Position numbers and translations under genes: made by a program. This document shows positions 1-64,000 of a stretch of 64,000 nucleotides of DNA, one piece after another. The DNA lies in contig JADZDM010000005.1 of the NCBI GenBank assembly GCA_020851035.1, forward strand, positions 372,001 through 436,000, in the 5' to 3' direction. How positions within the stretch are numbered: position 1 is the stretch's first letter; each line of letters starts with the position of its first letter. Source of the DNA: Gemmatimonadaceae bacterium (lineage in GTDB: Bacteria > Gemmatimonadota > Gemmatimonadetes > Gemmatimonadales > Gemmatimonadaceae). Below the pieces are notes generated by a model, which was not told where the DNA came from, searched no databases, and saw only the letters and a program-made list of their open reading frames with translations.

Positions 1-331
1 GCGTGCCCGGCAGCGCGACGGGTGCGTCGATGACCTGGGGATCGGGTTCGGCGACCGGCGCGGTGACCTCGGCCCGCGCGCCAGCACGACGCATCGCGCC
101 GTAGATCATCGCGGCCTGCAGCTGCGCACGCAGTGCCCGCTGTCCGTCGGCGGTCCGCTCGCGCGCCGCGACCGAACCCCGCCGCGACGTGGTGGCCGCA
201 GCGCTGTCCTCGGCGCGCGCGGTGGCGAGCGAGTCGGCGAAATGATCGCGCGTGCCATCGGCCATGCGCCGGTCGGGCTCGCGCGCGGGCTGGCGCGCTG
301 GCGCCGGCGCCACGGGGAGCAGCGCGCTCAT
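1..331 (-). CDS. N-terminal part of a probable flagellar hook-length control protein (FliK-like), cut by window edge
   Basis: An open frame of about 110 codons starts at ATG 331-329, overlaps the stop of the upstream MotE-like gene (ATGA) and runs off the left edge without a stop. The visible protein is rich in Ala, Arg and Pro and starts MSALLPVAPAPA. It has no membrane segment and no recognisable domain. In many flagellar operons the gene after fliJ and a MotE/FliL-type gene is fliK, whose N-terminal half is low-complexity and poorly conserved, so FliK is the best guess. The call rests on position and composition only. The diagnostic C-terminal FliK domain would lie outside the window. Confidence 0.5.
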   Translation of the reverse strand, partial: MSALLPVAPAPARQPAREPDRRMADGTRDHFADSLATARAEDSAAATTSRRGSVAARERTADGQRALRAQLQAAMIYGAMRRAGARAEVTAPVAEPDPQVIDAPVALPGT

Positions 332-903
332 TCCGTGCCCCCGCGCCGGGGCGGCTGTTGTTGCGTGAGTGCGGCCGCGCGCTGCGCCGGCATGCTGGTG
401 AGGATGGCGGCGGCCTGCCGGTCACTGAGGTGACTGAGGATCACGCTCACGTCGGCATCGGACATTTGACCAAGGACGCGGGCCGCGTCCTTCGGGCTCA
501 TCGTGGAGAAGATCTTGGTCAGTCGCGCCTGGTGTGCGACGGTGGCGGGATCGATCGGGGCCACTGCGGCGGGTGGCGTCACGCCTGCCGCCGCCGTCGC
601 AGCGACCGGCTTCACCGCCGGTGTCGAGTCGTGCGTGGCGGCCGGCGCATGGGCATCGCCGGCGGGTGCATCGGGACTGTCATGCGGCGCAGCGTCGTGC
701 GCGGGCGCGGCCGCGCTGTCTCCTTCGGCGGCGGTGCTGTCGCCGGCGGCATGCGCGGAATCGGCCACGGGCTTGATGCCGCTCTTCTTCGCCTCGGTGA
801 CGGCCGCCGCATGGGTGCGCGCGGACATGAACACGGTGAAGAACCCGCCTCCGCTCAGCCCCATCAGGAAGCCGATGACGAGTGGCACGATGAGCTTACC
901 CAT
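328..903 (-). CDS. MotE-like flagellar protein with MgtE N-like C-terminal domain
   Basis: This 191-residue protein has an N-terminal membrane segment (about residues 4-27), a long Ala/Pro/Asp-rich linker (about 35-115), and a C-terminal helical domain (about 120-180). That domain contains the repeated pattern MSPKDAARVLGQMSD and LSDRQAAAILTSMPA, typical of the MgtE intracellular N domain and shared with FliG and MotE. MotE-type proteins are encoded beside fliJ and act at the motor as chaperone or structural partners; here that role is inferred. The gene overlaps fliJ upstream by 8 bp and the FliK-like gene downstream by 4 bp, so all three are translationally coupled. The start at 903 gives a clean membrane anchor. 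Confidence 0.75.
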   Translation of the reverse strand: MGKLIVPLVIGFLMGLSGGGFFTVFMSARTHAAAVTEAKKSGIKPVADSAHAAGDSTAAEGDSAAAPAHDAAPHDSPDAPAGDAHAPAATHDSTPAVKPVAATAAAGVTPPAAVAPIDPATVAHQARLTKIFSTMSPKDAARVLGQMSDADVSVILSHLSDRQAAAILTSMPAQRAAALTQQQPPRRGGTE

Positions 904-1381
904 TGGTCGAGCGCTCCGGATCGGTGGGAGTGGTGCTGCTGTTGTGGAATCGCGTGAGTGCGATCTCGTCCATCAGTGCGCGGTCGGCGCCCTGCTCCGC
1001 GGCGCGGTGCGCCTCGGACTGCTTCTCGCGCAGCGTGTGCAATGCGTGGCGGGCCTGGAATGCCGCGCGGAGTTCGTCCTGCGCGTGCCGGACGAGGCTG
1101 TCGGCCGTCACGATGCCGCTGTCGGCCGCCTCCAGCCGCTCGTCGAGTGCGCCGAGCACGTACTGCATCTGCCGGAGCGTGCCGACGCTGGTGCCGGCGG
1201 TGGCGGCGGCGGCGAGCGAGGCGGTGCCTGCCGTGCGCGCCTCGGCCATCGCGGTGCGCGCGTCGCGGGCGGCCAGCGCGTGCCTGTGCGCCGAGGTGAG
1301 GGCCAGCGCGCGGGCGCGCTCCGCCTCCTCGCGCAGCTCCAGCAGCTTCTGCAGCCGGAACCGGAAGTTGCGGGCGTTCAT
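896..1381 (-). CDS. fliJ: Flagellar export protein FliJ
   Basis: This 161-residue, almost entirely alpha-helical, charged protein starts MNARNFRFRLQKLLELREE, the typical FliJ opening. FliJ is a coiled-coil stalk that links the FliI ATPase ring to the FlhA export gate in the flagellar type III apparatus. Length (FliJ is usually about 145-165 residues) and position directly after fliI support the call. It overlaps fliI by 4 bp (ATGA) and the MotE-like gene by 8 bp, within a fully coupled operon. Confidence 0.88.
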   Translation of the reverse strand: MNARNFRFRLQKLLELREEAERARALALTSAHRHALAARDARTAMAEARTAGTASLAAAATAGTSVGTLRQMQYVLGALDERLEAADSGIVTADSLVRHAQDELRAAFQARHALHTLREKQSEAHRAAEQGADRALMDEIALTRFHNSSTTPTDPERSTNG

Positions 1382-2730
1382 GCGGCCACCCGCTGCGCAA
1401 CGAGGTGGTCGTAGCGCTGCTGCAGCTGGCGCAGCAGGGCCACCGAGTTCGCGATCGCGGTGCTCTCGGTCGGCGGCTGGCGCAGGAACGCCAGCAGCGA
1501 GTCACGCAGGGCGATCGCGGCATCCACCAGCGGGTCACTTCCCTTCTGGTAGGCGCCCACGAGGATGAGATCCTCCTTCTCGCGCCACGCCGCCTCCAGC
1601 TGCAGCAGCAGGTTCGCGGCCTGCTTGTGTGCATCGGTGATCAGCAGGTCGCGCACGCGGCTCTTCGACTCCAGCACGTCGATGGCCGGGAAGTGGCCGG
1701 CGCTGGCCAGGCGGCGCGTGAGCACGATGTGGCCGTCGAGGATCGAGCGTGCGGCGTCGGCGATCGGCTCGTTGAAGTCGTCGCCGTCCACCAGCACCGT
1801 GTACACGCCGGTGATGCCGCCCACGCGTGCGTTGCCGGCGCGCTCGAGCAGCCGCGGGAGCGCCGCGAACACCGACGGTGGATAGCCCTTGGTGGTGGGC
1901 GGCTCGCCGACGGCGAGGCCGATCTCGCGCCATGCCATCGCCACGCGGGTGATCGAGTCCACCATCAGCAGCACCTGCTTGCCCTGGTCGCGGAAGTACT
2001 CGGCGATCGCGGTGGCGACCAGCGCCCCGCGTGCACGCACCAGCGCGGCCTGGTCGCCGGTGGCGACGATGATCACGCTGCGCTTGAGCCCCTCCTCGCC
2101 GAGCGAGTGCTCGATGAACTCGCGCACCTCGCGCCCGCGCTCGCCGAGCAGTGCGATCACGTTCACGTCCGCCTGCGCCTGGCGTGCGACCATGCCGAGC
2201 AGCGTGCTCTTGCCGACGCCGCTGCCCGAGAAGATGCCGATGCGCTGGCCCTGGCCGATGGTCAGCAGCCCGTCGATGGCGCGCACGCCGGTGGCCATGG
2301 TGCTGCCGATCACCTCGCGATGGAGGGGGTTCGGTGGCTCGGCCTGCAGCGGCGCCCGCTCCTCGACGTCCAGCTTGCCCTTGTCGTCGATCGGGTGGCC
2401 CAGCCCGTTGAGGATGCGACCGAGCAGCCCCGGGCCGACGTCCACGCCGAACGACCGGCCGAGTGCGACGACGCTCGCGCCCGGCGCGATGCCGTCCATC
2501 TCGCCGAGCGGCATCAGCAGGCACCCCGTGTGGTGGAAGCCCACCACCTCGGCCAGCACCGAGCGGGCATCGTTGGTGTTGGTGATGCGCGCCAGCTCGC
2601 CGAGGCCCATCTCGAGGCCGCTGACCTCGATGGCCAGGCCGACGATCCGCGCGACGCGCCCGAAGGCCTGCAGCCGCGGCATCTCGGCGATCCGGCGCGT
2701 CATCTCGCGCGCGACGAGGGTCTCAGGCAT
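1378..2730 (-). CDS. fliI: Flagellum-specific export ATPase FliI
   Basis: This 450-residue protein is the ATPase of the flagellar type III export apparatus and is related to the F1 beta subunit. The Walker A motif GSGVGKST lies at residues 169-176 (context GIFSGSGVGKSTLLGM), and a Walker B strand ends in VLLMVDSITR. The segment GYPPSVFAALPRLLERAG is characteristic of FliI/YscN ATPases. Length is typical. It overlaps fliH by 8 bp and fliJ by 4 bp. No key residue is missing. Confidence 0.97.
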   Translation of the reverse strand: MPETLVAREMTRRIAEMPRLQAFGRVARIVGLAIEVSGLEMGLGELARITNTNDARSVLAEVVGFHHTGCLLMPLGEMDGIAPGASVVALGRSFGVDVGPGLLGRILNGLGHPIDDKGKLDVEERAPLQAEPPNPLHREVIGSTMATGVRAIDGLLTIGQGQRIGIFSGSGVGKSTLLGMVARQAQADVNVIALLGERGREVREFIEHSLGEEGLKRSVIIVATGDQAALVRARGALVATAIAEYFRDQGKQVLLMVDSITRVAMAWREIGLAVGEPPTTKGYPPSVFAALPRLLERAGNARVGGITGVYTVLVDGDDFNEPIADAARSILDGHIVLTRRLASAGHFPAIDVLESKSRVRDLLITDAHKQAANLLLQLEAAWREKEDLILVGAYQKGSDPLVDAAIALRDSLLAFLRQPPTESTAIANSVALLRQLQQRYDHLVAQRVAA

Positions 2731-3454
2731 TGGTGTACGTCAGCCGGCGGTAGAGCCGCTCCAGGCTCGTGTCCACGCGTCCATCCACGATCCGCTCGCG
2801 CCCCTCGACGACGCAGCCGCCCGGCTCGATGCGGGCGTCGGGCACCCAGCGCAGCTCGCGCGGGGCCGTGGTGCGCGCCAGCTCGGTGTCGTCGCTGCGG
2901 TCGGCGGCGTTCAGCGACTCGTGGTCGCCGGGATTGACGCGGATCGTCAGCGGCTGGTCCAGCCCGAACTCCTGCACGGCGCGCGTCACCATGCCGAACA
3001 CGATGTCGTTCGACAGCGAGACCTCGCGCACGATCACCTGCTGGGCCACCGCCACCGCGATCGCGGCGATGTTCTCCTCGATGTGCGCCAGCCAGCGGGC
3101 CTCGCCGGCGCGCACGTCGTCCAGCGCGCTCTCGGCGGCCAGCATCGCGCCGCGCAGCCGTGCGCGCTCGGCCATCTCGCCCTGCTCGCGGCCGTCGGTC
3201 ACCCCGCGCAGGTAGGCCTCGTCCAGCTCCGCCTGGCGCGCGGCGGCGAGCGTGGCGGCCGCGGCGGCTTCCTGCGCCGCCACCGCCGAGTCGCGCACGT
3301 CGTCCAGCTCCTCGTCGAACCACGACGGGCGGGAGTCGGCGGGTGACGCCATCGGCCGCGGCATCCACGTGTCCACCGCCGCGAGCGTCGGCACGATGCG
3401 CGGCGTGATGCGCTGCCTGCCCGGGGCCGCGAACAGCGGCTCAAACGAGGACAT
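2723..3454 (-). CDS. fliH: Flagellar assembly protein FliH
   Basis: This 243-residue protein lies between fliG and fliI. It has an Ala-rich helical middle (about residues 55-130) and a C-terminal domain with the V-ATPase E-subunit-like pattern VAQQVIVREVSLSND and VRVNPGD-like strands (here IRVNPGDHE). It ends with a FliI-binding-like tail containing GGCVVEGRERIVDGRVDTSL. FliH dimers bind and inhibit FliI and recruit it to the export gate. The gene overlaps fliG by 14 bp upstream and fliI by 8 bp downstream. FliH is poorly conserved, but context makes the call firm. Confidence 0.9.
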   Translation of the reverse strand: MSSFEPLFAAPGRQRITPRIVPTLAAVDTWMPRPMASPADSRPSWFDEELDDVRDSAVAAQEAAAAATLAAARQAELDEAYLRGVTDGREQGEMAERARLRGAMLAAESALDDVRAGEARWLAHIEENIAAIAVAVAQQVIVREVSLSNDIVFGMVTRAVQEFGLDQPLTIRVNPGDHESLNAADRSDDTELARTTAPRELRWVPDARIEPGGCVVEGRERIVDGRVDTSLERLYRRLTYTNA

Positions 3455-4466
3455 CGTCGCCCCCCTTTCCGCCGATCACGATCTCGCCCATCTCCTCCAG
3501 GCGGCGCACCTGCGACACGAAGGCCGTCTGTGCCGCCTCCACGTCCTTCATGCGCGCCGGTCCCATCATCTCCATCTCTTCCTGCAGCGCCGCCACCGCG
3601 CGCTGGGACATGCAGCCGAGGATCTTCCCCTTGAGCTCCGGGCTGGCCGCCTTGAGCGCCAGCGCCAGGCTCTTCGCCTCCACCTCGCGCAGCACGCGCT
3701 GGATGGCCTTGTCGTCCAGCGAGATCAGGTCCTCGAAGACGAACATCAGGTTCTTGATCACCTCGCAGAGCTCCGGGTCGCGCTCCTCCACACCCTCCAG
3801 CAGCTCCTTCTCCAGTGCCCCGGAGATGAAGTTCATGACCTCGGCCACCGCCTTCGGCCCGCCCGACGCGGTGCCCTCGGCCATCATCGACGAGGTCTCG
3901 GAACCGATGTGCTTCTCGATCAGCATCAGCATCTCGGGCTGCACCTTCTCCATGCCCGCCATGCGGTAGACCACCTCGCCGCCCTTGGACGACGGGATCT
4001 CCTTCAGGATGTTCGCGGTCTGCTGCGGGTCGAGGTGCGCGAGCACCAGCGCGATGGTCTGCGGGTGCTCGTTGCGCAGCGTGTTGCCGAGCTGCTGCGG
4101 GTCGGCGCGGCGCAGGCGCGTGAGGCCGGCGGTGTCGGCGAGCTGCCCCTGCACGCGGCGCAGGATGCCGGCCGCCTTGCCCGGGCCGAACGCCTTCTCC
4201 AGCACCTCGCGCGCGTACTCGACGCCGCCGTTGGAGAGCGAGCCGATGCCGATCGCCGACTCGATCCACTCCTCGAGCACCTTGTCGATCACCTCGGTCG
4301 GCACCTCGTCCATGCGCGCGATCTCGAACGAGAGCGTGTCCACCTCGTCGGTGGAGAGCTTCTGCGTGACCTTCGCCGCCGCATCGGTGCCGAGGGCGAG
4401 GCAGAGGAGCGCCGCCTTCTGCCGCCCGTTCAGCGACTCGAACGTGACTTCGCGCATCCGCGCCAT
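3441..4466 (-). CDS. fliG: Flagellar motor switch protein FliG
   Basis: FliG forms the torque ring of the C-ring rotor. It joins the MS ring (FliF) to FliM and contacts the stator MotA. The 341-residue protein shows the FliG_M hallmark EHPQTIALVLAHLDP and a C-terminal domain with the charged segment MFVFEDLISLDD, which carries the MotA-contact helix. I placed the start at ATG 4466 (MARMREVTFESLNGRQKAAL). A longer in-frame start at 4541 would overlap fliF by 74 bp and add non-conserved sequence. The gene starts one base after the fliF stop codon. Confidence 0.96.
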   Translation of the reverse strand: MARMREVTFESLNGRQKAALLCLALGTDAAAKVTQKLSTDEVDTLSFEIARMDEVPTEVIDKVLEEWIESAIGIGSLSNGGVEYAREVLEKAFGPGKAAGILRRVQGQLADTAGLTRLRRADPQQLGNTLRNEHPQTIALVLAHLDPQQTANILKEIPSSKGGEVVYRMAGMEKVQPEMLMLIEKHIGSETSSMMAEGTASGGPKAVAEVMNFISGALEKELLEGVEERDPELCEVIKNLMFVFEDLISLDDKAIQRVLREVEAKSLALALKAASPELKGKILGCMSQRAVAALQEEMEMMGPARMKDVEAAQTAFVSQVRRLEEMGEIVIGGKGGDDVLV

Positions 4467-4467
4467 C

Positions 4468-5985
4468 TTAGACACTTCGCATCCAGTTCCGGAGGATCTT
4501 GGCTGAGACGTCGGGATAGGCCTCGGCCGTCGCGACGACACGTTCCTTGAGCGGGTTCACCGGCATGCTCAGCGCCGTGTAGGTCACCGGCGCGCCGTCA
4601 CCCGCCTGCTCCGGGAGCTGGCCCATGGCCTGGCCGCCCGCCTCGAGCTGCTGCTGCTGCCGCGCCGCGGCGAGCGCCATCGCCCGCGCATCCGCCGACT
4701 GCGCCTTCAGCGTCTTCATCATCATCATCGCGATCACCAGGGCGAGGACCAGCCCGAGCACGCCGAGCGCCGGCCGCTGCACCTGCTGCAGCGTGCGCAT
4801 CGCCTTCTCGCCGGTCGTCTCCGCCGGGATGGCGGTGATGCCCTCGAAGGCCGTGCTCACCACCTTCACCATGTCGCCGCGCGTGGAGTCGAAGCCGACC
4901 GCGTTGCGCACCAGCGCCTCGATCTGGTCCAGCTCCGCCTGCGGCCGCGTGGTGCTCTTCCCCTTCGCATCCACGCGATCCTTCACCAGCACCGACACCG
5001 TGAGGCGCTTCACCACGCCGGTGGCGGACTTGACGGTCTCCACGGTGCGTGAGTTGTCGTAGCTGCTGGCCACGTTCGTGGAGCCGGCGCCGCCATCGGT
5101 GCCGGGCACGATCTCCGCCTTCTGCTCGGTGCTGAGCGCCTGCTTCTCCGGGTCCACCTGCTGCGACATGCGCTCGACCTGGTCGAAGCTCAGGTCGGCC
5201 GCCACGCTCACGGTGGCGTTGCCGTTACCCACGATCTGGTTGACCATCGCGCTGGCCTTGCCGGCGAGGTGGTCCTCCACGGCGCGCTGCTGCTCGAGCT
5301 GCGCGCTGCTGAGCGACGCCGGGTCGCTGGCGTCGAGCATGCGCGAGAGCAGGCGGCCGCCGTCGTCCAGCACCGCCACCCGCTGCGCCTCGAGGTTGTC
5401 GATGCTGCTCGCCACGAGCTGCGAGATGCCGCGCACGACGTCGGCCTCGGGACGCTGTCCGTTGCGGAGCTTCACCACCACGCTCGCCTCGGCCGGCGCG
5501 TCGCCAGCGCGGCGGAACGCCTGCGTCTCCTTGATCGCCAGGTGCACCTGCGCCCGCTCGATGCCCTTCATCGTGCTGATCGTGCGCTCGAGCTCTCCCT
5601 CGAGGGCGCGACGGTAGTTGATCTTCTGGGCGAAGTCGGTCATGCCCCAGCTGGGCTGGTCGAAGAGCTCCATGCCGGGACGGCCCTGCGCCGGCAATCC
5701 GGCAGACGCCAGGACCACGCGGGCACGCGCGAGGTCGGTGGCGGCCACCATGACGTCGGTGCCGCCACGGTCCAGCTGGAACGCGACGCCGGCCGCCTCG
5801 AGCGCATCGGTCATCTTGCCGACGTGCTCGAGCGGCACGCCGCTGAAGGCCGGCACCAGCTCGGGTTTCGTGGCCCAGCGTGACACGCCGAGGATGGCCA
5901 CCAGCGCCACCACGCCGACCCCGAGGATGCCGACGCGTCGCGCGCCGCCGAGTCGCTCGAACAACTGCTCGATCGCAGGGGGCAT
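4468..5985 (-). CDS. fliF: Flagellar MS-ring protein FliF
   Basis: This 505-residue protein builds the MS ring in the inner membrane, the base for rotor and export gate. Two membrane segments flank the large periplasmic ring-building part, at about residues 19-36 and 424-443. The N-terminal ring motifs include the stretch around QKINYRRALEGELERTI. The C-terminus KERVVATAEAYPDVSAKIL ending in NWMRSV is the FliG-binding tail. Length is at the short end for FliF. The gene begins 4 bp after fliE. Confidence 0.97.
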   Translation of the reverse strand: MPPAIEQLFERLGGARRVGILGVGVVALVAILGVSRWATKPELVPAFSGVPLEHVGKMTDALEAAGVAFQLDRGGTDVMVAATDLARARVVLASAGLPAQGRPGMELFDQPSWGMTDFAQKINYRRALEGELERTISTMKGIERAQVHLAIKETQAFRRAGDAPAEASVVVKLRNGQRPEADVVRGISQLVASSIDNLEAQRVAVLDDGGRLLSRMLDASDPASLSSAQLEQQRAVEDHLAGKASAMVNQIVGNGNATVSVAADLSFDQVERMSQQVDPEKQALSTEQKAEIVPGTDGGAGSTNVASSYDNSRTVETVKSATGVVKRLTVSVLVKDRVDAKGKSTTRPQAELDQIEALVRNAVGFDSTRGDMVKVVSTAFEGITAIPAETTGEKAMRTLQQVQRPALGVLGLVLALVIAMMMMKTLKAQSADARAMALAAARQQQQLEAGGQAMGQLPEQAGDGAPVTYTALSMPVNPLKERVVATAEAYPDVSAKILRNWMRSV

Positions 5986-5989
5986 CGGG

Positions 5990-6313
5990 TCAGCTCTGCA
6001 TGGACATCACGGTCCGGTAGGCGTCAACGACCTTGTTGCGGACCTCGATCATCAGGTCCATCGCGATGCCGGCCTCACTCGCCGCCGCCATCAGCTGGTG
6101 CGTCTCGACGTGCTCGCCGCGGGCCGCACGCAGCGTCAGCTCGCCGCTGATCTCCTGCGCGGCGCTGACTTCGTTCACGGCGCGCGTCAGGACGTCGCCG
6201 AAGCCGCCACCGGGGCCAGGCTCCGGCAGCACCGGCACGGTGCGTCCGCCCTCGCCCGGCAGGCCGAACTCCGCCACGCGCTGCGCAAAGGCCCCGAACT
6301 TGTCGATCGTCAT
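5990..6313 (-). CDS. fliE: Flagellar hook-basal body complex protein FliE
   Basis: This 107-residue protein joins the MS ring to the proximal rod and is the first rod-type substrate exported. The family pattern is visible in the second half: VNEVSAAQEISGELTLRAARGE, then HVETHQLMAAASEAGIAMDLM and VRNKVVDAYRTVMSMQ. Size and position between flgC and fliF are canonical. Its start lies 3 bp after the stop of the small gene upstream. Confidence 0.93.
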   Translation of the reverse strand: MTIDKFGAFAQRVAEFGLPGEGGRTVPVLPEPGPGGGFGDVLTRAVNEVSAAQEISGELTLRAARGEHVETHQLMAAASEAGIAMDLMIEVRNKVVDAYRTVMSMQS

Positions 6314-6316
6314 GAG

Positions 6317-6622
6317 TCAGCCCCGGACATCGAGATGGACCCCGCGCAGCCCGGCAGGTGCGGCGGCGGGGGCGTCGGCCGGCGCCATCCGCCGGCCATA
6401 GGTGAGCGGACCGAGTGCCGCGCGGCGCGCGAGCATCCGGCTGATGTCGTCGTCGGTGCCGGCCGTGCGCGCGGGCGTCCCGTCGGCACTGTCGGTGGCG
6501 CCACCGTCGGGGCGCGCGGTGGTGCCATCCACGCCGCGCGGGCCGGCGTCCGGCCGGCGGAAGAGATCGGGGAGCGCGCCCGCGAGGGTCGGCAGCTGCG
6601 TGGTCAGCGCGGAGATGGCCAT
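6317..6622 (-). CDS. Small unknown protein inside the flagellar rod operon
   Basis: A 101-codon gene sits tightly between flgC (2 bp gap) and fliE (3 bp gap), so it is very probably translated with them. The product starts MAISALTTQLPTLAGALPD, has a Gly/Ala/Thr/Asp-rich disordered centre (about residues 28-60) and a more ordered tail with LARRAALGPLTYGRRMAP. It has no membrane segment or Cys. I do not recognise a family; canonical flgB-flgC-fliE operons have nothing at this place. It might be an exported rod-associated or chaperone-like peptide, but that is a guess from position. Confidence 0.7.
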   Translation of the reverse strand: MAISALTTQLPTLAGALPDLFRRPDAGPRGVDGTTARPDGGATDSADGTPARTAGTDDDISRMLARRAALGPLTYGRRMAPADAPAAAPAGLRGVHLDVRG

Positions 6623-6624
6623 CG

Positions 6625-7188
6625 TCAGAGCTCCAGCGACTTGCGCAGGATCTGCTTCGCCGACTGGAACACGGTGGCGTTGGCCTCGAACACACGACGC
6701 GCGTCGAGCAGGTCCACCAGCTCGCTGGTGCGGTTCACGTTCGAGAGGGTCACGTAGCCCTCGGCATCGGCGTCGGGGTGGCCGGGCATGTGCACCCGGG
6801 CGCCGGCGGTGGTGTCCTCCTGGATGCCCTGCACCACCACGCCGAACGTCTGCTCGGTGTCGGTGGCCGCCGGCGCTGACGATGCCGCACCGGCGGGCAC
6901 GTCGAACTGCGCGGTGCCGAACGGCGGCGCAGCGAACGGGAGCTGGTTCGGGAATCGGAAGCTGGCCTCGCGGTCGTCACGCTGCGCGGTGCTGAGCTGG
7001 ACGATGCGGCGATTGTACGCCTTGCCGTTCTCGCCGCGCGTGACGTCGGCGTTGGCGAGGTTGCTGGCGGCCACCTCGATGCGCGTGCGCTGCGCCGACA
7101 TGCCGCTGGCGGCGATGCCGAGGGCGCGGAACATCGGGCGGATGGCAGGCCCGCCGACGAACGGCAGGAGTCCGGGGAGCTTCGGCAT
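6625..7188 (-). CDS. flgC: Flagellar proximal rod protein FlgC
   Basis: FlgC is one of the proximal rod proteins of the flagellar drive shaft. The 187-residue product has the rod/hook N-terminal signature ALGIAASGMSAQRTRIEVAASNLANA and the FlgC C-terminus SNVNRTSELVDLLDARRVFE with ILRKSLEL at the end. I chose ATG 7188 (MPKLPGLLPFVGG) because a longer frame to 7545 runs through flgB. About 25 residues precede the conserved start, and it is somewhat longer than the usual 135-150 residues because of an Ala/Thr-rich insert in the middle. Confidence 0.94.
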   Translation of the reverse strand: MPKLPGLLPFVGGPAIRPMFRALGIAASGMSAQRTRIEVAASNLANADVTRGENGKAYNRRIVQLSTAQRDDREASFRFPNQLPFAAPPFGTAQFDVPAGAASSAPAATDTEQTFGVVVQGIQEDTTAGARVHMPGHPDADAEGYVTLSNVNRTSELVDLLDARRVFEANATVFQSAKQILRKSLEL

Positions 7189-7190
7189 GG

Positions 7191-7496
7191 TCAGCGATCC
7201 TGGAGCGCGCGGCGGATGCCGTCGTAGGTGCCCTTGAGGCGCGTGGCCATCTCCTCGAAGTAGAGCTGCTCGTTGGCGAGGGCGGCCATCTCCTGCTCGA
7301 CGTCCACCGGGCCGCGCTCGCCGGTGACCGCCGATGCGGCGGTGCTGCCAGCGGGCAGGGCGAATCCGTCCTTGTTCACGAGCGTGGCGTTGGCCACGCG
7401 ATCGGCGATCAGCCGGTGCCGCACGACGCTCTGGTCGAGCGCCTCGCGGAGCGAGCCGGCAGAGGAGATCCGATTGACGAAGTTGAAGAGCGCCAT
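7191..7496 (-). CDS. flgB: Flagellar basal-body rod protein FlgB
   Basis: FlgB is the proximal rod protein next to FliE and is usually the first gene of this operon. The 101-residue form starting at ATG 7496 (MALFNFVNRISSAGSLREAL) shows the rod pattern RHRLIADRVANATLVNKDG and the C-terminal EQLYFEEMATRLKGTYDGIRRAL. An in-frame upstream ATG at 7535 would add 13 non-conserved residues and crowd the promoter. It is slightly shorter than enterobacterial FlgB (about 135 residues). The gene is preceded by a sigma-54 promoter 45 bp upstream. Confidence 0.9.
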   Translation of the reverse strand: MALFNFVNRISSAGSLREALDQSVVRHRLIADRVANATLVNKDGFALPAGSTAASAVTGERGPVDVEQEMAALANEQLYFEEMATRLKGTYDGIRRALQDR

Positions 7497-7924
7497 GGTC
7501 CGGACGTGGAGGGAGGGGACACGTGTCGGATCCATGGAAAAGCACGGCAGGTGCCAGCTCGGCGGGGGCAGCGCCTCTTGTCAGACTCAGCAGTGCAACC
7601 CGTTGTCATGCAGAGGATTAGGCGCACGGTTTTGCGATCAGGCCGGCCACGAGAGCGGGTCGCGCCGGGCGGAAGGGAGCGCGCAGACGGCAGCTTCTGC
7701 CGGGCAGGTCATGGCGACTTCTGCCGCACGGGGGCGCCAGCGGGAATTGGAACGCATCCGTGGCGTCGTGGTTGTACGGGAGCGTTGCGCGCGGGGTAGT
7801 TTCGCCCCAGCGTGACGGTGCGCGCCGGCGGACGTCCTTCGCGGTGCAGCGCACCCGAACGGCGCGACGTCCTGCGGTTTCCATTCACACGTGAGATCCC
7901 GGCGCCTGGCGCCAGGATGCAGCC
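7497..7924. other. Divergent intergenic region between flgB and the acyl-CoA dehydrogenase gene
   Basis: This 428-bp stretch separates the minus-strand flagellar operon from the plus-strand acyl-CoA dehydrogenase. Its left end holds the sigma-54 promoter described separately. On the plus strand a weak sigma-70-like pair is possible (TTGTAC at 7772-7777 and TAGTTT at 7797-7802, spacing 19 bp, longer than ideal). Short open frames here show no convincing coding pattern. Upstream enhancer sites for the sigma-54 activator would be expected between about 7580 and 7750, but I cannot identify them. Confidence 0.5.
7541..7556 (-). promoter_or_regulatory. Sigma-54 (RpoN) promoter of the flgB-fliK operon
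   Basis: Read on the minus strand the site is TGGCAC-CTGCC-GTGCT. The -24 hexamer is perfect, and the -12 element keeps the essential GC at the required spacing (consensus TGGCACG-N4-TTGCW; one mismatch in the -12 part). It lies 45 bp before the flgB start codon, right for a short leader. A sigma-54 activator with GAFTGA is encoded at 13132-14598. This is a sequence match, not a measured start site. Confidence 0.78.
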
Positions 7925-9298
7925 ATGGCCACTGAAATCCTGTCACCAACCGAGACCGACCTCCTGCCGCAGCTGGACCCGCGGGTGGCGGCGCTCGCGG
8001 CGCGATTGCACGAGCGTCCGGAACTCGCGGGGGCCATCGAACAGCTCCTGAACATGGACGGGCCGGCGCTGGCCCGGGCCCGGCGCTCTATCGCCAAGGC
8101 CAAGGTGGCGCCGCCGGCCGCGCCGGAGATCGAGGTGGATTTCCTCCACCTGCTGCGAGACCTGCCGGCGGAGACCGAGTCGGCCCGGCTGCGCGCGCGG
8201 GAGTTCATGGACCGCGAGGTGAACCCGATCGCGAACGAGTACTGGGAACGGGCGGAGTTTCCGTACCACCTCATCCCGCAGTTCGCGTCACTGGACCTGC
8301 TCGCCTCGATCTTCCCGACCGGCCCCGACGGCGCGGTTCGGCACGATTCGGTCGCCGAAGGGGTCCTGACGATGGAGCTGGCCCGCGTCGATTGTTCCTT
8401 CGCCACCTTCCTTGGTGTGCACGGCGGACTGGCCTTCGGGTCAATCCTGCTCTGCGGATCGAAGGAGCAGCAGGAGGATTGGCTGCCGCGGATGCGGAAG
8501 TGGGAGGTGCTTGGCGCCTTCGGTTTGACCGAGCCGGATGTCGGATCCGGCGTTGCTGGCGGTATAACGACAACATGCCGGCGCGATGGTGACACATGGA
8601 TCATCAACGGCGAGAAGCGCTGGATCGGCAACTCCACCTTCGGCGACTTCGTGGTGGTGTGGGCCCGTGACCTCGCTGACCAGCAGGTCAAGGGCTTCAT
8701 CGTCGAGACGACACTTCCTGGTTATTCGGTCAGGAAGATGGAAGGAAAGATCGCCCAGCGAACCCTGCAGAACGGACACGTCACGCTCGACCACGTCCGC
8801 GTCCAGGAGAAGAACCGGCTCCAGCGCGCGAACGGCTTCAAGGACGTGGCGCGGGTCCTGGGCATGACGCGCGTTGGTGTGGCCTGGATCGCCGTCGGGT
8901 GCGCCGCCGGCGCATACGAGCGCGCGCTGGCCTACACGCAGCGCCGCACCCAGTTCGGGCGGCCGCTCGGCAGCTTCCAGCTCATCCAGTCCATGCTCGC
9001 GAAGATGGTCGGCAAGCTGGCCTCGATGCAGGCGCTGGCCCTCCAGGTCAGCCGGCTCCAGAATGCCGGGCTCTGCGAGGAGCACCATTCCGCCCTCGCC
9101 AAGCAGTACTGCGCGGCGCAGTGCCGGGAGGTCGTGGCGCTGGCCCGGGAGTCGATGGGCGGCAACGGCATCCTGCTCGACCATTCCGTCGCCCGGTTCT
9201 TCGCGGATGCCGAGGCGATCTACTCGTACGAAGGGTCGAACGAGATCAACACGCTGATCGTCGGGCGGGCGCTCACCGGGCACGGCGCGTTCGTGTGA
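7925..9298 (+). CDS. Acyl-CoA dehydrogenase, glutaryl-CoA dehydrogenase-like
   Basis: This 457-residue FAD enzyme of the acyl-CoA dehydrogenase family oxidises an acyl-CoA to the enoyl-CoA and passes electrons to ETF. After a 75-residue extension not found in short family members come the helical N-domain, the beta-domain motif GAFGLTEPDVGSG, and the C-terminal helical domain with RRTQFGRPLGSFQLIQSMLA. The catalytic base is probably Glu436 in YSYEGSNEINTLIVGRALTG, a position typical of the glutaryl-CoA/short-chain group. Substrate cannot be fixed from sequence. It appears monocistronic. Confidence 0.92.
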   Translation: MATEILSPTETDLLPQLDPRVAALAARLHERPELAGAIEQLLNMDGPALARARRSIAKAKVAPPAAPEIEVDFLHLLRDLPAETESARLRAREFMDREVNPIANEYWERAEFPYHLIPQFASLDLLASIFPTGPDGAVRHDSVAEGVLTMELARVDCSFATFLGVHGGLAFGSILLCGSKEQQEDWLPRMRKWEVLGAFGLTEPDVGSGVAGGITTTCRRDGDTWIINGEKRWIGNSTFGDFVVVWARDLADQQVKGFIVETTLPGYSVRKMEGKIAQRTLQNGHVTLDHVRVQEKNRLQRANGFKDVARVLGMTRVGVAWIAVGCAAGAYERALAYTQRRTQFGRPLGSFQLIQSMLAKMVGKLASMQALALQVSRLQNAGLCEEHHSALAKQYCAAQCREVVALARESMGGNGILLDHSVARFFADAEAIYSYEGSNEINTLIVGRALTGHGAFV

Positions 9299-9310
9299 TG
9301 GCTGCCGGCC

Positions 9311-9323
9311 CGACCTGAGGTCG
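9311..9323 (+). terminator. Small palindromic hairpin after the acyl-CoA dehydrogenase gene
   Basis: CGACCT-G-AGGTCG lies 12 bp after the stop codon, flanked by partly complementary GGCC/GCCC sequence. It would form a short hairpin that could terminate transcription. There is no U tract, so the call is weak. Confidence 0.35.
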
Positions 9324-9418
9324 AGCCCGGTAGTCCCGTCGGCCCGGAAGGTGCGACAGATTAGTGGCATCGCATGCACTCCCCCGGAGTGCGCGCGGTG
9401 CCATTCCCGCATCCCGCC

Positions 9419-11749
9419 ATGACGCAGCCGCGCCCACGTTCCCTCACGCCACCCATGCAGCTCGTCGCCATCGGCGGCATGCTGCTGGCCGGCTGCCGCT
9501 CCGCGCCACAGCCGGCGCCGGTCGCGGTGACGGAGTCCGGGCGGAACCGCACGCCGGCGGCTCTGCCCGCGACCGCCGCGCCGCCCGCGGCCGTCCCGTC
9601 GCGCGGCGACACGGCGGAATACACCGTGCTGATGGGCGGACGCGCCGCCGGACGACTGCGGCAGTGGCCCGACAGCGGTGGCACCGTCACCACCAGCTAC
9701 GCCTACAGCGATCGTGGGCGAGGCCCCTCGCTCACGCAGACGCTGCGCACCGACAAGGCGGGCCTGCCGGTCGGCATGCTGCTGAGCGGCACCAACTATC
9801 TCGCCCAGCCCGTGCGCGAGATGGTGCAGGTGGCCGGTCCGCTGCTCACCTGGCGCAACGAGAACGCCGCCGGTCGCACCGCACCCGGCACCGCGTATTA
9901 CCTCCCGCTCGAACAGCTCCCCAGTGACGTCGCGGCGCTCGCCCGCGCGCTGCAGCTCTCGAAGTCCCGGAGCCTGCCACTGCTGCCGGAGGGACAGGTC
10001 ACGGCGACCATCGGCGCCGCCCGCGTGTTCTCGGCCGCCGCGCGGAGCATGCGGGTCACGCCGGTCGTGATCGCCGGGCTCGGCCTCACGCCGGAAACCG
10101 TCTGGCTCGACGGCGAGGGGCGCCTCTTCGCCAGCGGCGGCCCCGGGTTCCTCGTGATCCGCAGTGGCTACGAGGGCACGGCCGACGAGATCGTGGCCGC
10201 GCAGCTCGCGTCGTCGCGCGTGCGGGACTCGCTGACTGCCATCCGCCTGGCGCGCACGCCGCGCCGCGGGATCGCCATCATCCACGCCAACCTGTTCGAT
10301 GCCGCCGCACGCCGGATGAAGCCGGCGCAGACCGTGATCGTGCGCGGCGAGACCATCGAGGCCGTGGGCGACGATGGCACCGTGCCGCTGCCGGCGAACG
10401 TGGAGATCGTGGACGCCCGCGGCCGCGCGCTGCTGCCGGGCCTCTGGGACATGCATGTGCATGTGCAGGACGACGACGGACTGCTGCACCTCGCCGCCGG
10501 CGTGACGACGGTGCGCGACCTCGCCAGCGACACCGGTGCACTGGCGGCCCGTGTTGCGCGCTTCAGCGCGGGGTCGCTGCTCGGCCCGCGCGTGCTGCGG
10601 GCCGGCATCATCGATGGCCCGGGGCCGTACGCCGGCCCGACGCCGGTGCTGGTGGCGAACCGTGATGCCGCCCGGGTGGCGGTCGAGAGCTACGCCAACG
10701 CCGGCTACGAGCAGGTGAAGGTGTACTCGTCGCTCGACCCGTCGCTGTTCCAGACCATCGTGCGGACGGCACACCAGCGCGGGTTGCGCGTGAGCGGCCA
10801 CGCGCCGAACGGCATGACGGCCGAGCAGATGGTGCGCGCCGGTGCCGACGAGCTGCAGCACGCCAACTTCCTCTTCCTGAACTTCCTCACCGACTCGGTG
10901 GTGGACACGCGCACGCCGGCGCGCTTCACGGCGGTGGGTCGCCGGGCCGCGTCGGTGGACCTGCGCAGCGAGGCGGTGCAGCGCTTCATCGCGCTGCTGA
11001 AGGAGAAGGACGTGGTGGTGGATCCCACGCTGAACGTGTTCGAGCGGCTCTACACGGCGCGCGTGGGCACACTGGACCAGGCCTCGTTGCCGGTGGCCAC
11101 GCGGATGCCGGCGGTGGCGCGGCGCGCGCTGCTGGCCGGTGGCCTGCCGGCGGGCGCCGCGCTGGAGCAGCAGTACCGGGCGAGCTTCATCGCGATGGAG
11201 CGGATGGTGAAGCGGCTGCACGATGCCGGCGTGCGCCTGGTGGCGGGCACCGACGGCCAGGCTGGGTTCGCGCTGCACCGCGAGCTGGAGCTGTTCGCCG
11301 AGGCGGGCATCCCGAACGTGGACATTCTCTACCTCGCCACGCTGGGGGCTTCGCGCGTGATGAAGCACGAGGCGCGGTGGGGCAGCATCGAGCCCGGCAA
11401 GCTGGCTGACCTGGTGCTGGTGGATGGTGATCCGTCGCAACGCATGCGCGACCTGCGCCGCATGGAGCTGGTGATGAAGGGCGGGGTGCTCTACGTGCCT
11501 GACTCGCTGTACGCGTCGATCGGCGTGAAGCCGGCGCCGCGGAAGGGGGCGATCCCGACGCGTGAGGTGCGGGCGGAGGACGTGGTGTGCCGCGGTCCCG
11601 CCGCGGTGGTGCGCCGCGGGACGACGGGACCGGTGCCGCTCAACTGCTCGGTGGTGGACAGCACCAGCGCGGCGGGGCGGTCGCGCGCGCGACCGGCGCC
11701 GCGACCGGCACCGCGGCGGACGCCACCGAAGCGGACGGTCAGGCCGTAG
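9419..11749 (+). CDS. Amidohydrolase-family lipoprotein
   Basis: This 776-residue secreted lipoprotein has the lipobox LLAGC with lipid Cys26. An N-terminal region of about 300 residues (no family recognised) is followed by an amidohydrolase (TIM-barrel metal hydrolase) domain. Likely metal ligands are His346 and His348 (WDMHVHVQ), His461 (SGHAPNG), His481 (LQHANFL) and Asp612 (VAGTDGQ). It resembles imidazolonepropionase/Xaa-Pro-type amidohydrolases common in soil bacteria; substrate unknown. The C-terminus is Arg/Pro-rich. I chose ATG 9419 for its normal signal peptide. ATG 9374 is in frame and has TAGTGG six bases before it, so a leaderless longer form is possible. Confidence 0.85.
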   Translation: MTQPRPRSLTPPMQLVAIGGMLLAGCRSAPQPAPVAVTESGRNRTPAALPATAAPPAAVPSRGDTAEYTVLMGGRAAGRLRQWPDSGGTVTTSYAYSDRGRGPSLTQTLRTDKAGLPVGMLLSGTNYLAQPVREMVQVAGPLLTWRNENAAGRTAPGTAYYLPLEQLPSDVAALARALQLSKSRSLPLLPEGQVTATIGAARVFSAAARSMRVTPVVIAGLGLTPETVWLDGEGRLFASGGPGFLVIRSGYEGTADEIVAAQLASSRVRDSLTAIRLARTPRRGIAIIHANLFDAAARRMKPAQTVIVRGETIEAVGDDGTVPLPANVEIVDARGRALLPGLWDMHVHVQDDDGLLHLAAGVTTVRDLASDTGALAARVARFSAGSLLGPRVLRAGIIDGPGPYAGPTPVLVANRDAARVAVESYANAGYEQVKVYSSLDPSLFQTIVRTAHQRGLRVSGHAPNGMTAEQMVRAGADELQHANFLFLNFLTDSVVDTRTPARFTAVGRRAASVDLRSEAVQRFIALLKEKDVVVDPTLNVFERLYTARVGTLDQASLPVATRMPAVARRALLAGGLPAGAALEQQYRASFIAMERMVKRLHDAGVRLVAGTDGQAGFALHRELELFAEAGIPNVDILYLATLGASRVMKHEARWGSIEPGKLADLVLVDGDPSQRMRDLRRMELVMKGGVLYVPDSLYASIGVKPAPRKGAIPTREVRAEDVVCRGPAAVVRRGTTGPVPLNCSVVDSTSAAGRSRARPAPRPAPRRTPPKRTVRP

Positions 11750-11860
11750 GCGGTCGACGCGTGCGCGCCTGAATTGCGCGGCATGAAACTGCGTCATGGC
11801 TCGCACGTACGCGCGACTGAGGCCGCACGTCATCCCGCACGCGCTCGCTCCGGAGCCCCC

Positions 11861-13126
11861 ATGCACCACGCGACAGTCCGGCTCGCATGCCAGCTTGCAT
11901 GCATGCTGGCAGCCGTTGCCGCCTGCGCACCATCACTGCACACACCGCGCCTGGCGGCGGCCGGCATCGCCGTGGACGACACGCCTGCTTCAATTCGTCG
12001 GCTCGACGGCGCGCGGATCTCCACCGCCACGGCCGACTCGATCGCGCGGACACTCGTGGAGCGCCACCACATCACGGGCATGCAGGTCGCCGTCGTCAAC
12101 GACGGGCGGCTCGCCTGGAGCGCCGCGTACGGATTCCTCATCCGCGCCCCGGACAGCGCCATGACAACGCGCTCCGTGCTGTGGGCGGCGTCCATCACCA
12201 AGGCGGTCTTCGCCACCCACGTCATGCAGCGCGTCGCCGCCGGCACGCTCGACCTCGACCAGCCGATCGCCACCCTGCTGCCACAGCCGCTCGACCGCTA
12301 CGAGCCCTATGCCGGCAAGGCCGCCCTGATCGTGCACGACAGCGCCTGGGGACGCGTCACCCCGCGTATGCTCCTCTCCCACACCAGCGGCCTGCTCAAC
12401 TTCGCGAACCTGGAGCCGGACGGGAAGATGCGCCTCCACGACACGCCTGGTCGCGCCTACCGCTACTCGGGTGAGGGCTTCAACCTGCTGCAGTTCGTGC
12501 TGGAGCAGCGCGACGGGGCGCCCATGGAACGCACCCTCGATTCCGCGCTGCTGAAGCCACTGGGACTGGCCCGCACCGCACTGGCGTACCGCGCCGAGTT
12601 CGGGCCCGACATGGCCGACCGGTACGGACGCGACGGGCAGTTCATCGCCAAGACCCGTCGCAACGCGCGCGCCGCCGGCAGCCTCACCACCTCCGCCGAG
12701 GACCTCGCCGCATTCCTCATCGCGCTCATGGACGACCGCGCCATCCCGCGACGTGCGCGTGACGCGATGCACCGCCCGCAGGTGCACATCCGCACGCTGC
12801 ACCAGTTCGACCCGCCGCACTCCGCCGACTCGATCCCGCTCGGCAGCACCGAGGCCGAGCAGGCCGGGCTGGCCTACGGCATCGGCTGGGGACTGCTCAC
12901 GCGCACGAAGTACGGACCGGCCTTCTTCAAGGAAGGCCATGGCGACGGCGCGAACACCTTCGCGATCTGCTTCCCCAGGCGACGCGACTGCATGATCATC
13001 CTCGCCAACAGCGACAACGGCGAGTTCGCCTTCCGCCCGCTGCTCGAGTCGGTGCTCGGCAACGACGTCACGCCATGGACGTGGGAGGGGTACACCGAGC
13101 TGCTCCTCCGTGCCCCCACCGACTGA
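11861..13126 (+). CDS. Serine beta-lactamase / D-Ala-D-Ala carboxypeptidase-like lipoprotein
   Basis: This 421-residue protein of the class C beta-lactamase-related serine hydrolase family (Pfam Beta-lactamase, CubicO-type) has an N-terminal signal with a possible lipobox ending in Cys22. Catalytic motifs are SITK (Ser111, Lys114), YSG (Tyr202-Gly204) and a KTG-like EGHGDG near the C-terminus. Family members include esterases, peptidases and true lactamases, so resistance cannot be assumed. ATG 11861 gives a normal signal peptide; an upstream ATG at 11774 adds an Arg-rich leader. It converges with the response regulator gene, only 5 bp apart. Confidence 0.85.
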   Translation: MHHATVRLACQLACMLAAVAACAPSLHTPRLAAAGIAVDDTPASIRRLDGARISTATADSIARTLVERHHITGMQVAVVNDGRLAWSAAYGFLIRAPDSAMTTRSVLWAASITKAVFATHVMQRVAAGTLDLDQPIATLLPQPLDRYEPYAGKAALIVHDSAWGRVTPRMLLSHTSGLLNFANLEPDGKMRLHDTPGRAYRYSGEGFNLLQFVLEQRDGAPMERTLDSALLKPLGLARTALAYRAEFGPDMADRYGRDGQFIAKTRRNARAAGSLTTSAEDLAAFLIALMDDRAIPRRARDAMHRPQVHIRTLHQFDPPHSADSIPLGSTEAEQAGLAYGIGWGLLTRTKYGPAFFKEGHGDGANTFAICFPRRRDCMIILANSDNGEFAFRPLLESVLGNDVTPWTWEGYTELLLRAPTD

Positions 13127-13131
13127 CGCGC

Positions 13132-14598
13132 CTACGCCTCGACCTCGTCCTCCACTGCGTCGTGGTCACCGGTGCGCCCCGGCCCGTTCAGCTTGTTGCG
13201 CAGCGTGCGCACGCTGATGCCGAGCAGCTCAGCGGCCCGGGTGCGGTTGTTGCCCGAGGCCTCGAGCGCGCGCTGGATCAGCGCCGTCTCCGCCTCGTTC
13301 ACGTTCAGGGTGCCGAGCCAGACGCCGTCACCGCCGTTGGCGCCGGCGGCCGGGACCGACCCAGGCGTGGGACTCCGGACCGCCGCACCCGCCCGCGGCG
13401 TGGGGGACATCACGCTGCTGGCCACGTCCAGGCCGTAGCGCACCGCATCGAAGGCCGCCGGTGAGAGCATCGACTCGTTCGAGAGGATCACCGCCCGCTC
13501 CACTGCGTGCTGCAGCTCGCGGACGTTGCCCGGCCACGGGTACCGCTGCAGCATCTCGATGGCCTCGGGGGTGATGCCCTTGACGTCCTTCTTGATGTCG
13601 GCGGCGGTGCGCATCACGAAGCGGTACGCCAGCAGCGGGATGTCCTCGGGCCGCTCGCGCAGCGGCGCGATCATGATCGGGATCGTGCTCAGGCGGTAGT
13701 ACAGGTCCTGGCGGAACGTGCCGTTGGCGGCGTCCGCCTGCAGCTTGCGGTTGGTGGTGGCGATGATCCTCACGTCCACTCGTATCGGGCTCGTGCCGCC
13801 GACCCGCTCGAACTCCTGCTCCTGCAGCACGCGCAGCAGCTTCGCCTGCAGGTCGAGGCGCATCTCGCTCACCTCATCCAGCAGCAGCGTGCCGCGGTGC
13901 GCCCGCTCGAATGCGCCCTCCACCCGCTTGAGCGCCCCCGTGAACGCCCCCTTCTCGTGGCCGAACAGTGCGCTCTCGATCAGCCCCTCCGGCAGCGCGG
14001 CGCAGTTGAGCTGGATGAAGGGCTTGTCGCGGCGGTCACTCTGGTCGTGCAGCGCACGTGCGAGCAGCTCCTTGCCGGTGCCCGACTCCCCCTGCAGCAG
14101 CACGGTGGCGCGGGTCGGCGCCGCCATCGCCACGGTCTGCATCAGCCGGCGCATCACCTGGCTGTCACCGATGATCTGGCGCTCGTTGCGAAACTCCATC
14201 ACCTCGCGGCGCAGGGCATCGTTTTCCCGGCGCAGCCGGACGAGCTCGAGCGCCTGCTCCACCGCCAGCTCGAGCTGCTGCGGCCGGACGGGCTTGGTGA
14301 TGTAGTCCACCGCGCCGGCCTTGATGCTCGCCACCGCATGCTCGATCGAGGCGTAGCCGGTGAGCATGATCAGCGGCACGTCGTACCCCTCCCGCCGCAG
14401 CAGGGAGAGGAACTCCAGCCCCGACAGCCCCGGCATCCGGTAGTCGGAGATGACCAGGTCCACGTCCCCCCGGGCCAGCACCTGCAGGGCCTCGGGCACG
14501 TTCCGGGCGCCGACCGGGGTGTGGCCCGCCTGCTCGAGGGTGTCCTCGAGGATCAGGCCGACACTCGGTTCATCGTCGACGTACAGGATCGTGGCCAT
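13132..14598 (-). CDS. Sigma-54-dependent response regulator, FlrC/FleR/FlgR type
   Basis: This 488-residue bacterial enhancer-binding protein has three parts. A receiver domain carries phospho-acceptor Asp52 in ISDYRMPG and Lys102. An AAA+ domain has Walker A GESGTGKE at 170-177 and the sigma-54 contact loop GAFTGA at 217-222. A C-terminal Fis-type HTH carries RTRAAELLGISVRTLRNKL. Lying between two flagellar blocks, and with a sigma-54 promoter before flgB, it is the likely activator of mid-class flagellar genes. No partner histidine kinase lies next to it. ATG 14598 is chosen over 14694 because the receiver fold begins at MATILYVDDE. Confidence 0.92.
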   Translation of the reverse strand: MATILYVDDEPSVGLILEDTLEQAGHTPVGARNVPEALQVLARGDVDLVISDYRMPGLSGLEFLSLLRREGYDVPLIMLTGYASIEHAVASIKAGAVDYITKPVRPQQLELAVEQALELVRLRRENDALRREVMEFRNERQIIGDSQVMRRLMQTVAMAAPTRATVLLQGESGTGKELLARALHDQSDRRDKPFIQLNCAALPEGLIESALFGHEKGAFTGALKRVEGAFERAHRGTLLLDEVSEMRLDLQAKLLRVLQEQEFERVGGTSPIRVDVRIIATTNRKLQADAANGTFRQDLYYRLSTIPIMIAPLRERPEDIPLLAYRFVMRTAADIKKDVKGITPEAIEMLQRYPWPGNVRELQHAVERAVILSNESMLSPAAFDAVRYGLDVASSVMSPTPRAGAAVRSPTPGSVPAAGANGGDGVWLGTLNVNEAETALIQRALEASGNNRTRAAELLGISVRTLRNKLNGPGRTGDHDAVEDEVEA

Positions 14599-14812
14599 GC
14601 CGGGGAGCTGCGAGGGGAGAAACCAGCGAGCCCTGGCCGGCCACGACAGGGCTCGGAGCCGGCTCAGACACGCACCGGAAGGGTCAAGCGGCAAAACGTT
14701 CCGTCCGATACCTCACAAGAGTAGAACCGCGTCCCGCACGTGCAAGGCGCAGTACCGCCCGGCGTGTCGGCGACCGGATTAGGACGTTCTCATCCTCACG
14801 GAGCTCCGTTTC

Positions 14813-15706
14813 ATGCGGGTCACGACGGCGCAGGCGCAGCGGTCACAGCTGGACTACATCCAGGGCAACCTGCAGCGCCTGGTGAAGGCGCAGGACCAGG
14901 CGGCCACGGGGAAGCGCTTCAAGCGCGGCTCCGAGGATCCCGCGGCCACCGCCGACGTCATGCGCGCCGACAGCACCATTGCCAGCAACACGCAGCTCGG
15001 CCGCAACGGCGACCTCGCCATCGCCCGCGCCAGCGAGGAGGACCGCGTCCTCAGCAACCTGCTGCTCGTCACCGAGCGGGCCCGCGAGATCGCCTCGCAG
15101 CAGTCCGGCTCCACCGCCGACGCCAAGACGCGCATCATCGCCAAGGCCGAGATCGACCAGCTGATCGAGTCGAGCATCGCGCTCGGCAACACCCGATTCA
15201 ACAATGGCTTCCTGTTCGGCGCCTCGCGCAGCACCGAGGAACCGCTGGCCAACACGCCCACCTCCGCGACCCCGTACGCCACCAACCCCGCCACGCTCAC
15301 GAACCCGCAGTTCGAGGTGATGCCCGGCGTGGTGTCGGCGCCCAACCACAACGCCCACGAGATTTTCGTCGACACCAACACGCTGGTGGCGCTGCGCGAC
15401 CTGTCCACCGCCCTCGCCAGCAACGACGTGCCGAACATCACCGCAGCGCTCACCACGCTCAGCACCGCCAGTGACGGCGTCTCGCGCCTGCTCGGCGAGA
15501 CCGGCGCGAAGGTGAACCAGTACGAGACCATCAAGGTGCAGATGGCCGACGCGATGCTCGACACGAAGACGCGCCGCTCGCTGCTGCACGACATCGACCT
15601 CACCGATGCCGCGGCGAACTTCGCCCAGGCGCAGTCGGCCTACCAGGCGGCGCTGAGCGCGGCCAGCAAGGTGCTCAACCTCAACGTCCTGGACTACCTG
15701 CGATGA
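14813..15706 (+). CDS. flgL: Flagellar hook-filament junction protein FlgL (HAP3)
   Basis: This 297-residue flagellin-family protein forms the junction between hook and filament. The N-terminal flagellin signature includes LQRLVKAQDQAATGKRFKRG and the C-terminal coil ANFAQAQSAYQAALSAASKV ends in VLNLNVLDYLR, typical of FlgL. It is in an operon with fliW (4 bp overlap). The usual partner flgK is not upstream. A GGAG ribosome-binding site precedes the start. Confidence 0.93.
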   Translation: MRVTTAQAQRSQLDYIQGNLQRLVKAQDQAATGKRFKRGSEDPAATADVMRADSTIASNTQLGRNGDLAIARASEEDRVLSNLLLVTERAREIASQQSGSTADAKTRIIAKAEIDQLIESSIALGNTRFNNGFLFGASRSTEEPLANTPTSATPYATNPATLTNPQFEVMPGVVSAPNHNAHEIFVDTNTLVALRDLSTALASNDVPNITAALTTLSTASDGVSRLLGETGAKVNQYETIKVQMADAMLDTKTRRSLLHDIDLTDAAANFAQAQSAYQAALSAASKVLNLNVLDYLR

Positions 15707-16155
15707 GCGCCGTGCTGACGGGTGAGGCCTCCGTGCTGGTGGAGTCGGTGCTGCTGGGCCCCCTCGCGCTGCGGCGCGACACGGTGATCACGTTCGCCAC
15801 CGGCCTGCCGGGCTTCGCGTCCCTCACGCGCTTTGCGCTGGTCGAGACGCAGCGCGACGACCTCGTGTGGCTGCAGAGCCTGGACGACACCGGCATCACC
15901 TTCCTGCTCGCGGACCCGTTCGCGCTCGTGCCCGGCTTCGAGATGGAACTGCCGGCAGCTGACCTGGCGGCGTTCGGCGGTGATGCGTCCGCGTCGCACC
16001 TGCTGGTGCTGGCCGTTGCACAGCTCGAGGGTGGAGCGCCGGTGTCGGCCAACCTCCAGAGCCCGGTCGTCATCGACCGGGACCGGCGGATCGGGCGCCA
16101 GGTGGTGCTGCCCGACTCGCGCTACGGCATGCAGCACCCGATCTCGCTGGCCTGA
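15703..16155 (+). CDS. fliW: Flagellar assembly factor FliW
   Basis: FliW is a small beta-barrel protein that binds cytosolic flagellin and, when flagellin has been exported, binds and inhibits the RNA-binding repressor CsrA. It so couples flagellin translation to filament assembly. The 150-residue protein has the family pattern FATGLPGFASLTRFAL, WLQSLDDTGITFLLADPF and the C-terminal NLQSPVVIDRDRRIGRQVVL. It overlaps flgL by 4 bp. In many bacteria csrA follows fliW directly; here an opposite-strand gene follows and no csrA is seen in the window. See the CsrA-like leader of flagellin at 20551-20584. Confidence 0.94.
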   Translation: MSAVLTGEASVLVESVLLGPLALRRDTVITFATGLPGFASLTRFALVETQRDDLVWLQSLDDTGITFLLADPFALVPGFEMELPAADLAAFGGDASASHLLVLAVAQLEGGAPVSANLQSPVVIDRDRRIGRQVVLPDSRYGMQHPISLA

Positions 16156-16160
16156 CCACG

Positions 16161-16181
16161 CGCGCTCAGTCTCTGAGCGCG
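16161..16181. terminator. Bidirectional hairpin between fliW and the glycosyltransferase operon
   Basis: A perfect 9-bp inverted repeat CGCGCTCAG-TCT-CTGAGCGCG lies at the convergent ends of fliW and the minus-strand TPR gene, whose stop codon is inside the left arm. There is no U tract on either side. A stem this strong at a tail-to-tail junction is best explained as a two-way terminator. Confidence 0.7.
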
Positions 16182-17596
16182 GCGACGCCGAGTGCGGCGC
16201 TCACGCGCGTGAGCACCGACGCCCAGTCGCCACGCGCCGGCTGGCGGAAGAGCCGCGCCGAGGAGTACCAGGGCGTCTGGATGCCGTCCATGCCCCAGCG
16301 CCAGTCAGGCACCTGCGGCAGCAGGATCCACACTGGTACGCCGAGCGCGCCGGCGAGGTGGGCGATGCCGGTGTCCACGGTGATGAGGAGGTCGAGGGTG
16401 CAGAGCAGGCGGGCGGTGTGGAGCCAGTCACCGGGCGCCGGCACCTCGCACCGTCCCGATGGCAGCGCATCGGCCGTCACGCCATGCTGCAGGCAGACGA
16501 AGGTGATCGACGGGTGCGTGCGCATCAGGCCGTGCAGCATCGGCGCCGGGATGGAGCGGACGGCGTCGTTGCGGTGCGCGGGATTGCCGGCCCAGACCAC
16601 GCCGACGCGCTGCGCGCCGCGGCCGGCCAGGCGGCGCCGCACGCCGGGCAGGGTGAGGTACGCGGCGTCACCAGGCGTCCAGTCGGTGTCGGTGCCGAGT
16701 CGCTCGGGGAGCGAGAGCAGCGGGACGAAGTAGTCGGCGTTGACACGCGCGCCCCGGGCGACGGCGTCGTACCCCGCCGCCGTGAGCAGTGCCACGGCGT
16801 CTGGCTGGCAGCCGATCACCACCCGCGCCGCCGCGGCGAACGCCGGGTGGTGGGCAAACCGCAGGAACTGGAACTGGTCGCCCACGCCCTGCTCGCCGAG
16901 CAGGAGGATGGTCTTCCCGTCCAGCGGTTCGCCGCGCCACGACAGCGCATCGGTGTCGGGGTGTGGCAGCGCGCGGGCCTCGAAGTCGCGCCAGCCGGCG
17001 GCGGCTTCACCACGCAGGTGGTGCAGCGACCCGCGCGTCATGAGCGCCCCGGCGGAGTGCGGACGTGCCCGCAGGCTCGCCTCGCAGAGTTCCATCGCCC
17101 CGTCGAGATCCGCCAGGTCGTGCCGGATCAGTGCCGCGGTGAGCAGTGCCACGGGGTCGTGCGGGGCCTGTGCCAGTGCGTGTTGCACCTCCGTCCACGC
17201 CTCGTCGGGGAGCAGCGCCTCGCGGAGTGCGGCGGCGAGGGCGGAGGCTGCCGCCGCGTCGCCCGGTCGCTCGGCGCGCACGCGGCGGAACGAGTGCACG
17301 GCATCGGCACCCGCGCCGGCGTCCACCAGTGCGCGGCCGAGGGCGAACTCGGATTCGATGTCGGGGCGCGCCGCCACCCGGATGGCCCGGCGCAGCGTCT
17401 CGCGGGCGTCCAGCACCTGCCCCGCGAGCTGCTGGGCGTTGGCGAGGATCAGGTGCAGGGAGAGCACGGCCGGTGCCAGCACCACCGCCTCGCGATAGCG
17501 CGCCACGGCGCCCTCGTGGTCGCCGCGATCGCTGCGCACCGCCCCCTCGGCGCAGAGTGTGATGGCCGTCACCTCGGCAGAGAGGCGTGTGCTCAT
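16166..17596 (-). CDS. TPR-repeat glycosyltransferase-like protein, third gene of the cluster
   Basis: This 476-residue protein has an N-terminal half of TPR helices (about residues 10-210) joined to a GT-B-like domain related to ADP-heptose glycosyltransferases (GT9/GT41-like). Shared motifs are LLGEQGVGDQFQFLRFA, RVGVVWAGNPAHRNDAVRSI and LLITVDTGIAHLAGALG with PDWRWGMDG near the end. Such proteins transfer sugars in surface or flagellin glycosylation; acceptor and donor are unknown. Start ATG 17596 overlaps the previous gene by 4 bp. The three-gene operon lies back to back with flagellin, so flagellin is the likeliest acceptor. That is an inference. Confidence 0.82.
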   Translation of the reverse strand: MSTRLSAEVTAITLCAEGAVRSDRGDHEGAVARYREAVVLAPAVLSLHLILANAQQLAGQVLDARETLRRAIRVAARPDIESEFALGRALVDAGAGADAVHSFRRVRAERPGDAAAASALAAALREALLPDEAWTEVQHALAQAPHDPVALLTAALIRHDLADLDGAMELCEASLRARPHSAGALMTRGSLHHLRGEAAAGWRDFEARALPHPDTDALSWRGEPLDGKTILLLGEQGVGDQFQFLRFAHHPAFAAAARVVIGCQPDAVALLTAAGYDAVARGARVNADYFVPLLSLPERLGTDTDWTPGDAAYLTLPGVRRRLAGRGAQRVGVVWAGNPAHRNDAVRSIPAPMLHGLMRTHPSITFVCLQHGVTADALPSGRCEVPAPGDWLHTARLLCTLDLLITVDTGIAHLAGALGVPVWILLPQVPDWRWGMDGIQTPWYSSARLFRQPARGDWASVLTRVSAALGVAALRD

Positions 17597-18900
17597 GCCG
17601 ATGTCCCACGCAGCATGGTGACCTGCTGGCGCACGGCATCGAGTGGTGCGCTCCACTCGAACAGCGCCGCCTGCCGCACCAGCGTCACCGAGTCGTACCA
17701 CGGCGTGTCGGGGCGATCGACCATCCAGCGCCAGTCGGGCACGAACGGCACCAGCAGCAGCGTGCGCACGCCGAGCGCACCGGCCAGGTGGGCGACCGCG
17801 GTGTCCACCGTCACCAGCAGGTCGAGCCGGGTGAGCGCATGCGCGGTGTCGTTCATCGTGTGCAGCATCCCGCCGAGGTCCGTGAGCCGCCCCTGCAGTG
17901 GCTCCGGGAGCGGAGTGTGTGCGTCGTGCCGCTGCAGCGCGATCCAGTGCACACCGGCGACGGCCGTGAGCGGGGCGAGCAGCTCGCTGCGGATCGAGCG
18001 TCGGGCGTCGTTGCGGTGCTGCGGATTGCCGCTCCACACCAGTCCCACGCGCGGCGCGGCCACGGGCAGCGCCTGCGCGATGGGCTCCGGGCAGGCACCC
18101 ACGGGCGTGAGCCACGGGGTGCCGCTCACGTCGGCTGGCGACCGCACCCCGAGAAGGCATGGCAGCGACATGAGGCTGGCGTGGACGTCGTGCGCGGGCA
18201 CGGGAGCGTCGGTGGCAATCACGGCGCTCACCCCCGGCACCGCGGACAGCAGGGTGGTGAGCGGTGCCGCGCAACGCAGTGTCACGCGGCCGCCGCGCGC
18301 CGCGACCTGTGTGGCGAAACGCGCGAACATGACCTGGTCACCCAGCCCCTGTTCGCCATCGAGCAGGATGTGGCGTCCGTCCAGCGGTGCCCCATCCCAG
18401 CGCGGCGAGGCGAAGCGGCGCAGGCCGAGGTTGAGCTCCGGCACGGCGAGGCGCGCCTCGTGCGCCGCCCAGCCCTCCTGCCAGCGTCCGAGCATGAGCA
18501 GGTGCAGCCCGCGTGCGAACTGCAGCTCGGCCGATGCGGGATCGATGGCGAGTGCGGCATCGTAGGTGTCGAGCACCACGTCCCACTCGCCGAAGTCCTT
18601 GAGGATCTCGGCCGAGTTGCGGAGCGCCGGCACGCTGTGCGGGGCCAGCTCGAGCGCGCGGGTGGCGGCCTGCAGCGCGAGTGTCGGGTGCCCGCTGGCC
18701 TGGAGGATGCCGGCGAGGTTGCTGAACGTCTCGCTGCGATCGGGATACTGCAGGGTGAGCGCGTGGAAGGCGCGCACGGCCTCGTCGTAGGCACCGCGGC
18801 GGCGCAGTGCGTCGGCCTCGGCCACCAGGCGGCCGTACTGCGAGGAGGCGAGCACGCTGCGATGCGGCGGCCGCATCGGGAGCCGGCGGGTCCGGGTCAT
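17593..18900 (-). CDS. TPR-repeat glycosyltransferase-like protein, second gene of the cluster
   Basis: This 435-residue paralogue of its neighbours has TPR helices in the first half (AVRAFHALTLQYPDRSETFS, then ALQAATRALELAPHSVPAL), followed by the GT9-like domain with LLDGEQGLGDQVMFARFA, RVGLVWSGNPQHRNDARRSI and LLVTVDTAVAHLAGALG, then PDWRWMVDRPDTPWY. Start ATG 18900 overlaps the upstream gene by 4 bp; an in-frame ATG at 18948 lies deeper inside that gene. Three tandem paralogues suggest successive sugar additions or different acceptor sites. Confidence 0.82.
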   Translation of the reverse strand: MTRTRRLPMRPPHRSVLASSQYGRLVAEADALRRRGAYDEAVRAFHALTLQYPDRSETFSNLAGILQASGHPTLALQAATRALELAPHSVPALRNSAEILKDFGEWDVVLDTYDAALAIDPASAELQFARGLHLLMLGRWQEGWAAHEARLAVPELNLGLRRFASPRWDGAPLDGRHILLDGEQGLGDQVMFARFATQVAARGGRVTLRCAAPLTTLLSAVPGVSAVIATDAPVPAHDVHASLMSLPCLLGVRSPADVSGTPWLTPVGACPEPIAQALPVAAPRVGLVWSGNPQHRNDARRSIRSELLAPLTAVAGVHWIALQRHDAHTPLPEPLQGRLTDLGGMLHTMNDTAHALTRLDLLVTVDTAVAHLAGALGVRTLLLVPFVPDWRWMVDRPDTPWYDSVTLVRQAALFEWSAPLDAVRQQVTMLRGTSA

Positions 18901-20429
18901 CCGTCCTTCCGGTCGAGCCACTCGGTGATGCACTGGCGCACCGTGCACACCACGTCGCTCCAGTCGCCGGAGCGCTGCTGGCGGATGATGCGCATGGACG
19001 GGTAGTAGTCGGAGGCGGTGCGATCACGCCCCCAGCGCCATTCGGCCGGGTGCGCGACCATGAGCCAGGTGGAGAGGCCCATCGCGCCGGCCACGTGTGC
19101 GACAGCGGTGTCCACCGTCAGGATCACGTCGCATTCCGCCATGACGTGCGCGGTCTCGCCCATGTCCACGCACTCCGGCACGACATCGGTGACGGTGCGT
19201 TTCAGGGCGGGGGGCACGAGTTCGAGTTCGGCACGCGGTGGTCCCTGCTGCAGCACGATCACCTTCACCGACGGCTGGTCCAGCGCGGGCAGGAGGGCGG
19301 TGAGGGGCATGGAGCGGGTGCGGTCATCGGCGTGGAGCGGCGTGCCGGCCCACACCAGCCCGATGCGGATGGTGCCGCGTGCGGGTGCCGGGAGGCGGCG
19401 TGCGCAGGCCGGTGGTGCGCCTGGTGCCGACAGGTAGGGCACGAGGTGCGACTGCATGTGGCCACCCGTGCGCATGAGGTGCGGCAGCGAGAGCAGGTCC
19501 ACGTGCAACTGGTGTGGCGGCGGTGGCCGGTCGGCCGCCACCACGGCGTCGATCCCGGGCGCGGTCTTCAGCAGCCGGATGAGCGGCTGCGCCACCTGCA
19601 CGGTGACCGTGCCGGCGCCGACGGCGCGGAGGAAGCAGGCCCATCGCACGAACTGCACCTGGTCGCCCAGCCCCTGCTCGGCGCGCACGAGGATGTGGCG
19701 TCCGGTGAGGTCGCCGCCGGTCCAGCGCGGCGAGTTCGGTGTGTGCGGCCGCTGCCGGAAGGTGGGCAGCTCGAGGCGGCGTTCGTACAGCGTCCACCCT
19801 TCGTCGTGGCGCCCGACGGTGCGCAGCAGCATCGCGTGCGTGAGCGCGAGGTTGAGGTCCTCCGGTGCACTCGCGCGCACGCGGTCGCAGAGTGCGAGTG
19901 CGGCGTCGATGTGCCCGTCGCGGTGCAGCAGCAGCGCGGTGGTGTTGGCGATCGACGGGTCACCGGGGGCGAGGGTGGCGGCATGGCGCGCGGCCGCGAG
20001 GCCGTCACCGATGCGTCCCGCGAGGCGCAGTGATTCCGCGGCATCGCGCCAGGCGGTGGCGTCGGTGGTTTGCAGCATCGCGGCGGCGAGGAAGGCCTGC
20101 GCCGCCTGGTCGGTGTCGCCCGTCATGCGGTACGCCTGCGCGAGCTGCGTGAAGCTGTCGGCGCGCTGGCCGTCGAGGGCGATGGCGCGGATCAGTTCAC
20201 GTTGCGCATCGGCAAGGCGCGCGGCGCTGCGCAGCGCGACGCCGTGCAGTGCGGCGACTTCGGCGTCGTTCGGCGTGAGTGCGACGGCGGCGCGGTAGCG
20301 CGCGAGTCCGGCGTCGGTGAGGCCGGCCTGGAGGGCGCGGGCGCCGGCGAGGCACTCCTGCAGCGCACGGTCGCGCCGGGACGGTGCACTCGGCCTGAGC
20401 GCGACGTGAAAGGGGGGGCGGGTGGACAT
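18897..20429 (-). CDS. TPR-repeat glycosyltransferase-like protein, first gene of the cluster
   Basis: This is the longest paralogue, 510 residues, with about six TPR-like units (residues 20-225) before the transferase domain. Matching motifs are LVRAEQGLGDQVQFVRWA, RIGLVWAGTPLHADDRTRSM, VILTVDTAVAHVAGAMG and AEWRWGRDR. It starts at ATG 20429, 164 bp from the fliC start on the other strand, so its promoter must share that short divergent region. I see no strong sigma-28 or sigma-54 site for it on the minus strand. The catalytic details of this subfamily are not visible from sequence. Confidence 0.82.
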   Translation of the reverse strand: MSTRPPFHVALRPSAPSRRDRALQECLAGARALQAGLTDAGLARYRAAVALTPNDAEVAALHGVALRSAARLADAQRELIRAIALDGQRADSFTQLAQAYRMTGDTDQAAQAFLAAAMLQTTDATAWRDAAESLRLAGRIGDGLAAARHAATLAPGDPSIANTTALLLHRDGHIDAALALCDRVRASAPEDLNLALTHAMLLRTVGRHDEGWTLYERRLELPTFRQRPHTPNSPRWTGGDLTGRHILVRAEQGLGDQVQFVRWACFLRAVGAGTVTVQVAQPLIRLLKTAPGIDAVVAADRPPPPHQLHVDLLSLPHLMRTGGHMQSHLVPYLSAPGAPPACARRLPAPARGTIRIGLVWAGTPLHADDRTRSMPLTALLPALDQPSVKVIVLQQGPPRAELELVPPALKRTVTDVVPECVDMGETAHVMAECDVILTVDTAVAHVAGAMGLSTWLMVAHPAEWRWGRDRTASDYYPSMRIIRQQRSGDWSDVVCTVRQCITEWLDRKDG

Positions 20430-20486
20430 GTCCGATCGAGGATCGGCACGGAAACAGATGCCGCTGAAGCAAGCGCGACCATTTCC

Positions 20487-20513
20487 TCAAGTCCCGGTCG
20501 GGGCTGCCGAGAC
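20487..20513 (+). promoter_or_regulatory. Sigma-28 (FliA) promoter of flagellin
   Basis: TCAAGTCC at 20487-20494, an 11-bp spacer, then GCCGAGAC at 20506-20513. Against the FliA consensus TAAAGTTT-N11-GCCGATAA this is 5/8 and 6/8 with exact spacing, and the TCAAG form of the -35 is used by FliA in several groups. Predicted start near 20520 gives a leader of about 74 nt before the fliC ATG. Confidence 0.8.
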
Positions 20514-20550
20514 TGAGGGGGGAACCGGAGGCCGATTCGCGGTGCCGGGG

Positions 20551-20584
20551 GGAGCATGGATGCTCCACAGCCAATCATGGAGGA
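20551..20584 (+). promoter_or_regulatory. Predicted CsrA-binding leader of flagellin mRNA
   Basis: A perfect hairpin GGAGCA-TGGA-TGCTCC (20551-20566) presents AUGGA, a match to the CsrA core ANGGA, in its loop. A second AUGGA at 20577-20581 runs into the Shine-Dalgarno AGGA (20581-20584), ten bases before the start codon. Four further GGA copies, including one in the left arm of the hairpin, make the leader GGA-rich. This is the layout of known CsrA targets such as Bacillus hag: one site in a hairpin loop and one over the ribosome site. FliW, the CsrA antagonist, is encoded nearby. The binding itself is inferred. Confidence 0.62.
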
Positions 20585-20593
20585 TTTGTCCCA

Positions 20594-21367
20594 ATGCGTA
20601 TCAACACGAACGTCGGTGCCCTGAACTCGTCCAAGAACGCGTTCATCAACACCATGTCGACGGAAAGCTCGATGCGGAAGCTGTCGTCGGGCCTGCGGAT
20701 CAGCCGCGCCGCCGATGATGCCGCCGGTCTCTCCATCGCCAACAAGCTCCGGGCCCAGAGCCGCTCGCTGACGGTGGCGGCTGCGAACTCCGAGCAGGGC
20801 AACGCGATGCTCCAGATCGCGGAAGGTTCGGCCTCGACGATCCAGAAGATCCTCGAGCGCCAGAAGGAACTGATCATCCAGCGCGAGTCGACGGGCAACA
20901 ACAACTCCGTCACCACCACGCTGAACACCGAGATCAGCACGTTGAGCTCGGAGGTGGACCGCATCATCTCGTCCACCAACTTCCAGGGTTCGAGCGTCTT
21001 CACGAACCTGTCGTTCCAGGTGTCCGACGGCACGGCCGGCGGGCAGGTGTCGGTGAACGCCGCGCTGACCTCCTCCACGGTGTCGCTGGCCGGCACGGCC
21101 TCGATCTCCACGGTGGACACGGCACTCACCGCGATCAACTCGGTGCTGGCGAACATCGGTGCCGGCCAGAACCGCCTCGACTACACGGTGCAGAACCTGA
21201 AGTCGGCGGTGGTGAACGTGAAGGCAGCGGAATCGACCATCCGCGACGTGGACATGGCCGAGGAAATGGCCAACTACACGAAGAACAACATCCTGACCCA
21301 GGCGGCACAGGCCATGCTCGCCCAGGCGAACCAGAGCTCGCAGAGCGTGCTGAGTCTCCTGCGCTGA
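20594..21367 (+). CDS. fliC: Flagellin
   Basis: This 257-residue flagellin is nearly minimal: only the D0/D1 coiled-coil domains, without the variable D2/D3 outer domains. The N-terminus MRINTNVGALNSSKNAF leads into KLSSGLRISRAADDAAGLSI; the C-terminus carries ESTIRDVDMAEEMANY and ends QSSQSVLSLLR. The short centre (about residues 130-180) is very Ser/Thr-rich and could carry O-linked sugars. It is the only flagellin gene in the window. A sigma-28 promoter and a CsrA-like leader precede it; a hairpin follows. It is exported by the flagellar type III system with FliS as chaperone. Confidence 0.97.
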   Translation: MRINTNVGALNSSKNAFINTMSTESSMRKLSSGLRISRAADDAAGLSIANKLRAQSRSLTVAAANSEQGNAMLQIAEGSASTIQKILERQKELIIQRESTGNNNSVTTTLNTEISTLSSEVDRIISSTNFQGSSVFTNLSFQVSDGTAGGQVSVNAALTSSTVSLAGTASISTVDTALTAINSVLANIGAGQNRLDYTVQNLKSAVVNVKAAESTIRDVDMAEEMANYTKNNILTQAAQAMLAQANQSSQSVLSLLR

Positions 21368-21387
21368 TCCTGACCTGATGTGAATGA

Positions 21388-21429
21388 CACCGTCCGGCCG
21401 TGACGTATCGCACGTGACGGCCGGCGGTG
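21388..21429 (+). terminator. Hairpin between fliC and fliD
   Basis: Arms CACCG-CCGGCCGT and ACGGCCGG-CGGTG form a 13-bp stem with one bulged T, closing a 15-nt loop that can pair further. It lies 20 bp after the flagellin stop and 18 bp before fliD. No U tract. It probably trims or attenuates flagellin transcripts so that fliD is made in smaller amounts. Confidence 0.6.
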
Positions 21430-21447
21430 CACTGGGAGGAGTGACCC

Positions 21448-23517
21448 ATGGGAACGAGCATCAACATCGGCGGGCTGGTGTCCGGCGTGCAGTGGCAGGA
21501 CCTGGTGGACCAGATGGCGGCCGCCGACAAGGCGCGCACCGTCACGCCGCTGCAGACCCGCATCACCGACGCCGACAAGCGCAAGGCGGCGTGGACGGAG
21601 CTGAACGGGCTGGTGAAGAAGCTGCAGGACGCCGGCACGGCGCTGAAGCTCGGCACCGCGTTCACCGACTACGCCGCGACCGTCTCGCCGAGTACGCAGA
21701 CGAACCGCACGCTGCTGAGCACCTCCGCCACGTCGGCTGCCCGTCCCGGGTCGTACCGCGTGGAGGTGGTGGACCTCGCGCGCGCCGAGAAGCTGAGTGG
21801 CGCGGTCGTGAGCGATGCGACGGCGGCGCTGGGCATCGCCGGCTCGTTCTCCGTCGCCGGCCAGGGGGTGACCATCGCGGCCACCGACTCGCTCGAGGGA
21901 GTGCGCGACAAGATCAATGCCCTGAACAGCGGCGCCACGGCCACCAAGGTCTCGGCGTCGGTGCTGACCAGCGCCGCCGGCCAGAAGCGGCTGGTGCTCT
22001 CAGCCGACACCGTCGGCAGCGCCGGCACGGGGCTGGTGGATGGCAGCGAGGGGGTGCTGCGCGACCTCGGCTTCGTGGACTCGCGCTCGCGCGCCGTGCC
22101 GTCGTCGGGGCTGGCGATTGCCGCCGCCCTCGGGGTCACGACGCCGCCGCCGAGCAGCATCCGCGTGGGCACGCGCACGATCAGTGTCGACCTGTCGGTG
22201 GACTCGATCGCCTCGATCGTGGCCAAGATCCGCGCTGCGGGTGGCCAGGCCGAGGTGCAGTCCGAGACCGTCGGCGGGGTGCCGTCGTACCGCATGAGCG
22301 TCGGAGCCAACGTGACGGCGACCGCCGACGCGAACAGCGCCGACACGCTGGCCGCGCTCGGCTTCGCCGCCGGTGCACAGGGGAGCGTGCAGCAGGTGGT
22401 GGCCTCGGGGCTCGCGTTCCAGGGGGCCGACGACTCGCCGGCCTCGGACACGACGCGGCTCATCGACCTCAAGTCGGGTGGCGTGTCGCTCGGCGTGAGC
22501 GTGGGTGACACGCTGACGTTCAGCGGCCAGCGCGGCGACGGCTCCACCGTGACCACGTCCTTCGTGGTGGGCGGCGCCGACACGCTCGCGACGCTGCTGG
22601 CGAAGATGAACGATGCCACCACCGGCTTCGGTGCCGGCAGCCGGCCGGCGCGGGCGTCGATCGACGCGGACGGCAAGCTGCGCCTCAACGATGGCACCGG
22701 CGGCGACTCGCGGCTGCGCCTGGCGATGAGCGTGGCGCCCGCGGCCGGCGGCGCGCCGGCCGCGCTGCTCGGCACCTTCGGCACCGAGACCGTGGGCCGC
22801 TCGCGGGCGATGGTGGCCGGCAGCGACGCGCAGGTGCGCGTGGATGGCGTGCTGCTCACGCGCGCGACCAACACCATCGGCGATGCGCTGGATGGCGTGA
22901 CGCTCAACCTCCTGCAGGCGGAAGTCGGCACCGAGGTGGACCTCACCGTCACCCGCAACCTGGAGACGTCCGTCACGGCGGTGAAGGACTTCGCCAAGGC
23001 GTACAACGACATCGTCACGTTCGAGGCCGGCCAGCAGCTCTCGGGCCAGCCGCTGCAGTACGACAGCACGCTGCGGCGGATGCTGTCGTCGTTCACGGCG
23101 GCGCTGCGCACGCAGGTGCCGGCGGGCGGTGCGTACGATCGCGGCGCCCGTGCCGGCTTCACCCTCACCCGCTCGGGGGCGATCGAGGTGGACGAGACCG
23201 TGCTGCGCGGGGCGATGGGTGCGAACCTGGGCGGCGTGCAGGCCCTGTTCGGCACCGCCGGCATCGGCAACGCGATGGTGAGCGCGACGGCGTTCGCCTC
23301 GCGCGTCGGCGACGGCACGATCACGACCGAGATCAGCAACATCACCAACTCGAACTCGCGGCTCACCAAGCGCATGAACGAGTTGCAGGACCGGGTGGAC
23401 GCACGCCGTGCCGCCCTGATCCAGCGGTTCACCTCGATGGAGCTGGCGATGAACCGGCTGCAGCAGCAGGGCACGGCACTGACCCAGTCGGTCTCCGCGC
23501 TCAGCGCCACCGCCTGA
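21448..23517 (+). CDS. fliD: Flagellar filament cap protein FliD (HAP2)
   Basis: This 689-residue filament cap protein folds newly exported flagellin at the tip. The N-terminus MGTSINIGGLVSGVQWQDLV is the FliD signature, followed by GSYRVEVVDLARAEKLSGAV. The C-terminal coiled coil has SRLTKRMNELQDRVDARRAA and ends TSMELAMNRLQQQGTAL. It is longer than enterobacterial FliD (about 465) because of extra outer domains in the middle (about residues 150-500). A strong ribosome site GGGAGGAG precedes the ATG. It probably continues in an operon with fliS. Confidence 0.95.
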   Translation: MGTSINIGGLVSGVQWQDLVDQMAAADKARTVTPLQTRITDADKRKAAWTELNGLVKKLQDAGTALKLGTAFTDYAATVSPSTQTNRTLLSTSATSAARPGSYRVEVVDLARAEKLSGAVVSDATAALGIAGSFSVAGQGVTIAATDSLEGVRDKINALNSGATATKVSASVLTSAAGQKRLVLSADTVGSAGTGLVDGSEGVLRDLGFVDSRSRAVPSSGLAIAAALGVTTPPPSSIRVGTRTISVDLSVDSIASIVAKIRAAGGQAEVQSETVGGVPSYRMSVGANVTATADANSADTLAALGFAAGAQGSVQQVVASGLAFQGADDSPASDTTRLIDLKSGGVSLGVSVGDTLTFSGQRGDGSTVTTSFVVGGADTLATLLAKMNDATTGFGAGSRPARASIDADGKLRLNDGTGGDSRLRLAMSVAPAAGGAPAALLGTFGTETVGRSRAMVAGSDAQVRVDGVLLTRATNTIGDALDGVTLNLLQAEVGTEVDLTVTRNLETSVTAVKDFAKAYNDIVTFEAGQQLSGQPLQYDSTLRRMLSSFTAALRTQVPAGGAYDRGARAGFTLTRSGAIEVDETVLRGAMGANLGGVQALFGTAGIGNAMVSATAFASRVGDGTITTEISNITNSNSRLTKRMNELQDRVDARRAALIQRFTSMELAMNRLQQQGTALTQSVSALSATA

Positions 23518-23560
23518 CCATGCGCCCCGTCACCCCCTTCCTCCTCGCCCCGCATTCATC

Positions 23561-23974
23561 GTGACCTACCCATCACGTGCCACGCAGTACCGGGAGCTGC
23601 AGGTCATGTCGGCCTCGCCGGCCCGCCTCACCGTCCTCCTGTTCGAGCACCTCGAGGTCGTGCTGCGACGCGCGCAGACGGCCATGCGCAACAACCAGGT
23701 GGAACAGCGCGTCACGAACCTCGGGCGCGCCCGCGAGATCGTGAGCGAGCTGCTCGGCACGCTCGACATCGACCGCGGTGGCGACATCGCCCTCGAGCTC
23801 TCGATGCTTTACGCCTTCCTGCTCGGCGAGCTGGTGGACGTGGGGATCCGGCGGGATGCGGCGCACCTGGGGCGGCTGATCGGGATCGTGAACACGCTCA
23901 GCACCGCCTTCTCCGCCGCCGCCGCGCAGCTCGACGAGCAGCGCCTGGCCGCCCCGCTGGCCGCCTCGGCCTGA
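23561..23974 (+). CDS. fliS: Flagellin chaperone FliS
   Basis: This 137-residue export chaperone binds the flagellin C-terminus in the cytosol and prevents early polymerisation. The FliS pattern is clear: YRELQVMSASPARLTVLLFE at the start, a helix with RVTNLGRAREIVSELLGTLD, and DRGGDIALELSMLYAFLLGE. Start codon is GTG 23561, which keeps the conserved YPSRATQYRE segment. It lies 43 bp after fliD and 6 bp before the next gene. Length is typical. Confidence 0.92.
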   Translation: MTYPSRATQYRELQVMSASPARLTVLLFEHLEVVLRRAQTAMRNNQVEQRVTNLGRAREIVSELLGTLDIDRGGDIALELSMLYAFLLGELVDVGIRRDAAHLGRLIGIVNTLSTAFSAAAAQLDEQRLAAPLAASA

Positions 23975-23980
23975 CCGCTG

Positions 23981-24355
23981 GTGCGCCCGGAGTTCTCCCC
24001 CGCCGCCGCCGTGCTGCAGCTCCTCGCCCGCGCCGACGCGCTGGCGTCGACCGCCACGGCGGCCATCGCGTCGGGGGATGAGGCCCAGCTGGCGGCGACG
24101 CTGGACGAGCGCCAGGCGGTGATCGAGGCGGTGGAGACCGCCAGCCGGGCCGTCACGGCCCCCCCGGCGGACCTCCGGGCGACCCTTCTCGCCGCCGCAC
24201 GGCAGAGCCTGACACTCGGGCTGGCGGCACGGAATTCCGCCGCTCTCGCCCGTGAGCAAGTCGTGGCCGAGCTCGCCACCCTCGACGCCCGCCAGCACGC
24301 CTCGCACGAATACCAGTCGGGCTCGGCGCAGGCCACCATCGACGTCGTGCTCTGA
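23981..24355 (+). CDS. FliT/FlgN-like small helical protein
   Basis: This 124-residue, Ala-rich helical protein begins at GTG 23981, 6 bp after fliS, so it belongs to the fliD-fliS operon. Visible features are heptad-like helices (VLQLLARADALASTATAAI, and DERQAVIEAVETASRAVTAP). The tail is EYQSGSAQATIDVVL. Place, size and helical character fit a FliT- or FlgN-type export chaperone, but I see no decisive motif. Confidence 0.65.
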   Translation: MRPEFSPAAAVLQLLARADALASTATAAIASGDEAQLAATLDERQAVIEAVETASRAVTAPPADLRATLLAAARQSLTLGLAARNSAALAREQVVAELATLDARQHASHEYQSGSAQATIDVVL

Positions 24356-24440
24356 CCGCGTCCGGCCCCCTCCCGACGCCGGGACATTCCGACCCGCGCG
24401 TCCCATGTTGCTCCACGCGCCGTCATGCGTCGAAAGGGCG

Positions 24441-24752
24441 ATGTCACAGACCTCCCAGATCTCCAGCCATATGCTGACGCCGCGATGGACTCACGCGATC
24501 GACGTGCGCGCCGAGTCCCGCCGCGAGGACTCGATCACGCTCATGGCCATGGGGCTCTCCCTGCTCGCTGTCCTGCGCGACCAGCCAGTGCCGTTGTCGC
24601 CCGTGCCGCGGGCCGACCTGCCGCGCCGCGCGCCACAGCGCCCGCCGGCCGGCCTCCCCGTCCGCAAGCCGACCCCCATCAGCGTGCCGCAGGAAATCGA
24701 GGAACTCCCCGACCTCTCCGCCGCACCAGGGGCCGCGCCCGCAGGACGCTGA
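24441..24752 (+). CDS. Small unknown protein between the chaperone gene and flgM
   Basis: A 103-codon frame with strongly GC-biased third positions, like the real genes around it, starts at ATG 24441 behind a short GGG ribosome-site-like run. The product has a first half with MLTPRWTHAIDVRAESRRED and a weakly hydrophobic helix ITLMAMGLSLLAVL (about residues 35-48), then a Pro/Arg-rich tail ending near PQEIEELPDLSAAP. I do not recognise a family. It lies 86 bp after the FliT-like gene and ends 43 bp before the flgM promoter. An in-frame ATG at 24405 is an alternative start. Confidence 0.55.
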   Translation: MSQTSQISSHMLTPRWTHAIDVRAESRREDSITLMAMGLSLLAVLRDQPVPLSPVPRADLPRRAPQRPPAGLPVRKPTPISVPQEIEELPDLSAAPGAAPAGR

Positions 24753-24794
24753 GCACCCGGAACGCCGCCGCCGGAAATCCCGTCGGTAGATTAC

Positions 24795-24821
24795 TAAAGG
24801 TTCATACGTTTCCGCCGATAC
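24795..24821 (+). promoter_or_regulatory. Sigma-28 (FliA) promoter of flgM
   Basis: TAAAGGTT at 24795-24802, 11-bp spacer, GCCGATAC at 24814-24821. That is 7/8 and 7/8 against TAAAGTTT-N11-GCCGATAA with ideal spacing. It stands out as AT-rich in a GC-rich region. It gives flgM late expression, the usual feedback in which the anti-sigma factor is made by the sigma factor it inhibits. Confidence 0.88.
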
Positions 24822-24844
24822 CCTCCCTACGGAGGTAGACAACC

Positions 24845-25150
24845 ATGCAGATCAACGGGAAGGGCAGGATCGACCCCAACGCGCTTGGCAGCATCAAGCC
24901 GGGGGCAGCGGATCGCGGAACGTCTCCACGACGCACCGAGACCGCGGCAGCGACGCCGGAGCGTCCGAAACAGGACACCGTGTCGTTCAGCGATGAGGCG
25001 CGGGCCCTGGCGAGCGGGACGTCGACGCGCGCTGCGGCCAGCACCGAGCGGGTCGAGGACGTGAAGCAGCGCGTGCTGATGGGCGCGTACAACACGGCCG
25101 AGATGGCCGGCGAAGTGGCGAAGCGCATCCTCCAGCGCGGCGATCTCTGA
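24845..25150 (+). CDS. flgM: Anti-sigma-28 factor FlgM
   Basis: This 101-residue, mostly disordered protein has the FlgM layout: a flexible start (MQINGKGRIDPNALGSIKPG), then DTVSFSDEARALASG, and a C-terminal helical sigma-binding part VEDVKQRVLMGAYNTAEMAG with VAKRIL. It binds and holds sigma-28 (FliA) until the hook is complete and FlgM is exported. A GGAGGT ribosome site lies 8 bp before the ATG, with the sigma-28 promoter upstream. fliA itself is not in the window. Confidence 0.88.
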   Translation: MQINGKGRIDPNALGSIKPGAADRGTSPRRTETAAATPERPKQDTVSFSDEARALASGTSTRAAASTERVEDVKQRVLMGAYNTAEMAGEVAKRILQRGDL

Positions 25151-25189
25151 GATCGCCCGGGCCCCCGGGCCCGGACGCCTGCAGTTCAA

Positions 25190-25223
25190 GGACGGCCGTG
25201 CAGCGCATGCTGTGCGGCCGTCC
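25190..25223 (+). terminator. Strong hairpin after flgM
   Basis: GGACGGCCGTGCAGC-GCAT-GCTGTGCGGCCGTCC forms a 15-bp stem (two G-U pairs) with a 4-nt loop, 39 bp after the flgM stop. There is no run of T after it. Most likely it is the end of the fliD-flgM transcripts. Confidence 0.72.
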
Positions 25224-25548
25224 GTGCGTCTGCCGCATGCCGGCCGGCTGCACGGCCTGATGGCCTGACGGCGCGCCGCGCGCGCGGCACCCGTCCTGGG
25301 CACGCCACCGCCGTGCCCCCTGCCCGCGCAGGCCCGCGCAGACTGGTGCCCGCACGCGCGCCAGGCCGCAGCGCACGCGCACCGCGACACGCGCCGGCAC
25401 GCACTCAAGACGCGACGAGACCGGACGACACTCCCCTGCGGGGCCGATGGCCCGCCACGCATGCGGAACGGCACCCTCGCCGTTCACACCGACCGGCACG
25501 TGCACGCCCGGTGCACGTCTTCCCCTCGTCAACGGCAGAGACGCGAAC
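25224..25548 (+). other. GC-rich leader region before the chemotaxis operon
   Basis: This 325-bp stretch without a convincing gene lies between the flgM hairpin and cheY. It is crowded with short palindromes (GCCGGCCGGC, GGCGCGCCGCGCGCG, CCCC-TGC-GGGG at 25434-25444). Two copies of GTGCACG lie 11 bp apart at 25500-25506 and 25511-25517. A weak sigma-28-like pair TCAAGACG-N11-GACGACAC (25405-25431; 5/8 in the -10) is the only promoter candidate I can point to. It may hold the che promoter and a structured leader. Confidence 0.35.
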
Positions 25549-25920
25549 ATGAAGTTCCTGGTTGTGGATGATTCAGCAACGATGCGCCGGATCGTGGTGA
25601 ACTCGCTCCAGCGCATCGGCTTCACCAGCTGCGTCGAGGCGGGTGACGGCATCGAGGCGCTGGCCAAGTTCGACAGCTCGATCGCCTTCGTGATCACCGA
25701 CTGGAACATGCCGAACATGTCCGGCACGGAGCTGGTCCAGGCGCTGCGGCAGCGCGAGGACGGCCGCACGGTGCCGGTGCTGATGGTGACCGCGCGCAGC
25801 GTGCGCGAGGACATCATCACCGCGCTCGAGGCGGGGGTGAACAACTACATCGTCAAGCCCTTCACGCCCCAGGTGCTGAAGGAGAAGATCGAGAGCCTCA
25901 TCGTCACGCCGGCGGCATGA
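25549..25920 (+). CDS. cheY: Chemotaxis response regulator CheY
   Basis: This single-domain receiver of 123 residues binds the flagellar switch when phosphorylated by CheA. All key residues are present: Asp7/Asp8, phospho-acceptor Asp51 (VITDWNMPNMSG), Thr81 and Lys103 (IVKPFTP). I start at ATG 25549 (MKFLVVDDSATMRR). It is first in the che operon and overlaps cheZ by 4 bp (ATGA). Confidence 0.95.
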   Translation: MKFLVVDDSATMRRIVVNSLQRIGFTSCVEAGDGIEALAKFDSSIAFVITDWNMPNMSGTELVQALRQREDGRTVPVLMVTARSVREDIITALEAGVNNYIVKPFTPQVLKEKIESLIVTPAA

Positions 25921-26639
25921 CCATGTCCAACGAACGCGCCTCGGACCTGATGTACGACACCGCCTCGACGCTCCGCCTGCTGGATGCCGAGCTGGGTGAG
26001 CTGGCGCCGCGCAAGCCGGCCGAGGTGCAGCCGGCCACCGCCGCCGCCGTCGCCGCCATCGGTGCCACCGACCGCGTGCTCCCGCTCCTGCCCGCGCTGT
26101 TCGTGCGCGCGATGGGCGAGGTGCACGCCATGCTCGACTCGATCCGCACCGGCCGCGAGCACATCCGCGCCGCCGCCACCGAGCGCCTCGCGCACACCAA
26201 CGAGAAGCTCGACGAGGTCTCGTCGGCCACCGCCAACGCCGCCCTCGACATCATGGACGCCCTCGACCGCGCGATCCTGAAGGTGGACGAGCTCGAGGCC
26301 GATGAGGTGGCGTCGGATGCCACCCGTGGCGCCGCCGTCCGCGGTGAGCTGCGCGACGAGCTGTTCGCCGTCATGGGCCACATGCAGTTCCAGGACATCA
26401 CCTCGCAGCAGATCATGCACGTGCAGTCGCTGCTGGCCGAGATGGAGGGGCGCCTGACCGAGATCGCCAACCTCTTCGACCACCAGGCCGGCGACGGCGC
26501 GCACGACCTGGCCCCGGTGCTCGCCCCGCGGACGCAGAAGGACGCCCACTCGTTCGACCCGAATGCGACGCTGAAGGAGGCGGAGACCCGCCAGGCGCTG
26601 GCCGACTCGCTCGTGGAGCGTGGCACGAATGCCGGCTGA
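25917..26639 (+). CDS. cheZ: CheY-phosphate phosphatase CheZ
   Basis: This 240-residue, long-helical protein dephosphorylates CheY-P. The catalytic motif is visible as MQFQDITSQQIM, with Asp160 and Gln164 spaced as Asp143 and Gln147 of E. coli CheZ. The helices on both sides (residues about 55-125 and 140-190) would form the four-helix dimer bundle. The C-terminal tail (KEAETRQALADSLVE) is the place of the CheY-tethering peptide, though it does not closely match enterobacterial CheZ. It is coupled to cheY by ATGA overlap. Confidence 0.88.
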   Translation: MTMSNERASDLMYDTASTLRLLDAELGELAPRKPAEVQPATAAAVAAIGATDRVLPLLPALFVRAMGEVHAMLDSIRTGREHIRAAATERLAHTNEKLDEVSSATANAALDIMDALDRAILKVDELEADEVASDATRGAAVRGELRDELFAVMGHMQFQDITSQQIMHVQSLLAEMEGRLTEIANLFDHQAGDGAHDLAPVLAPRTQKDAHSFDPNATLKEAETRQALADSLVERGTNAG

Positions 26640-26675
26640 CGCAGGGGCCGGCGCGCGCCGGCCGGTGGCGGTGCG

Positions 26676-28892
26676 ATGATCCCCGCGGCACTCAACGACG
26701 CGGCGTTCATCATCATGCAGCTGGAGCCGTCGGAGCTGGAGGACATCAAGGCGCTGCGCGACACGCTGCGGCACTTCGCGGTCTTCGATGCGGAGGCCTC
26801 ACCGCAGGTGCGGGCCCACGCGCAGCAGGCGGCCACGCAGCTCAACCTGATCCTGCTCGGCGCCGGCGACGAGCCGGCGGCGCTGCTGGCGTCGGCGAGC
26901 CAGGCCATCGCGGCGGCCGTCAAGGCGGCCGAGGAGGCAGGGCGCGGTGCCGTCCGCGCGACGCTCACCGACCTGGTGGCCATCGTGCGGGACGAGTCCG
27001 ACGTGGAGGCGCTGGCCGAGGCGATGGACGCCGGCGTGCCGCCGGCACCGACGCCCGTTCCTGCCCGGCCCACAGACCGCGCGGCGGTCGCGGTCGCCCC
27101 AGCGCCCGCGCCGGTGACGCCTGTGCCGCACGTGCCCGCGGCGCGGGACGGCGGCACGATCCCCGATGACGCCGATCTCTCGCTCCTGGCCGACTTCATC
27201 GCGGAGAGCCGCGAGTCGATGACCGGCGCCGAGGCGGCGCTGCTCGCGCTCGAGGCGAATCCCGCTGACAGCGAGGCCGTCAACACCGTCTTCCGTGCCT
27301 TCCACACGGTGAAGGGCACGGCGGCGTTCATGGGACTCGACCGTCTCGCCGAGTTCGCGCACCACGCGGAGTCGCTGCTGAGCCGCGTGCGGGACCGTGA
27401 GCTGGACTACACGCAGCCGGTGGCCGACCTGTCGCTGCGCTCGAACGACGTGCTCGGCGAGTTCCTGGACGCGGTGGAGAAGTCGGTGCAGACGCACGAG
27501 GTGATCACGCTGCCCTCGGACTACGCCGCGCTGATGCACGACCTGCTGCATGTCGACGCAATGCTCGCCGGGGTGGCGCCGGCCGCGCCGGCCCCCGCGT
27601 CACCCGCCGCGGCGGTGACGCGGGCCGCGGTCACCACGGCCCCGGTGGGGCGCGTGGTGGAGCCCTCCGCCCGCACCGTGGCGCGCGCCGACAGCGACCT
27701 CAGCGTGCGCGTGCGCACCGACCGGCTGGACCGGCTGATCGACATGGTCGGCGAGCTCGTGATCGCCCAGTCGATGATCGCCGCCGATCCCGCCGTGACG
27801 GCCGTCGGCCAGCACGACCTGGTGAAGAAGGTCTCGCACGCCGGCAAGATCATGCGCGAGCTGCAGGACCTGAGCATGTCGATGCGGATGGTGCCGCTGA
27901 AGCCCACCTTCCAGAAGCTCACGCGCCTGGTGCGCGACGTGGCGCTGAAGGCCGGCAAGGTGGTGGAGTTCATCACCGACGGCGAGGAGACGGAGCTCGA
28001 TCGCAACATGGTGGACGCGATCGCCGATCCGCTGGTGCACATGGTGCGCAATGCCGTCGACCACGGGGTCGAGGGGCCGGCTGACCGCGAGCGGTCGGGC
28101 AAGCCCCGCGCCGGCCGCGTGACGCTCTCCGCCTTCCAGCAGGGCGGCAGCGTGATCGTGGAGCTGCGCGACGACGGGCGGGGGCTGAACCGCGACCGCA
28201 TCCTCGCCAAGGCGATCGAGAAGGGGCTGGTGTCGCCCTCGCAGTCGCTCACCGACTCCGAGATCAACGCCCTGATCTTCGCGGCCGGCTTCAGCACCGC
28301 CGAGCAGCTCACCGACATCTCCGGGCGCGGGGTCGGGATGGACGTGGTGCGCCGCAACATCGAGTCGATCCGCGGCCGCATCGACATCCAGTCGGTGCTC
28401 GGCCGGGGCACCACCTTCCAGATCCGGCTGCCGCTGACGCTCGCCGTCACCGACGGCATGCTGGTGCGGGTGGGCGACGAGCGCTACATCGTGCCGCTGA
28501 CGAGCATTGCGCTGAGCTTCCGCCCCGAGCGCGAGATGATGTCCACCATCCCGCCCCATGGCGAGGTGGTGATGCTCCGCGGCGAAGTGATGCCGGTGGT
28601 GCGCCTGCACCAGCTCTTCGGCATCCCCGGCGCGGTGCGGGACCCGAGCGCGGCGATCCTGATGATCGTGGGCGAGGGGGAGCACCGCGTGGCGCTGCTC
28701 GTGGACCAGCTCCTGGGCCAGCAGCAGGTGGTGGCCAAGGCACTCGGTGATGGCGTGGGCGAGATCCCCGGCATCTCCGGCGGCGCGATCCTGAGCGATG
28801 GCCGCGTGGGCCTGATCATCGACGTCGCGCGCATGTCCGCCCTGGTGCGCAGCGGCGACCCGCGCCCGCGTGGCGTGCCGGTGGCCGCCTGA
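26676..28892 (+). CDS. cheA: Chemotaxis histidine kinase CheA with N-terminal extension
   Basis: This 738-residue kinase of the receptor array phosphorylates CheY and CheB. Order: an unusual extension (residues 1-160, helical then Pro/Ala-rich); HPt domain with phospho-His210 in FRAFHTVKGTAAFMGL; P3 dimerisation helices (VRVRTDRLDRLIDMVGELVI); the ATPase domain with HMVRNAVDHGVEG, DDGRGLNRDRI and SGRGVGMDVVRRNI; and a C-terminal CheW-like domain (about 600-730). No separate CheY-binding P2 domain is evident. Normally the HPt domain is at the very N-terminus. It lies 36 bp after cheZ. Confidence 0.96.
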   Translation: MIPAALNDAAFIIMQLEPSELEDIKALRDTLRHFAVFDAEASPQVRAHAQQAATQLNLILLGAGDEPAALLASASQAIAAAVKAAEEAGRGAVRATLTDLVAIVRDESDVEALAEAMDAGVPPAPTPVPARPTDRAAVAVAPAPAPVTPVPHVPAARDGGTIPDDADLSLLADFIAESRESMTGAEAALLALEANPADSEAVNTVFRAFHTVKGTAAFMGLDRLAEFAHHAESLLSRVRDRELDYTQPVADLSLRSNDVLGEFLDAVEKSVQTHEVITLPSDYAALMHDLLHVDAMLAGVAPAAPAPASPAAAVTRAAVTTAPVGRVVEPSARTVARADSDLSVRVRTDRLDRLIDMVGELVIAQSMIAADPAVTAVGQHDLVKKVSHAGKIMRELQDLSMSMRMVPLKPTFQKLTRLVRDVALKAGKVVEFITDGEETELDRNMVDAIADPLVHMVRNAVDHGVEGPADRERSGKPRAGRVTLSAFQQGGSVIVELRDDGRGLNRDRILAKAIEKGLVSPSQSLTDSEINALIFAAGFSTAEQLTDISGRGVGMDVVRRNIESIRGRIDIQSVLGRGTTFQIRLPLTLAVTDGMLVRVGDERYIVPLTSIALSFRPEREMMSTIPPHGEVVMLRGEVMPVVRLHQLFGIPGAVRDPSAAILMIVGEGEHRVALLVDQLLGQQQVVAKALGDGVGEIPGISGGAILSDGRVGLIIDVARMSALVRSGDPRPRGVPVAA

Positions 28893-28985
28893 GCACCACC
28901 TCAAGCCGCGCCCGTCGCAGGACGACACTCACCCGGGACCTGCGTCCTCGCTTTGCCGTTGCACATCCGAATCCCTGGAGAAGGT

Positions 28986-29483
28986 ATGACCAGCACCGTT
29001 GACCGCGCCCCCGCCTCGCTTGGCGGCAAGTACCTGACGTTCTTCCTTGCCGGCGAGGAGTACGGCGTGGAGATCCTCCGCGTGCAGGAGATCATCAGCA
29101 TGATGCCGGTGACGCGCGTCCCGCGCACGCCGCCGTACATCCGCGGGGTGATCAACCTGCGCGGCAAGGTGATCCCGATCATGGATCTGCGCGAGAAGTT
29201 CGGGATGCCGGCCAGCACCGAGCCGGAGCAGGTGATGATCGTGGTGCAGGTGGCCGGCGTGCAGATCGGCGTGGTGGCCGACAAGGTCTCGGAAGTCGCG
29301 AGCATCGCCAGCGAGGACATCGACCCCACGCCCGACTTCGGGGCCGAGATCCACACCGAGTTCCTGCTCGGCCTCGGCAAGTCGAACGGGCGCCTGCGGC
29401 TGCTGCTCGACATCGAGCGTGTGCTGTCCACCGACGAGGTGTCCGCGATCGCGTCGCTGCCGGGCCTCGCGCAGGGTGCGTGA
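28986..29483 (+). CDS. cheW: Chemotaxis coupling protein CheW
   Basis: This 165-residue adaptor links receptors to CheA in the array. The CheW fold is clear from KYLTFFLAGEEYGVEILRVQ, then PVTRVPRTPPYIRGVINLRG and KVIPIMDLREKFGM. Start ATG 28986 follows a good ribosome site (GGAGAAGG); an in-frame ATG at 28953 lacks one. No receptor (MCP) gene is found in this operon or window. Confidence 0.95.
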   Translation: MTSTVDRAPASLGGKYLTFFLAGEEYGVEILRVQEIISMMPVTRVPRTPPYIRGVINLRGKVIPIMDLREKFGMPASTEPEQVMIVVQVAGVQIGVVADKVSEVASIASEDIDPTPDFGAEIHTEFLLGLGKSNGRLRLLLDIERVLSTDEVSAIASLPGLAQGA

Positions 29484-29540
29484 TCGCGACGTCCGCGAAC
29501 CCCCGCCGCCGAGTCGGACCTCCCCCGCCACCCCGCCCGC

Positions 29541-30386
29541 ATGTCGACCATCGGCACCCCTGACACGCTGCCCAGCGAACCGCTGCTGACGGCGCCCGAC
29601 CTGACGCCCGACGACTTCCGCCGCGTGCGCCAGATCGCCTACGAACGTGCCGGGCTGGCCATCCCTGCCGGGAAGGAGGGGCTGGTGCGCTCGCGCGTTT
29701 CGAAGCGCCTGCGCGACGGCCAGGTCGCCACGTTCCGGGCGTATCTCGACGGCGTCGAGGCGAACCCGAACGGCGAGGAGATGGTCCGCCTCATCGACCT
29801 GCTCACGACCAACAAGACCGACTTCTTCCGCGAACCGGCACACTTCGACTTCCTGCGGAACCAGGTGCTGCCGGGGGTGGTGGCGTCGGGCCGTCCGCTG
29901 CGCATCTGGAGCGCCGGCTGCTCCACGGGCGAGGAGCCGTACACGCTCGCCATGGTGCTGCGCGAGTCACTGCCGGCGCGCCACGACTTCCGGATTCTCG
30001 CCACCGACATCTGCACCCGGGTGGTGGCGGCGGCGCGCGCGGGCACGTTCTCGGCGCAGCAGCTGTCGGACGTGTCGCGCGAGCGGCGTGCCCGCTGGTT
30101 CACGGCCACGCCCGATGGCGGCGGCACGGTCGGGCCCGAGCTGCGCACCCCGATCAGCTTCGCGCACCTGAACCTGATGGCGCCCTGGCCGATGAGCGGC
30201 CCGTTCGACGCGATCTTCTGTCGCAACGTCATGATCTACTTCGACAAGCCCACGGTGACGCGCCTGGTGGGCCGGTTCCACGAGCTCCTCGCGCCGGGCG
30301 GCCACCTGTTCATCGGGCACTCGGAGAGCCTCACCGCGGTCGAGCATCGCTACCGCTACGTGCAGCCTGCGGTGTACGCGAAGTGA
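29541..30386 (+). CDS. cheR: Chemotaxis receptor methyltransferase CheR
   Basis: This 281-residue enzyme transfers methyl groups from S-adenosylmethionine to glutamates of chemoreceptors. It has the N-terminal CheR_N helices (FRRVRQIAYERAGLAIPAGK), the SAM-binding loop WSAGCSTGEEPYTLAMVL, and the motif IFCRNVMIYFDKPTV. Length is typical. There is no clear Shine-Dalgarno before ATG 29541. It overlaps cheD by 4 bp. Confidence 0.95.
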   Translation: MSTIGTPDTLPSEPLLTAPDLTPDDFRRVRQIAYERAGLAIPAGKEGLVRSRVSKRLRDGQVATFRAYLDGVEANPNGEEMVRLIDLLTTNKTDFFREPAHFDFLRNQVLPGVVASGRPLRIWSAGCSTGEEPYTLAMVLRESLPARHDFRILATDICTRVVAAARAGTFSAQQLSDVSRERRARWFTATPDGGGTVGPELRTPISFAHLNLMAPWPMSGPFDAIFCRNVMIYFDKPTVTRLVGRFHELLAPGGHLFIGHSESLTAVEHRYRYVQPAVYAK

Positions 30387-30973
30387 GGAGCGCGGCCGAC
30401 CCCCGCGTGCTGCCGGCGCGCAACGTGATCGTCGGGATGGCCGACATGAAGGTCTCGGCGAACCCCGACGAGACGCTCATCACCTATGCCCTCGGCAGCT
30501 GCCTCGGCATCGTCGTGCACGATCCCGTGGCCCGCGTGGCCGGCATGCTGCACGTCATGCTCCCCAGCTCGTCCATCGACGAGGTGAAGGCGAAGTCGCA
30601 GCCGGCGATGTTCGTGGACACCGGCGTCCCGATGCTGTTCAGGGAGGCCTATCGCCTCGGGGCCCGCAAGGAACGGATGTCGGTGATCGTCGCCGGCGGC
30701 TCGTTCGCGGGCCGCATCGATGCCGAGGACAGCTTCCAGATCGGCAAGCGCAACATGCTCACGCTGCGCAAGCTGCTGTGGAAGAATGGTGTGCTCATCC
30801 ACGCCGACGACACCGGCGGCGTGCAGCAGTCGCGCACGATGTCCGTGCTGGTCTCCACCGGCCTCGTGCAGCTCCGGACCAACGGGGCGCTCACGGTGCT
30901 GTCGCCCGACTCCGGCGCGTTCCAGCCGGCCCCCGCGTTCGCGCCGGCCGCCGCCGCCGTTTCCCAGAGGTAG
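30383..30973 (+). CDS. cheD: Chemoreceptor glutamine deamidase CheD
   Basis: This 196-residue enzyme deamidates receptor glutamines to glutamates and in some bacteria binds CheC/CheX-type phosphatases. The catalytic triad is Cys40 (GSCLGIVV), His57 (GMLHVMLP) and Thr34, with the same spacing as the known Cys27/His44/Thr21 of Thermotoga CheD. Start GTG 30383 overlaps the cheR stop. The last 25 residues are Ala/Pro-rich and look like a flexible tail. Its presence beside the CheX-like gene is meaningful. Confidence 0.93.
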   Translation: MRSAADPRVLPARNVIVGMADMKVSANPDETLITYALGSCLGIVVHDPVARVAGMLHVMLPSSSIDEVKAKSQPAMFVDTGVPMLFREAYRLGARKERMSVIVAGGSFAGRIDAEDSFQIGKRNMLTLRKLLWKNGVLIHADDTGGVQQSRTMSVLVSTGLVQLRTNGALTVLSPDSGAFQPAPAFAPAAAAVSQR

Positions 30974-31355
30974 AGGACCATGACCCTGAACGTGCTCGTG
31001 GTGGACGACAGCGCGGTGATGCGCGCGATGATCCGCCGGACCCTGTCACTCAGCGGCATCGCGCTCGGCGAGGTGTTCGAGGCCGCCAACGGTGTCGAGG
31101 CGCTGCAGCGCCTGGGCGACCACTGGGTGGACCTCGCCCTGCTGGACGTGAACATGCCGGTCATGGACGGCGAGGAGCTCCTCAGCCGCATCCGGGCCAG
31201 CGAGGAATGGCGCGCCCTGGCCGTGATCATCGTCAGCACCGAGAGCAGTGACACACGGCTCGCCCGCCTGCGCGCACACGGCGTCGAGATCGTGCACAAG
31301 CCGTTCACCCCGGAACAGCTCCGGAACACCATCCTCCAGGTCACCGGACTCACGC

Positions 31356-32923
<1,568 letters not shown>

Positions 32924-32928
32924 CCTGC

Positions 32929-32950
32929 GGCGTCGGGGCTCCGTGACGCC
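32929..32950 (+). terminator. Short hairpin after cheB
   Basis: GGCGTC-(10 nt)-GACGCC lies 6 bp after the cheB stop codon. It is a perfect 6-bp GC-rich stem without a T run, a moderate candidate for the end of the che operon. Confidence 0.4.
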
Positions 32951-33009
32951 CTGGGCACGTCGCCGCGTGAACCGGGGCTGATGCACGCGGAGGACGCCCG
33001 GGTGCCGCT

Positions 33010-33037
33010 GTGACCGCGCCCCGGCCGTCCGTAGATT
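33010..33037 (+). promoter_or_regulatory. Sigma-70-type promoter, probably leaderless, of the zinc-finger/HTH gene
   Basis: GTGACC (33010-33015), 16-bp spacer, TAGATT (33032-33037). The -10 ends six bases before ATG 33044, so transcription would start at or next to the start codon. The same arrangement is seen before the genes at 39046, 41360 and 47828. Confidence 0.5.
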
Positions 33038-33043
33038 GCGGTC

Positions 33044-33649
33044 ATGTCTGAACTCTCCCTCGAAGGCCACCTCCATCGCCGGTGCGGCGGGCACTACGCG
33101 CACGCCGTCGAGGAAGTCACGATCAAGCTCAGCGGCATGACCGCGCGGGTGGACCGCGGCATGTACCGCTGTGACAAGTGCGGCGACAAGCAGCACACCG
33201 TGGAGCAGCGCGAGGAAGCGGAAAAGGAGGCCATCCTGACGATGCGGTCCGAGCATCGGCTGCTGACGGGGAAGGAGATCAAGCACTTCCGCGAGTCGAT
33301 CGGGCTGACACCGGCGCAGCTCGGGGAGCTGCTGCACGGGCTGCCGAAGGGGATCATCGAGGGGTGGGAGAAGGGTCGATACCTGCAGAGCCCGGCCGTC
33401 GATGCCATGCTGCGGTCGCTGGCAGACCGCGAGGAGCGGGAGCGGCTGGCGGCGAAGTCGGGGATGACGCTGCCGCCGATGCCGGGCGAGGTGGTGCCGA
33501 CGCCGGAGGCAGGTGCGGCGGCGGCGGAGTGTGTGGCGGAGGGTGTGCCGGAGGCCGTCGAGGTGACTGCTGCCGAGGTGGGGGACGAGACGGCCCCGGC
33601 GTCCGAGCCGGAACCCGATCGCGTGGCGGGCGGCGTTCAGGCAGGGTGA
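33044..33649 (+). CDS. Zinc-finger plus HTH protein of the MqsA/YgiT type
   Basis: This 201-residue protein has an N-terminal zinc-binding segment (CGGHY and YRCDKCGDKQ, residues about 14-48) and a central helix-turn-helix (LTGKEIKHFRESIGLTPAQL, then IIEGWEKGRYLQSPAVDAML). It ends in a long acidic, Ala/Glu/Pro-rich tail (about 145-201). This is the layout of MqsA-type antitoxin/regulators (Zn domain plus XRE HTH). No MqsR-like toxin lies beside it, so it is more likely a stand-alone DNA-binding regulator. Possible leaderless transcript. Confidence 0.72.
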   Translation: MSELSLEGHLHRRCGGHYAHAVEEVTIKLSGMTARVDRGMYRCDKCGDKQHTVEQREEAEKEAILTMRSEHRLLTGKEIKHFRESIGLTPAQLGELLHGLPKGIIEGWEKGRYLQSPAVDAMLRSLADREERERLAAKSGMTLPPMPGEVVPTPEAGAAAAECVAEGVPEAVEVTAAEVGDETAPASEPEPDRVAGGVQAG

Positions 33650-33720
33650 GGCGCGCGGCGTGGCCGCGTGCTCACGGCGCCCTTGCGCCACCGTCCGCCC
33701 CCTCCAGCCGCCCATCCGCC

Positions 33721-35094
33721 GTGCCGCAGTTCATCCGTCGCAGTCCGATGCCCGTGCCGCCCCGTGCCCTGTTCGACTGGCATGCGCGGCCGGGTGCCTT
33801 CGAGCGGCTGTCACCAGCGTGGCAGGGGGCGCGGGTGGTCTCTCGCACCGGCGGCATCACCAACGGCAGCCGGGTCGAGGTGGAGGTGCCGCAGCTGGGC
33901 GGGCTGGTGCACCAGCGGCTGCTGGTGGAGCACCGCGACTACGTCGAGGGGGAGCGGTTCACCGACGTGCAGCTCTCGGGCCCGTTCGCGCGGTGGGCGC
34001 ACACGCACAGCATGCTCCCCGGCCCGGACGGGACGAGCATCCTCGAGGACCGCATCGACTACGCGCTGCCGCTGCACCCGCTGGGTGAGCTGGTGGCGGG
34101 GTGGTTCGTGACGGGGGAGCTGGAGCGGCTGTTCGACTTCCGGCACGCGCGCACCCGTGACGATCTGCTTCGGCATGCGCAGTACGCCGACCAGCCGCGG
34201 CGGACGGTGGCGATCACCGGCGGGACGGGGATGATCGGGCGGGCGCTGACGGCGCTGCTGACCACCGGCGGGCACACCGTGAAATGGATCACGCGCCGGC
34301 CCGACGCGGCGCGCGGCGACATCGGCTGGGACCCCGACGCCGGCCGGCTGGACCCGGCGGCACTGGCCGGGGTGGACGCGGTGGTGCACCTGGCCGGCGC
34401 GAACGTGGGCGAGCGGTGGACCGACGCGCACAAGCGCGAGATCCGGCAGAGCCGCGAGGCGGGGACGCGGACGCTGGTGCAGGCCATGCTGATGGCATCG
34501 GTGGCGCCGGAGTGCCTGATTTCCGGTTCAGCGGTGGGATACTACGGCGATGGTGGCGCGAAGGTGATTGATGAAGAGGCGTCGAAGGGTGCCGGGTTTC
34601 TTGCCGACGTGTGCGAGGTCTGGGAGGACGAGGCCCGCAAGGCGGAGGCGGCGGGTGTGCGGGTCGTGATCGCCCGGACCGGGGTCGTGCTGTCGCCGGC
34701 CGGTGGCGCGCTGGCCAAGATGCTCCCGGCGTTCCGGCTCGGTGCCGGTGGGCCGATGGGTTCGGGGCAGCAGTGGATGAGCTGGATCTCGCTGGACGAC
34801 GAGGTGGGCGCATTGCACGCCCTGCTCATGGACCGGAGCTGCCGTGGCACCTTCAACCTGACTGGACCAACGCCGGTCACCAACGCCGAGTTCGGCAGCA
34901 CGCTGGGGCGGGTGTTGCACCGGCCGGCGTTCGTGCCGGTGCCGGCGTTTGCGCTGACGGCATTGTTCGGCGAGATGGCGCAGTCCACGGTGCTGGACGG
35001 GCAACGGGTGGTGCCGGCGCGGCTGCAGGCAACCGGTTATCAGTTCCGGCACGCCACGCTGGAAGCGGCGCTCCGCTTCGAACTTGGCGGGTAG
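33721..35094 (+). CDS. TIGR01777-family epimerase with N-terminal SRPBCC domain
   Basis: This 457-residue two-domain protein begins at GTG 33721 (VPQFIRRSPMPVPPRALFDW), the usual start of the SRPBCC (START-like) part in this fused family. A start at ATG 33748 would cut the first strand. From about residue 160 comes an extended-SDR domain with the NAD(P) loop VAITGGTGMIGRALTALL, the segment VHLAGANVGERW, and SGSAVGYYGDGG with the active-site Tyr. The C-terminus has the DUF1731 segment (LGRVLHRPAFVPVPAFALTA). Members (E. coli YfcH, SulA-like) have no agreed substrate. Confidence 0.87.
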   Translation: MPQFIRRSPMPVPPRALFDWHARPGAFERLSPAWQGARVVSRTGGITNGSRVEVEVPQLGGLVHQRLLVEHRDYVEGERFTDVQLSGPFARWAHTHSMLPGPDGTSILEDRIDYALPLHPLGELVAGWFVTGELERLFDFRHARTRDDLLRHAQYADQPRRTVAITGGTGMIGRALTALLTTGGHTVKWITRRPDAARGDIGWDPDAGRLDPAALAGVDAVVHLAGANVGERWTDAHKREIRQSREAGTRTLVQAMLMASVAPECLISGSAVGYYGDGGAKVIDEEASKGAGFLADVCEVWEDEARKAEAAGVRVVIARTGVVLSPAGGALAKMLPAFRLGAGGPMGSGQQWMSWISLDDEVGALHALLMDRSCRGTFNLTGPTPVTNAEFGSTLGRVLHRPAFVPVPAFALTALFGEMAQSTVLDGQRVVPARLQATGYQFRHATLEAALRFELGG

Positions 35095-35113
35095 TCCATC
35101 CCCGGCCGTCAGG

Positions 35114-35142
35114 TGAAACTTTCTGACACATCCCCTCGTCTG
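35114..35142 (+). promoter_or_regulatory. ECF-sigma-type promoter of the SPFH operon
   Basis: TGAAAC at 35114-35119, 17-bp spacer, CGTCTG at 35137-35142. TGAAAC-N16/17-CGTC is the classic layout for ECF sigma factors such as Bacillus SigW/SigX. The predicted start (about 35149) lies 56 nt before the first gene. SigW is known to control SPFH-protein operons in Bacillus, which makes the match biologically sensible. The cognate sigma factor is unknown. Confidence 0.55.
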
Positions 35143-35204
35143 TCTGGCATGATCGGACCAGCCACGCCGTCGCGTGTCCCTGAGCCCGGACGGAGCCAGA
35201 ACCA

Positions 35205-35471
35205 GTGGGCGTAATCATCCTCGAAGGCGTGCTGTTCGTCGCGGCAATCGTGGCGTTCGCCGCCTTTTTGCTGTGGGGCATCAAGGCGTTCACCCCGCTC
35301 GGCACCCGGTTGAGGCAGGCGGACAACCGCCGGCTGATCGACCAGCATGCCGCTCTCACCTGTCCCATCCACGGATGGCAGGCGCCGGATTCCCTCGTGC
35401 GGCTCCCCAGCGGAGAGCCGCTCTGTTCAAAGTGCTATCAGGAGACTCTTTATGGGCAGCTCGATCGGTGA
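35205..35471 (+). CDS. Small membrane protein with a four-Cys/His zinc-ribbon-like tail
   Basis: This 88-residue protein starts at GTG 35205 after a GGAG site. It has one membrane segment (about residues 3-26, GVLFVAAIVAFAAFLLWGIK). Its cytosolic-type tail has the pattern CPIHGWQ...LCSKCYQE (one Cys, a His, then CxxC), able to bind one metal. I do not recognise the family. It overlaps the SPFH gene by 20 bp and shares its promoter, so the two very likely act together, as small partner proteins do in other SPFH operons. Confidence 0.75.
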   Translation: MGVIILEGVLFVAAIVAFAAFLLWGIKAFTPLGTRLRQADNRRLIDQHAALTCPIHGWQAPDSLVRLPSGEPLCSKCYQETLYGQLDR

Positions 35472-36384
35472 ACGCCTCTCGCAGATGGGGGCCAACCTGC
35501 CCTCCAGCGGCGGCGGCGGCGCCAGGAAGGCGGTCCTTGCAGTCGCGATCGTCGGCGCGCTCATCTTCCTCGCCAGCAGCAGCACGTCGTACATCTCCCC
35601 GGGCCACGTCGGCATCGTGATCCACCGCGCCGGCGGCGGCGTGGATCGCACGCCCCTCGGCCCCGGCATCCACCTCCGCAACCCGCTCCTCACGTCCATC
35701 GAGGAGTACCCGACGTTCATGCAGACGCTGGTCCTGACGCGCGGGAACGCGGAGGGCTCGCCCAACAACGACGAGATCAACGTCAACTCGAAGGAAGGCC
35801 AGCCGCTGTCGGTGGACGTATCCATGTCGTTCGAGCTCGACCCGGCGCGCGTGCCGCAGCTTTACCAGACGTTCCGCACCGACATCGCGACGATCCAGCA
35901 CGGCTACGTGAAGCAGACCATCCGCCAGGCGTTGCAGGAGGTGATCGGCAGTGAGCAGATCGCCGACATCATCGGCCCCAAGAAGGCCGAGGCGGTGGGC
36001 CGTGCGCAGACGCTGATCGCACAGCGGCTGCAGCCCTACGGCATCGAGGTGAAGCAGTTCACGCTCAACGAACTGCGCGCCCCGGAGACGGTCATGTCGG
36101 CCATCAACACCAAGAACGTGATGCAGCAGCAGGCACTCACGGCACAGAACGAGCTCCAGAAGAACACCTTCCAGGCACAGGGTGACAGCATCAAGGCGGT
36201 GGGCCGCGCCAAGGCGATCCTGGCCGAGGCCCAGGCGCAGGCGCAGGCCAACGAGCTGCTCGCCAAGAGCATCTCCGGCAGCCTGGTGCAGTATGAGATG
36301 GCGAAGAAGTGGAACGGCGTGATGCCGCAGGTGAGCAGCTCGGCGATCCCGATGATCCAGATGCCGGGGCAGGCCAAGCCGTAG
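35452..36384 (+). CDS. SPFH/prohibitin-family membrane protein
   Basis: This 310-residue protein has an N-terminal membrane segment (about residues 24-42, AVLAVAIVGALIFLASSSTS), an SPFH/Band 7 domain (VGIVIHRAGGGVDRTPLGPG), and a long coiled coil (about 200-285) with Gln/Ala-rich repeats such as AKAILAEAQAQAQANELLAK. Prohibitin-like proteins form large ring cages on the membrane and regulate proteases and membrane order. ATG 35452 follows a GGAG site. It is coupled with the small zinc-ribbon membrane protein and followed by a strong hairpin. Confidence 0.9.
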   Translation: MGSSIGERLSQMGANLPSSGGGGARKAVLAVAIVGALIFLASSSTSYISPGHVGIVIHRAGGGVDRTPLGPGIHLRNPLLTSIEEYPTFMQTLVLTRGNAEGSPNNDEINVNSKEGQPLSVDVSMSFELDPARVPQLYQTFRTDIATIQHGYVKQTIRQALQEVIGSEQIADIIGPKKAEAVGRAQTLIAQRLQPYGIEVKQFTLNELRAPETVMSAINTKNVMQQQALTAQNELQKNTFQAQGDSIKAVGRAKAILAEAQAQAQANELLAKSISGSLVQYEMAKKWNGVMPQVSSSAIPMIQMPGQAKP

Positions 36385-36438
36385 CGCGTGCCGTGGCTCG
36401 TCCCGCCGGCGCCCGGCATCGGCTGCGTGATCGGTCAG

Positions 36439-36479
36439 CAGGGGTCGTCACGGTGAGACAAAGTCCGTGGCGACCCCTG
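36439..36479 (+). terminator. Terminator hairpin after the SPFH gene
   Basis: CAGGGGTCGTCACGG and CCGTGGCGACCCCTG form a 15-bp stem (one G-U pair) around an 11-nt loop, 54 bp after the stop codon. No U tract. Confidence 0.72.
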
Positions 36480-36573
36480 TGCGCGTCCCGGCGCCACTGC
36501 CTAAGCTTCACCACGGCGACGCCCTGCAGGCCGCAGGGCTCGATCCCATTCACGACCCACACGAGACCGCACC

Positions 36574-36963
36574 ATGAGCATCTTCAGCCGTCTGAAGGAC
36601 AAGCTGTTCGGCGCCAAGCCCGCCGAGGCAGCGCCCGCCCCGGCCCCTGCCGCCGCGCCGGCCGCCGCCGCACCCGCACCGGATGCGCCGGCGCCGGTGA
36701 TCCCGCTCCTCGACGTGGAGGCGGTGCTGACCTTCATGGCCTCGCAGGACTCGCGCAAGCTCAACTGGCAGACGTCCATCGTCGACCTCATGAAGCTCCT
36801 CGGCATGGACAGCAGCCTGTCGGAGCGCAAGGAGCTGGCGACGGAGCTGGGCTACACCGGTGACATGCACGACTCCGCGTCGATGAACATCTGGCTGCAC
36901 AAGGAAGTGATGCGCCAGTTCGCCGCGAATGGCGGCAAGGTTCCCGCCTCGATGACCGACTGA
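36574..36963 (+). CDS. DUF3597-family protein
   Basis: This 129-residue protein starts MSIFSRLKDKLFGAKPAEAA, has an Ala/Pro linker (about 15-45) and then the conserved domain with DVEAVLTFMASQDSRKLNWQ, SIVDLMKLLGMDSSLSERKE and LATELGYTGDMHDSASMNIW. This is the DUF3597 pattern, a small soluble helical fold of unknown function seen in many Proteobacteria and others. It seems monocistronic, with a possible -10 TAAGCT around 36501 and a terminator hairpin at 36996. Confidence 0.82.
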   Translation: MSIFSRLKDKLFGAKPAEAAPAPAPAAAPAAAAPAPDAPAPVIPLLDVEAVLTFMASQDSRKLNWQTSIVDLMKLLGMDSSLSERKELATELGYTGDMHDSASMNIWLHKEVMRQFAANGGKVPASMTD

Positions 36964-36995
36964 CCCACCGCCGACGTCCCTTGCGGAGCACAGTC

Positions 36996-37029
36996 ATCCG
37001 CTCGAGGCAGAAGATCGCTTCGAGCGGAT
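36996..37029 (+). terminator. Terminator hairpin after the DUF3597 gene
   Basis: ATCCGCTCGA and TCGAGCGGAT form a perfect 10-bp stem around a 14-nt loop, 32 bp after the stop and 34 bp before the antiporter start. It is followed by a pyrimidine-rich stretch (TCTCGTCTCCCCCTT). Confidence 0.68.
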
Positions 37030-37063
37030 TCTCGTCTCCCCCTTCGCCCTTCCGCCTGTCACG

Positions 37064-38965
37064 ATGCCTGCACATCCCGCCCTGATCATCACGGTCGCGG
37101 CCAGTCTCGGCATCGCCTTCGTCTTCGGACTGGTCGCGGCGCGCCTGCGGCTGCCGCCGATCGTCGGCTACCTGCTGGCGGGCATCGCGGTCGGGCCGTT
37201 CACGCCGGGCTACGTGGTCAACAGCGGCATGATCTCGCAGGCCGCCGAGCTGGGCGTGATCCTGCTGATGTTCGGCGTGGGGCTGCACTTCTCGTTCCGC
37301 GACCTGATGGCGGTGCGGCGGGTGGTGGTGCCCGGCGCCCTGCTCCAGATCCTCGTCACCGGCAGCATCGGCACCGCGATCGGCAAGGGCTGGGGGCTGA
37401 GCTGGGGCGGCGCACTGGCGCTCGGCATCTCGCTCGCCGTCGCGAGCACGGTGGTGCTGCTGAAGGGCCTCGAGGCGCAGGACCGGCTCGACTCGCCTGA
37501 CGGTCGCATCGCGGTGGGCTGGCTGGTGGTGGAAGACCTGGCGATGGTGCTGGTGCTGGTGCTGCTGCCGGCGGTGGCCCCGATGCTGGGCGGGCATGCG
37601 GCCAGCGCGGGAACGGCGTCGCTGGGCATGGCGCTCGGCATGGCGGTGCTGAAGGTCGGCGCGTTCGCCGCGTTGATGGCGGTGGTGGGACGACGCGCCG
37701 TGCCATGGCTGCTGGAGCACGTCGCTCGCCTGGGCTCACGCGAGCTGTTCACGCTGGCGGTGCTCGCGACCGCACTCGGCATCGCGTCGCTGGCCGCCGA
37801 GGTGTTCGGCGTGTCGCTGGCACTCGGGGCGTTCTTCGCCGGCGCCGTGGTGAGCGAGTCGGAGCTCAGCCATCGCGCGGCGACCGACGCGTTGCCGCTG
37901 CAGGACGCGTTCGCGGTGCTGTTCTTCCTCTCGGTGGGGATCCTGTTCGACCCCTCGGTGGTGCGGGATTCGCCGCTCGCGGTGCTGGCGCTGGTGGCGG
38001 TGATCGTCTGCGGCAAGTCGGTGACGTCGTACCTGCTGATGCGCGCGCTGGGCCAGTCCAGTCGCTCGGCGCTGATCATCGGCGGTGGGCTGGCGCAGAT
38101 CGGCGAGTTCTCGTTCATCGTGGCGGGGCTCGGTGTGTCGCTCGGCCTGTTCGGCCGCGACATGCAGGCGCTGATCATCGTCGCCGCGATGATCGCGATC
38201 ACGGTGAACCAGCCGTTGCTCTCGGCGGTGCGGCGGCTGCAGGAATGGCTGGACGACCGGACGGCGCGCGCCGCGATGCCGCATGCCGCGGAGGTGCACG
38301 TGGGCGGTACCGCCACGCTCAAGGTCCCGCAGACGGCGCGGGCGACCAGGGCGCCGATGGCCGAGGTGGAGGATCCGTTCGATTTCTCGAAGTTCCATGA
38401 CCACGTGGTGGTGGTGGGGCACGGACGCGTCGGCGCCACGATCACCGAGGCGCTGCAGCGCGATGCGGCGCGGTACGTGATCGTGGAGGCGCAGGAGCGG
38501 GTGGTGGCGGGATTGCGGGCGCGGGGGGAGCGGGCCGTGTACGGTGATGCGACCCGCCCCGACGTGCTGCTGCGCGCCGGCATCGAGCACGCGAAGCTGG
38601 TGGTGGTGACGGCGCCGGAACCGATCCGCGCCCGCCGCGCGGTGGAGGTGGCCCGCGAGCTGAACCCGAAGATCACCGTCGGCGTCCGCACGCACAGCGC
38701 GGTGGAGCAGGCCTTCTTCGAGGACCTGCTGCAGGCGCCCGGTGCGACCGGCCGGGCCGTGTACGCCGAGCGGGAGGCCGCGCTGAGCCTGGCACATTTC
38801 ACGCTGCAGGCGCTGGGCCGGAGCGATGACGAGGCGGACGTCGTGGTCGAGTCGATGCGCAACCATGCCACGCGGCCCACCGAGACGTTCGCGGCGCTGG
38901 CCACGCGGGAGTTCCGGGCGATGATGGCACCAGACCCGAATCACCCGGAGCAGAAGGCGCCCTGA
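37064..38965 (+). CDS. CPA2-family cation:proton antiporter with TrkA-N domain (KefB/YbaL-like)
   Basis: This 633-residue inner-membrane protein has about twelve membrane segments (residues 5-390) of the monovalent cation:proton antiporter-2 family. A cytosolic Rossmann domain follows (TrkA-N/RCK; VVVVGHGRVGATITEAL at about 447) with nucleotide-binding Gly loop and acidic end IVEAQ. The membrane part shows LRLPPIVGYLLAGIAVGPF and LGAFFAGAVVSESE typical of the family. It exchanges K+ or Na+ for H+. The ion is not clear from sequence, and whether it is gated by nucleotides or glutathione is unknown. No KefF-like partner lies beside it. Confidence 0.9.
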   Translation: MPAHPALIITVAASLGIAFVFGLVAARLRLPPIVGYLLAGIAVGPFTPGYVVNSGMISQAAELGVILLMFGVGLHFSFRDLMAVRRVVVPGALLQILVTGSIGTAIGKGWGLSWGGALALGISLAVASTVVLLKGLEAQDRLDSPDGRIAVGWLVVEDLAMVLVLVLLPAVAPMLGGHAASAGTASLGMALGMAVLKVGAFAALMAVVGRRAVPWLLEHVARLGSRELFTLAVLATALGIASLAAEVFGVSLALGAFFAGAVVSESELSHRAATDALPLQDAFAVLFFLSVGILFDPSVVRDSPLAVLALVAVIVCGKSVTSYLLMRALGQSSRSALIIGGGLAQIGEFSFIVAGLGVSLGLFGRDMQALIIVAAMIAITVNQPLLSAVRRLQEWLDDRTARAAMPHAAEVHVGGTATLKVPQTARATRAPMAEVEDPFDFSKFHDHVVVVGHGRVGATITEALQRDAARYVIVEAQERVVAGLRARGERAVYGDATRPDVLLRAGIEHAKLVVVTAPEPIRARRAVEVARELNPKITVGVRTHSAVEQAFFEDLLQAPGATGRAVYAEREAALSLAHFTLQALGRSDDEADVVVESMRNHATRPTETFAALATREFRAMMAPDPNHPEQKAP

Positions 38966-38997
38966 GCCGGGGCCGGGCGGGGCGGTGCCGGCTCGGG
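38961..38997 (+). terminator. Hairpin overlapping the antiporter stop codon
   Basis: CCTGAGCCGG and CCGGCTCGGG can pair over 10 bp (one G-U) around a GC-rich 17-nt loop that itself can fold. The TGA stop is within the left arm. No T run follows. Confidence 0.5.
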
Positions 38998-39045
38998 TGA
39001 CCCCGCTTCATCGTGGGTTCACACCCCGGCGCTTATCCTGCGGTC

Positions 39046-39741
39046 ATGCGCCTCCTGCTCGTCGAGGATGATCCCGAACTCTCCCGGACCGCCGCCGAGT
39101 ACCTGCGGCGGACGGGGTTCTCCGTGGATGCCGTGCTCGACGGGGCTGGAGCGATGCGGATGCTGCGGATGAACGCGTACGACGCGGTGGTGCTGGACAT
39201 CCGCCTGCCCGATGCTGACGGGTTCGACATCTGCCGGCAACTCCGGAGCATGGGCTCCGAGGCGCGCGTGCTGATGGCCACGGCGCGCGACGCGGTGGAG
39301 GACCGGGTGCTCGGGCTGGACATCGGCGCCGACGACTACCTCGTGAAGCCGTATGCGATGGCCGAGCTCGCGGCACGCATCCGCGCCCTGCTGCGGCGAC
39401 CGGCACAAGCGATGGGCACCGTGCTCACCGTTGCCGACCTGGAGCTCGACGTCGCCACCCGCACCGCGCGCCGCGGCGACCGCGTGATCGCGCTCACCAC
39501 CAAGGAGTTCGGGGTGCTGGAGGTGCTGATGCGGAACGCCGGCGCCGTGCTGACCCGCGAAGCCATCAGCGCCAGCGCCTGGGACGACAACTACGACCCG
39601 TTCAGCAACGTGATCGACGTGTACATCGGCCGGCTGCGACGGAAGATCGACGGGGTCGACGAGGAGCCGCTGGTGGTGACGGTGCGGGGCGCGGGCTACC
39701 GCATCGGCAGCGCGGCCCCCGACGCGCGGCCTCGCGCATGA
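39046..39741 (+). CDS. OmpR-family response regulator (CzcR/CopR-like)
   Basis: This 231-residue regulator has a receiver with phospho-acceptor Asp51 (VVLDIRLPDADG), Thr79 and Lys101 (YLVKPYA). Its winged-helix DNA-binding domain has LTTKEFGVLEVLMRNAGAVL and VIDVYIGRLRRKID. ATG 39046 starts directly at MRLLLVEDDPELSR; TATCCT lies six bases before it, suggesting a leaderless transcript. It is coupled to the kinase gene by a 4-bp overlap. Lying upstream of a czcCBA-type operon, it is the likely metal-responsive regulator, in the manner of CzcR. Confidence 0.9.
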   Translation: MRLLLVEDDPELSRTAAEYLRRTGFSVDAVLDGAGAMRMLRMNAYDAVVLDIRLPDADGFDICRQLRSMGSEARVLMATARDAVEDRVLGLDIGADDYLVKPYAMAELAARIRALLRRPAQAMGTVLTVADLELDVATRTARRGDRVIALTTKEFGVLEVLMRNAGAVLTREAISASAWDDNYDPFSNVIDVYIGRLRRKIDGVDEEPLVVTVRGAGYRIGSAAPDARPRA

Positions 39742-41186
39742 CGCCGGCCGCGCAGAGCACGCTGTCGATCCGCGCGCGGCTGGCCCTCTGGTACGCCGGC
39801 TCGGCGCTGGTGCTGTTCCTGGTCTTCGCCATCACGCTGCGCGGCACCGTCCGCGCCACGCTGCGGCGCGAGTTCACGTCGGGGATCACCAGCTCCGCGA
39901 GTGCCATCCAGTCGTTCTACCGCATCGAGCAGATCGAGTATGGCGACGTGCCCGCGACCATCACGCACATCGCGAACGAGGTGGTGTTTCCCGATCGCAT
40001 CGTGGAGTTCCTGAAGCCGGACGGCACGCTCGCGTTCCGCGTGGGACGCGACCCGGCGCTGCCGCCTGCGGCCGGCGACTCCTCACGTACGTTGGTCGCC
40101 CCGCTGCGGCGCGTGGAGCTGCCACTCGACCCGGCCTCGGCGCCGGGCTGGAGACTGCGCGTCTTCGCCAGCGCCGCGCCGCTCGAGCGCTCGCTGGGCC
40201 GAATCGATTCCTGGATGCTGTTCGGGATTCCGCTCGGCGTGCTGCTGGCCGGGGCGACCGGCTGGTGGCTGGCGGGCCGCACCCTGCGACCGGTCGGGGC
40301 CATGGCCGAGGCGGCGACACGGATGGCCTCTGATCGCCGCGACCGCCTGGACCGTGCGCCGCAGCGCCTGCCCATCGACAACCCGTCGGACGAACTGGGC
40401 CGGCTGGGACTGCGCTTCAACGCCCTGCTCGACGAGGTGGACGGCCTGCTCTCGCAGCAGCGCCGCTTCCTGGCCGATGCCGCGCACGAGTTGCGCACCC
40501 CCGTGGCGCGCATGCTCGGCACGGTGGACCTCTCGCTCCTCGACTCCACCGACGCCCCCACGCAGCACGAGGCGCTGGTGCGGGTGCGCCGCGACCTCGA
40601 TCGCACGGCGCGCCTCGTCGACGAGCTGCTGCAGCTGGCCCGCGCCGATGCCGCGGGCATCGTGCACCCGGAGCCGGCGTACCTCGACGACATCGTGATG
40701 GACGCCGTGCACGTCTTCCAGCCGCTGGCAGAGACGCTTGGGGTGCGACTCCTGTTCTCCACCCTCGAGGAGGCGCCGGTGCGGATCGACCGTGTGCAGG
40801 TGGACCGGCTGGTCGGCATCCTGCTGGACAACGCGATCCGCTACACGAAGGCGCCGGGCGACGTGACGGTGAGCGTGAGCCGGACGCCGGGCGCGGTGGA
40901 GCTGGCGGTGTCCGATACCGGCATCGGCATCCCGCCGGCGGAGCGCGCGCGGATCTTCGAGCGCTTCTATCGCGGGGCCGGCGCGCGCGCGATGTCGCCG
41001 GAAGGCAGCGGGCTCGGCCTCGCAATCGCGGACTGGATCGCACGTGCACATGGCGCGGTGCTCGAACTCCAGTCGGTCGAGTCGGGGGGGACCAAGGCGG
41101 TGGTGACGTTCCGGACGGCGGAACCGGCGGCGGCACGGGTCGCCAGCGCTGGTCACGCGCCAACGGTATCAGCAGTGAGGCCCTAG
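39738..41186 (+). CDS. Sensor histidine kinase (CzcS/CusS-like)
   Basis: This 482-residue inner-membrane kinase has membrane segments at about 17-35 and 159-178 flanking a periplasmic sensor domain of about 120 residues. A HAMP linker follows (AGRTLRPVGAMAEAATRMAS), then HisKA with phospho-His250 in FLADAAHELRTPVARML. The ATPase domain has LDNAIRYTK, SDTGIGIPPAERARIFERF and GSGLGLAIADW. Partner of the upstream response regulator. The periplasmic part lacks obvious His/Cys metal clusters, so a metal signal is inferred only from the efflux operon 173 bp downstream. Confidence 0.9.
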   Translation: MTPAAQSTLSIRARLALWYAGSALVLFLVFAITLRGTVRATLRREFTSGITSSASAIQSFYRIEQIEYGDVPATITHIANEVVFPDRIVEFLKPDGTLAFRVGRDPALPPAAGDSSRTLVAPLRRVELPLDPASAPGWRLRVFASAAPLERSLGRIDSWMLFGIPLGVLLAGATGWWLAGRTLRPVGAMAEAATRMASDRRDRLDRAPQRLPIDNPSDELGRLGLRFNALLDEVDGLLSQQRRFLADAAHELRTPVARMLGTVDLSLLDSTDAPTQHEALVRVRRDLDRTARLVDELLQLARADAAGIVHPEPAYLDDIVMDAVHVFQPLAETLGVRLLFSTLEEAPVRIDRVQVDRLVGILLDNAIRYTKAPGDVTVSVSRTPGAVELAVSDTGIGIPPAERARIFERFYRGAGARAMSPEGSGLGLAIADWIARAHGAVLELQSVESGGTKAVVTFRTAEPAAARVASAGHAPTVSAVRP

Positions 41187-41359
41187 TAGTGGACCGGAAA
41201 CGACGTTCGGTGTGCCGTCGGCCGCCGTGACATCCTGCCGCCTGTGTGGGACATCCTCGCCCCGACGGAGAGGCGCCACGACACCCGGCATGCTATCCCA
41301 GCTGCATTTCCAGTCCACCAGTTCATCGCAGGTTCACGACCCCCCCGTACACTGCACGC

Positions 41360-42694
41360 ATGCGCTCCCCGCTCCCCCATGTCCGGACACGCGCCGGCCA
41401 TGTCGCAACCTCGCTCCTCCTCCTCGGCCTCACGCTCGCGCCGGCGGCGCGCGCGCAGTCGGTGGCGTCGACGGCACCACGCGCCTTTTCGCTCGACGAC
41501 GCGGCCTCGCTGGCACGGCGCAACCATCCGCTGCTGAGTGCGGCGGGTGGGCGGCGTCGCGCGGTGACGGGTGCAGCCCGGCAGGAAGCGGCGCTGCCGA
41601 ATCCCACGCTCGAGTGGCGCAAGGAGAACCTGAACAGTCCGCTGCAGCGTGACGAGTTCGTCACGGCGGCGCTGCCGGTGGACCTGTACGGGCGGCGCCT
41701 CGCGCTCCGCTCGGCGAGCTCGGCGGCAGCACAGCGTGCCACCTCCGATTCCTCCGGGACGGCGCGGCAGGTGGAGTTCGATGTGGCTCGCGCCTACTGG
41801 CGCGCCGCGCTGGCGGTCGCGCTCCACGGCGCGGCCGTCTCGCAGCGTCAGGCGGTGGACACGATCGCCCGGATCGAGGGTGATCGTGCGCGGCAGGGTG
41901 CGGTGCCGGAAGGCGCGGCACTGCGTGCGCGGCTGGAGGCGGACCGTGCGCGCCTCGCGGAGGCGTCGGCCCGTGCCGAGATGACGCGGGCGCACGGTGA
42001 CCTGGCGCGCGCCCTGGCCATGCCGACCGACAGCGTGCCGCTGCCCACCGATCCCGTGGCACCGGGCACCGCGATTCCGGTCGGCGCCCGGTCGGTCGCA
42101 GATCCACACGCGCTGATCACCTTCGCGAAGTCGCACCGTCCCGAGCTGCAGTCGGCGCGGTCGCGGCTCGAGGAGGTGAACCGTCGCCAGCTCGCCGAGC
42201 GTCTTGGCACCTTCCCCGCACTGGGCGTGCAGGTGGGCACGAAGCGCACCTCCGGATACCAGACGGGCACGGTGGCCGTGGGCATCGCGGTGCCGTTGTT
42301 CGACCGCAACGGTGGCAGCCGGCAGCGTGCGCGCGGCGACGTGCTGGTGGCGGAAGGGGAGCTGCGTTCGATCGAGATGGCCATCGAGGCCGACGTGACG
42401 AGTGCGTTGCGCGCGTACGAACTCCTGGCGCGCGAGTATGCCGCGACGGCGGCGGCCACGACGGCCGGCGGCGACTTCGATGCCCGCGGTCGCACGGTGG
42501 CCGACATCGCCGTGGCCGCGTGGCGTGAGGGCGCGATCGCCCTGTTCGAGCTGCTGGACGCCGAGCGGTTGCACGGCGACGTGCGCAGTGCCGCGCTGCG
42601 GGCTGCGGCGGATGTGCGCCTGGCGCGCCTGGACCTGGCGCGCGCGCTGGGCATTGCCGCCACCGATCCTCTTCCCACCGAGACGGCACGATGA
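41360..42694 (+). CDS. TolC-family outer-membrane efflux protein (CzcC-like)
   Basis: This 444-residue exported protein has a signal peptide (residues about 1-33, ending APAARAQ). Two outer-membrane efflux protein repeats follow, rich in long Ala/Arg/Glu helices (FSLDDAASLARRNHPLLSAA, LPNPTLEWRKENLNSPLQ). It forms the outer-membrane channel of the tripartite efflux system with the next two genes, to which it is coupled by a 4-bp overlap. ATG 41360 is supported by the signal peptide and by TACACT six bases before it (leaderless-type promoter). Confidence 0.88.
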   Translation: MRSPLPHVRTRAGHVATSLLLLGLTLAPAARAQSVASTAPRAFSLDDAASLARRNHPLLSAAGGRRRAVTGAARQEAALPNPTLEWRKENLNSPLQRDEFVTAALPVDLYGRRLALRSASSAAAQRATSDSSGTARQVEFDVARAYWRAALAVALHGAAVSQRQAVDTIARIEGDRARQGAVPEGAALRARLEADRARLAEASARAEMTRAHGDLARALAMPTDSVPLPTDPVAPGTAIPVGARSVADPHALITFAKSHRPELQSARSRLEEVNRRQLAERLGTFPALGVQVGTKRTSGYQTGTVAVGIAVPLFDRNGGSRQRARGDVLVAEGELRSIEMAIEADVTSALRAYELLAREYAATAAATTAGGDFDARGRTVADIAVAAWREGAIALFELLDAERLHGDVRSAALRAAADVRLARLDLARALGIAATDPLPTETAR

Positions 42695-43953
42695 CGACGA
42701 ACATGATGCGGCACCCGGGCGGGATGGCGCGGATGGCGCTGCACACGACGCTGCTGCTGCTGCCGGTGGTGACGGCGGCGTGTGGCGGTGATGCGGCGAA
42801 GGCGCCGGCGGCCGCTGCGGCGGCGCCGGCCCCGGTGGCTCCGCGCGACACGGCCTGGCTCGATGCGGCGTCGCTCGGGGTCGGCGGGTTCACCACCACG
42901 GCCGTGGAGCGCGTGGCCTGGCGCGATGCCTGGCAGCTGCCGGGGCGCCTGGTGCTCGACCCAACGCAGACGCAGCCGCTCGGCTCGATCGTGGAGGGGC
43001 GGGTGACGGCGGTGTTCGTGCAGGCGGGTGACCGGGTGCGCCGCGGCCAGATCCTGGTGACGATCCACAGCCACGAGCTGACCGACGCGCGGAATGCGCT
43101 GGCGCAGGCCCGTGCCGGGCGTGCCGAGGCGGACAATGCGTCGCAACTGGCGGCCACGGCCGCCGCGCGCAGCGAGCGCCTGTTCGCGGCGCGGGCTGGA
43201 TCGCAGGCGGACCTGGAGCGCGCGCGCGCCGCACTGGCGGCCGCGCAGGAAGGCCAGCGGCGCGCGGCATCGGAGTACAGCCGCGCCAGCGAGATGGTGG
43301 ACCACCTGCACCCGGCCGGACCGTCGCGCAGCGGCGTGGATCCGGAGGACGTGATCGTGCGTGCCCCGTTCGACGGTGTGGTGATGGATCGTCATGCGGA
43401 GCCTGGGAGCGTGGTGCTGCCGGGGGCGCCGCTGGTGACGGTGAGCAAGGCGGCCGCGCTGCTGCTGGAGCTGCGCGTCCCGGAGGCGGCGCTGAGTGCG
43501 GCGAAGGTGGGCTCGGCGGTGCAGTTCGGGGTGCCGGCGTTCCCCGGTCGTGCGTTCACGGCGCGGATCACGCGCGTGTCGCCGGTGCTCGACTCGCTGA
43601 CGCGCACGGCCGAGGTGTTCGCGGCGGTGGACAGCCGCAGTGGTGAGCTGCGGGCGGCGATGTCGGCGGCGGCGGAGTTGTTCGGGCTGGCGCGGGACAG
43701 CGTGCTGGCGGTGCCGGCGGCCGCCGTGCAGGACTTCGAGGGTGACACGGTGGTCGTGACCGGCGTGAAGCGCAGCGGCGGCATGCTGCTGGAGGCGATG
43801 CGCGTGCGGGTCGGGCGGCGCGCGGGCGGCATGGCCGAGGTGCGCAGCGGGATCGCGGCGGGTGCGCTGGTGATCGGTGAGGGTGCGTCGATCGCGCGCG
43901 CCGAGATCCTCCGGCAGCGTGATGCGCGTGCGGCCGAGGGCGCGCCGGAGTGA
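42691..43953 (+). CDS. RND periplasmic adaptor (CzcB-like membrane fusion lipoprotein)
   Basis: This 420-residue adaptor links the inner-membrane pump to the outer-membrane channel. It has an N-terminal signal with probable lipid Cys31 (VVTAACGGD), a beta-barrel/lipoyl half (GSIVEGRVTAVFVQAGDRVR), a coiled-coil hairpin (about residues 130-205), the returning lipoyl half (DVIVRAPFDGVVMDRHAEPG) and a membrane-proximal domain. It lacks an extra metal-binding (CusF-like or His-rich) domain. Coupled to both neighbours by 4-bp overlaps. Confidence 0.9.
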   Translation: MTTNMMRHPGGMARMALHTTLLLLPVVTAACGGDAAKAPAAAAAAPAPVAPRDTAWLDAASLGVGGFTTTAVERVAWRDAWQLPGRLVLDPTQTQPLGSIVEGRVTAVFVQAGDRVRRGQILVTIHSHELTDARNALAQARAGRAEADNASQLAATAAARSERLFAARAGSQADLERARAALAAAQEGQRRAASEYSRASEMVDHLHPAGPSRSGVDPEDVIVRAPFDGVVMDRHAEPGSVVLPGAPLVTVSKAAALLLELRVPEAALSAAKVGSAVQFGVPAFPGRAFTARITRVSPVLDSLTRTAEVFAAVDSRSGELRAAMSAAAELFGLARDSVLAVPAAAVQDFEGDTVVVTGVKRSGGMLLEAMRVRVGRRAGGMAEVRSGIAAGALVIGEGASIARAEILRQRDARAAEGAPE

Positions 43954-46900
43954 AGGGGCTCGTCAACTATGCGCTGACCCGCCCGCTGGCGATCGGCATC
44001 TTCCTCGTGATGCTGGTGGCGGCCGGGGTCTACTCGCTGCTGCGCGTGCCGTTCGATGCGTTCCCCGACCTGACCGGGACGCGCGTGGACGTGGTGACGG
44101 TGGCGCCCGGCCTGGCGCCCGAGGAAGTCGAGCAGCTCGTGACGTACCAGCTCGAGTCGTCGCTGATGGGCCTTCCCGGCGTGACCGGGGTGCGCTCGGT
44201 GTCGAAGTCCGGGCTGTCGATGATCACGGTGCCGTTCCCGGATGGCACCGATGTGTACTTCGCGCGCACGCTGGTGCAGCAGCGGCTGGCCGAGGCGAAG
44301 GGTGGGTTGCCGGCCGGGCTGGAGCCGCAGATGGGTCCCGTCTCGACGCCGATGGGTGAGCTGTACCAGTACACCGTCACCAGCGACTCGATGTCGCTGA
44401 CCGAGTTGAAGGCGCTGCACGACTACACGATCCGTCCGCGCCTGCGCACGGTGCCGGGCGTGAGCGACGTGAACTCGTGGGGTGGCACCATCGAGCAGGT
44501 GCAGGTGGAGGTGGATCCGGCGCGGCTCGCCGCGCGGGGGCTGGTGCTGGCCGACGTGCATCGGGCGCTGGCCGCCAACAACCTGTCGTTCGGCGGCGCC
44601 TACGTGGAGCAGTCGGGCACGCGCTACTCGGTGCGCGGCGTGGGGCGCATCACGGACACCAGCCAGATCGAGCACGTCGCGATCGCGGCACCGGGCGGCG
44701 TGCCGGTGCGCATCGGTGACGTGGCCGTCGTGAAGCAGGGCGCCATGCCGCGCTTCGGGGCGGTGACGCAGGACGGGAAGGGCGAGGTCGTGACGGGCAT
44801 GGTGCTGAAGCTGCAGGGCACCGACTCGCGGATGGTGATCGACGGCGTGACGAAGCGCCTGGACGAGGTGCGGGCGGCGCTGCCGAAGCACGTGAAGATC
44901 ACGCCGTTCTACGACCAGACCGAGCTGGTGAACCGCACGCGCAACACGATCATCAAGAACCTGATCGAGGGTGGCCTGCTGGTCAGCCTGGTGCTGTTCG
45001 TGTTCCTCCGCAACATCCGCGCGTCGCTGATCGTGGCGTCGGTGATCCCGCTGTCGATGCTGGTCGCGTTCAGCGGGATGTTCCTGTTCGGCTACTCGGC
45101 GAACCTGATGTCGCTGGGGGCGCTGGACTTCGGGCTGATCGTGGACGGCGCGATCGTGATGGTGGAGAACTTCGTGCACCGGCTGGAGAAGCCGCGCCGC
45201 GAGGGCAGTGGCCCGGTGGCGCAGCAACGGCTGGCGCTGTTCCGCGACGCGGCGGTGGAGGTGGGCCGCCCTGTGCTCTTCGGCATCGGCATCATCGTGG
45301 CGGTCTACATCCCGATCTTCACGCTGGAAGGGATGGAAGGCCGGATGTTCAAGCCGATGGCGTTCACGGTGGTCTGCGCCGTGCTCGGCTCGCTGCTGCT
45401 GGCGCTCACGTACGTGCCGGCGGCGTCGCTGGCGCTGCTGCAGCACTCGCATGCCGCGCCGAGCAAGGTGGAGGAGCGGCTGCGCGACCGGTATCGCCGG
45501 CTGCTGGAGTGGACGCTGCGCCATGGCACGCCGATTGTGCTCGGCGCCGTGGTGCTGGTGGTGATCTCGACGTGGTCGCTGACGCGCATCGGCAGCGAGT
45601 TCATGCCGAAGCTGGACGAGGGGTCGATCCTGATCAACACGCGGCGCACGCCGAGCGTGTCGCTGGCCGACGCGACGAAGCTGTCCACGCAGGCCGAGCG
45701 GATCGTGCGGCGCTTTCCCGAGGTGCTGACGGTGGTGACGAAGGAAGGCCGCCCGGACCTCGCCACGGAGGCGATGGGGCTGTACGAGGGCGACCTCTAC
45801 GTGATCCTCAAGCCGCACGAGGAGTGGGTGAGTGCGGAGAGCCCCGAGGAGCTGGTGGCGAAGTTCGACTCGGCGCTGCGGGTGGTGCCCGGGCTGTGGG
45901 TGTCGTTCACGCAGCCGCTGGCGATGCGACTGGATGAGGCGGAGAGTGGCATCCGAACGGACCTTGGCATCAAGGTGGTGGGGCCGGACCTGGCGAAGAA
46001 CCAGCAGCTCGCCTCGCGCATCCGTGGCGTGGTGGCGTCGGTGCAGGGCAGCGCCGACGTGGCGGTGGAGGTGAGCGAGGGCACCGGGCAGGTGCGGGTG
46101 ACGGTGCGTCGCGAGGCGCTGGCGCAGTACGGGCTGTCGGTGGAGGACGTGCGGGACGCGGTGAACCTGGCGCTGGGCTCCGAGGTGGCGACCGAGATCG
46201 TGAAGGGGCCGCGACGGATCAGTGTCGCGGTGCGGTTCCCCGATGCGCAGCGCAACGACCTGACGGAACTGTCGCGCCTGACGGTGCGGGCGCCGGGCGG
46301 GGCACTGGTGCCGTTGTCGTCGGTGGCCGACGTGGAGCCGGGCACGGGCCCGGAACTGATCGGGCACGAGGATGCGCAGCGGCGCACGCTGGTGCTGTCG
46401 AACGTGCGCGGGCGTGACCTGGGCGGCTTCGTGGAGGAGGTGCGGCGGCGCGTGGCGAGCGAGGTGGTGATGCCGGCCGGGACGTTCCTGGAGTGGGGCG
46501 GCCAGTACGAGAACCAGCAGCGCGCGATGTCGCGCCTGACGCTGGTGGTGCCGGTGGCGCTGGCGCTGATCGTGGCGCTGCTCTACGCCTCGTTCCGGTC
46601 CACCTGGCAGACGGCGCTGGTGCTGACGAACGTGCCGTTCGCGCTGGTGGGCGGTGTGGCGATGCTCTGGATGCGCGGGCTGAACCTGAGCCTGTCGGCG
46701 AGCGTCGGCTTCATCGCGCTCTTTGGCATCGCAGTGCTGAACGGCGTGGTGCTGATCAGCCACATCAACGCGCTGCGCGCCGAGGGGATGAAGGTTGACG
46801 AGGCGGTGCGGCAGGGGGCGGCGGACCGGTTGCGGCCGGTGATCATGACCGCGCTGGTGGCGAGCCTGGGCTTCGTGCCGATGGCCCTGAGCACGTCGCC

Positions 46901-47084
46901 GGGCAGCGAGGTGCAGCGTCCGCTGGCGTCCGTGGTGATCGGCGGGCTGGTGACGAGCACGGCGCTGACGCTGTTCGTGCTGCCGCTGCTCTATCGCGCG
47001 CTGGCGACGTGGCGGGATCGTGGGCGGGCGATGAATGGCCGCGCCGCGCCACCGGTGGTGCCGGACCTGCAGGCGGCGGGGTGA
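43950..47084 (+). CDS. Heavy-metal efflux RND pump (CzcA-like)
   Basis: This 1044-residue inner-membrane proton/metal antiporter of the HME-RND family starts at GTG 43950 (MKGLVNYALTRPLAIGIFLV). The heavy-metal signature in TM4 is DFGLIVDGAIVMVENF, with Asp393, Asp399 and Glu406 spaced exactly as Asp402/Asp408/Glu415 of Cupriavidus CzcA, which favours divalent Zn/Co/Cd (or Ni) over Cu/Ag. Two large periplasmic domains lie at about 35-335 and 560-860. Complete in length. The operon ends here; a 34-bp palindromic repeat follows. Confidence 0.94.
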   Translation: MKGLVNYALTRPLAIGIFLVMLVAAGVYSLLRVPFDAFPDLTGTRVDVVTVAPGLAPEEVEQLVTYQLESSLMGLPGVTGVRSVSKSGLSMITVPFPDGTDVYFARTLVQQRLAEAKGGLPAGLEPQMGPVSTPMGELYQYTVTSDSMSLTELKALHDYTIRPRLRTVPGVSDVNSWGGTIEQVQVEVDPARLAARGLVLADVHRALAANNLSFGGAYVEQSGTRYSVRGVGRITDTSQIEHVAIAAPGGVPVRIGDVAVVKQGAMPRFGAVTQDGKGEVVTGMVLKLQGTDSRMVIDGVTKRLDEVRAALPKHVKITPFYDQTELVNRTRNTIIKNLIEGGLLVSLVLFVFLRNIRASLIVASVIPLSMLVAFSGMFLFGYSANLMSLGALDFGLIVDGAIVMVENFVHRLEKPRREGSGPVAQQRLALFRDAAVEVGRPVLFGIGIIVAVYIPIFTLEGMEGRMFKPMAFTVVCAVLGSLLLALTYVPAASLALLQHSHAAPSKVEERLRDRYRRLLEWTLRHGTPIVLGAVVLVVISTWSLTRIGSEFMPKLDEGSILINTRRTPSVSLADATKLSTQAERIVRRFPEVLTVVTKEGRPDLATEAMGLYEGDLYVILKPHEEWVSAESPEELVAKFDSALRVVPGLWVSFTQPLAMRLDEAESGIRTDLGIKVVGPDLAKNQQLASRIRGVVASVQGSADVAVEVSEGTGQVRVTVRREALAQYGLSVEDVRDAVNLALGSEVATEIVKGPRRISVAVRFPDAQRNDLTELSRLTVRAPGGALVPLSSVADVEPGTGPELIGHEDAQRRTLVLSNVRGRDLGGFVEEVRRRVASEVVMPAGTFLEWGGQYENQQRAMSRLTLVVPVALALIVALLYASFRSTWQTALVLTNVPFALVGGVAMLWMRGLNLSLSASVGFIALFGIAVLNGVVLISHINALRAEGMKVDEAVRQGAADRLRPVIMTALVASLGFVPMALSTSPGSEVQRPLASVVIGGLVTSTALTLFVLPLLYRALATWRDRGRAMNGRAAPPVVPDLQAAG

Positions 47085-47153
47085 GGGGTCGTGCGACGGG
47101 TGCGTTCACGCTCCGTGTCCCGTTGAACCGGGCGCTCGGAAGACAATGACTCG

Positions 47154-47255
47154 ATGACAATGACTCAGAGTCGTTTGCGTCGGAATGATGAGAATGACTC
47201 AGAGTCGTTTGCATCGGAATCATGAGAATGACTCAGAGTCGTTTGCATCATTTCC
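47154..47255. repeat. Three tandem copies of a 34-bp palindrome-bearing repeat
   Basis: Units begin at 47154, 47188 and 47222. Each contains ATGACTCAGAGTCGTTTGC, whose core GACTC-A-GAGTC is a perfect inverted repeat extended by AA/TT and a G-U pair. Units 1 and 2 differ at four positions; unit 3 diverges in its last 7 bases. A degenerate fragment (ACAATGACTCG) lies just upstream. The tract is far more AT-rich than its surroundings and sits tail to tail between czcA and the FKBP gene. It may act as a terminator array or a protein-binding site. Confidence 0.85.
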
Positions 47256-47264
47256 ACGCACCAC

Positions 47265-47828
47265 TCACGGCGTCGACACCACCCGCGCCTTCACCACGGC
47301 CCAGGTCGGACACTGCGGCGACGGACCACGCTGCGGCGCCGTCTCCGCGCTCGGCAGCGTGTCGGACACCGCGACGACCTCCAGGTCGAAGATCAGCTCC
47401 GACTTCGGTGGGATCACCGGTGGACGGCCCGATTCGCCGTACGCGAGCGGATACGGAATGAACAACCGCCGCTGCCCGCCCACCTTCATCCCGTCGAAAC
47501 CCAGGTCCCAGCCGGCGATCACGCGGCGGAACCCGAGCGGGAAGCCGATGGGGGTGCGCGGCTGGCCGTTGGGCATGGTGTCGCGGGACGAATCGAACTT
47601 CGTGCCGTTGGTCAGCCACCCGGTGTAGTGCACGTACACACACTGCTTCGGCAGGACCGGGGCACCGGTGCCGGGCTGCGCCTCGATGTACTTCAGGGCG
47701 AGCACGACCTGCTCCGGCCCCGAGAGCGGCGGAATGGGCGAGGCCATCGGCGCGACGGCCGGCGCCGGCGACGGAACGCGACAGGCGGCCAGCGCCACGC
47801 CGGCGACGAACAGGAGGGGAACACGCAT
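47265..47828 (-). CDS. FKBP-type peptidyl-prolyl isomerase lipoprotein
   Basis: This 187-residue lipoprotein has lipobox ALAAC with Cys16. A single FKBP domain follows: VYVHYTGWLTNGTKFDSSRD, VIAGWDLGFDGMKVGGQRRL, IPYPLAYGESGRPPVIPPKS and ELIFDLEVV, with all usual active-site aromatics. It catalyses cis-trans proline isomerisation during protein folding in the periplasm. Start ATG 47828 is supported by the signal peptide and by TGGACG-N17-TACGTT ending six bases before it, a good leaderless promoter. Confidence 0.92.
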   Translation of the reverse strand: MRVPLLFVAGVALAACRVPSPAPAVAPMASPIPPLSGPEQVVLALKYIEAQPGTGAPVLPKQCVYVHYTGWLTNGTKFDSSRDTMPNGQPRTPIGFPLGFRRVIAGWDLGFDGMKVGGQRRLFIPYPLAYGESGRPPVIPPKSELIFDLEVVAVSDTLPSAETAPQRGPSPQCPTWAVVKARVVSTP

Positions 47829-47976
47829 GCGGCCAACGTAGGGACGCGCGGCAGGGGCGTCCATCCCGCGGGCCGCTTCCCGATCACTCCCGCGCCCGCC
47901 ACGTTGCGGACATCGGCGCGCCAGCCGCGGCGACGCACCCAGACACCGCGGCCGCACCCGCCACATCACGCCACCG

Positions 47977-48747
47977 ATGCCCGCTGCCCCCGTCGCCACG
48001 CTCGCCAGGCTTGGCCCCCGCCCCGCCCCAGCACGCCGCCTCGTCTGCTTCCCGTACGCCGGCGGCGGCGTGGCCGTCTACGGCCAGTGGTGGCGTGCGT
48101 TGCCGGACGACGTGGAGGTGATCGGCGTCCAGCTCCCGGGGCGAGAGGCGCGATTGAGTGAGGCACCGCTGGATTCGATCGACGGGATGGCCGGCGCGGC
48201 ACTGCCGGCCGTTGCCGCGCTGGGCGACCTGCCCTTCGCCTTCTTCGGTCACAGCATGGGTGCCCTGATCGCGTTCGAACTCACGCTGGCCCTCGAGGCG
48301 GCGGGCGGTGCCGCGCCGGAGCGGCTCTTCGTGTCGTCGCGGCGCGCGCCGGACGAACGCGACACGCACCTGCCGGTCCACACGCTCCCCGACGCCGCGT
48401 TCCTCGATGCCATCCAGGCGCGCTTCGCGGCCATCCCCGACGCCGTGCGCAACGAGCCGGAACTGCTCGAGCTGGTGCTGCCCACGCTGCGTGCCGACAT
48501 CCGCGCCGTCGAGACGTACGCACCGGAGCGCGGGCGCCGTGTGTACTGCCCGGTGCGCGCCTACGGCGGGGCATCGGACACGCACCCGCGGCCGTCGCAG
48601 CTGGCTGGGTGGCAGCGCGCCGCACTGCAGCCGCTGAGCGTGCGCACCTTCGACGGCGACCACTTCTACCTGACCCCGCAGCGCACGCCACTGCTGGCCG
48701 ACCTGGTCGCCCACTGGCCCCGCACCACCGGTGCAGGCTGCCGCTGA
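47977..48747 (+). CDS. Type II thioesterase (GrsT/TesA-like), orphan
   Basis: This 256-residue alpha/beta hydrolase of the type II thioesterase family normally removes wrong acyl groups from polyketide or non-ribosomal peptide synthases. Motifs: RRLVCFPYAGGGVAVYGQWW, VQLPGREARLSE, nucleophile Ser93 in FFGHSMGALIAF, and catalytic His in FDGDHFYLT. No synthase, carrier protein or other biosynthetic gene is in the window, so its partner must be elsewhere. It is divergent from the FKBP gene. Confidence 0.88.
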   Translation: MPAAPVATLARLGPRPAPARRLVCFPYAGGGVAVYGQWWRALPDDVEVIGVQLPGREARLSEAPLDSIDGMAGAALPAVAALGDLPFAFFGHSMGALIAFELTLALEAAGGAAPERLFVSSRRAPDERDTHLPVHTLPDAAFLDAIQARFAAIPDAVRNEPELLELVLPTLRADIRAVETYAPERGRRVYCPVRAYGGASDTHPRPSQLAGWQRAALQPLSVRTFDGDHFYLTPQRTPLLADLVAHWPRTTGAGCR

Positions 48748-48787
48748 CTCCACCCTCCGTGCCCGGGCCACCCGGAATGGAATGAGC

Positions 48788-48826
48788 CGGCACCGGCCGG
48801 TGTCGAATGTGCGGACCGACCGGTCC
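48788..48826. promoter_or_regulatory. Two adjacent palindromes upstream of the Spy-ECF module
   Basis: CGGCACCGG-CCGGTGTCG (48788-48805; 9-bp arms, one G-U) and GGACCG-AC-CGGTCC (48813-48826; perfect 6-bp arms) lie 40-78 bp before the Spy-like gene. Placed like operators or a leader structure. No clear ECF or sigma-70 promoter could be fixed with them. Confidence 0.4.
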
Positions 48827-48865
48827 CACTCCCACACCGCTCACTTCCTTGTCACGGGGCCCGAT

Positions 48866-49405
48866 ATGTCGAACGTTCGCCTGCTCGCCACTGCCGGTGT
48901 GGTGCTCGCCGCCACGCTGGTGCACGCTGCACCGTCGCACGCCCAGCAGGGGCCACCGCCCGCTGCCTCCGCCCGTCGCGCTGCGCCGCCGGCCGACCGC
49001 CGCGGTCCGCCCACCATCGACGAGCGCGTGCAGCGCATGACGACCGATCTCGGCCTGACGCCGGACCAGGCCACGCGCGTCCGCGGGGTGCTCACCGCCC
49101 AGCAGCGCACCATGGATTCCATCCTCGCACGCCGCACCGCCGAGCGCGACGCTGAACGGGCGGCGATGGAGGCGATGCGCACGAGCACGCAGAAGTCGGT
49201 GTCGGCCATCCTGACGCCCGAGCAGCGCACGAAGCACGACGCGATGCGGGCGCGCATGGAGGGTGGCGGGCCCCGGATGCGTGGCGCGCGTGGGATGCGC
49301 GATGGTCGCGGGATGCGCGGGGGCGACGCCCGTGGCCCGCGCCCGGACGGTGACGTTCGCCGTGGCCCGCCCGACGACGAGCGCGGCACCAACCGCAACC
49401 GCTGA
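48866..49405 (+). CDS. Spy/CpxP-like periplasmic protein with LTxxQ motifs
   Basis: This 179-residue exported protein has a signal peptide of about 27 residues (ends PSHAQQ), a helical domain with two LTxxQ motifs (LGLTPDQATRV and ILTPEQRTKHDAM), and an Arg/Gly/Pro/Asp-rich tail from about residue 130 with repeated MRGG/GMRDGRGM elements. LTxxQ proteins act as periplasmic chaperones or stress sensors. It is directly followed by an ECF sigma gene, so a sensing or output role in that envelope-stress circuit is likely. Confidence 0.82.
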   Translation: MSNVRLLATAGVVLAATLVHAAPSHAQQGPPPAASARRAAPPADRRGPPTIDERVQRMTTDLGLTPDQATRVRGVLTAQQRTMDSILARRTAERDAERAAMEAMRTSTQKSVSAILTPEQRTKHDAMRARMEGGGPRMRGARGMRDGRGMRGGDARGPRPDGDVRRGPPDDERGTNRNR

Positions 49406-49408
49406 CCC

Positions 49409-50020
49409 ATGGTGCGGCAGCCCGGCGCAGTGGGCCGGGCTGCTACACTCCCCGTGATCGATACCGACAATGATGCCGACCTGGTCGCGCGCGCCCGGCG
49501 GGGTGACGACGACGCCTTCCGGCGCCTGGTGGAACGGCACCAGGCCGCGGTCGCGCGCACGGTCTTCGGGATGCTCGGCGCCGGCGACGATGCCGATGAC
49601 GCGGGCCAGGAGACCTTCGTGCGCTTTCACCAGGCGCTCGACAGCTTCCGCGGCGACAGCTCGGTGCGCACCTACCTGGTGCGGATCGCGATGAGCGTGT
49701 CGCTGAACGCGCTGCGCAGCCGCACGCGCCGCGAGACCCGCTTCGTCAGCGACGACACGGCGATCGAGCACGCCGTCGACGAAACCACCGGCGCGGCGAT
49801 GCCCGACGGCGACACGGCGGAGCGCATCCGGTTGGCACTCGATGCCCTCAGCGAGGAACATCGTGCGGTGGTGGTGCTCCGCCTGCTCGAGGAACGCAGC
49901 ACCCGCGAGACGGCGGAGATCCTCGAGGTGCCGGAAGGCACCGTGCTCTCCAGGTTGTCGCGTGCAGTCCGGCAGTTGCGGGTGACGCTGGGTCCCGTGT
50001 GGGAGGAGTTCACCGAATGA
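49409..50020 (+). CDS. ECF-type RNA polymerase sigma factor
   Basis: This 203-residue sigma-70-family factor has region 2 (ADLVARARRGDDDAFRRLVE, then DDADDAGQETFVRFHQALDS) and region 4 (LDALSEEHRAVVVLRLLEER and ETAEILEVPEGTVLSRLSRA). Region 3 is missing, as in ECF factors. The start is uncertain: ATG 49409 lies 3 bp after the Spy-like gene, but conservation begins near residue 20. GTG 49454, with TACACT just before it, may be the true start. It overlaps the anti-sigma-like gene by 4 bp. Confidence 0.9.
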   Translation: MVRQPGAVGRAATLPVIDTDNDADLVARARRGDDDAFRRLVERHQAAVARTVFGMLGAGDDADDAGQETFVRFHQALDSFRGDSSVRTYLVRIAMSVSLNALRSRTRRETRFVSDDTAIEHAVDETTGAAMPDGDTAERIRLALDALSEEHRAVVVLRLLEERSTRETAEILEVPEGTVLSRLSRAVRQLRVTLGPVWEEFTE

Positions 50021-50409
50021 CGACAGACGAGATGAACGGACTGCCCCCCGACCATGCCGGGGAGGCCGGGCGCGAGGTGGAGCGCACCGGTCGCCTCCTG
50101 CGCAGCGCCACGCCGGAGCCGGCCTTCCGTGACGGGTTTGCCGACCGCACCATGGCACGCCTCGCCGCATCGCGTGCCGCGGCCTCGGTCACGGTCGCCC
50201 CGACCCCCCCGTCGCTGCTGCGCGCGTACGCCATCCAGCGGAACTTCCGCCTGCTCGCGGCCGCCGCGACGCTCGCGATCGTGGCCCTCGGCGTGCACAA
50301 CACCGTCGTTGCCCGCTCCGACGATGCGAGCGTGCTCGACGCGGCAATCGGCCTGGAGCCCGTCTCCGCGGTCTCGGTGCTCACCTACCCTTCGGACCTC
50401 CTGCCATGA
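50017..50409 (+). CDS. Probable membrane anti-sigma factor
   Basis: This 130-residue protein has a cytosolic N-terminal part (about residues 1-75), one membrane segment (FRLLAAAATLAIVALGV, about 79-96) and a short periplasmic tail. It overlaps the ECF sigma stop (ATGA), the typical arrangement for a cognate anti-sigma factor. It lacks the HxxxCxxC zinc motif of ZAS-type anti-sigma factors, so the call rests on topology and context. Confidence 0.7.
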   Translation: MTTDEMNGLPPDHAGEAGREVERTGRLLRSATPEPAFRDGFADRTMARLAASRAAASVTVAPTPPSLLRAYAIQRNFRLLAAAATLAIVALGVHNTVVARSDDASVLDAAIGLEPVSAVSVLTYPSDLLP

Positions 50410-50419
50410 CGAGCCGCAC

Positions 50420-50869
50420 ATGAGCCAATCCGTTCGCGCCTGGCTGCTGCTGGGCGTCACGCTCTGCCTCGGCATCGCCCTCGGGCTGCTGGGTGGCGGT
50501 GCACTGCAGGAGCGGCGCCTGGCGCGTGTGAACGACCTGCGCCGTCCCGGTGGCTTCATCGAGCACGCGCGCTCGGTGATCCGTCCCACCAGCGACTCGC
50601 AATGGACGGCGATCCGACCGCACATCGAGGAGACGGCGCGCCGGAACGCCGACATGCGCCGTGCCCACGACAGCGCGATGCGGGTGGCGCTGGACACGCT
50701 CCGGGCACGCCTCGCCCCGATGCTGGACGCGGCACAGCGTGAACGCTTCGCGCGATTCGTACCCGGCCCGCGCGGTGGCCCGTTCGCACGCCCCGGGGGC
50801 CGGGGGCCGCGCCGCGCGCCACAGGACGACGCCCCGCCGCCACCCGACGGACCGCCCTTGCCGCGCTGA
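50420..50869 (+). CDS. Membrane-anchored periplasmic protein of the heavy-metal-sensor/Spy type
   Basis: This 149-residue protein has an N-terminal membrane anchor (AWLLLGVTLCLGIALGLLGG, about 7-26), a helical periplasmic domain (about 45-115; IRPHIEETARRNADMRRAHD and LAPMLDAAQRERFARF), and a Pro/Arg/Gly-rich tail. This resembles the periplasmic heavy metal sensor (CnrX-like) and Spy families. It begins 10 bp after the anti-sigma gene. In Cnr systems an X-Y-H trio (sensor, anti-sigma, sigma) works together; this trio is comparable, but no metal ligand set is evident. Confidence 0.68.
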   Translation: MSQSVRAWLLLGVTLCLGIALGLLGGGALQERRLARVNDLRRPGGFIEHARSVIRPTSDSQWTAIRPHIEETARRNADMRRAHDSAMRVALDTLRARLAPMLDAAQRERFARFVPGPRGGPFARPGGRGPRRAPQDDAPPPPDGPPLPR

Positions 50870-50900
50870 CGCCGCCACGATCGGGTGCCGGCGTCAGCGC
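50863..50900. terminator. Bidirectional terminator hairpin
   Basis: GCGCTGACGCCG and CGGCGTCAGCGC form a perfect 12-bp stem around a 14-nt loop between the converging sensor-like gene and the TPR gene. The plus-strand stop codon lies in the left arm. No U tract on either side. Confidence 0.78.
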
Positions 50901-50905
50901 AGTGC

Positions 50906-51895
50906 CTACTGCCGCACCATCCGCGCCAGTTCGGACTCCGCCGTCAGGTAGCCGAAGCTGGGCCACTGCGAGCGCACGGCCGTGATCCGCGACAACAGCG
51001 CCTCCGCCTGCGGGCGCCGGCCGTTGTAGAGGTGCCAGTTCGCCACGCCATACGCGGTGGTCACGTCCTCGAGGTTGCCCTCGGGGCCGAAGTTCTTCAG
51101 CAGGTCGGCCTCGGTCAGCTCGCCCTTGTAGAGCAGCAGCAGGCGGTGGTACGCCCCGTTCTCGATCACGTCCATCGACGCCGTGATCGGCTGCAGCACC
51201 GCCGCCGCCTCGTCGTCTCGATGCAGGCGGCGCAGCGCCATGTACAGCCAGTGGCTGGTGGCCACCAGCATGTCGTTGTTGCCGCGTGACGCGGCGACAT
51301 CCTCGCGATACAGCGGCAGCGCCTTGTCGAACTGCCCGCTGAGGTAGTACGCGAGGCCGAGGTGATAGCGGATGTTTCCCTGCAGCGTGCTGGTGGGGAT
51401 GTTGCGCGCATTGGGCTGGCCATCGGGCTCCACCTCGTCGGGCCTGCCTTTCGTGAGTGCATACGCGCGCTCGAAATCGGCGATGGCCCTCGGGAGCTGG
51501 CGGGTGGTGAGGTAGCGATGGCCGCGATGCCGGTAGAGGCGCGCGTCGGCGGGGTGCGACGTGAGGCCGCGGGTGTAGATGTCGATGGCCTCGTTGAAGC
51601 GGCCGAGGTACGCCGTGCGGCGGCCGAGCCAGATGATGGAGTCGGCGTCGGCCGGCGTGTGGTCGTACGCGCGGCGCGCGACAGCGAGCTGGGCCTCCAT
51701 CCGCTCACGGGTCGCTCCCTGCGGTTCGGGCCTGAGGAGAGGCTGGCCGGTGAGCGAGGTGGCCTCGACGACGCCTGGCGTCGTGACGGGACTGCGCCCC
51801 GGGACCTGCGCTCCGGCGGTCGCCGGCCCGAGGGTCACGAGGGCGGTGCAGGCTGATGCGCACGCGGCTGAGAGGAGGGAGCGCGGGAGAGGCAT
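50906..51895 (-). CDS. Secreted TPR-repeat protein
   Basis: This 329-residue protein has a signal peptide (about residues 1-29, ends TAGAQ) followed by TPR-like helical pairs (LGRFNEAIDIYTRGLTSHPA, QLPRAIADFERAYALTKG, SGQFDKALPLYREDVA). The tail has the pattern YNGRRPQAEALLSRI. TPR arrays bind other proteins; here it is exported to the periplasm or outer membrane. Function unknown. ATG 51895 is chosen for the signal peptide. It is monocistronic and convergent with the sensor-like gene. Confidence 0.8.
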   Translation of the reverse strand: MPLPRSLLSAACASACTALVTLGPATAGAQVPGRSPVTTPGVVEATSLTGQPLLRPEPQGATRERMEAQLAVARRAYDHTPADADSIIWLGRRTAYLGRFNEAIDIYTRGLTSHPADARLYRHRGHRYLTTRQLPRAIADFERAYALTKGRPDEVEPDGQPNARNIPTSTLQGNIRYHLGLAYYLSGQFDKALPLYREDVAASRGNNDMLVATSHWLYMALRRLHRDDEAAAVLQPITASMDVIENGAYHRLLLLYKGELTEADLLKNFGPEGNLEDVTTAYGVANWHLYNGRRPQAEALLSRITAVRSQWPSFGYLTAESELARMVRQ

Positions 51896-52116
51896 GGCTG
51901 AACCCGGTGGCCGGAGGGTGATGAAGGTGCCGGGTGCGTGGTTTGGCCCGAGACCGGCGCGCGTGAATCGAAGCCCGGTGCACACCGGCGGTCAACGCCA
52001 GCCCCCCACGGGAAACCAGCGGTCCGCGTTAGTGTACTGATGTCACGACGCAGGCAGGCCCCGCCGTGCCGGCTGGCGGCCTCTGCGCCATTCCACCCGC
52101 GCAACGCCCTCCCGTC

Positions 52117-52641
52117 ATGCGAGTCACCGCCCCGAAGGTCCGCGTCTTCCTGCCGGTCTTCGCGGCCGTCTTCCTCACCGACTGCGCCAGCAAGCGGGTG
52201 GCGGTGGAACAGCTCGCGCCGGCGTACGTGCCGCACGAGGTGCTGGGCGACTTCCTGCGCTTCACGCTCGCCTTCAACGTGCGCGCTGCGATGGGACTGT
52301 CGGCGGGTGCCGCGTCGCGGTGGATCCTCGCCCTCATCGCCACGGCGATGGTCGTGTCGGTACTGGTCTGGCTGGTGCGCACCCGCACCGATGACCGGAT
52401 GCTGCTCAGTGGCCTGGCACTGGTGGCGGGTGGCGCGCTCGGCAACCTGGTGGACCGGCTGCGGTGGGACCGCGGCGTGGTGGATTTCATCGACGTCGGC
52501 CTGGGCGACCTGCGGTTCTACATCTTCAACGTCGCCGACATGGCGATCACCATCGGTGCCGTGCTGCTCTGGTTCGCGATGAAGCACGCCGAGCAGTCAC
52601 CCGATGGCGCGGCAGGCGCCGGCACGCCGGCGGGGACGTGA
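52117..52641 (+). CDS. lspA: Lipoprotein signal peptidase (LspA-like)
   Basis: This 174-residue inner-membrane aspartyl protease cleaves lipoprotein signal peptides. It has four membrane segments, with catalytic Asp113 in GALGNLVDRLRWDRGVVDF and Asp141 in IFNVADMAITIGAV. The first conserved box is TDCASKR instead of the usual DQxTK, and the NxGxAFG box reads FNVRAAMG, so the N-terminal half is divergent while the catalytic half is standard. ATG 52117 is preferred over 52066 because the membrane helix starts soon after. The last codons overlap the next gene, a lipoprotein. Confidence 0.85.
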   Translation: MRVTAPKVRVFLPVFAAVFLTDCASKRVAVEQLAPAYVPHEVLGDFLRFTLAFNVRAAMGLSAGAASRWILALIATAMVVSVLVWLVRTRTDDRMLLSGLALVAGGALGNLVDRLRWDRGVVDFIDVGLGDLRFYIFNVADMAITIGAVLLWFAMKHAEQSPDGAAGAGTPAGT

Positions 52642-53507
52642 CTCGCGGCGCGGTGCGCCGTGCGGTGGTGCTCTCGCTTGGCGCGCTGTCACTGTCGGCC
52701 TGTGTGCTGCGCCCGACGCTGACCGACACATTCGGCTTCAAGCCGAAGCAGATGAAGCGCGGACGCGCCGCACCCAGCGAGTGGGGCTGGGACGCCGCCA
52801 GCCTCGACACGATCGCGCGACTGGATTCGGCCGGCGGCCTGCTGGCGTGGTGGGGCGCCGCGCCGACTGATTCCGCGCCATGCGGCGGTGCGCTGCTGCT
52901 GCACGGCAAGGGCCGCAACCGTGCGGAGATGATGCCGCTGGGGAAGGCGCTGCAGGCGAAGGGGTTCTCGGTGCTGATCCCCGACTATCGCGGGTACGGC
53001 GGCACGGAGGGCACACCGACGACGGTGGGGCTGTACGACGATGCCGGCCTGGCGTACCGCAGCCTGCGCACGCGCCTCTCCGACAGCACGCTGCCGATCG
53101 TGGTGGTGGGTCACTCACTCGGCACGGCGCTCGCTGCGCGGGTGTCGCGCGACTACCGGCCGGCGGCCACGGTGTACATGTCACCGTTCGCGCGCATCTC
53201 GTCCGCGGTGCGGTCGCGATTCGGTGCGATCGGTCCGCGCCTGTTCGACACCACGGCGTTCGCCTTCAATCCGCTGGATGACGCCGCGCAGGCCGGCGGA
53301 CGGACGATGGTGGTGGTGGCGGGACGCGACCTGCTGATCCCGCGCTCCGAGAGCGATGCCTTCATCGCCGGGCTTGGGCTCACGGCCGTGGTGCGCGACC
53401 CGAAGGCCACGCACAACGGGCTGCTGGACTCGGAGCTGGCCATCGCCGTCGTGGCCGACTCGATGGAGCGATGGTCGGGGTGTGCAGCGCGGCGTTCCGG
53501 CATGTGA
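52638..53507 (+). CDS. Alpha/beta-hydrolase lipoprotein
   Basis: This 289-residue protein starts at GTG 52638, overlapping the lspA stop. It has a lipoprotein signal with lipobox SLSAC (Cys22), then an alpha/beta-hydrolase fold: ALLLHGKGRNRAEMMPLG (oxyanion region), VLIPDYRGYGGTEGTP, nucleophile Ser160 in VVVGHSLGTALA, probable acid in VVAGRDLLIPRSES, and a probable His in ATHNGLLD. It resembles the BEM46/Yqk-type serine hydrolases of unknown substrate. Coupling to a lipoprotein signal peptidase is notable. Confidence 0.86.
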   Translation: MTRGAVRRAVVLSLGALSLSACVLRPTLTDTFGFKPKQMKRGRAAPSEWGWDAASLDTIARLDSAGGLLAWWGAAPTDSAPCGGALLLHGKGRNRAEMMPLGKALQAKGFSVLIPDYRGYGGTEGTPTTVGLYDDAGLAYRSLRTRLSDSTLPIVVVGHSLGTALAARVSRDYRPAATVYMSPFARISSAVRSRFGAIGPRLFDTTAFAFNPLDDAAQAGGRTMVVVAGRDLLIPRSESDAFIAGLGLTAVVRDPKATHNGLLDSELAIAVVADSMERWSGCAARRSGM

Positions 53508-53509
53508 GC

Positions 53510-53525
53510 CGCCGCACTCGCGGCG
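53510..53525. terminator. Bidirectional hairpin between convergent genes
   Basis: CGCCGC-ACTC-GCGGCG fills the whole 18-bp gap between the stop codons of the hydrolase and the PepSY gene. A perfect 6-bp stem with a 4-nt loop, without a U tract. Confidence 0.55.
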
Positions 53526-54821
53526 TCAGTTCGTCGCGCCGGCCACCGACGGTTCGCGCTCCGAGCCGCGTCGCGCGAGCGCCCGTGCCGCGCGACGGAT
53601 GGCGAGCATCATGCCGGTGACCACCAGCACCACCGAGGCCAGCGTGACGAGGCCGGCGATGGTCTGGCCGAACACCCCGAGCACCTCACCGGTGTGGGTG
53701 AAGCGCAGGATGCCACGGGCCTGGCGTCCGGCGGTGAGGCTGTCGAATGGCTCGAACCTGGCGACGGCGCCGGTCGCCGATGCCACCTGCACGGTGGCCC
53801 GGTGCTGGGGCTGTCCACCAGTGCCACGGTCGAGGGTCACGCCGATGGTCTTCGCCCCCGGCTTGGGCACCTGCACGGTGATGGAGAGGTAGTCTGCCAT
53901 CAGTGGCTGCGCCGTGGCGATGGCCGCGTCGAGCGAGGTGTGCCGCGTCGCGCTGTCGCCACCGCTGACTGTGGCGGCTGCGCCGGCGGCACCGGCCATC
54001 CGGCCCCCCGCCACCCTGCCTTCGCCCTGACCAGCGCCCTGCGCGGCACCACCTGCGCCCTGCCCTGCCTGGCCACCGCCGGCACCGGCTTGCGCTCCTG
54101 CTCCCGGCGGCCCTCCCGGCCCGCCGCGCGGCGGCGGGGTCTCGCCTACGGCCTTGTAGACGAGGTCACTCGCCCAGGGATAGCTGATCACGGCGCCCGA
54201 GGCGACGATCGCGATCAGCGGCAGGGCGCTCCAGATGCCGAGCACGTTGTGCCAGTTGAAGTCGCGCGCCTTGCCGCGCAGTCCGGAACGGAACCAGAGC
54301 ACGGCGCGCACACGAACCCAGGTGATGGTCTTCGGTAGCCAGAGCACCATGCCGGTGAGCACGATCAGGAGGAAGAGCAGGTTGGCGGCGTCATTGGCCG
54401 ACTTGAAGAGGGTGCGGTTCTCGCCCTTGCCGGCGAGCCAGCGGTGCCACTCCTCCATGGCGCCGAAGAAGTCGCGGGCGGCGGTGCTTCCGGCGCCGAG
54501 TACCCGGCCGGAGGCGGGATCCAGATAGAGGACGCCGTCGCGACCGAAGGCCGCCAGGACCGGCGCGGTGGGGTCCGCGGTGCGGGTGATGCTCCCCGGT
54601 GCGGTGCCGCCGTGGGCCGTCGTCGCGAGCACGACGAGCGAGTCGGTGCCGAGGAAGGTCGTGGCGCCGGCATCGACCGGATCCAGCGAGCGCATGTCTG
54701 CCCAGTGCGTCATCTGGCGCTCGTAGGTGAGCGCCACGCCGGTGACCGACATCACCACGATCAGGATGCCGGCCAGGACGCCGGCGACGAGGTGGGTCCA
54801 GAAGAGGATCGTGCGGAGCAT
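53526..54821 (-). CDS. PepSY-associated membrane protein (PiuB-like)
   Basis: This 431-residue protein of the PepSY_TM family has four membrane segments (about 5-30, 143-165, 190-215 and 375-400) and two PepSY-like periplasmic parts. The motifs HLVAGVLAGILIVVMSVTGV and WHRWLAGKGENRTLFK with its His are typical. Such proteins are iron-regulated and are thought to reduce or help take up ferric siderophores. A Gly/Ala/Gln-rich stretch (about 228-285) is an unusual low-complexity insert. A Fur-like box lies about 150 bp upstream. Confidence 0.88.
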   Translation of the reverse strand: MLRTILFWTHLVAGVLAGILIVVMSVTGVALTYERQMTHWADMRSLDPVDAGATTFLGTDSLVVLATTAHGGTAPGSITRTADPTAPVLAAFGRDGVLYLDPASGRVLGAGSTAARDFFGAMEEWHRWLAGKGENRTLFKSANDAANLLFLLIVLTGMVLWLPKTITWVRVRAVLWFRSGLRGKARDFNWHNVLGIWSALPLIAIVASGAVISYPWASDLVYKAVGETPPPRGGPGGPPGAGAQAGAGGGQAGQGAGGAAQGAGQGEGRVAGGRMAGAAGAAATVSGGDSATRHTSLDAAIATAQPLMADYLSITVQVPKPGAKTIGVTLDRGTGGQPQHRATVQVASATGAVARFEPFDSLTAGRQARGILRFTHTGEVLGVFGQTIAGLVTLASVVLVVTGMMLAIRRAARALARRGSEREPSVAGATN

Positions 54822-54968
54822 GTGGTCGTGGAAGAGTGAGGTGCCGGGGCGGGTCGTGGTGCCCCCCTGCCCGAGCTACACGCCCGGGGCGGACGCCGTT
54901 GGCGCCGCGCGTGCACGCTCGGCGGGCTCTGCCGCGGACGTCGGGGCGGAGTCAGGCGCGACGGTAGA

Positions 54969-54983
54969 TGATAACGGCTATCA
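54969..54983. promoter_or_regulatory. Fur-box-like operator upstream of the PepSY gene
   Basis: TGATAAC-G-GCTATCA is an inverted repeat matching 11 of 14 bases of the 7-1-7 Fur consensus TGATAAT-N-ATTATCA. It stands in an AT-rich patch of otherwise GC-rich DNA. On the minus strand a TTGACC-N17-CTAGTT pair lies immediately upstream, so a bound repressor would block the promoter of the PepSY gene. Confidence 0.55.
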
Positions 54984-55053
54984 ACTAGCGCATGCAAAGA
55001 TCGTCGGTCAATTACGATAAAGTCAATCGGCATTCACGGTGGGGGCGGAACGC

Positions 55054-55086
55054 ACGCAGGCCCCGGCGGTCTGCCGAGGCCTGCGT
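55054..55086 (-). terminator. Hairpin after the sortilin-like gene
   Basis: ACGCAGGCC and GGCCTGCGT form a perfect 9-bp stem, extended by an inner CGGC/GCCG stem after one mismatch, 51 bp after the stop of the minus-strand gene. No U tract. Confidence 0.68.
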
Positions 55087-55136
55087 GAGGAGATGTCGTG
55101 GTGCCGCGGGACGGCGTCGGATCGTGGCGGGTACCG

Positions 55137-58100
55137 CTAGGCGATCGGCTTCTTCCGCGGCAGGACGATCGGGGCGAGGCCGAGTGCCGACACCTTGGCG
55201 TTGAAGGCGGCGACGTCCCGGGCGAGGATTTCGTCGAGGCGTTTCGCGATGGGCGCCCACTGTGTGACCAGCTCCCCAGTGCGCAGTATCGCGCCAGTGG
55301 TCGGGCGCCCTTCCGGGCCGCCGTGGATGTAGCCGTTGGTGCCGGTGACGTTGGCGTAGGTCTCCGCGAGCTGGTTGTCGAGGCGTCCACCGAAGCGGAG
55401 CACGTCGTAGGCGACCTTGATGCGCGGCTCGGTCATCAGGCGTTCGAGGGAGTCGAGTCGCGTGTCGAGTGCGGTGGCGAGCGGAGCCAGTTCTGCCTGG
55501 AGCCCGGCGCGCGTCGCCTGTTCGAGGCTGGCGTGTGCCTGCGCCTTCACGGCCCTCATGGTCTCGAGGGATCTGTTCAGCGACTCGAGAGTGTCGCGTA
55601 GCTGTCGCGCCACCTGGAACTGTGATGCGTAGTCCGCGGCGGAAACATCCGTCAGCCGCGGATCCGCCAGCACACGGAACCGGTGCGCTTGGGTCGTGGT
55701 GCCACTGAGCCGGACCTCGTAGTCGCCCGGGACGGCGCGGATGCCGCCAGTGTAGCCCCAGAGCACCTGGTCAGGTGCCATCAGCGGGCCTGGCCACGTC
55801 AGGTCCCAGGTGACCGCGTGGGTGCCTGACTTCACAGGGAGCACCGGCTGCTGCCGACGGCGGCTTTCGGTGGTGTCAGTGGTGAGCGTCCGCACCACTT
55901 CTCCGGCTGCCGTTCGCACCTCGAGCGTGTAGGGAACGGTCACACTGTCGCGAAGGTGCAGGTGGAACACGGCCCCGCCCGGTGGTGCGTCCAGCGGCGT
56001 TTCGCGGCCCCCGGCCCCGCCGCCCTGGCCCTTGTCGGCTCGTACCACGTCGCGCGGACGGAAGAGGTGCATCGCCCCGGTGGGCCGCGTTTCGGCCAGC
56101 TGCTGCAGCGGCGTCAGGTCGTCCAGGATCCAGAGCGACCGCCCCTGCGTCCCGACCACGAGGTCGTTCTCGTGCCACTGCAGGTCGCTGATCGGGACCT
56201 GCGGGAGGTTCCGCTGGAGCGACTGCCAGCGACCACCGTTGTCGGTGGAGAACCAGATCCCGAACTCGGTGCCGGCGAAGAGCAGGCCTGGCCGGACGTG
56301 ATCCTCGCGCACCACGCGCACGGGATGGTCGGCGGGGATGCCGTTCGTGCCGTCGGCGATCCGCGTCCAGGTGCGCCCGTAGTCGTCGGTGCGCCAGGCG
56401 TACGGCGCGAAGTCGTCCAGGCGGAACCGGTGTGCCGCGACGTACGCCCGGCCGGCCTGGTGCCGCGACACGTCGATCCGGTTCACGGTCGTGTACTTCG
56501 GCATCCCGGGCGGCGTGACGTCAGTCCAGGTGGTGCCGCCGTCGCGGGTGAGGTGCACCCGGCCGTCGTCGCTGCCGGTCCAGAGCACCTTGCCGTCCTT
56601 CGGGTCCTCGCCGAGGGCGAAGATGGTGTTGAACATCTCCACGCCGGTCTGGTCGCCGTTGATCGGGCCGCCGGCCATGCCCTGCGTGGCCTTGTCGTTG
56701 GTGGTGAGGTCGGGGCTGATGACGGTCCAGGACATGCCGCCGTCGCGCGAGCGGTGCACCACCTGCGAGGCGTGGTAGACGGTGTTCGGGTCGTGCCGCG
56801 ACACCAGGATCGGCGCCACCCACTGGAAGCGGTACTTCATGTCCGACGCCTTCTGCCCCACCTGCTGCTGGGGGTAGGCGATCACGTCGCGGCGCAGGTC
56901 GCGCTTCGGCTCGTAGCGGTTGATCGCACCGCCGTAACACCCGCCGTAGATCACCTCGGGGTGGTCGGGGTGCAGCGCCACCGGACCGGTCTCGCAGCCG
57001 CCGGCGTTCATCCACGCGTTCATCGGGTGCAGCGTGTTCGCATCCAGCCACGCCGGCACGGAGATCGACGTGTTGTCCTGCTGCGCCGTGTACACGCGAT
57101 ACGGGAAGGCGTTGTCCACCACCACATCGTACAGCTCGGCCGTGGGCATGAGGTTCATGCTGCTCCACGACTTCGCACCGTTGAGCGAGACCACCGACCC
57201 GCCGTCGTCGCCGAGCACCATCAGGCGCGGGTTGGCCGGGTTGATCCAGAGGTCGTGCGTGTCACCGTGCGGGACGGCCACGCCTTCGAACGTCTTTCCG
57301 CCGTCCACGCTGCGGTGCATCTGCACGCTCATCACGTACATCAGGTTCTCGTTCACGGGATCGGCGACGAGCCGGTAGAAGTACCACGCCCGCTGCCGGA
57401 TCTTGTTCTCCGCGTTCACGCGGGTCCACGAGGTGCCGCCATCGTCGCTGCGGAAGAGGCCCCCCGCCGGTTCTGCCTCGACCAGCGCCCAGATGCGATC
57501 GGGATTGGCGGGGGAGATGGCGAGACCGACCTTGCCGACGATGCCGGTGGGCAGGCCGCCGGCGAGCTTCGTCCAGGTGTCGCCGCCATCGGTGCTGCGG
57601 TACACGCCACCCTCCGGCCCACCCGAGATCATCGTCCACGGCTTGCGCTCGGCGCGCCACATGCCCGCGTACAGGATGCGCGGGTTGCGCGGGTGCATGA
57701 CCAGGTCGCTGGCACCGGTGGAGTCGTTCAGGAAGAGCACCTGCTGCCAGGTGGTGCCGCCATCCTTGCTGCGGTAGATGCCGCGCTCGCGGTTCTTTCC
57801 GAACGGGTGTCCGAGTGCGGAGGCGTAAACCAGGTCCGGGTTGGTGGGGTGGACCACCGTGCGGCCGATGGCACCCGTCTCACGCAGGCCGGTGAAGCTC
57901 CACGTCTTTCCCGCGTCGGTGGACTTCCACATGCCGCGGCCGGTGGAGGTGTTGCCGCGGATGTCCTGCGATCCCGTGCCGACGTAGATCACGTTCGGGT
58001 CGGAGTCAGCGACGTCGATGGAGCCGATGGCGCCGCCGAAGTAGCGGTCGGCGATGGGCTGCCAGCTCTGGCCGGCGTCCTCGGTGCGCCAGACGCCGCC

Positions 58101-58340
58101 GCCGGTGCTGCCGGAGTAGAAGAGGAATGGCTGTGCCGCCACGCCGGCCACGGCGGTGGAGCGGCCACCGCGGAAGGGTCCGATCGAGCGGTACCGCATC
58201 GACGCGAGGAGGGTGGTGTCGATGGTGGCGGCGGCAGCGGGCGCGGCGCTGGTCCGCGGGCGCTGGGCGACGGCGGGGGCGGCTGCCACGAGGGCGAGCG
58301 CGAGGGCGTGCAGGACGCGCGGGCGACGGAATGCGTGCAT
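55137..58340 (-). CDS. Sortilin/VPS10-type beta-propeller exported protein
   Basis: This 1067-residue exported protein has a signal peptide (residues 1-26, ends APAVAQ). A long run of BNR/Asp-box repeats follows (GVWRTEDAGQSWQ, GMWKSTDAGKTWS, GIYRSKDGGTTWQ, GVYRSTDGGDTWT, GLFRSDDGGTSWT and more), forming one or two beta-propellers over residues about 45-760. After that comes an Ig-like part (AVTWDLTWPGPLMAPDQVLW) and a helical C-terminal domain (about 900-1060). Such proteins are often labelled glycosyl hydrolase or sortilin-like, but no catalytic residues are evident. Start ATG 58340 is set by the signal peptide. Confidence 0.88.
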   Translation of the reverse strand: MHAFRRPRVLHALALALVAAAPAVAQRPRTSAAPAAAATIDTTLLASMRYRSIGPFRGGRSTAVAGVAAQPFLFYSGSTGGGVWRTEDAGQSWQPIADRYFGGAIGSIDVADSDPNVIYVGTGSQDIRGNTSTGRGMWKSTDAGKTWSFTGLRETGAIGRTVVHPTNPDLVYASALGHPFGKNRERGIYRSKDGGTTWQQVLFLNDSTGASDLVMHPRNPRILYAGMWRAERKPWTMISGGPEGGVYRSTDGGDTWTKLAGGLPTGIVGKVGLAISPANPDRIWALVEAEPAGGLFRSDDGGTSWTRVNAENKIRQRAWYFYRLVADPVNENLMYVMSVQMHRSVDGGKTFEGVAVPHGDTHDLWINPANPRLMVLGDDGGSVVSLNGAKSWSSMNLMPTAELYDVVVDNAFPYRVYTAQQDNTSISVPAWLDANTLHPMNAWMNAGGCETGPVALHPDHPEVIYGGCYGGAINRYEPKRDLRRDVIAYPQQQVGQKASDMKYRFQWVAPILVSRHDPNTVYHASQVVHRSRDGGMSWTVISPDLTTNDKATQGMAGGPINGDQTGVEMFNTIFALGEDPKDGKVLWTGSDDGRVHLTRDGGTTWTDVTPPGMPKYTTVNRIDVSRHQAGRAYVAAHRFRLDDFAPYAWRTDDYGRTWTRIADGTNGIPADHPVRVVREDHVRPGLLFAGTEFGIWFSTDNGGRWQSLQRNLPQVPISDLQWHENDLVVGTQGRSLWILDDLTPLQQLAETRPTGAMHLFRPRDVVRADKGQGGGAGGRETPLDAPPGGAVFHLHLRDSVTVPYTLEVRTAAGEVVRTLTTDTTESRRRQQPVLPVKSGTHAVTWDLTWPGPLMAPDQVLWGYTGGIRAVPGDYEVRLSGTTTQAHRFRVLADPRLTDVSAADYASQFQVARQLRDTLESLNRSLETMRAVKAQAHASLEQATRAGLQAELAPLATALDTRLDSLERLMTEPRIKVAYDVLRFGGRLDNQLAETYANVTGTNGYIHGGPEGRPTTGAILRTGELVTQWAPIAKRLDEILARDVAAFNAKVSALGLAPIVLPRKKPIA

Positions 58341-58530
58341 GAGCCGGACCGGTGGGGAGTGGCGCTGTCGTGCCGGGGGGTGAGACCCGAACCCTGAGCA
58401 TACGCGGGCGCGGCGCGGTCTGCTGCCCCGTGTGGCGGCGTGGCTCGGCGTGGCAGCTTGCGGCGCCGCGGTGCGCACGAGATGCTGCACGGGTACCGTT
58501 CCGTCGCCGCCACCGATCCGGGAGCCCCAG

Positions 58531-58983
58531 ATGCGCCGCCTTCGCCTGCTTGCCGTGACCTGCGCCGTCGTTCCGCTGCTTGCCATCGCCCCGACCGACC
58601 TTCGTGCACAGGACACGGCTGCCGCTGCGGCGCCGGCTGCGAAGAAGCCGCCGAAGGGGCGTGCGAACCTCATCACCGAGGAGGAGATCGCGGCGGGGGG
58701 CACGTTCCAGAACGCGATGGAGGTCGTGCAGCGGCTGCGGCCGGCGATGCTGCGGGTGCGCTCCGGTTCGATGAGCAGCGGGTCGGGGATGAGCAGCATG
58801 GACGTGGGGTCCAACGAGCTCTCGGTCTACCTCGACAACCAGCGGCTGGGCGGCGCGGATGCACTGAAGGAGATCATGCTGTCGCAGTTCCGCGAGATCC
58901 GGTACCTGAGTGCGAACGATGCGACGACGTTGTTCGGCACAGGGCACCAGGCGGGGGCGATCCAGGTGGTGGGGCGGCGCTGA
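58531..58983 (+). CDS. Small exported protein resembling an isolated TonB plug domain
   Basis: This 150-residue protein has a signal peptide (about 1-26, ends DLRAQ) and a short Ala/Lys linker. The domain that follows has NLITEEEIAAGGTFQNAMEV, LSVYLDNQRLGGADALKEI and FREIRYLSANDATTLFG ending in GAIQVVGRR. This is the pattern of the Plug domain of TonB-dependent receptors (name, variable loop, IDVLRG-like ending), but there is no beta-barrel. ATG 58531 follows a GGGAG site. Divergent from the sortilin-like gene, 190 bp apart. Role unknown. Confidence 0.72.
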   Translation: MRRLRLLAVTCAVVPLLAIAPTDLRAQDTAAAAAPAAKKPPKGRANLITEEEIAAGGTFQNAMEVVQRLRPAMLRVRSGSMSSGSGMSSMDVGSNELSVYLDNQRLGGADALKEIMLSQFREIRYLSANDATTLFGTGHQAGAIQVVGRR

Positions 58984-58993
58984 GGTGGGTGCC

Positions 58994-59028
58994 GCTGCGT
59001 GTCGGCGCTCCCTCGCGCGACACGCAGC
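58994..59028. terminator. Bidirectional terminator hairpin
   Basis: GCTGCGTGTCG and CGACACGCAGC form a perfect 11-bp stem around a 13-nt loop, and outer GGTGGG/CCCACC can extend it after a bulge. It lies between the converging plug-like and histone-H1-like genes. No U tract. Confidence 0.78.
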
Positions 59029-59049
59029 CCACCGCCGACTCCCGTTCCG

Positions 59050-59514
59050 TCACGTCCACACGGGTGGCTTCTTGGGTTTCTGCGGTTCCGTGCCCGGCCC
59101 GCCCTTCCTGCAGAAGCGGGAGTCGAGGTCGTCGCCGCCGGTGTTCCAGGCCTTTCGCTCCACGTTGCAGACGGCTTCCCGCAGGCGCGTGTAGTCCTCG
59201 TCGAACCACAGGAACCACTCGTTGAGATCCTTCAGGTGGCGGCAGACCCGCGGCAGCGTGCAGGTGCTGTCGGGGTAGCCCACTCCGAGGACCTCGATAA
59301 TGCCCTCGGCGAGCCGCTTCTTGCTCCAGCCGCTGCCGTTCCCGCCACCCTTGCCACCACCCTTGCCGCCACCCTTGCCGCCACCCTTGCCGCCACCCTT
59401 GCCACCACCCTTGCCCTTCTTCTCGCGCTGTGCCGCCTTCCTGGCGGATTTCTTCGCTGCCTTCCTGACGGACTTCTTCGCCGCCTTTCCGGCGGACTTC
59501 TTCTTTGCAGCCAC
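59050..59514 (-). CDS. Histone-H1-like basic protein with Gly-Lys repeats and a Cys-containing C-terminal domain
   Basis: This 154-residue protein starts at GTG 59514 behind a GGAGAA ribosome site. Residues 1-35 are Lys/Ala repeats (KKSAGKAAKKSVRKAAKKSA) like bacterial H1-type DNA-binding tails. Residues about 38-60 are a (GGGK)n run coded by 12-bp repeats. From about 62 a compact domain follows, with four Cys and many aromatics (GWSKKRLAEGIIEVLGVG, STCTLPRVCRHLKDLNEWFL). I do not recognise that domain. A nucleic-acid-binding role is suggested by charge only. Confidence 0.72.
   Translation of the reverse strand: MAAKKKSAGKAAKKSVRKAAKKSARKAAQREKKGKGGGKGGGKGGGKGGGKGGGKGGGNGSGWSKKRLAEGIIEVLGVGYPDSTCTLPRVCRHLKDLNEWFLWFDEDYTRLREAVCNVERKAWNTGGDDLDSRFCRKGGPGTEPQKPKKPPVWT
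59341..59415 (-). repeat. 12-bp tandem repeat coding for (Gly-Gly-Gly-Lys)n
   Basis: About six copies of TTGCCRCCACCC (plus strand) follow each other in frame inside the H1-like gene. They differ only at one purine. A repeat this regular can gain or lose units by slippage without shifting the frame, so length differences between strains are expected. Confidence 0.85.
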
Positions 59515-59558
59515 GGGTTCTCCTGGCGTGGAATGAATGAGGCGTCTGGCCGCGCGAC

Positions 59559-62489
59559 CTATGGCGCGGCGATCCTGCGCAACGCGTCGAGCCGATCCTG
59601 TGCCTGTGTGATGAGCCGGGGATCGGCGAGGGCGGTGGCCGCGGCGAGGCGGAGCTCGAGGCTGGGGCGCAGGAAGAGCAGGTGGACATAGATGTTCGGA
59701 TGGTCGAAGGTGGAGGCGACGCGATGGGCGTCGGCGTAGCGGCCTCGCCGCAGGAGCAGGCGGGCGTGCAGCAGGCGCTCGGGTGCGAGGGGTTCCCACA
59801 GCGATTGTTCCAGCTCGTCCGGGGCGGCCGTCGGCGTGAGCGCGTCGAGCATGTCGATCGCGCGTGTGGTGTCGTGCACGGCGACGGCGAGGTAGGCGGC
59901 GGCGATGCGGGTGACGAGTGAGTCGAGCCGACCTGCGGTGGCGGCGCGGCTCCTGGCCTGTACCCGCGCGTGAATGCGCGCGAGCTGTGCGGTGTCGGCG
60001 CGCCGTGCCGCGTCGAGCGTGAGGAGCCAGAGGGATGCGGGGCCGCGGGTCTCGATCGCGGCGCTGAGCTGGCGGAGGAACGGCGTGGCGCGCTCCCCGA
60101 CCGGCAATCCCGCCGCGGCATCGAGCACGAACAGGCCGAGCGCACTGCCCAGCCCCGCCGCGACGGCCGTATCGACGACGCGCAGCGCGCGCTCGGTGTT
60201 GCCGTGCGCGGCATGGATGCCGTGGAGCGCGACGAGGGAACCCCAGTATTCGTCGTCCTTCGGCGACTGTGACGCCAGGAGCGCCGAGTAGGCAGCGATG
60301 GCGCAGCGGTGCGCGGCGGGGGCGGTGCCGGCCCGGAGCGCCGAACCCACATCGAAGACCAGTCTCGCATTCCCGGCCACGTCGGCGCGCCAGCCGCTGG
60401 CGCCGGTTCCCTGGCGCAGGCACAGGTCGACGGCGCGCATGCGCACCACGAGGCCGGAGTCCGCGCTCTCGAGACGGAGCCTGGTGGCATGCCGCGCGAA
60501 GGCTGCGGTGTCGCCGCGGCGTGCGGCGAATTCAGCGAGGTGTGCGACGGGAGGCAGGAATCCCGGGTCGAGGCGGACGGCAGTGGTGAAGGCCGCCTCG
60601 GCGAGCGCTTCGTGCGGCCACTCGGTCGGTGCCGGGATCGCGCGCCGTGCGAGGGAGTCGACACCGACGGTCGGCAACAGGTGCAGCTGGATCTCTCCGG
60701 CCAGCATCCATTCGTCGGCGGTGGCCCCCTCGCCGCCGAGGAGTGGTCGCAGGCTGGTCATCGCCTCGTCGGCGCGACCGGCGAAGTACCGCTCGAGCGC
60801 CGTGGCAAACTGGCGCTGCCGTGGCGCGAGCGTGGCGGATTGCCGCAGGGCGAGGCGTATCAGCGCGCGAGCGGTGTCGCCGCGCTCCGTCCAGTTGGCG
60901 GCGATCGCCGCACGAAACGCGGCGGGGGCGAGCGTGGAATCGGCCGCCACGGCCTGCTGCAGGAGCCGCAGTGCGGGCTCCATGCGCCGCCGCCGGAACT
61001 CACGTTCACCGCGGAGCCAGCTGTCGATGGCGACGGGGTCATGCCCCGACAGGTCGGCCATGTTCACGACGCGGCTGAGGCCGACGAGTGCCGGCATCAC
61101 GCGAACCAGCGCCCGGATCGCCAGTCCGTTGCTCGCGGTCTTGCCCGCCGGTGCCGATTCGGTGGCGCGCTCGACGACCGAGCCATCGGTGGCGTCCGAG
61201 AGGCGCACCTGGACCGTGACAGAGTCGTTCCGGTGCACCACCGTGCCATCGATGTAGTACCTGGCGCGCGCGTGCGCCGCCACGGCCCGCAGCCGTCCGA
61301 CAGGCGTGGCCTGCGGCTCGGCACGTTCCCGCGCCGTGAGGAGTGGTGCACCGTCGAGCCAGGTGGTAGCCTCCGTGCGTTCGAGCGCCGTCCCGAGCAG
61401 CATCGCGAGCTGTTCCCCTTCGGCGCCGTGCCCGGAATCGGAGTCGACGAACGGGAAGACCATCACACGATCGTCGGCGAGTGCTGGCGGGCGCTGCGTG
61501 AACCACGTCGCGCCGAGTGCCACGGCACCCGCCGTCGCGACACCCATCGCCGCGCGAACCGGGACGCTGCGCCGGCGTCGCATCGGTGTGCGTCCGGTGG
61601 GATCGCCGCGCGCGACGGCATCGAGGGCCGCGATGAAGGCCGTCGCATGGGCGTGGCGGTCGGCCGCGGTCTTGGCCAGCGCCTTGAGCACGACGGCATT
61701 GAGCGCGTCACCAACGGCCGGACGCACGACCTGCAACGCCGGCGGTGGTTCGCTCATGTGGCGCGCGATGACCGCCATGGTCGACGCACCCTGGAACGGT
61801 GGCGTGCCGGCGAGCATCTCGTACAGCACACACCCGATGGCATAGAGGTCGCTCCGTCCGTCCACCTCCTCGCCACCGGCCTGCTCGGGGCTCATGTACG
61901 ACGGCGTGCCGAGCACGATGCCGGTGCTGGTGCGCAGGTCGGTCGCGGCGGAATGCAATGCGCGTGCAATGCCGAAGTCCGCCAGCCAGGCCTCGCCGTG
62001 CTCACCGAGCAGGATGTTCTCCGGCTTGATGTCGCGGTGGATGTAGCCCTGCTGATGGAGGGCGCCGGCGCCGGCCGCGATGGCGCGCGCAATGCGGATG
62101 GCTTCGTCGATGGGGAGTTGCCGCTCGGTCTCGATGCGCTGTCGCAGCGACCCGCCGCCGGCGAACGGCATCACGTAGTACAGCGAGCCGTCGACCTCGC
62201 CCGACGCGACGAGCGGCATCAGGGTCGCGGCATGGATGTCGCTGGCAATCCTGATCTCGCGCAGGAAGCGATGGGCGCCCAGCGCCTGCGCCACGCCACG
62301 TCGCAGGATCTTGAGCGCCACACGCTGCCCATCACTGCGCCGCCGTGCGAGGAGCACGGTGGCCATGCCGCCGCGACCGGCCTCACCCTCGAAGCTGTAT
62401 TCACCCTGCAGGCGTTCGGTGACGGCTGCGACGATTGCGTCGTCGTCGTACGCCTCGGGTGCCGCGTCGTGGGTGTCGGCTACGGACAC
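59559..62489 (-). CDS. Membrane Ser/Thr protein kinase with long TPR-like sensor region
   Basis: This is a PknB-type kinase of 976 residues (from GTG 62489). The Gly loop GRGGMATV is at 38-45, Lys60 in VALKIL, the catalytic loop YIHRDIKPENILL carries Asp153, and the DFG motif carries Asp171. A membrane segment at about 316-331 is followed by an extracytoplasmic part of about 640 residues: first a CadC/adenylate-cyclase-associated-like FlgO-type region (VMVFPFVDSDSGHGAE), then TPR-like helices. The longer ATG start at 62570 would lie deep inside the upstream lipoprotein gene; the GTG overlaps it by 10 bp. Start uncertain. Confidence 0.88.
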   Translation of the reverse strand: MSVADTHDAAPEAYDDDAIVAAVTERLQGEYSFEGEAGRGGMATVLLARRRSDGQRVALKILRRGVAQALGAHRFLREIRIASDIHAATLMPLVASGEVDGSLYYVMPFAGGGSLRQRIETERQLPIDEAIRIARAIAAGAGALHQQGYIHRDIKPENILLGEHGEAWLADFGIARALHSAATDLRTSTGIVLGTPSYMSPEQAGGEEVDGRSDLYAIGCVLYEMLAGTPPFQGASTMAVIARHMSEPPPALQVVRPAVGDALNAVVLKALAKTAADRHAHATAFIAALDAVARGDPTGRTPMRRRRSVPVRAAMGVATAGAVALGATWFTQRPPALADDRVMVFPFVDSDSGHGAEGEQLAMLLGTALERTEATTWLDGAPLLTARERAEPQATPVGRLRAVAAHARARYYIDGTVVHRNDSVTVQVRLSDATDGSVVERATESAPAGKTASNGLAIRALVRVMPALVGLSRVVNMADLSGHDPVAIDSWLRGEREFRRRRMEPALRLLQQAVAADSTLAPAAFRAAIAANWTERGDTARALIRLALRQSATLAPRQRQFATALERYFAGRADEAMTSLRPLLGGEGATADEWMLAGEIQLHLLPTVGVDSLARRAIPAPTEWPHEALAEAAFTTAVRLDPGFLPPVAHLAEFAARRGDTAAFARHATRLRLESADSGLVVRMRAVDLCLRQGTGASGWRADVAGNARLVFDVGSALRAGTAPAAHRCAIAAYSALLASQSPKDDEYWGSLVALHGIHAAHGNTERALRVVDTAVAAGLGSALGLFVLDAAAGLPVGERATPFLRQLSAAIETRGPASLWLLTLDAARRADTAQLARIHARVQARSRAATAGRLDSLVTRIAAAYLAVAVHDTTRAIDMLDALTPTAAPDELEQSLWEPLAPERLLHARLLLRRGRYADAHRVASTFDHPNIYVHLLFLRPSLELRLAAATALADPRLITQAQDRLDALRRIAAP

Positions 62490-62989
62490 GACGCGCCCAT
62501 GCGGGCAAGCGTCGAATCGGCGAACCGCCGTTGCCGGGCTGGCACGTCGTCCACCTGCCGTGCCAGGCACAGCGCGGCAATCGCGGAGTCACTGCCGATG
62601 GCCCCGAGGGCATCACTGCCGCGGCGGAAGTACAGGGTCCGGAAGCTCACCTTCTGCTGGGTGATGGCCGGTTCCAGCAGTCTCGAACGGCCAATGCGCT
62701 TGCGCAGGGTGCGCAGCGTGCTGTCGAGCAACGCCATCCGTGCCGGTGCCGGACCCTGGAGCACGGCCCGGCGCAGCCCCGGGACGGCCACGCTTCCCAT
62801 CCCGACCACGGTTGCCCGCTCACCATCGATGCACTCGATGCACTCGAGGTACGCGAGCACGCGCGGGTCGAAGTCAGCCTGGGCGGCACCTGCGGTGACG
62901 CCGAACCTGTCCGAGCAGCCGATCGGGGCCAGGGCCAGCAGCGTGAGTGCCGCCCAGCGCTGCACGCGGCGTCGGCGAGGGTTCAGCAT
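62480..62989 (-). CDS. Lipoprotein of unknown function upstream of the kinase
   Basis: This 169-residue protein has a lipoprotein signal (APIGC, Cys25). The mature part is helical, with PRVLAYLECIECIDGERATV, LRRAVLQGPAPARMALLDST and DSAIAALCLARQVDDVPARQ; the middle resembles HEAT-like helices (GSVAVPGLRRAV). It has four further Cys. It overlaps the protease gene upstream by 7 bp and the kinase by 10 bp, so the three probably form one operon: exported protease, lipoprotein, sensor kinase. Function not recognised. Confidence 0.72.
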   Translation of the reverse strand: MLNPRRRRVQRWAALTLLALAPIGCSDRFGVTAGAAQADFDPRVLAYLECIECIDGERATVVGMGSVAVPGLRRAVLQGPAPARMALLDSTLRTLRKRIGRSRLLEPAITQQKVSFRTLYFRRGSDALGAIGSDSAIAALCLARQVDDVPARQRRFADSTLARMGASCP

Positions 62990-64000
62990 CCGCTGATGAG
63001 CAGGGGGAAGGTCGCTGCCGATCCGCTGCCGCTGACGTGCACGCGTGCCGGCCCGTTCAGGTGTCCGGTGAGGACCGCGCCGCGGAGGTCCGAGTTCGAG
63101 CGAACCACGGTCAGCCTGGACGGATCGTCGCTGTACCACTTCGCTTCCCCCGCGGCGTCAATCGGACTCAGCGTCGCCGTTGCCTCGGTCGCCTCATTGC
63201 ACGTGAGGGTCGTCACCGAGATCGAGGCGACACCGCAGGCCCTCTGCGCCCCGTTGCCGGTGCCCACCGGCGCCCATCGAGCAATGTCCTTGTTCAGTGC
63301 GGGACAGGTGGCGGTGGCCGCCGTCTCGGGACAGCCACAGGCGGTGGTGAACGGCGACTCTCCCGTCGGCGCGAGCCGCTTCCGCAGGCTCGATCCGTCG
63401 GCGGCAGAGGGTCGGTTCACCCACGAGATGCCGTCGAAGGTCATCCGGGTGACCTGTCCGATCGAGAAGTACGCGTTGGGCTCGAGTGTCCCCGCGAATC
63501 GCATGATGTTCGACTTCGTGAAGCCCGCCAGGGGATTGGTATGGCCGAACACTGGGCGGAGCAGACCCAGTGCATGTCCGATCTCGTGCGCCAGCGTGTT
63601 GTGGGCCGAGGCGTCCGGTTTCATCAGGATGATTTCCGGAGCCAGCTCGACGGCGCAGGTCACGCCCTGTTCCTGGGAATCGTCACCCAACACCGCGTAG
63701 ACGTTCAGTCGCCCCGGGGCGTAGAGCGTGGGCGAACGTCGGATCTCCGCCACCGACGAACAATCACCCCCGATGACCGCGAGCTGCTCGGCGGTGGCCA
63801 CCTCCATCTGCACCTCGCCGCCGGATTCACTGTCCACGAACTCGATACCGGCGTGACTATGGTCGTAGGCCTGTTGTGCGGCCGTGAGCTGGGTCTCCAT
63901 GGCGGTCACTTCCTCCGTCGATGCAACGAAGACCCGGACCGGAACACGCAGTGGCAGCGGCGGCAGCGTCACGTGGTGGACGTCGCCAAACGACGCGGTC
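62983..64000 (-). CDS. Metzincin-type zinc metalloprotease, cut by the window edge
   Basis: The frame stays open to the right edge with no clear start, so the N-terminus (probably a signal peptide) is missing; at least 338 residues are visible. The zinc motif is AHEIGHALGLLRPVFGH, with the Met-turn SNIMRF 24 residues after its second His. In classical metzincins (HExxHxxGxxH) the third ligand would fall on an Arg here; the His five residues further may replace it. The C-terminal 90 residues (Cys-containing, TTLTCNEATEATATLSPID) look like an Ig-like Big_2-type domain. Coupled to the lipoprotein and kinase genes. Confidence 0.8.
   Translation of the reverse strand, partial: TASFGDVHHVTLPPLPLRVPVRVFVASTEEVTAMETQLTAAQQAYDHSHAGIEFVDSESGGEVQMEVATAEQLAVIGGDCSSVAEIRRSPTLYAPGRLNVYAVLGDDSQEQGVTCAVELAPEIILMKPDASAHNTLAHEIGHALGLLRPVFGHTNPLAGFTKSNIMRFAGTLEPNAYFSIGQVTRMTFDGISWVNRPSAADGSSLRKRLAPTGESPFTTACGCPETAATATCPALNKDIARWAPVGTGNGAQRACGVASISVTTLTCNEATEATATLSPIDAAGEAKWYSDDPSRLTVVRSNSDLRGAVLTGHLNGPARVHVSGSGSAATFPLLISGC

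Follow-up and report, generated by a model that had tools for sequence, protein, structure and literature searches.

The flagellin gene fliC in this stretch of Gemmatimonadaceae DNA (64,000 nucleotides, hereafter the window) has a 5′ leader with two candidate CsrA sites, and the question is whether this leader supplies the cis-acting part of a FliW-CsrA checkpoint on flagellin, as an earlier note made from the letters had predicted. We think it very probable that it is. The two RNA sites are present, they are conserved in related leaders with covarying stems, and csrA, fliW and flagellin genes are present here and co-occur across the phylum, all of which supports the checkpoint reading. The gene itself (20594..21367, + strand) encodes a flagellin of 257 aa, which matches Pfam PF00669 and PF00700 as well as solved flagellins (E 3e-52). 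A sigma-28-like promoter, TCAAGTCC-N11-GCCGAGAC, can be read in the sequence at 20487..20513 (+), and its position places the transcription start so as to give a leader of 80 nt (20514..20593, +). A sigma-28-like pattern also lies upstream of fliC in 57/70 leaders from the phylum, a raw count made without a null model.

Within the leader, predicted CsrA site 1 (20551..20566, +) is the hairpin GGAGCA-UGGA-UGCUCC, with six perfect base pairs and a loop GGA at 20558-20560; in the convention used for CsrA it becomes a hexaloop, AUGGAU, with a C-G closing pair. A second AUGGA (20577-20581) follows 21 nt downstream of the first and overlaps the Shine-Dalgarno GGAGG, which is read in the sequence at 20579..20583 (+). 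Predicted CsrA site 2 is a weak hairpin around this motif, AAUC-AUGGAG-GAUU (20573..20586, +), with the Shine-Dalgarno inside its loop. GGA triplets stand at -43, -36, -15 and -12 from the fliC ATG (20594), and two others lie farther upstream. The earlier note had described a perfect hairpin with AUGGA in its loop, a second AUGGA about 20 nt downstream over the Shine-Dalgarno, and several additional GGA triplets, and each of these is found as claimed. Both sites read CAUGGA-N-G, which fits the CsrA/RsmE loop consensus.

The protein half of the circuit is also encoded in this genome. A profile search recovered a single copy of csrA (PF02599, E 2e-19; G000:C5:346418-346573), as the prediction required, and its 84-aa product keeps R44 and N55 (Bacillus numbering). 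The gene lies directly downstream of flgK, 25.4 kb before the left edge of the window and on the same contig, in a flagellar region that includes flhA, an flhF-like GTPase gene, a gene for a sigma-28-like factor, rod genes, flgA, flgH, flgI and flgN. It had been said that csrA is absent from the window, not next to fliW, and unlinked. The first two statements hold; the third is too strong, because csrA shares the contig and the flagellar region with fliC, at a distance of 46 kb with flhB, fliM, flgE and flgD in between, and is better described as lying at its opposite end. Here csrA and fliW are separated by 41 kb. In 30 genomes, the present one among them, the two genes lie 29-51 kb apart on a single contig. 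In f10, a distant family that belongs to another class, the figure is 3.6-3.8 kb.

By homology, fliW (15703..16155, +; Pfam PF02623, E 2e-29) encodes the assembly factor that binds flagellin and CsrA, and its product resembles the FliW in structure 5dmb (E 1.2e-15), an entry that contains CsrA as well. Directly before it is an flgL-like gene (14813..15706, +), assigned from its Pfam flagellin domains and from gene order, and downstream of fliC come the filament cap gene fliD (21448..23517, +; Pfam FliD_N and FliD_C) and the flagellin chaperone gene fliS (23561..23974, +; Pfam FliS, E 8e-27). Three consecutive TPR genes occupy the space between fliW and fliC (16166-20429, - strand); two of them have weak glycosyltransferase-9 matches, and their products may modify flagellin. 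A sigma-54-dependent response regulator is encoded directly before flgL-fliW (13132-14694, - strand), which suggests sigma-54 control of earlier flagellar genes.

The strongest evidence comes from related leaders. We compared 70 FliC leaders from several families of Gemmatimonadota and from another class of the phylum, leaving out genus g47, which has a different flagellin. A loop A-N-GGA-N is at the expected place in every one of the 70. The closing stem has at least 4 bp in 69/70 (the exception, L055, has 3), and the GGAs of hairpin and Shine-Dalgarno are spaced 20-27 nt apart, again in 69/70, the exception being L064 with 41 nt as measured from its first hairpin copy. In L064 and L065 (genomes G207 and G209) the CsrA-type hairpin in front of fliC occurs twice in tandem, apparently through duplication of the site. 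When leaders were scanned separately for a 5-bp GGA hairpin of any kind, 60/61 and 9/9 of them gave a match, as against about 5% of shuffles; in a few, the match chosen was the Shine-Dalgarno hairpin and not the upstream one.

The stems vary in a manner that preserves pairing. For site 1 (63 distinct sequences) the covariation score is 0.584, compared with 0.235 for shuffles and 0.088-0.181 for slid pairings; 86.6% of cells are paired and double changes occur in 7/7 pairs (G-C to A-U, C-G and U-A). It is the slid control that carries this argument, because relatedness inflates the shuffle control. The register of the hairpin was picked for best pairing, which biases the comparison somewhat in its favour; the loop A and GGA were not so picked, beyond the GGA itself. 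The Shine-Dalgarno hairpin gave 0.384 in 62 leaders, against 0.173 for shuffles and at most 0.155 for slid pairings. From these alignments it is supported, more weakly than site 1, and it is not universal, being missing in part of the phylum. The expectation that the loop GGA and the Shine-Dalgarno GGA would be kept in related fliC leaders is therefore confirmed by alignment, with compensatory stem changes in addition.

Folding of this particular leader raises a different interpretation, namely that it is a bistable switch or thermosensor in which the 3′ arm of the hairpin, UGCUCC, pairs with the Shine-Dalgarno and shuts translation without CsrA. In short context this is indeed what is favoured, both in the 60-nt fold and in the pair probabilities, for this leader and for one close relative (P about 0.98 and 0.95). 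The 5′ arm is moreover nearly always all purine, and the 3′ arm therefore resembles an anti-Shine-Dalgarno. However, a third genome of the same genus favours the hairpin, a 113-nt fold of the present leader brings the hairpin back, and the mean pair probability across the phylum is 0.88 for the hairpin and 0.08 for the alternative. We consequently rejected a conserved pairing between the 3′ arm and the Shine-Dalgarno, since it is not conserved across the phylum, and regard a switch of this kind as improbable.

Slightly less probable still is that the hairpin is a CsrA-independent element, acting in mRNA stability or as a structural barrier, with a loop GGA that is incidental. The stem does covary by itself, and some Lactobacillales that have no csrA retain a hairpin in this position that lacks the GGA. 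Against this, the A-N-GGA of the loop is invariant in the phylum while the stem letters vary freely, and the GGA hairpin is mostly lacking where csrA is lacking. The latter point comes from flagellin leaders of other phyla, sampled as the named genomes returned by a fliC search, Bacillota, Actinomycetota and Spirochaetota among them. The GGA hairpin is present in 27/34 leaders from csrA-positive genomes and in 1/15 from csrA-negative genomes (Fisher p 2e-6), a p value that overstates the evidence because the csrA-negative genomes are mostly of one clade, the Lactobacillales, and represent few independent events rather than fifteen. The sole csrA-negative leader with a GGA hairpin, L181, comes from a possibly incomplete Spirochaetia MAG. 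Among the csrA-less Lactobacillales, the hairpin with a loop lacking GGA was seen in L133, L171, L170 and L172 (for example AAGGC-AATGAA-GCCTT). Alkalibacterium-type leaders retain the hairpin with AAUGAA as its loop, which looks like a loss of the GGA.

That a GC-rich leader simply formed this hairpin by chance is barely conceivable: the fold of the entire leader is no more stable than those of shuffles (z about +0.8 to +1), so that support for the element is comparative and not thermodynamic, but the two-site pattern (at least 5 pairs around A-N-GGA, followed 20-27 nt later by another A-N-GGA ahead of a start codon) has its single match in the window at the fliC leader, with 0.025 matches per 64-kb strand in dinucleotide shuffles and 0/20000 in shuffles of the leader, and conservation and compensatory changes across the phylum already refute the idea. 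A covariance model of the element (R1) likewise has one significant match in the 5-Mb genome, which is the fliC leader (E 5e-7). This fliC-derived model revealed no further significant CsrA-type leader in the genome, the next match (E 3.2) being inside an antiporter gene, and an Rfam search of the leader and the window returned no match.

The genes of the proposed checkpoint also travel together. Among 200 genomes of the phylum, csrA was found in 56, fliW in 53 and flagellin in 58; all three are present in 52/200, which is 52/58 of those that bear flagellin, and none in 139/200. For the association between flagellin and csrA, Fisher p is 1e-38. The exceptions are few. In G120, flagellin, fliW and the hairpin are present and csrA was not detected, perhaps because of an assembly gap; in G085, a genome that is 88% complete, fliW was not found. 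In addition, three genomes have csrA and neither of the other two genes, and four belong to g47.

By analogy with the Bacillus and Campylobacter systems, we infer that CsrA binds the fliC leader and represses translation, and that FliW acts as the switch. One face of a CsrA dimer would hold the upstream hairpin loop and the other the A-N-GGA that contains the Shine-Dalgarno, and with CsrA bridging both sites ribosomes would be unable to start on fliC. While the hook is unfinished, cytoplasmic flagellin would hold FliW, leaving CsrA free and flagellin synthesis off. Once flagellin is exported, FliW would be freed to bind CsrA and the block would be lifted.

The arrangement had been likened to that of Bacillus hag. 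The hag leader of Bacillus subtilis has two CsrA sites, one of which overlaps the Shine-Dalgarno (Yakhnin 2007 and Mukherjee 2011 as cited in PMC7652899; PMC6529632). The likeness holds for the two-site design with one site at the Shine-Dalgarno and for the presence of FliW and CsrA homologues. In Bacillus fliW lies next to csrA and the two are translationally coupled; here they are 41 kb apart, with csrA after flgK and fliW after flgL. Campylobacter flaA, with two ANGGA hairpin loops, is at least as close a model. In Campylobacter jejuni the flaA leader forms two ANGGA stem-loops that are experimentally proven CsrA sites, the second of them over the ribosome-binding site (PMC4894983). As here, compensatory changes are found in relatives, csrA and fliW are not adjacent, and the flagellin gene is a sigma-28 gene (PMC4894983). 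The differences are that the phylum is another one, that the loops here are mostly ACGGAU or ACGGAC, that the stems are GC-rich and that csrA follows flgK; the Campylobacter network also includes mRNA localisation and a sponge function. The loop motif C-A-N-G-G-A-N-G matches the general CsrA/RsmE consensus, as in the gammaproteobacterial Csr/Rsm systems. Whereas those systems rely on sRNA antagonists, the antagonist expected here is FliW, and none of the Rfam Csr sRNA families was found within the window.

FliW-CsrA has already been described as widespread, in Firmicutes, Spirochaetes, Thermotogae, Actinobacteria and others, and what we report therefore adds a phylum to a known system and is not a new kind of system. 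In a literature search of limited coverage, no paper mentioned Gemmatimonadota alongside both CsrA and FliW, and no binding, translation or genetic experiments on the circuit in this phylum came up. Judged from sequence, this feedback on flagellin, for which most work has been done in Bacillota and Campylobacterota, would extend to a whole further phylum. The covarying RNA element, which has no Rfam match, offers a means of recognising the circuit in sequence data. The correspondence between loop GGA and csrA across phyla supports the idea that controlling flagellin is the conserved role of CsrA, possibly its ancestral one.

One flagellated genus of this order, g47 (L184-L187 and L194-L195), departs from this pattern. 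Where the gene was read its flagellin is of the alphaproteobacterial type; FlbT is present in all 5 flagellin-bearing genomes examined and csrA in none, and a search of four of them for fliW gave no match. It looks as though the FliW-CsrA module has been replaced by an FlbT module. We had considered g47 as a case of GGA erosion and dropped it as such, since its flagellin is of another type and is accompanied by FlbT. We lean slightly towards a broader account, in which the two-hairpin CsrA element has a single ancient origin as a cis-element and persists in Gemmatimonadota, Bacillota, Actinomycetota and Campylobacterota as long as csrA does, its loop GGA being lost where csrA was lost, and in which this one genus of Gemmatimonadota swapped the whole module for an alphaproteobacterial-type flagellin with FlbT. 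Finally, a record titled Candidatus Kuenenia (L112) contains a Gemmatimonadaceae-like flagellin (72% identity) together with its leader, and is probably a misbinned contig.
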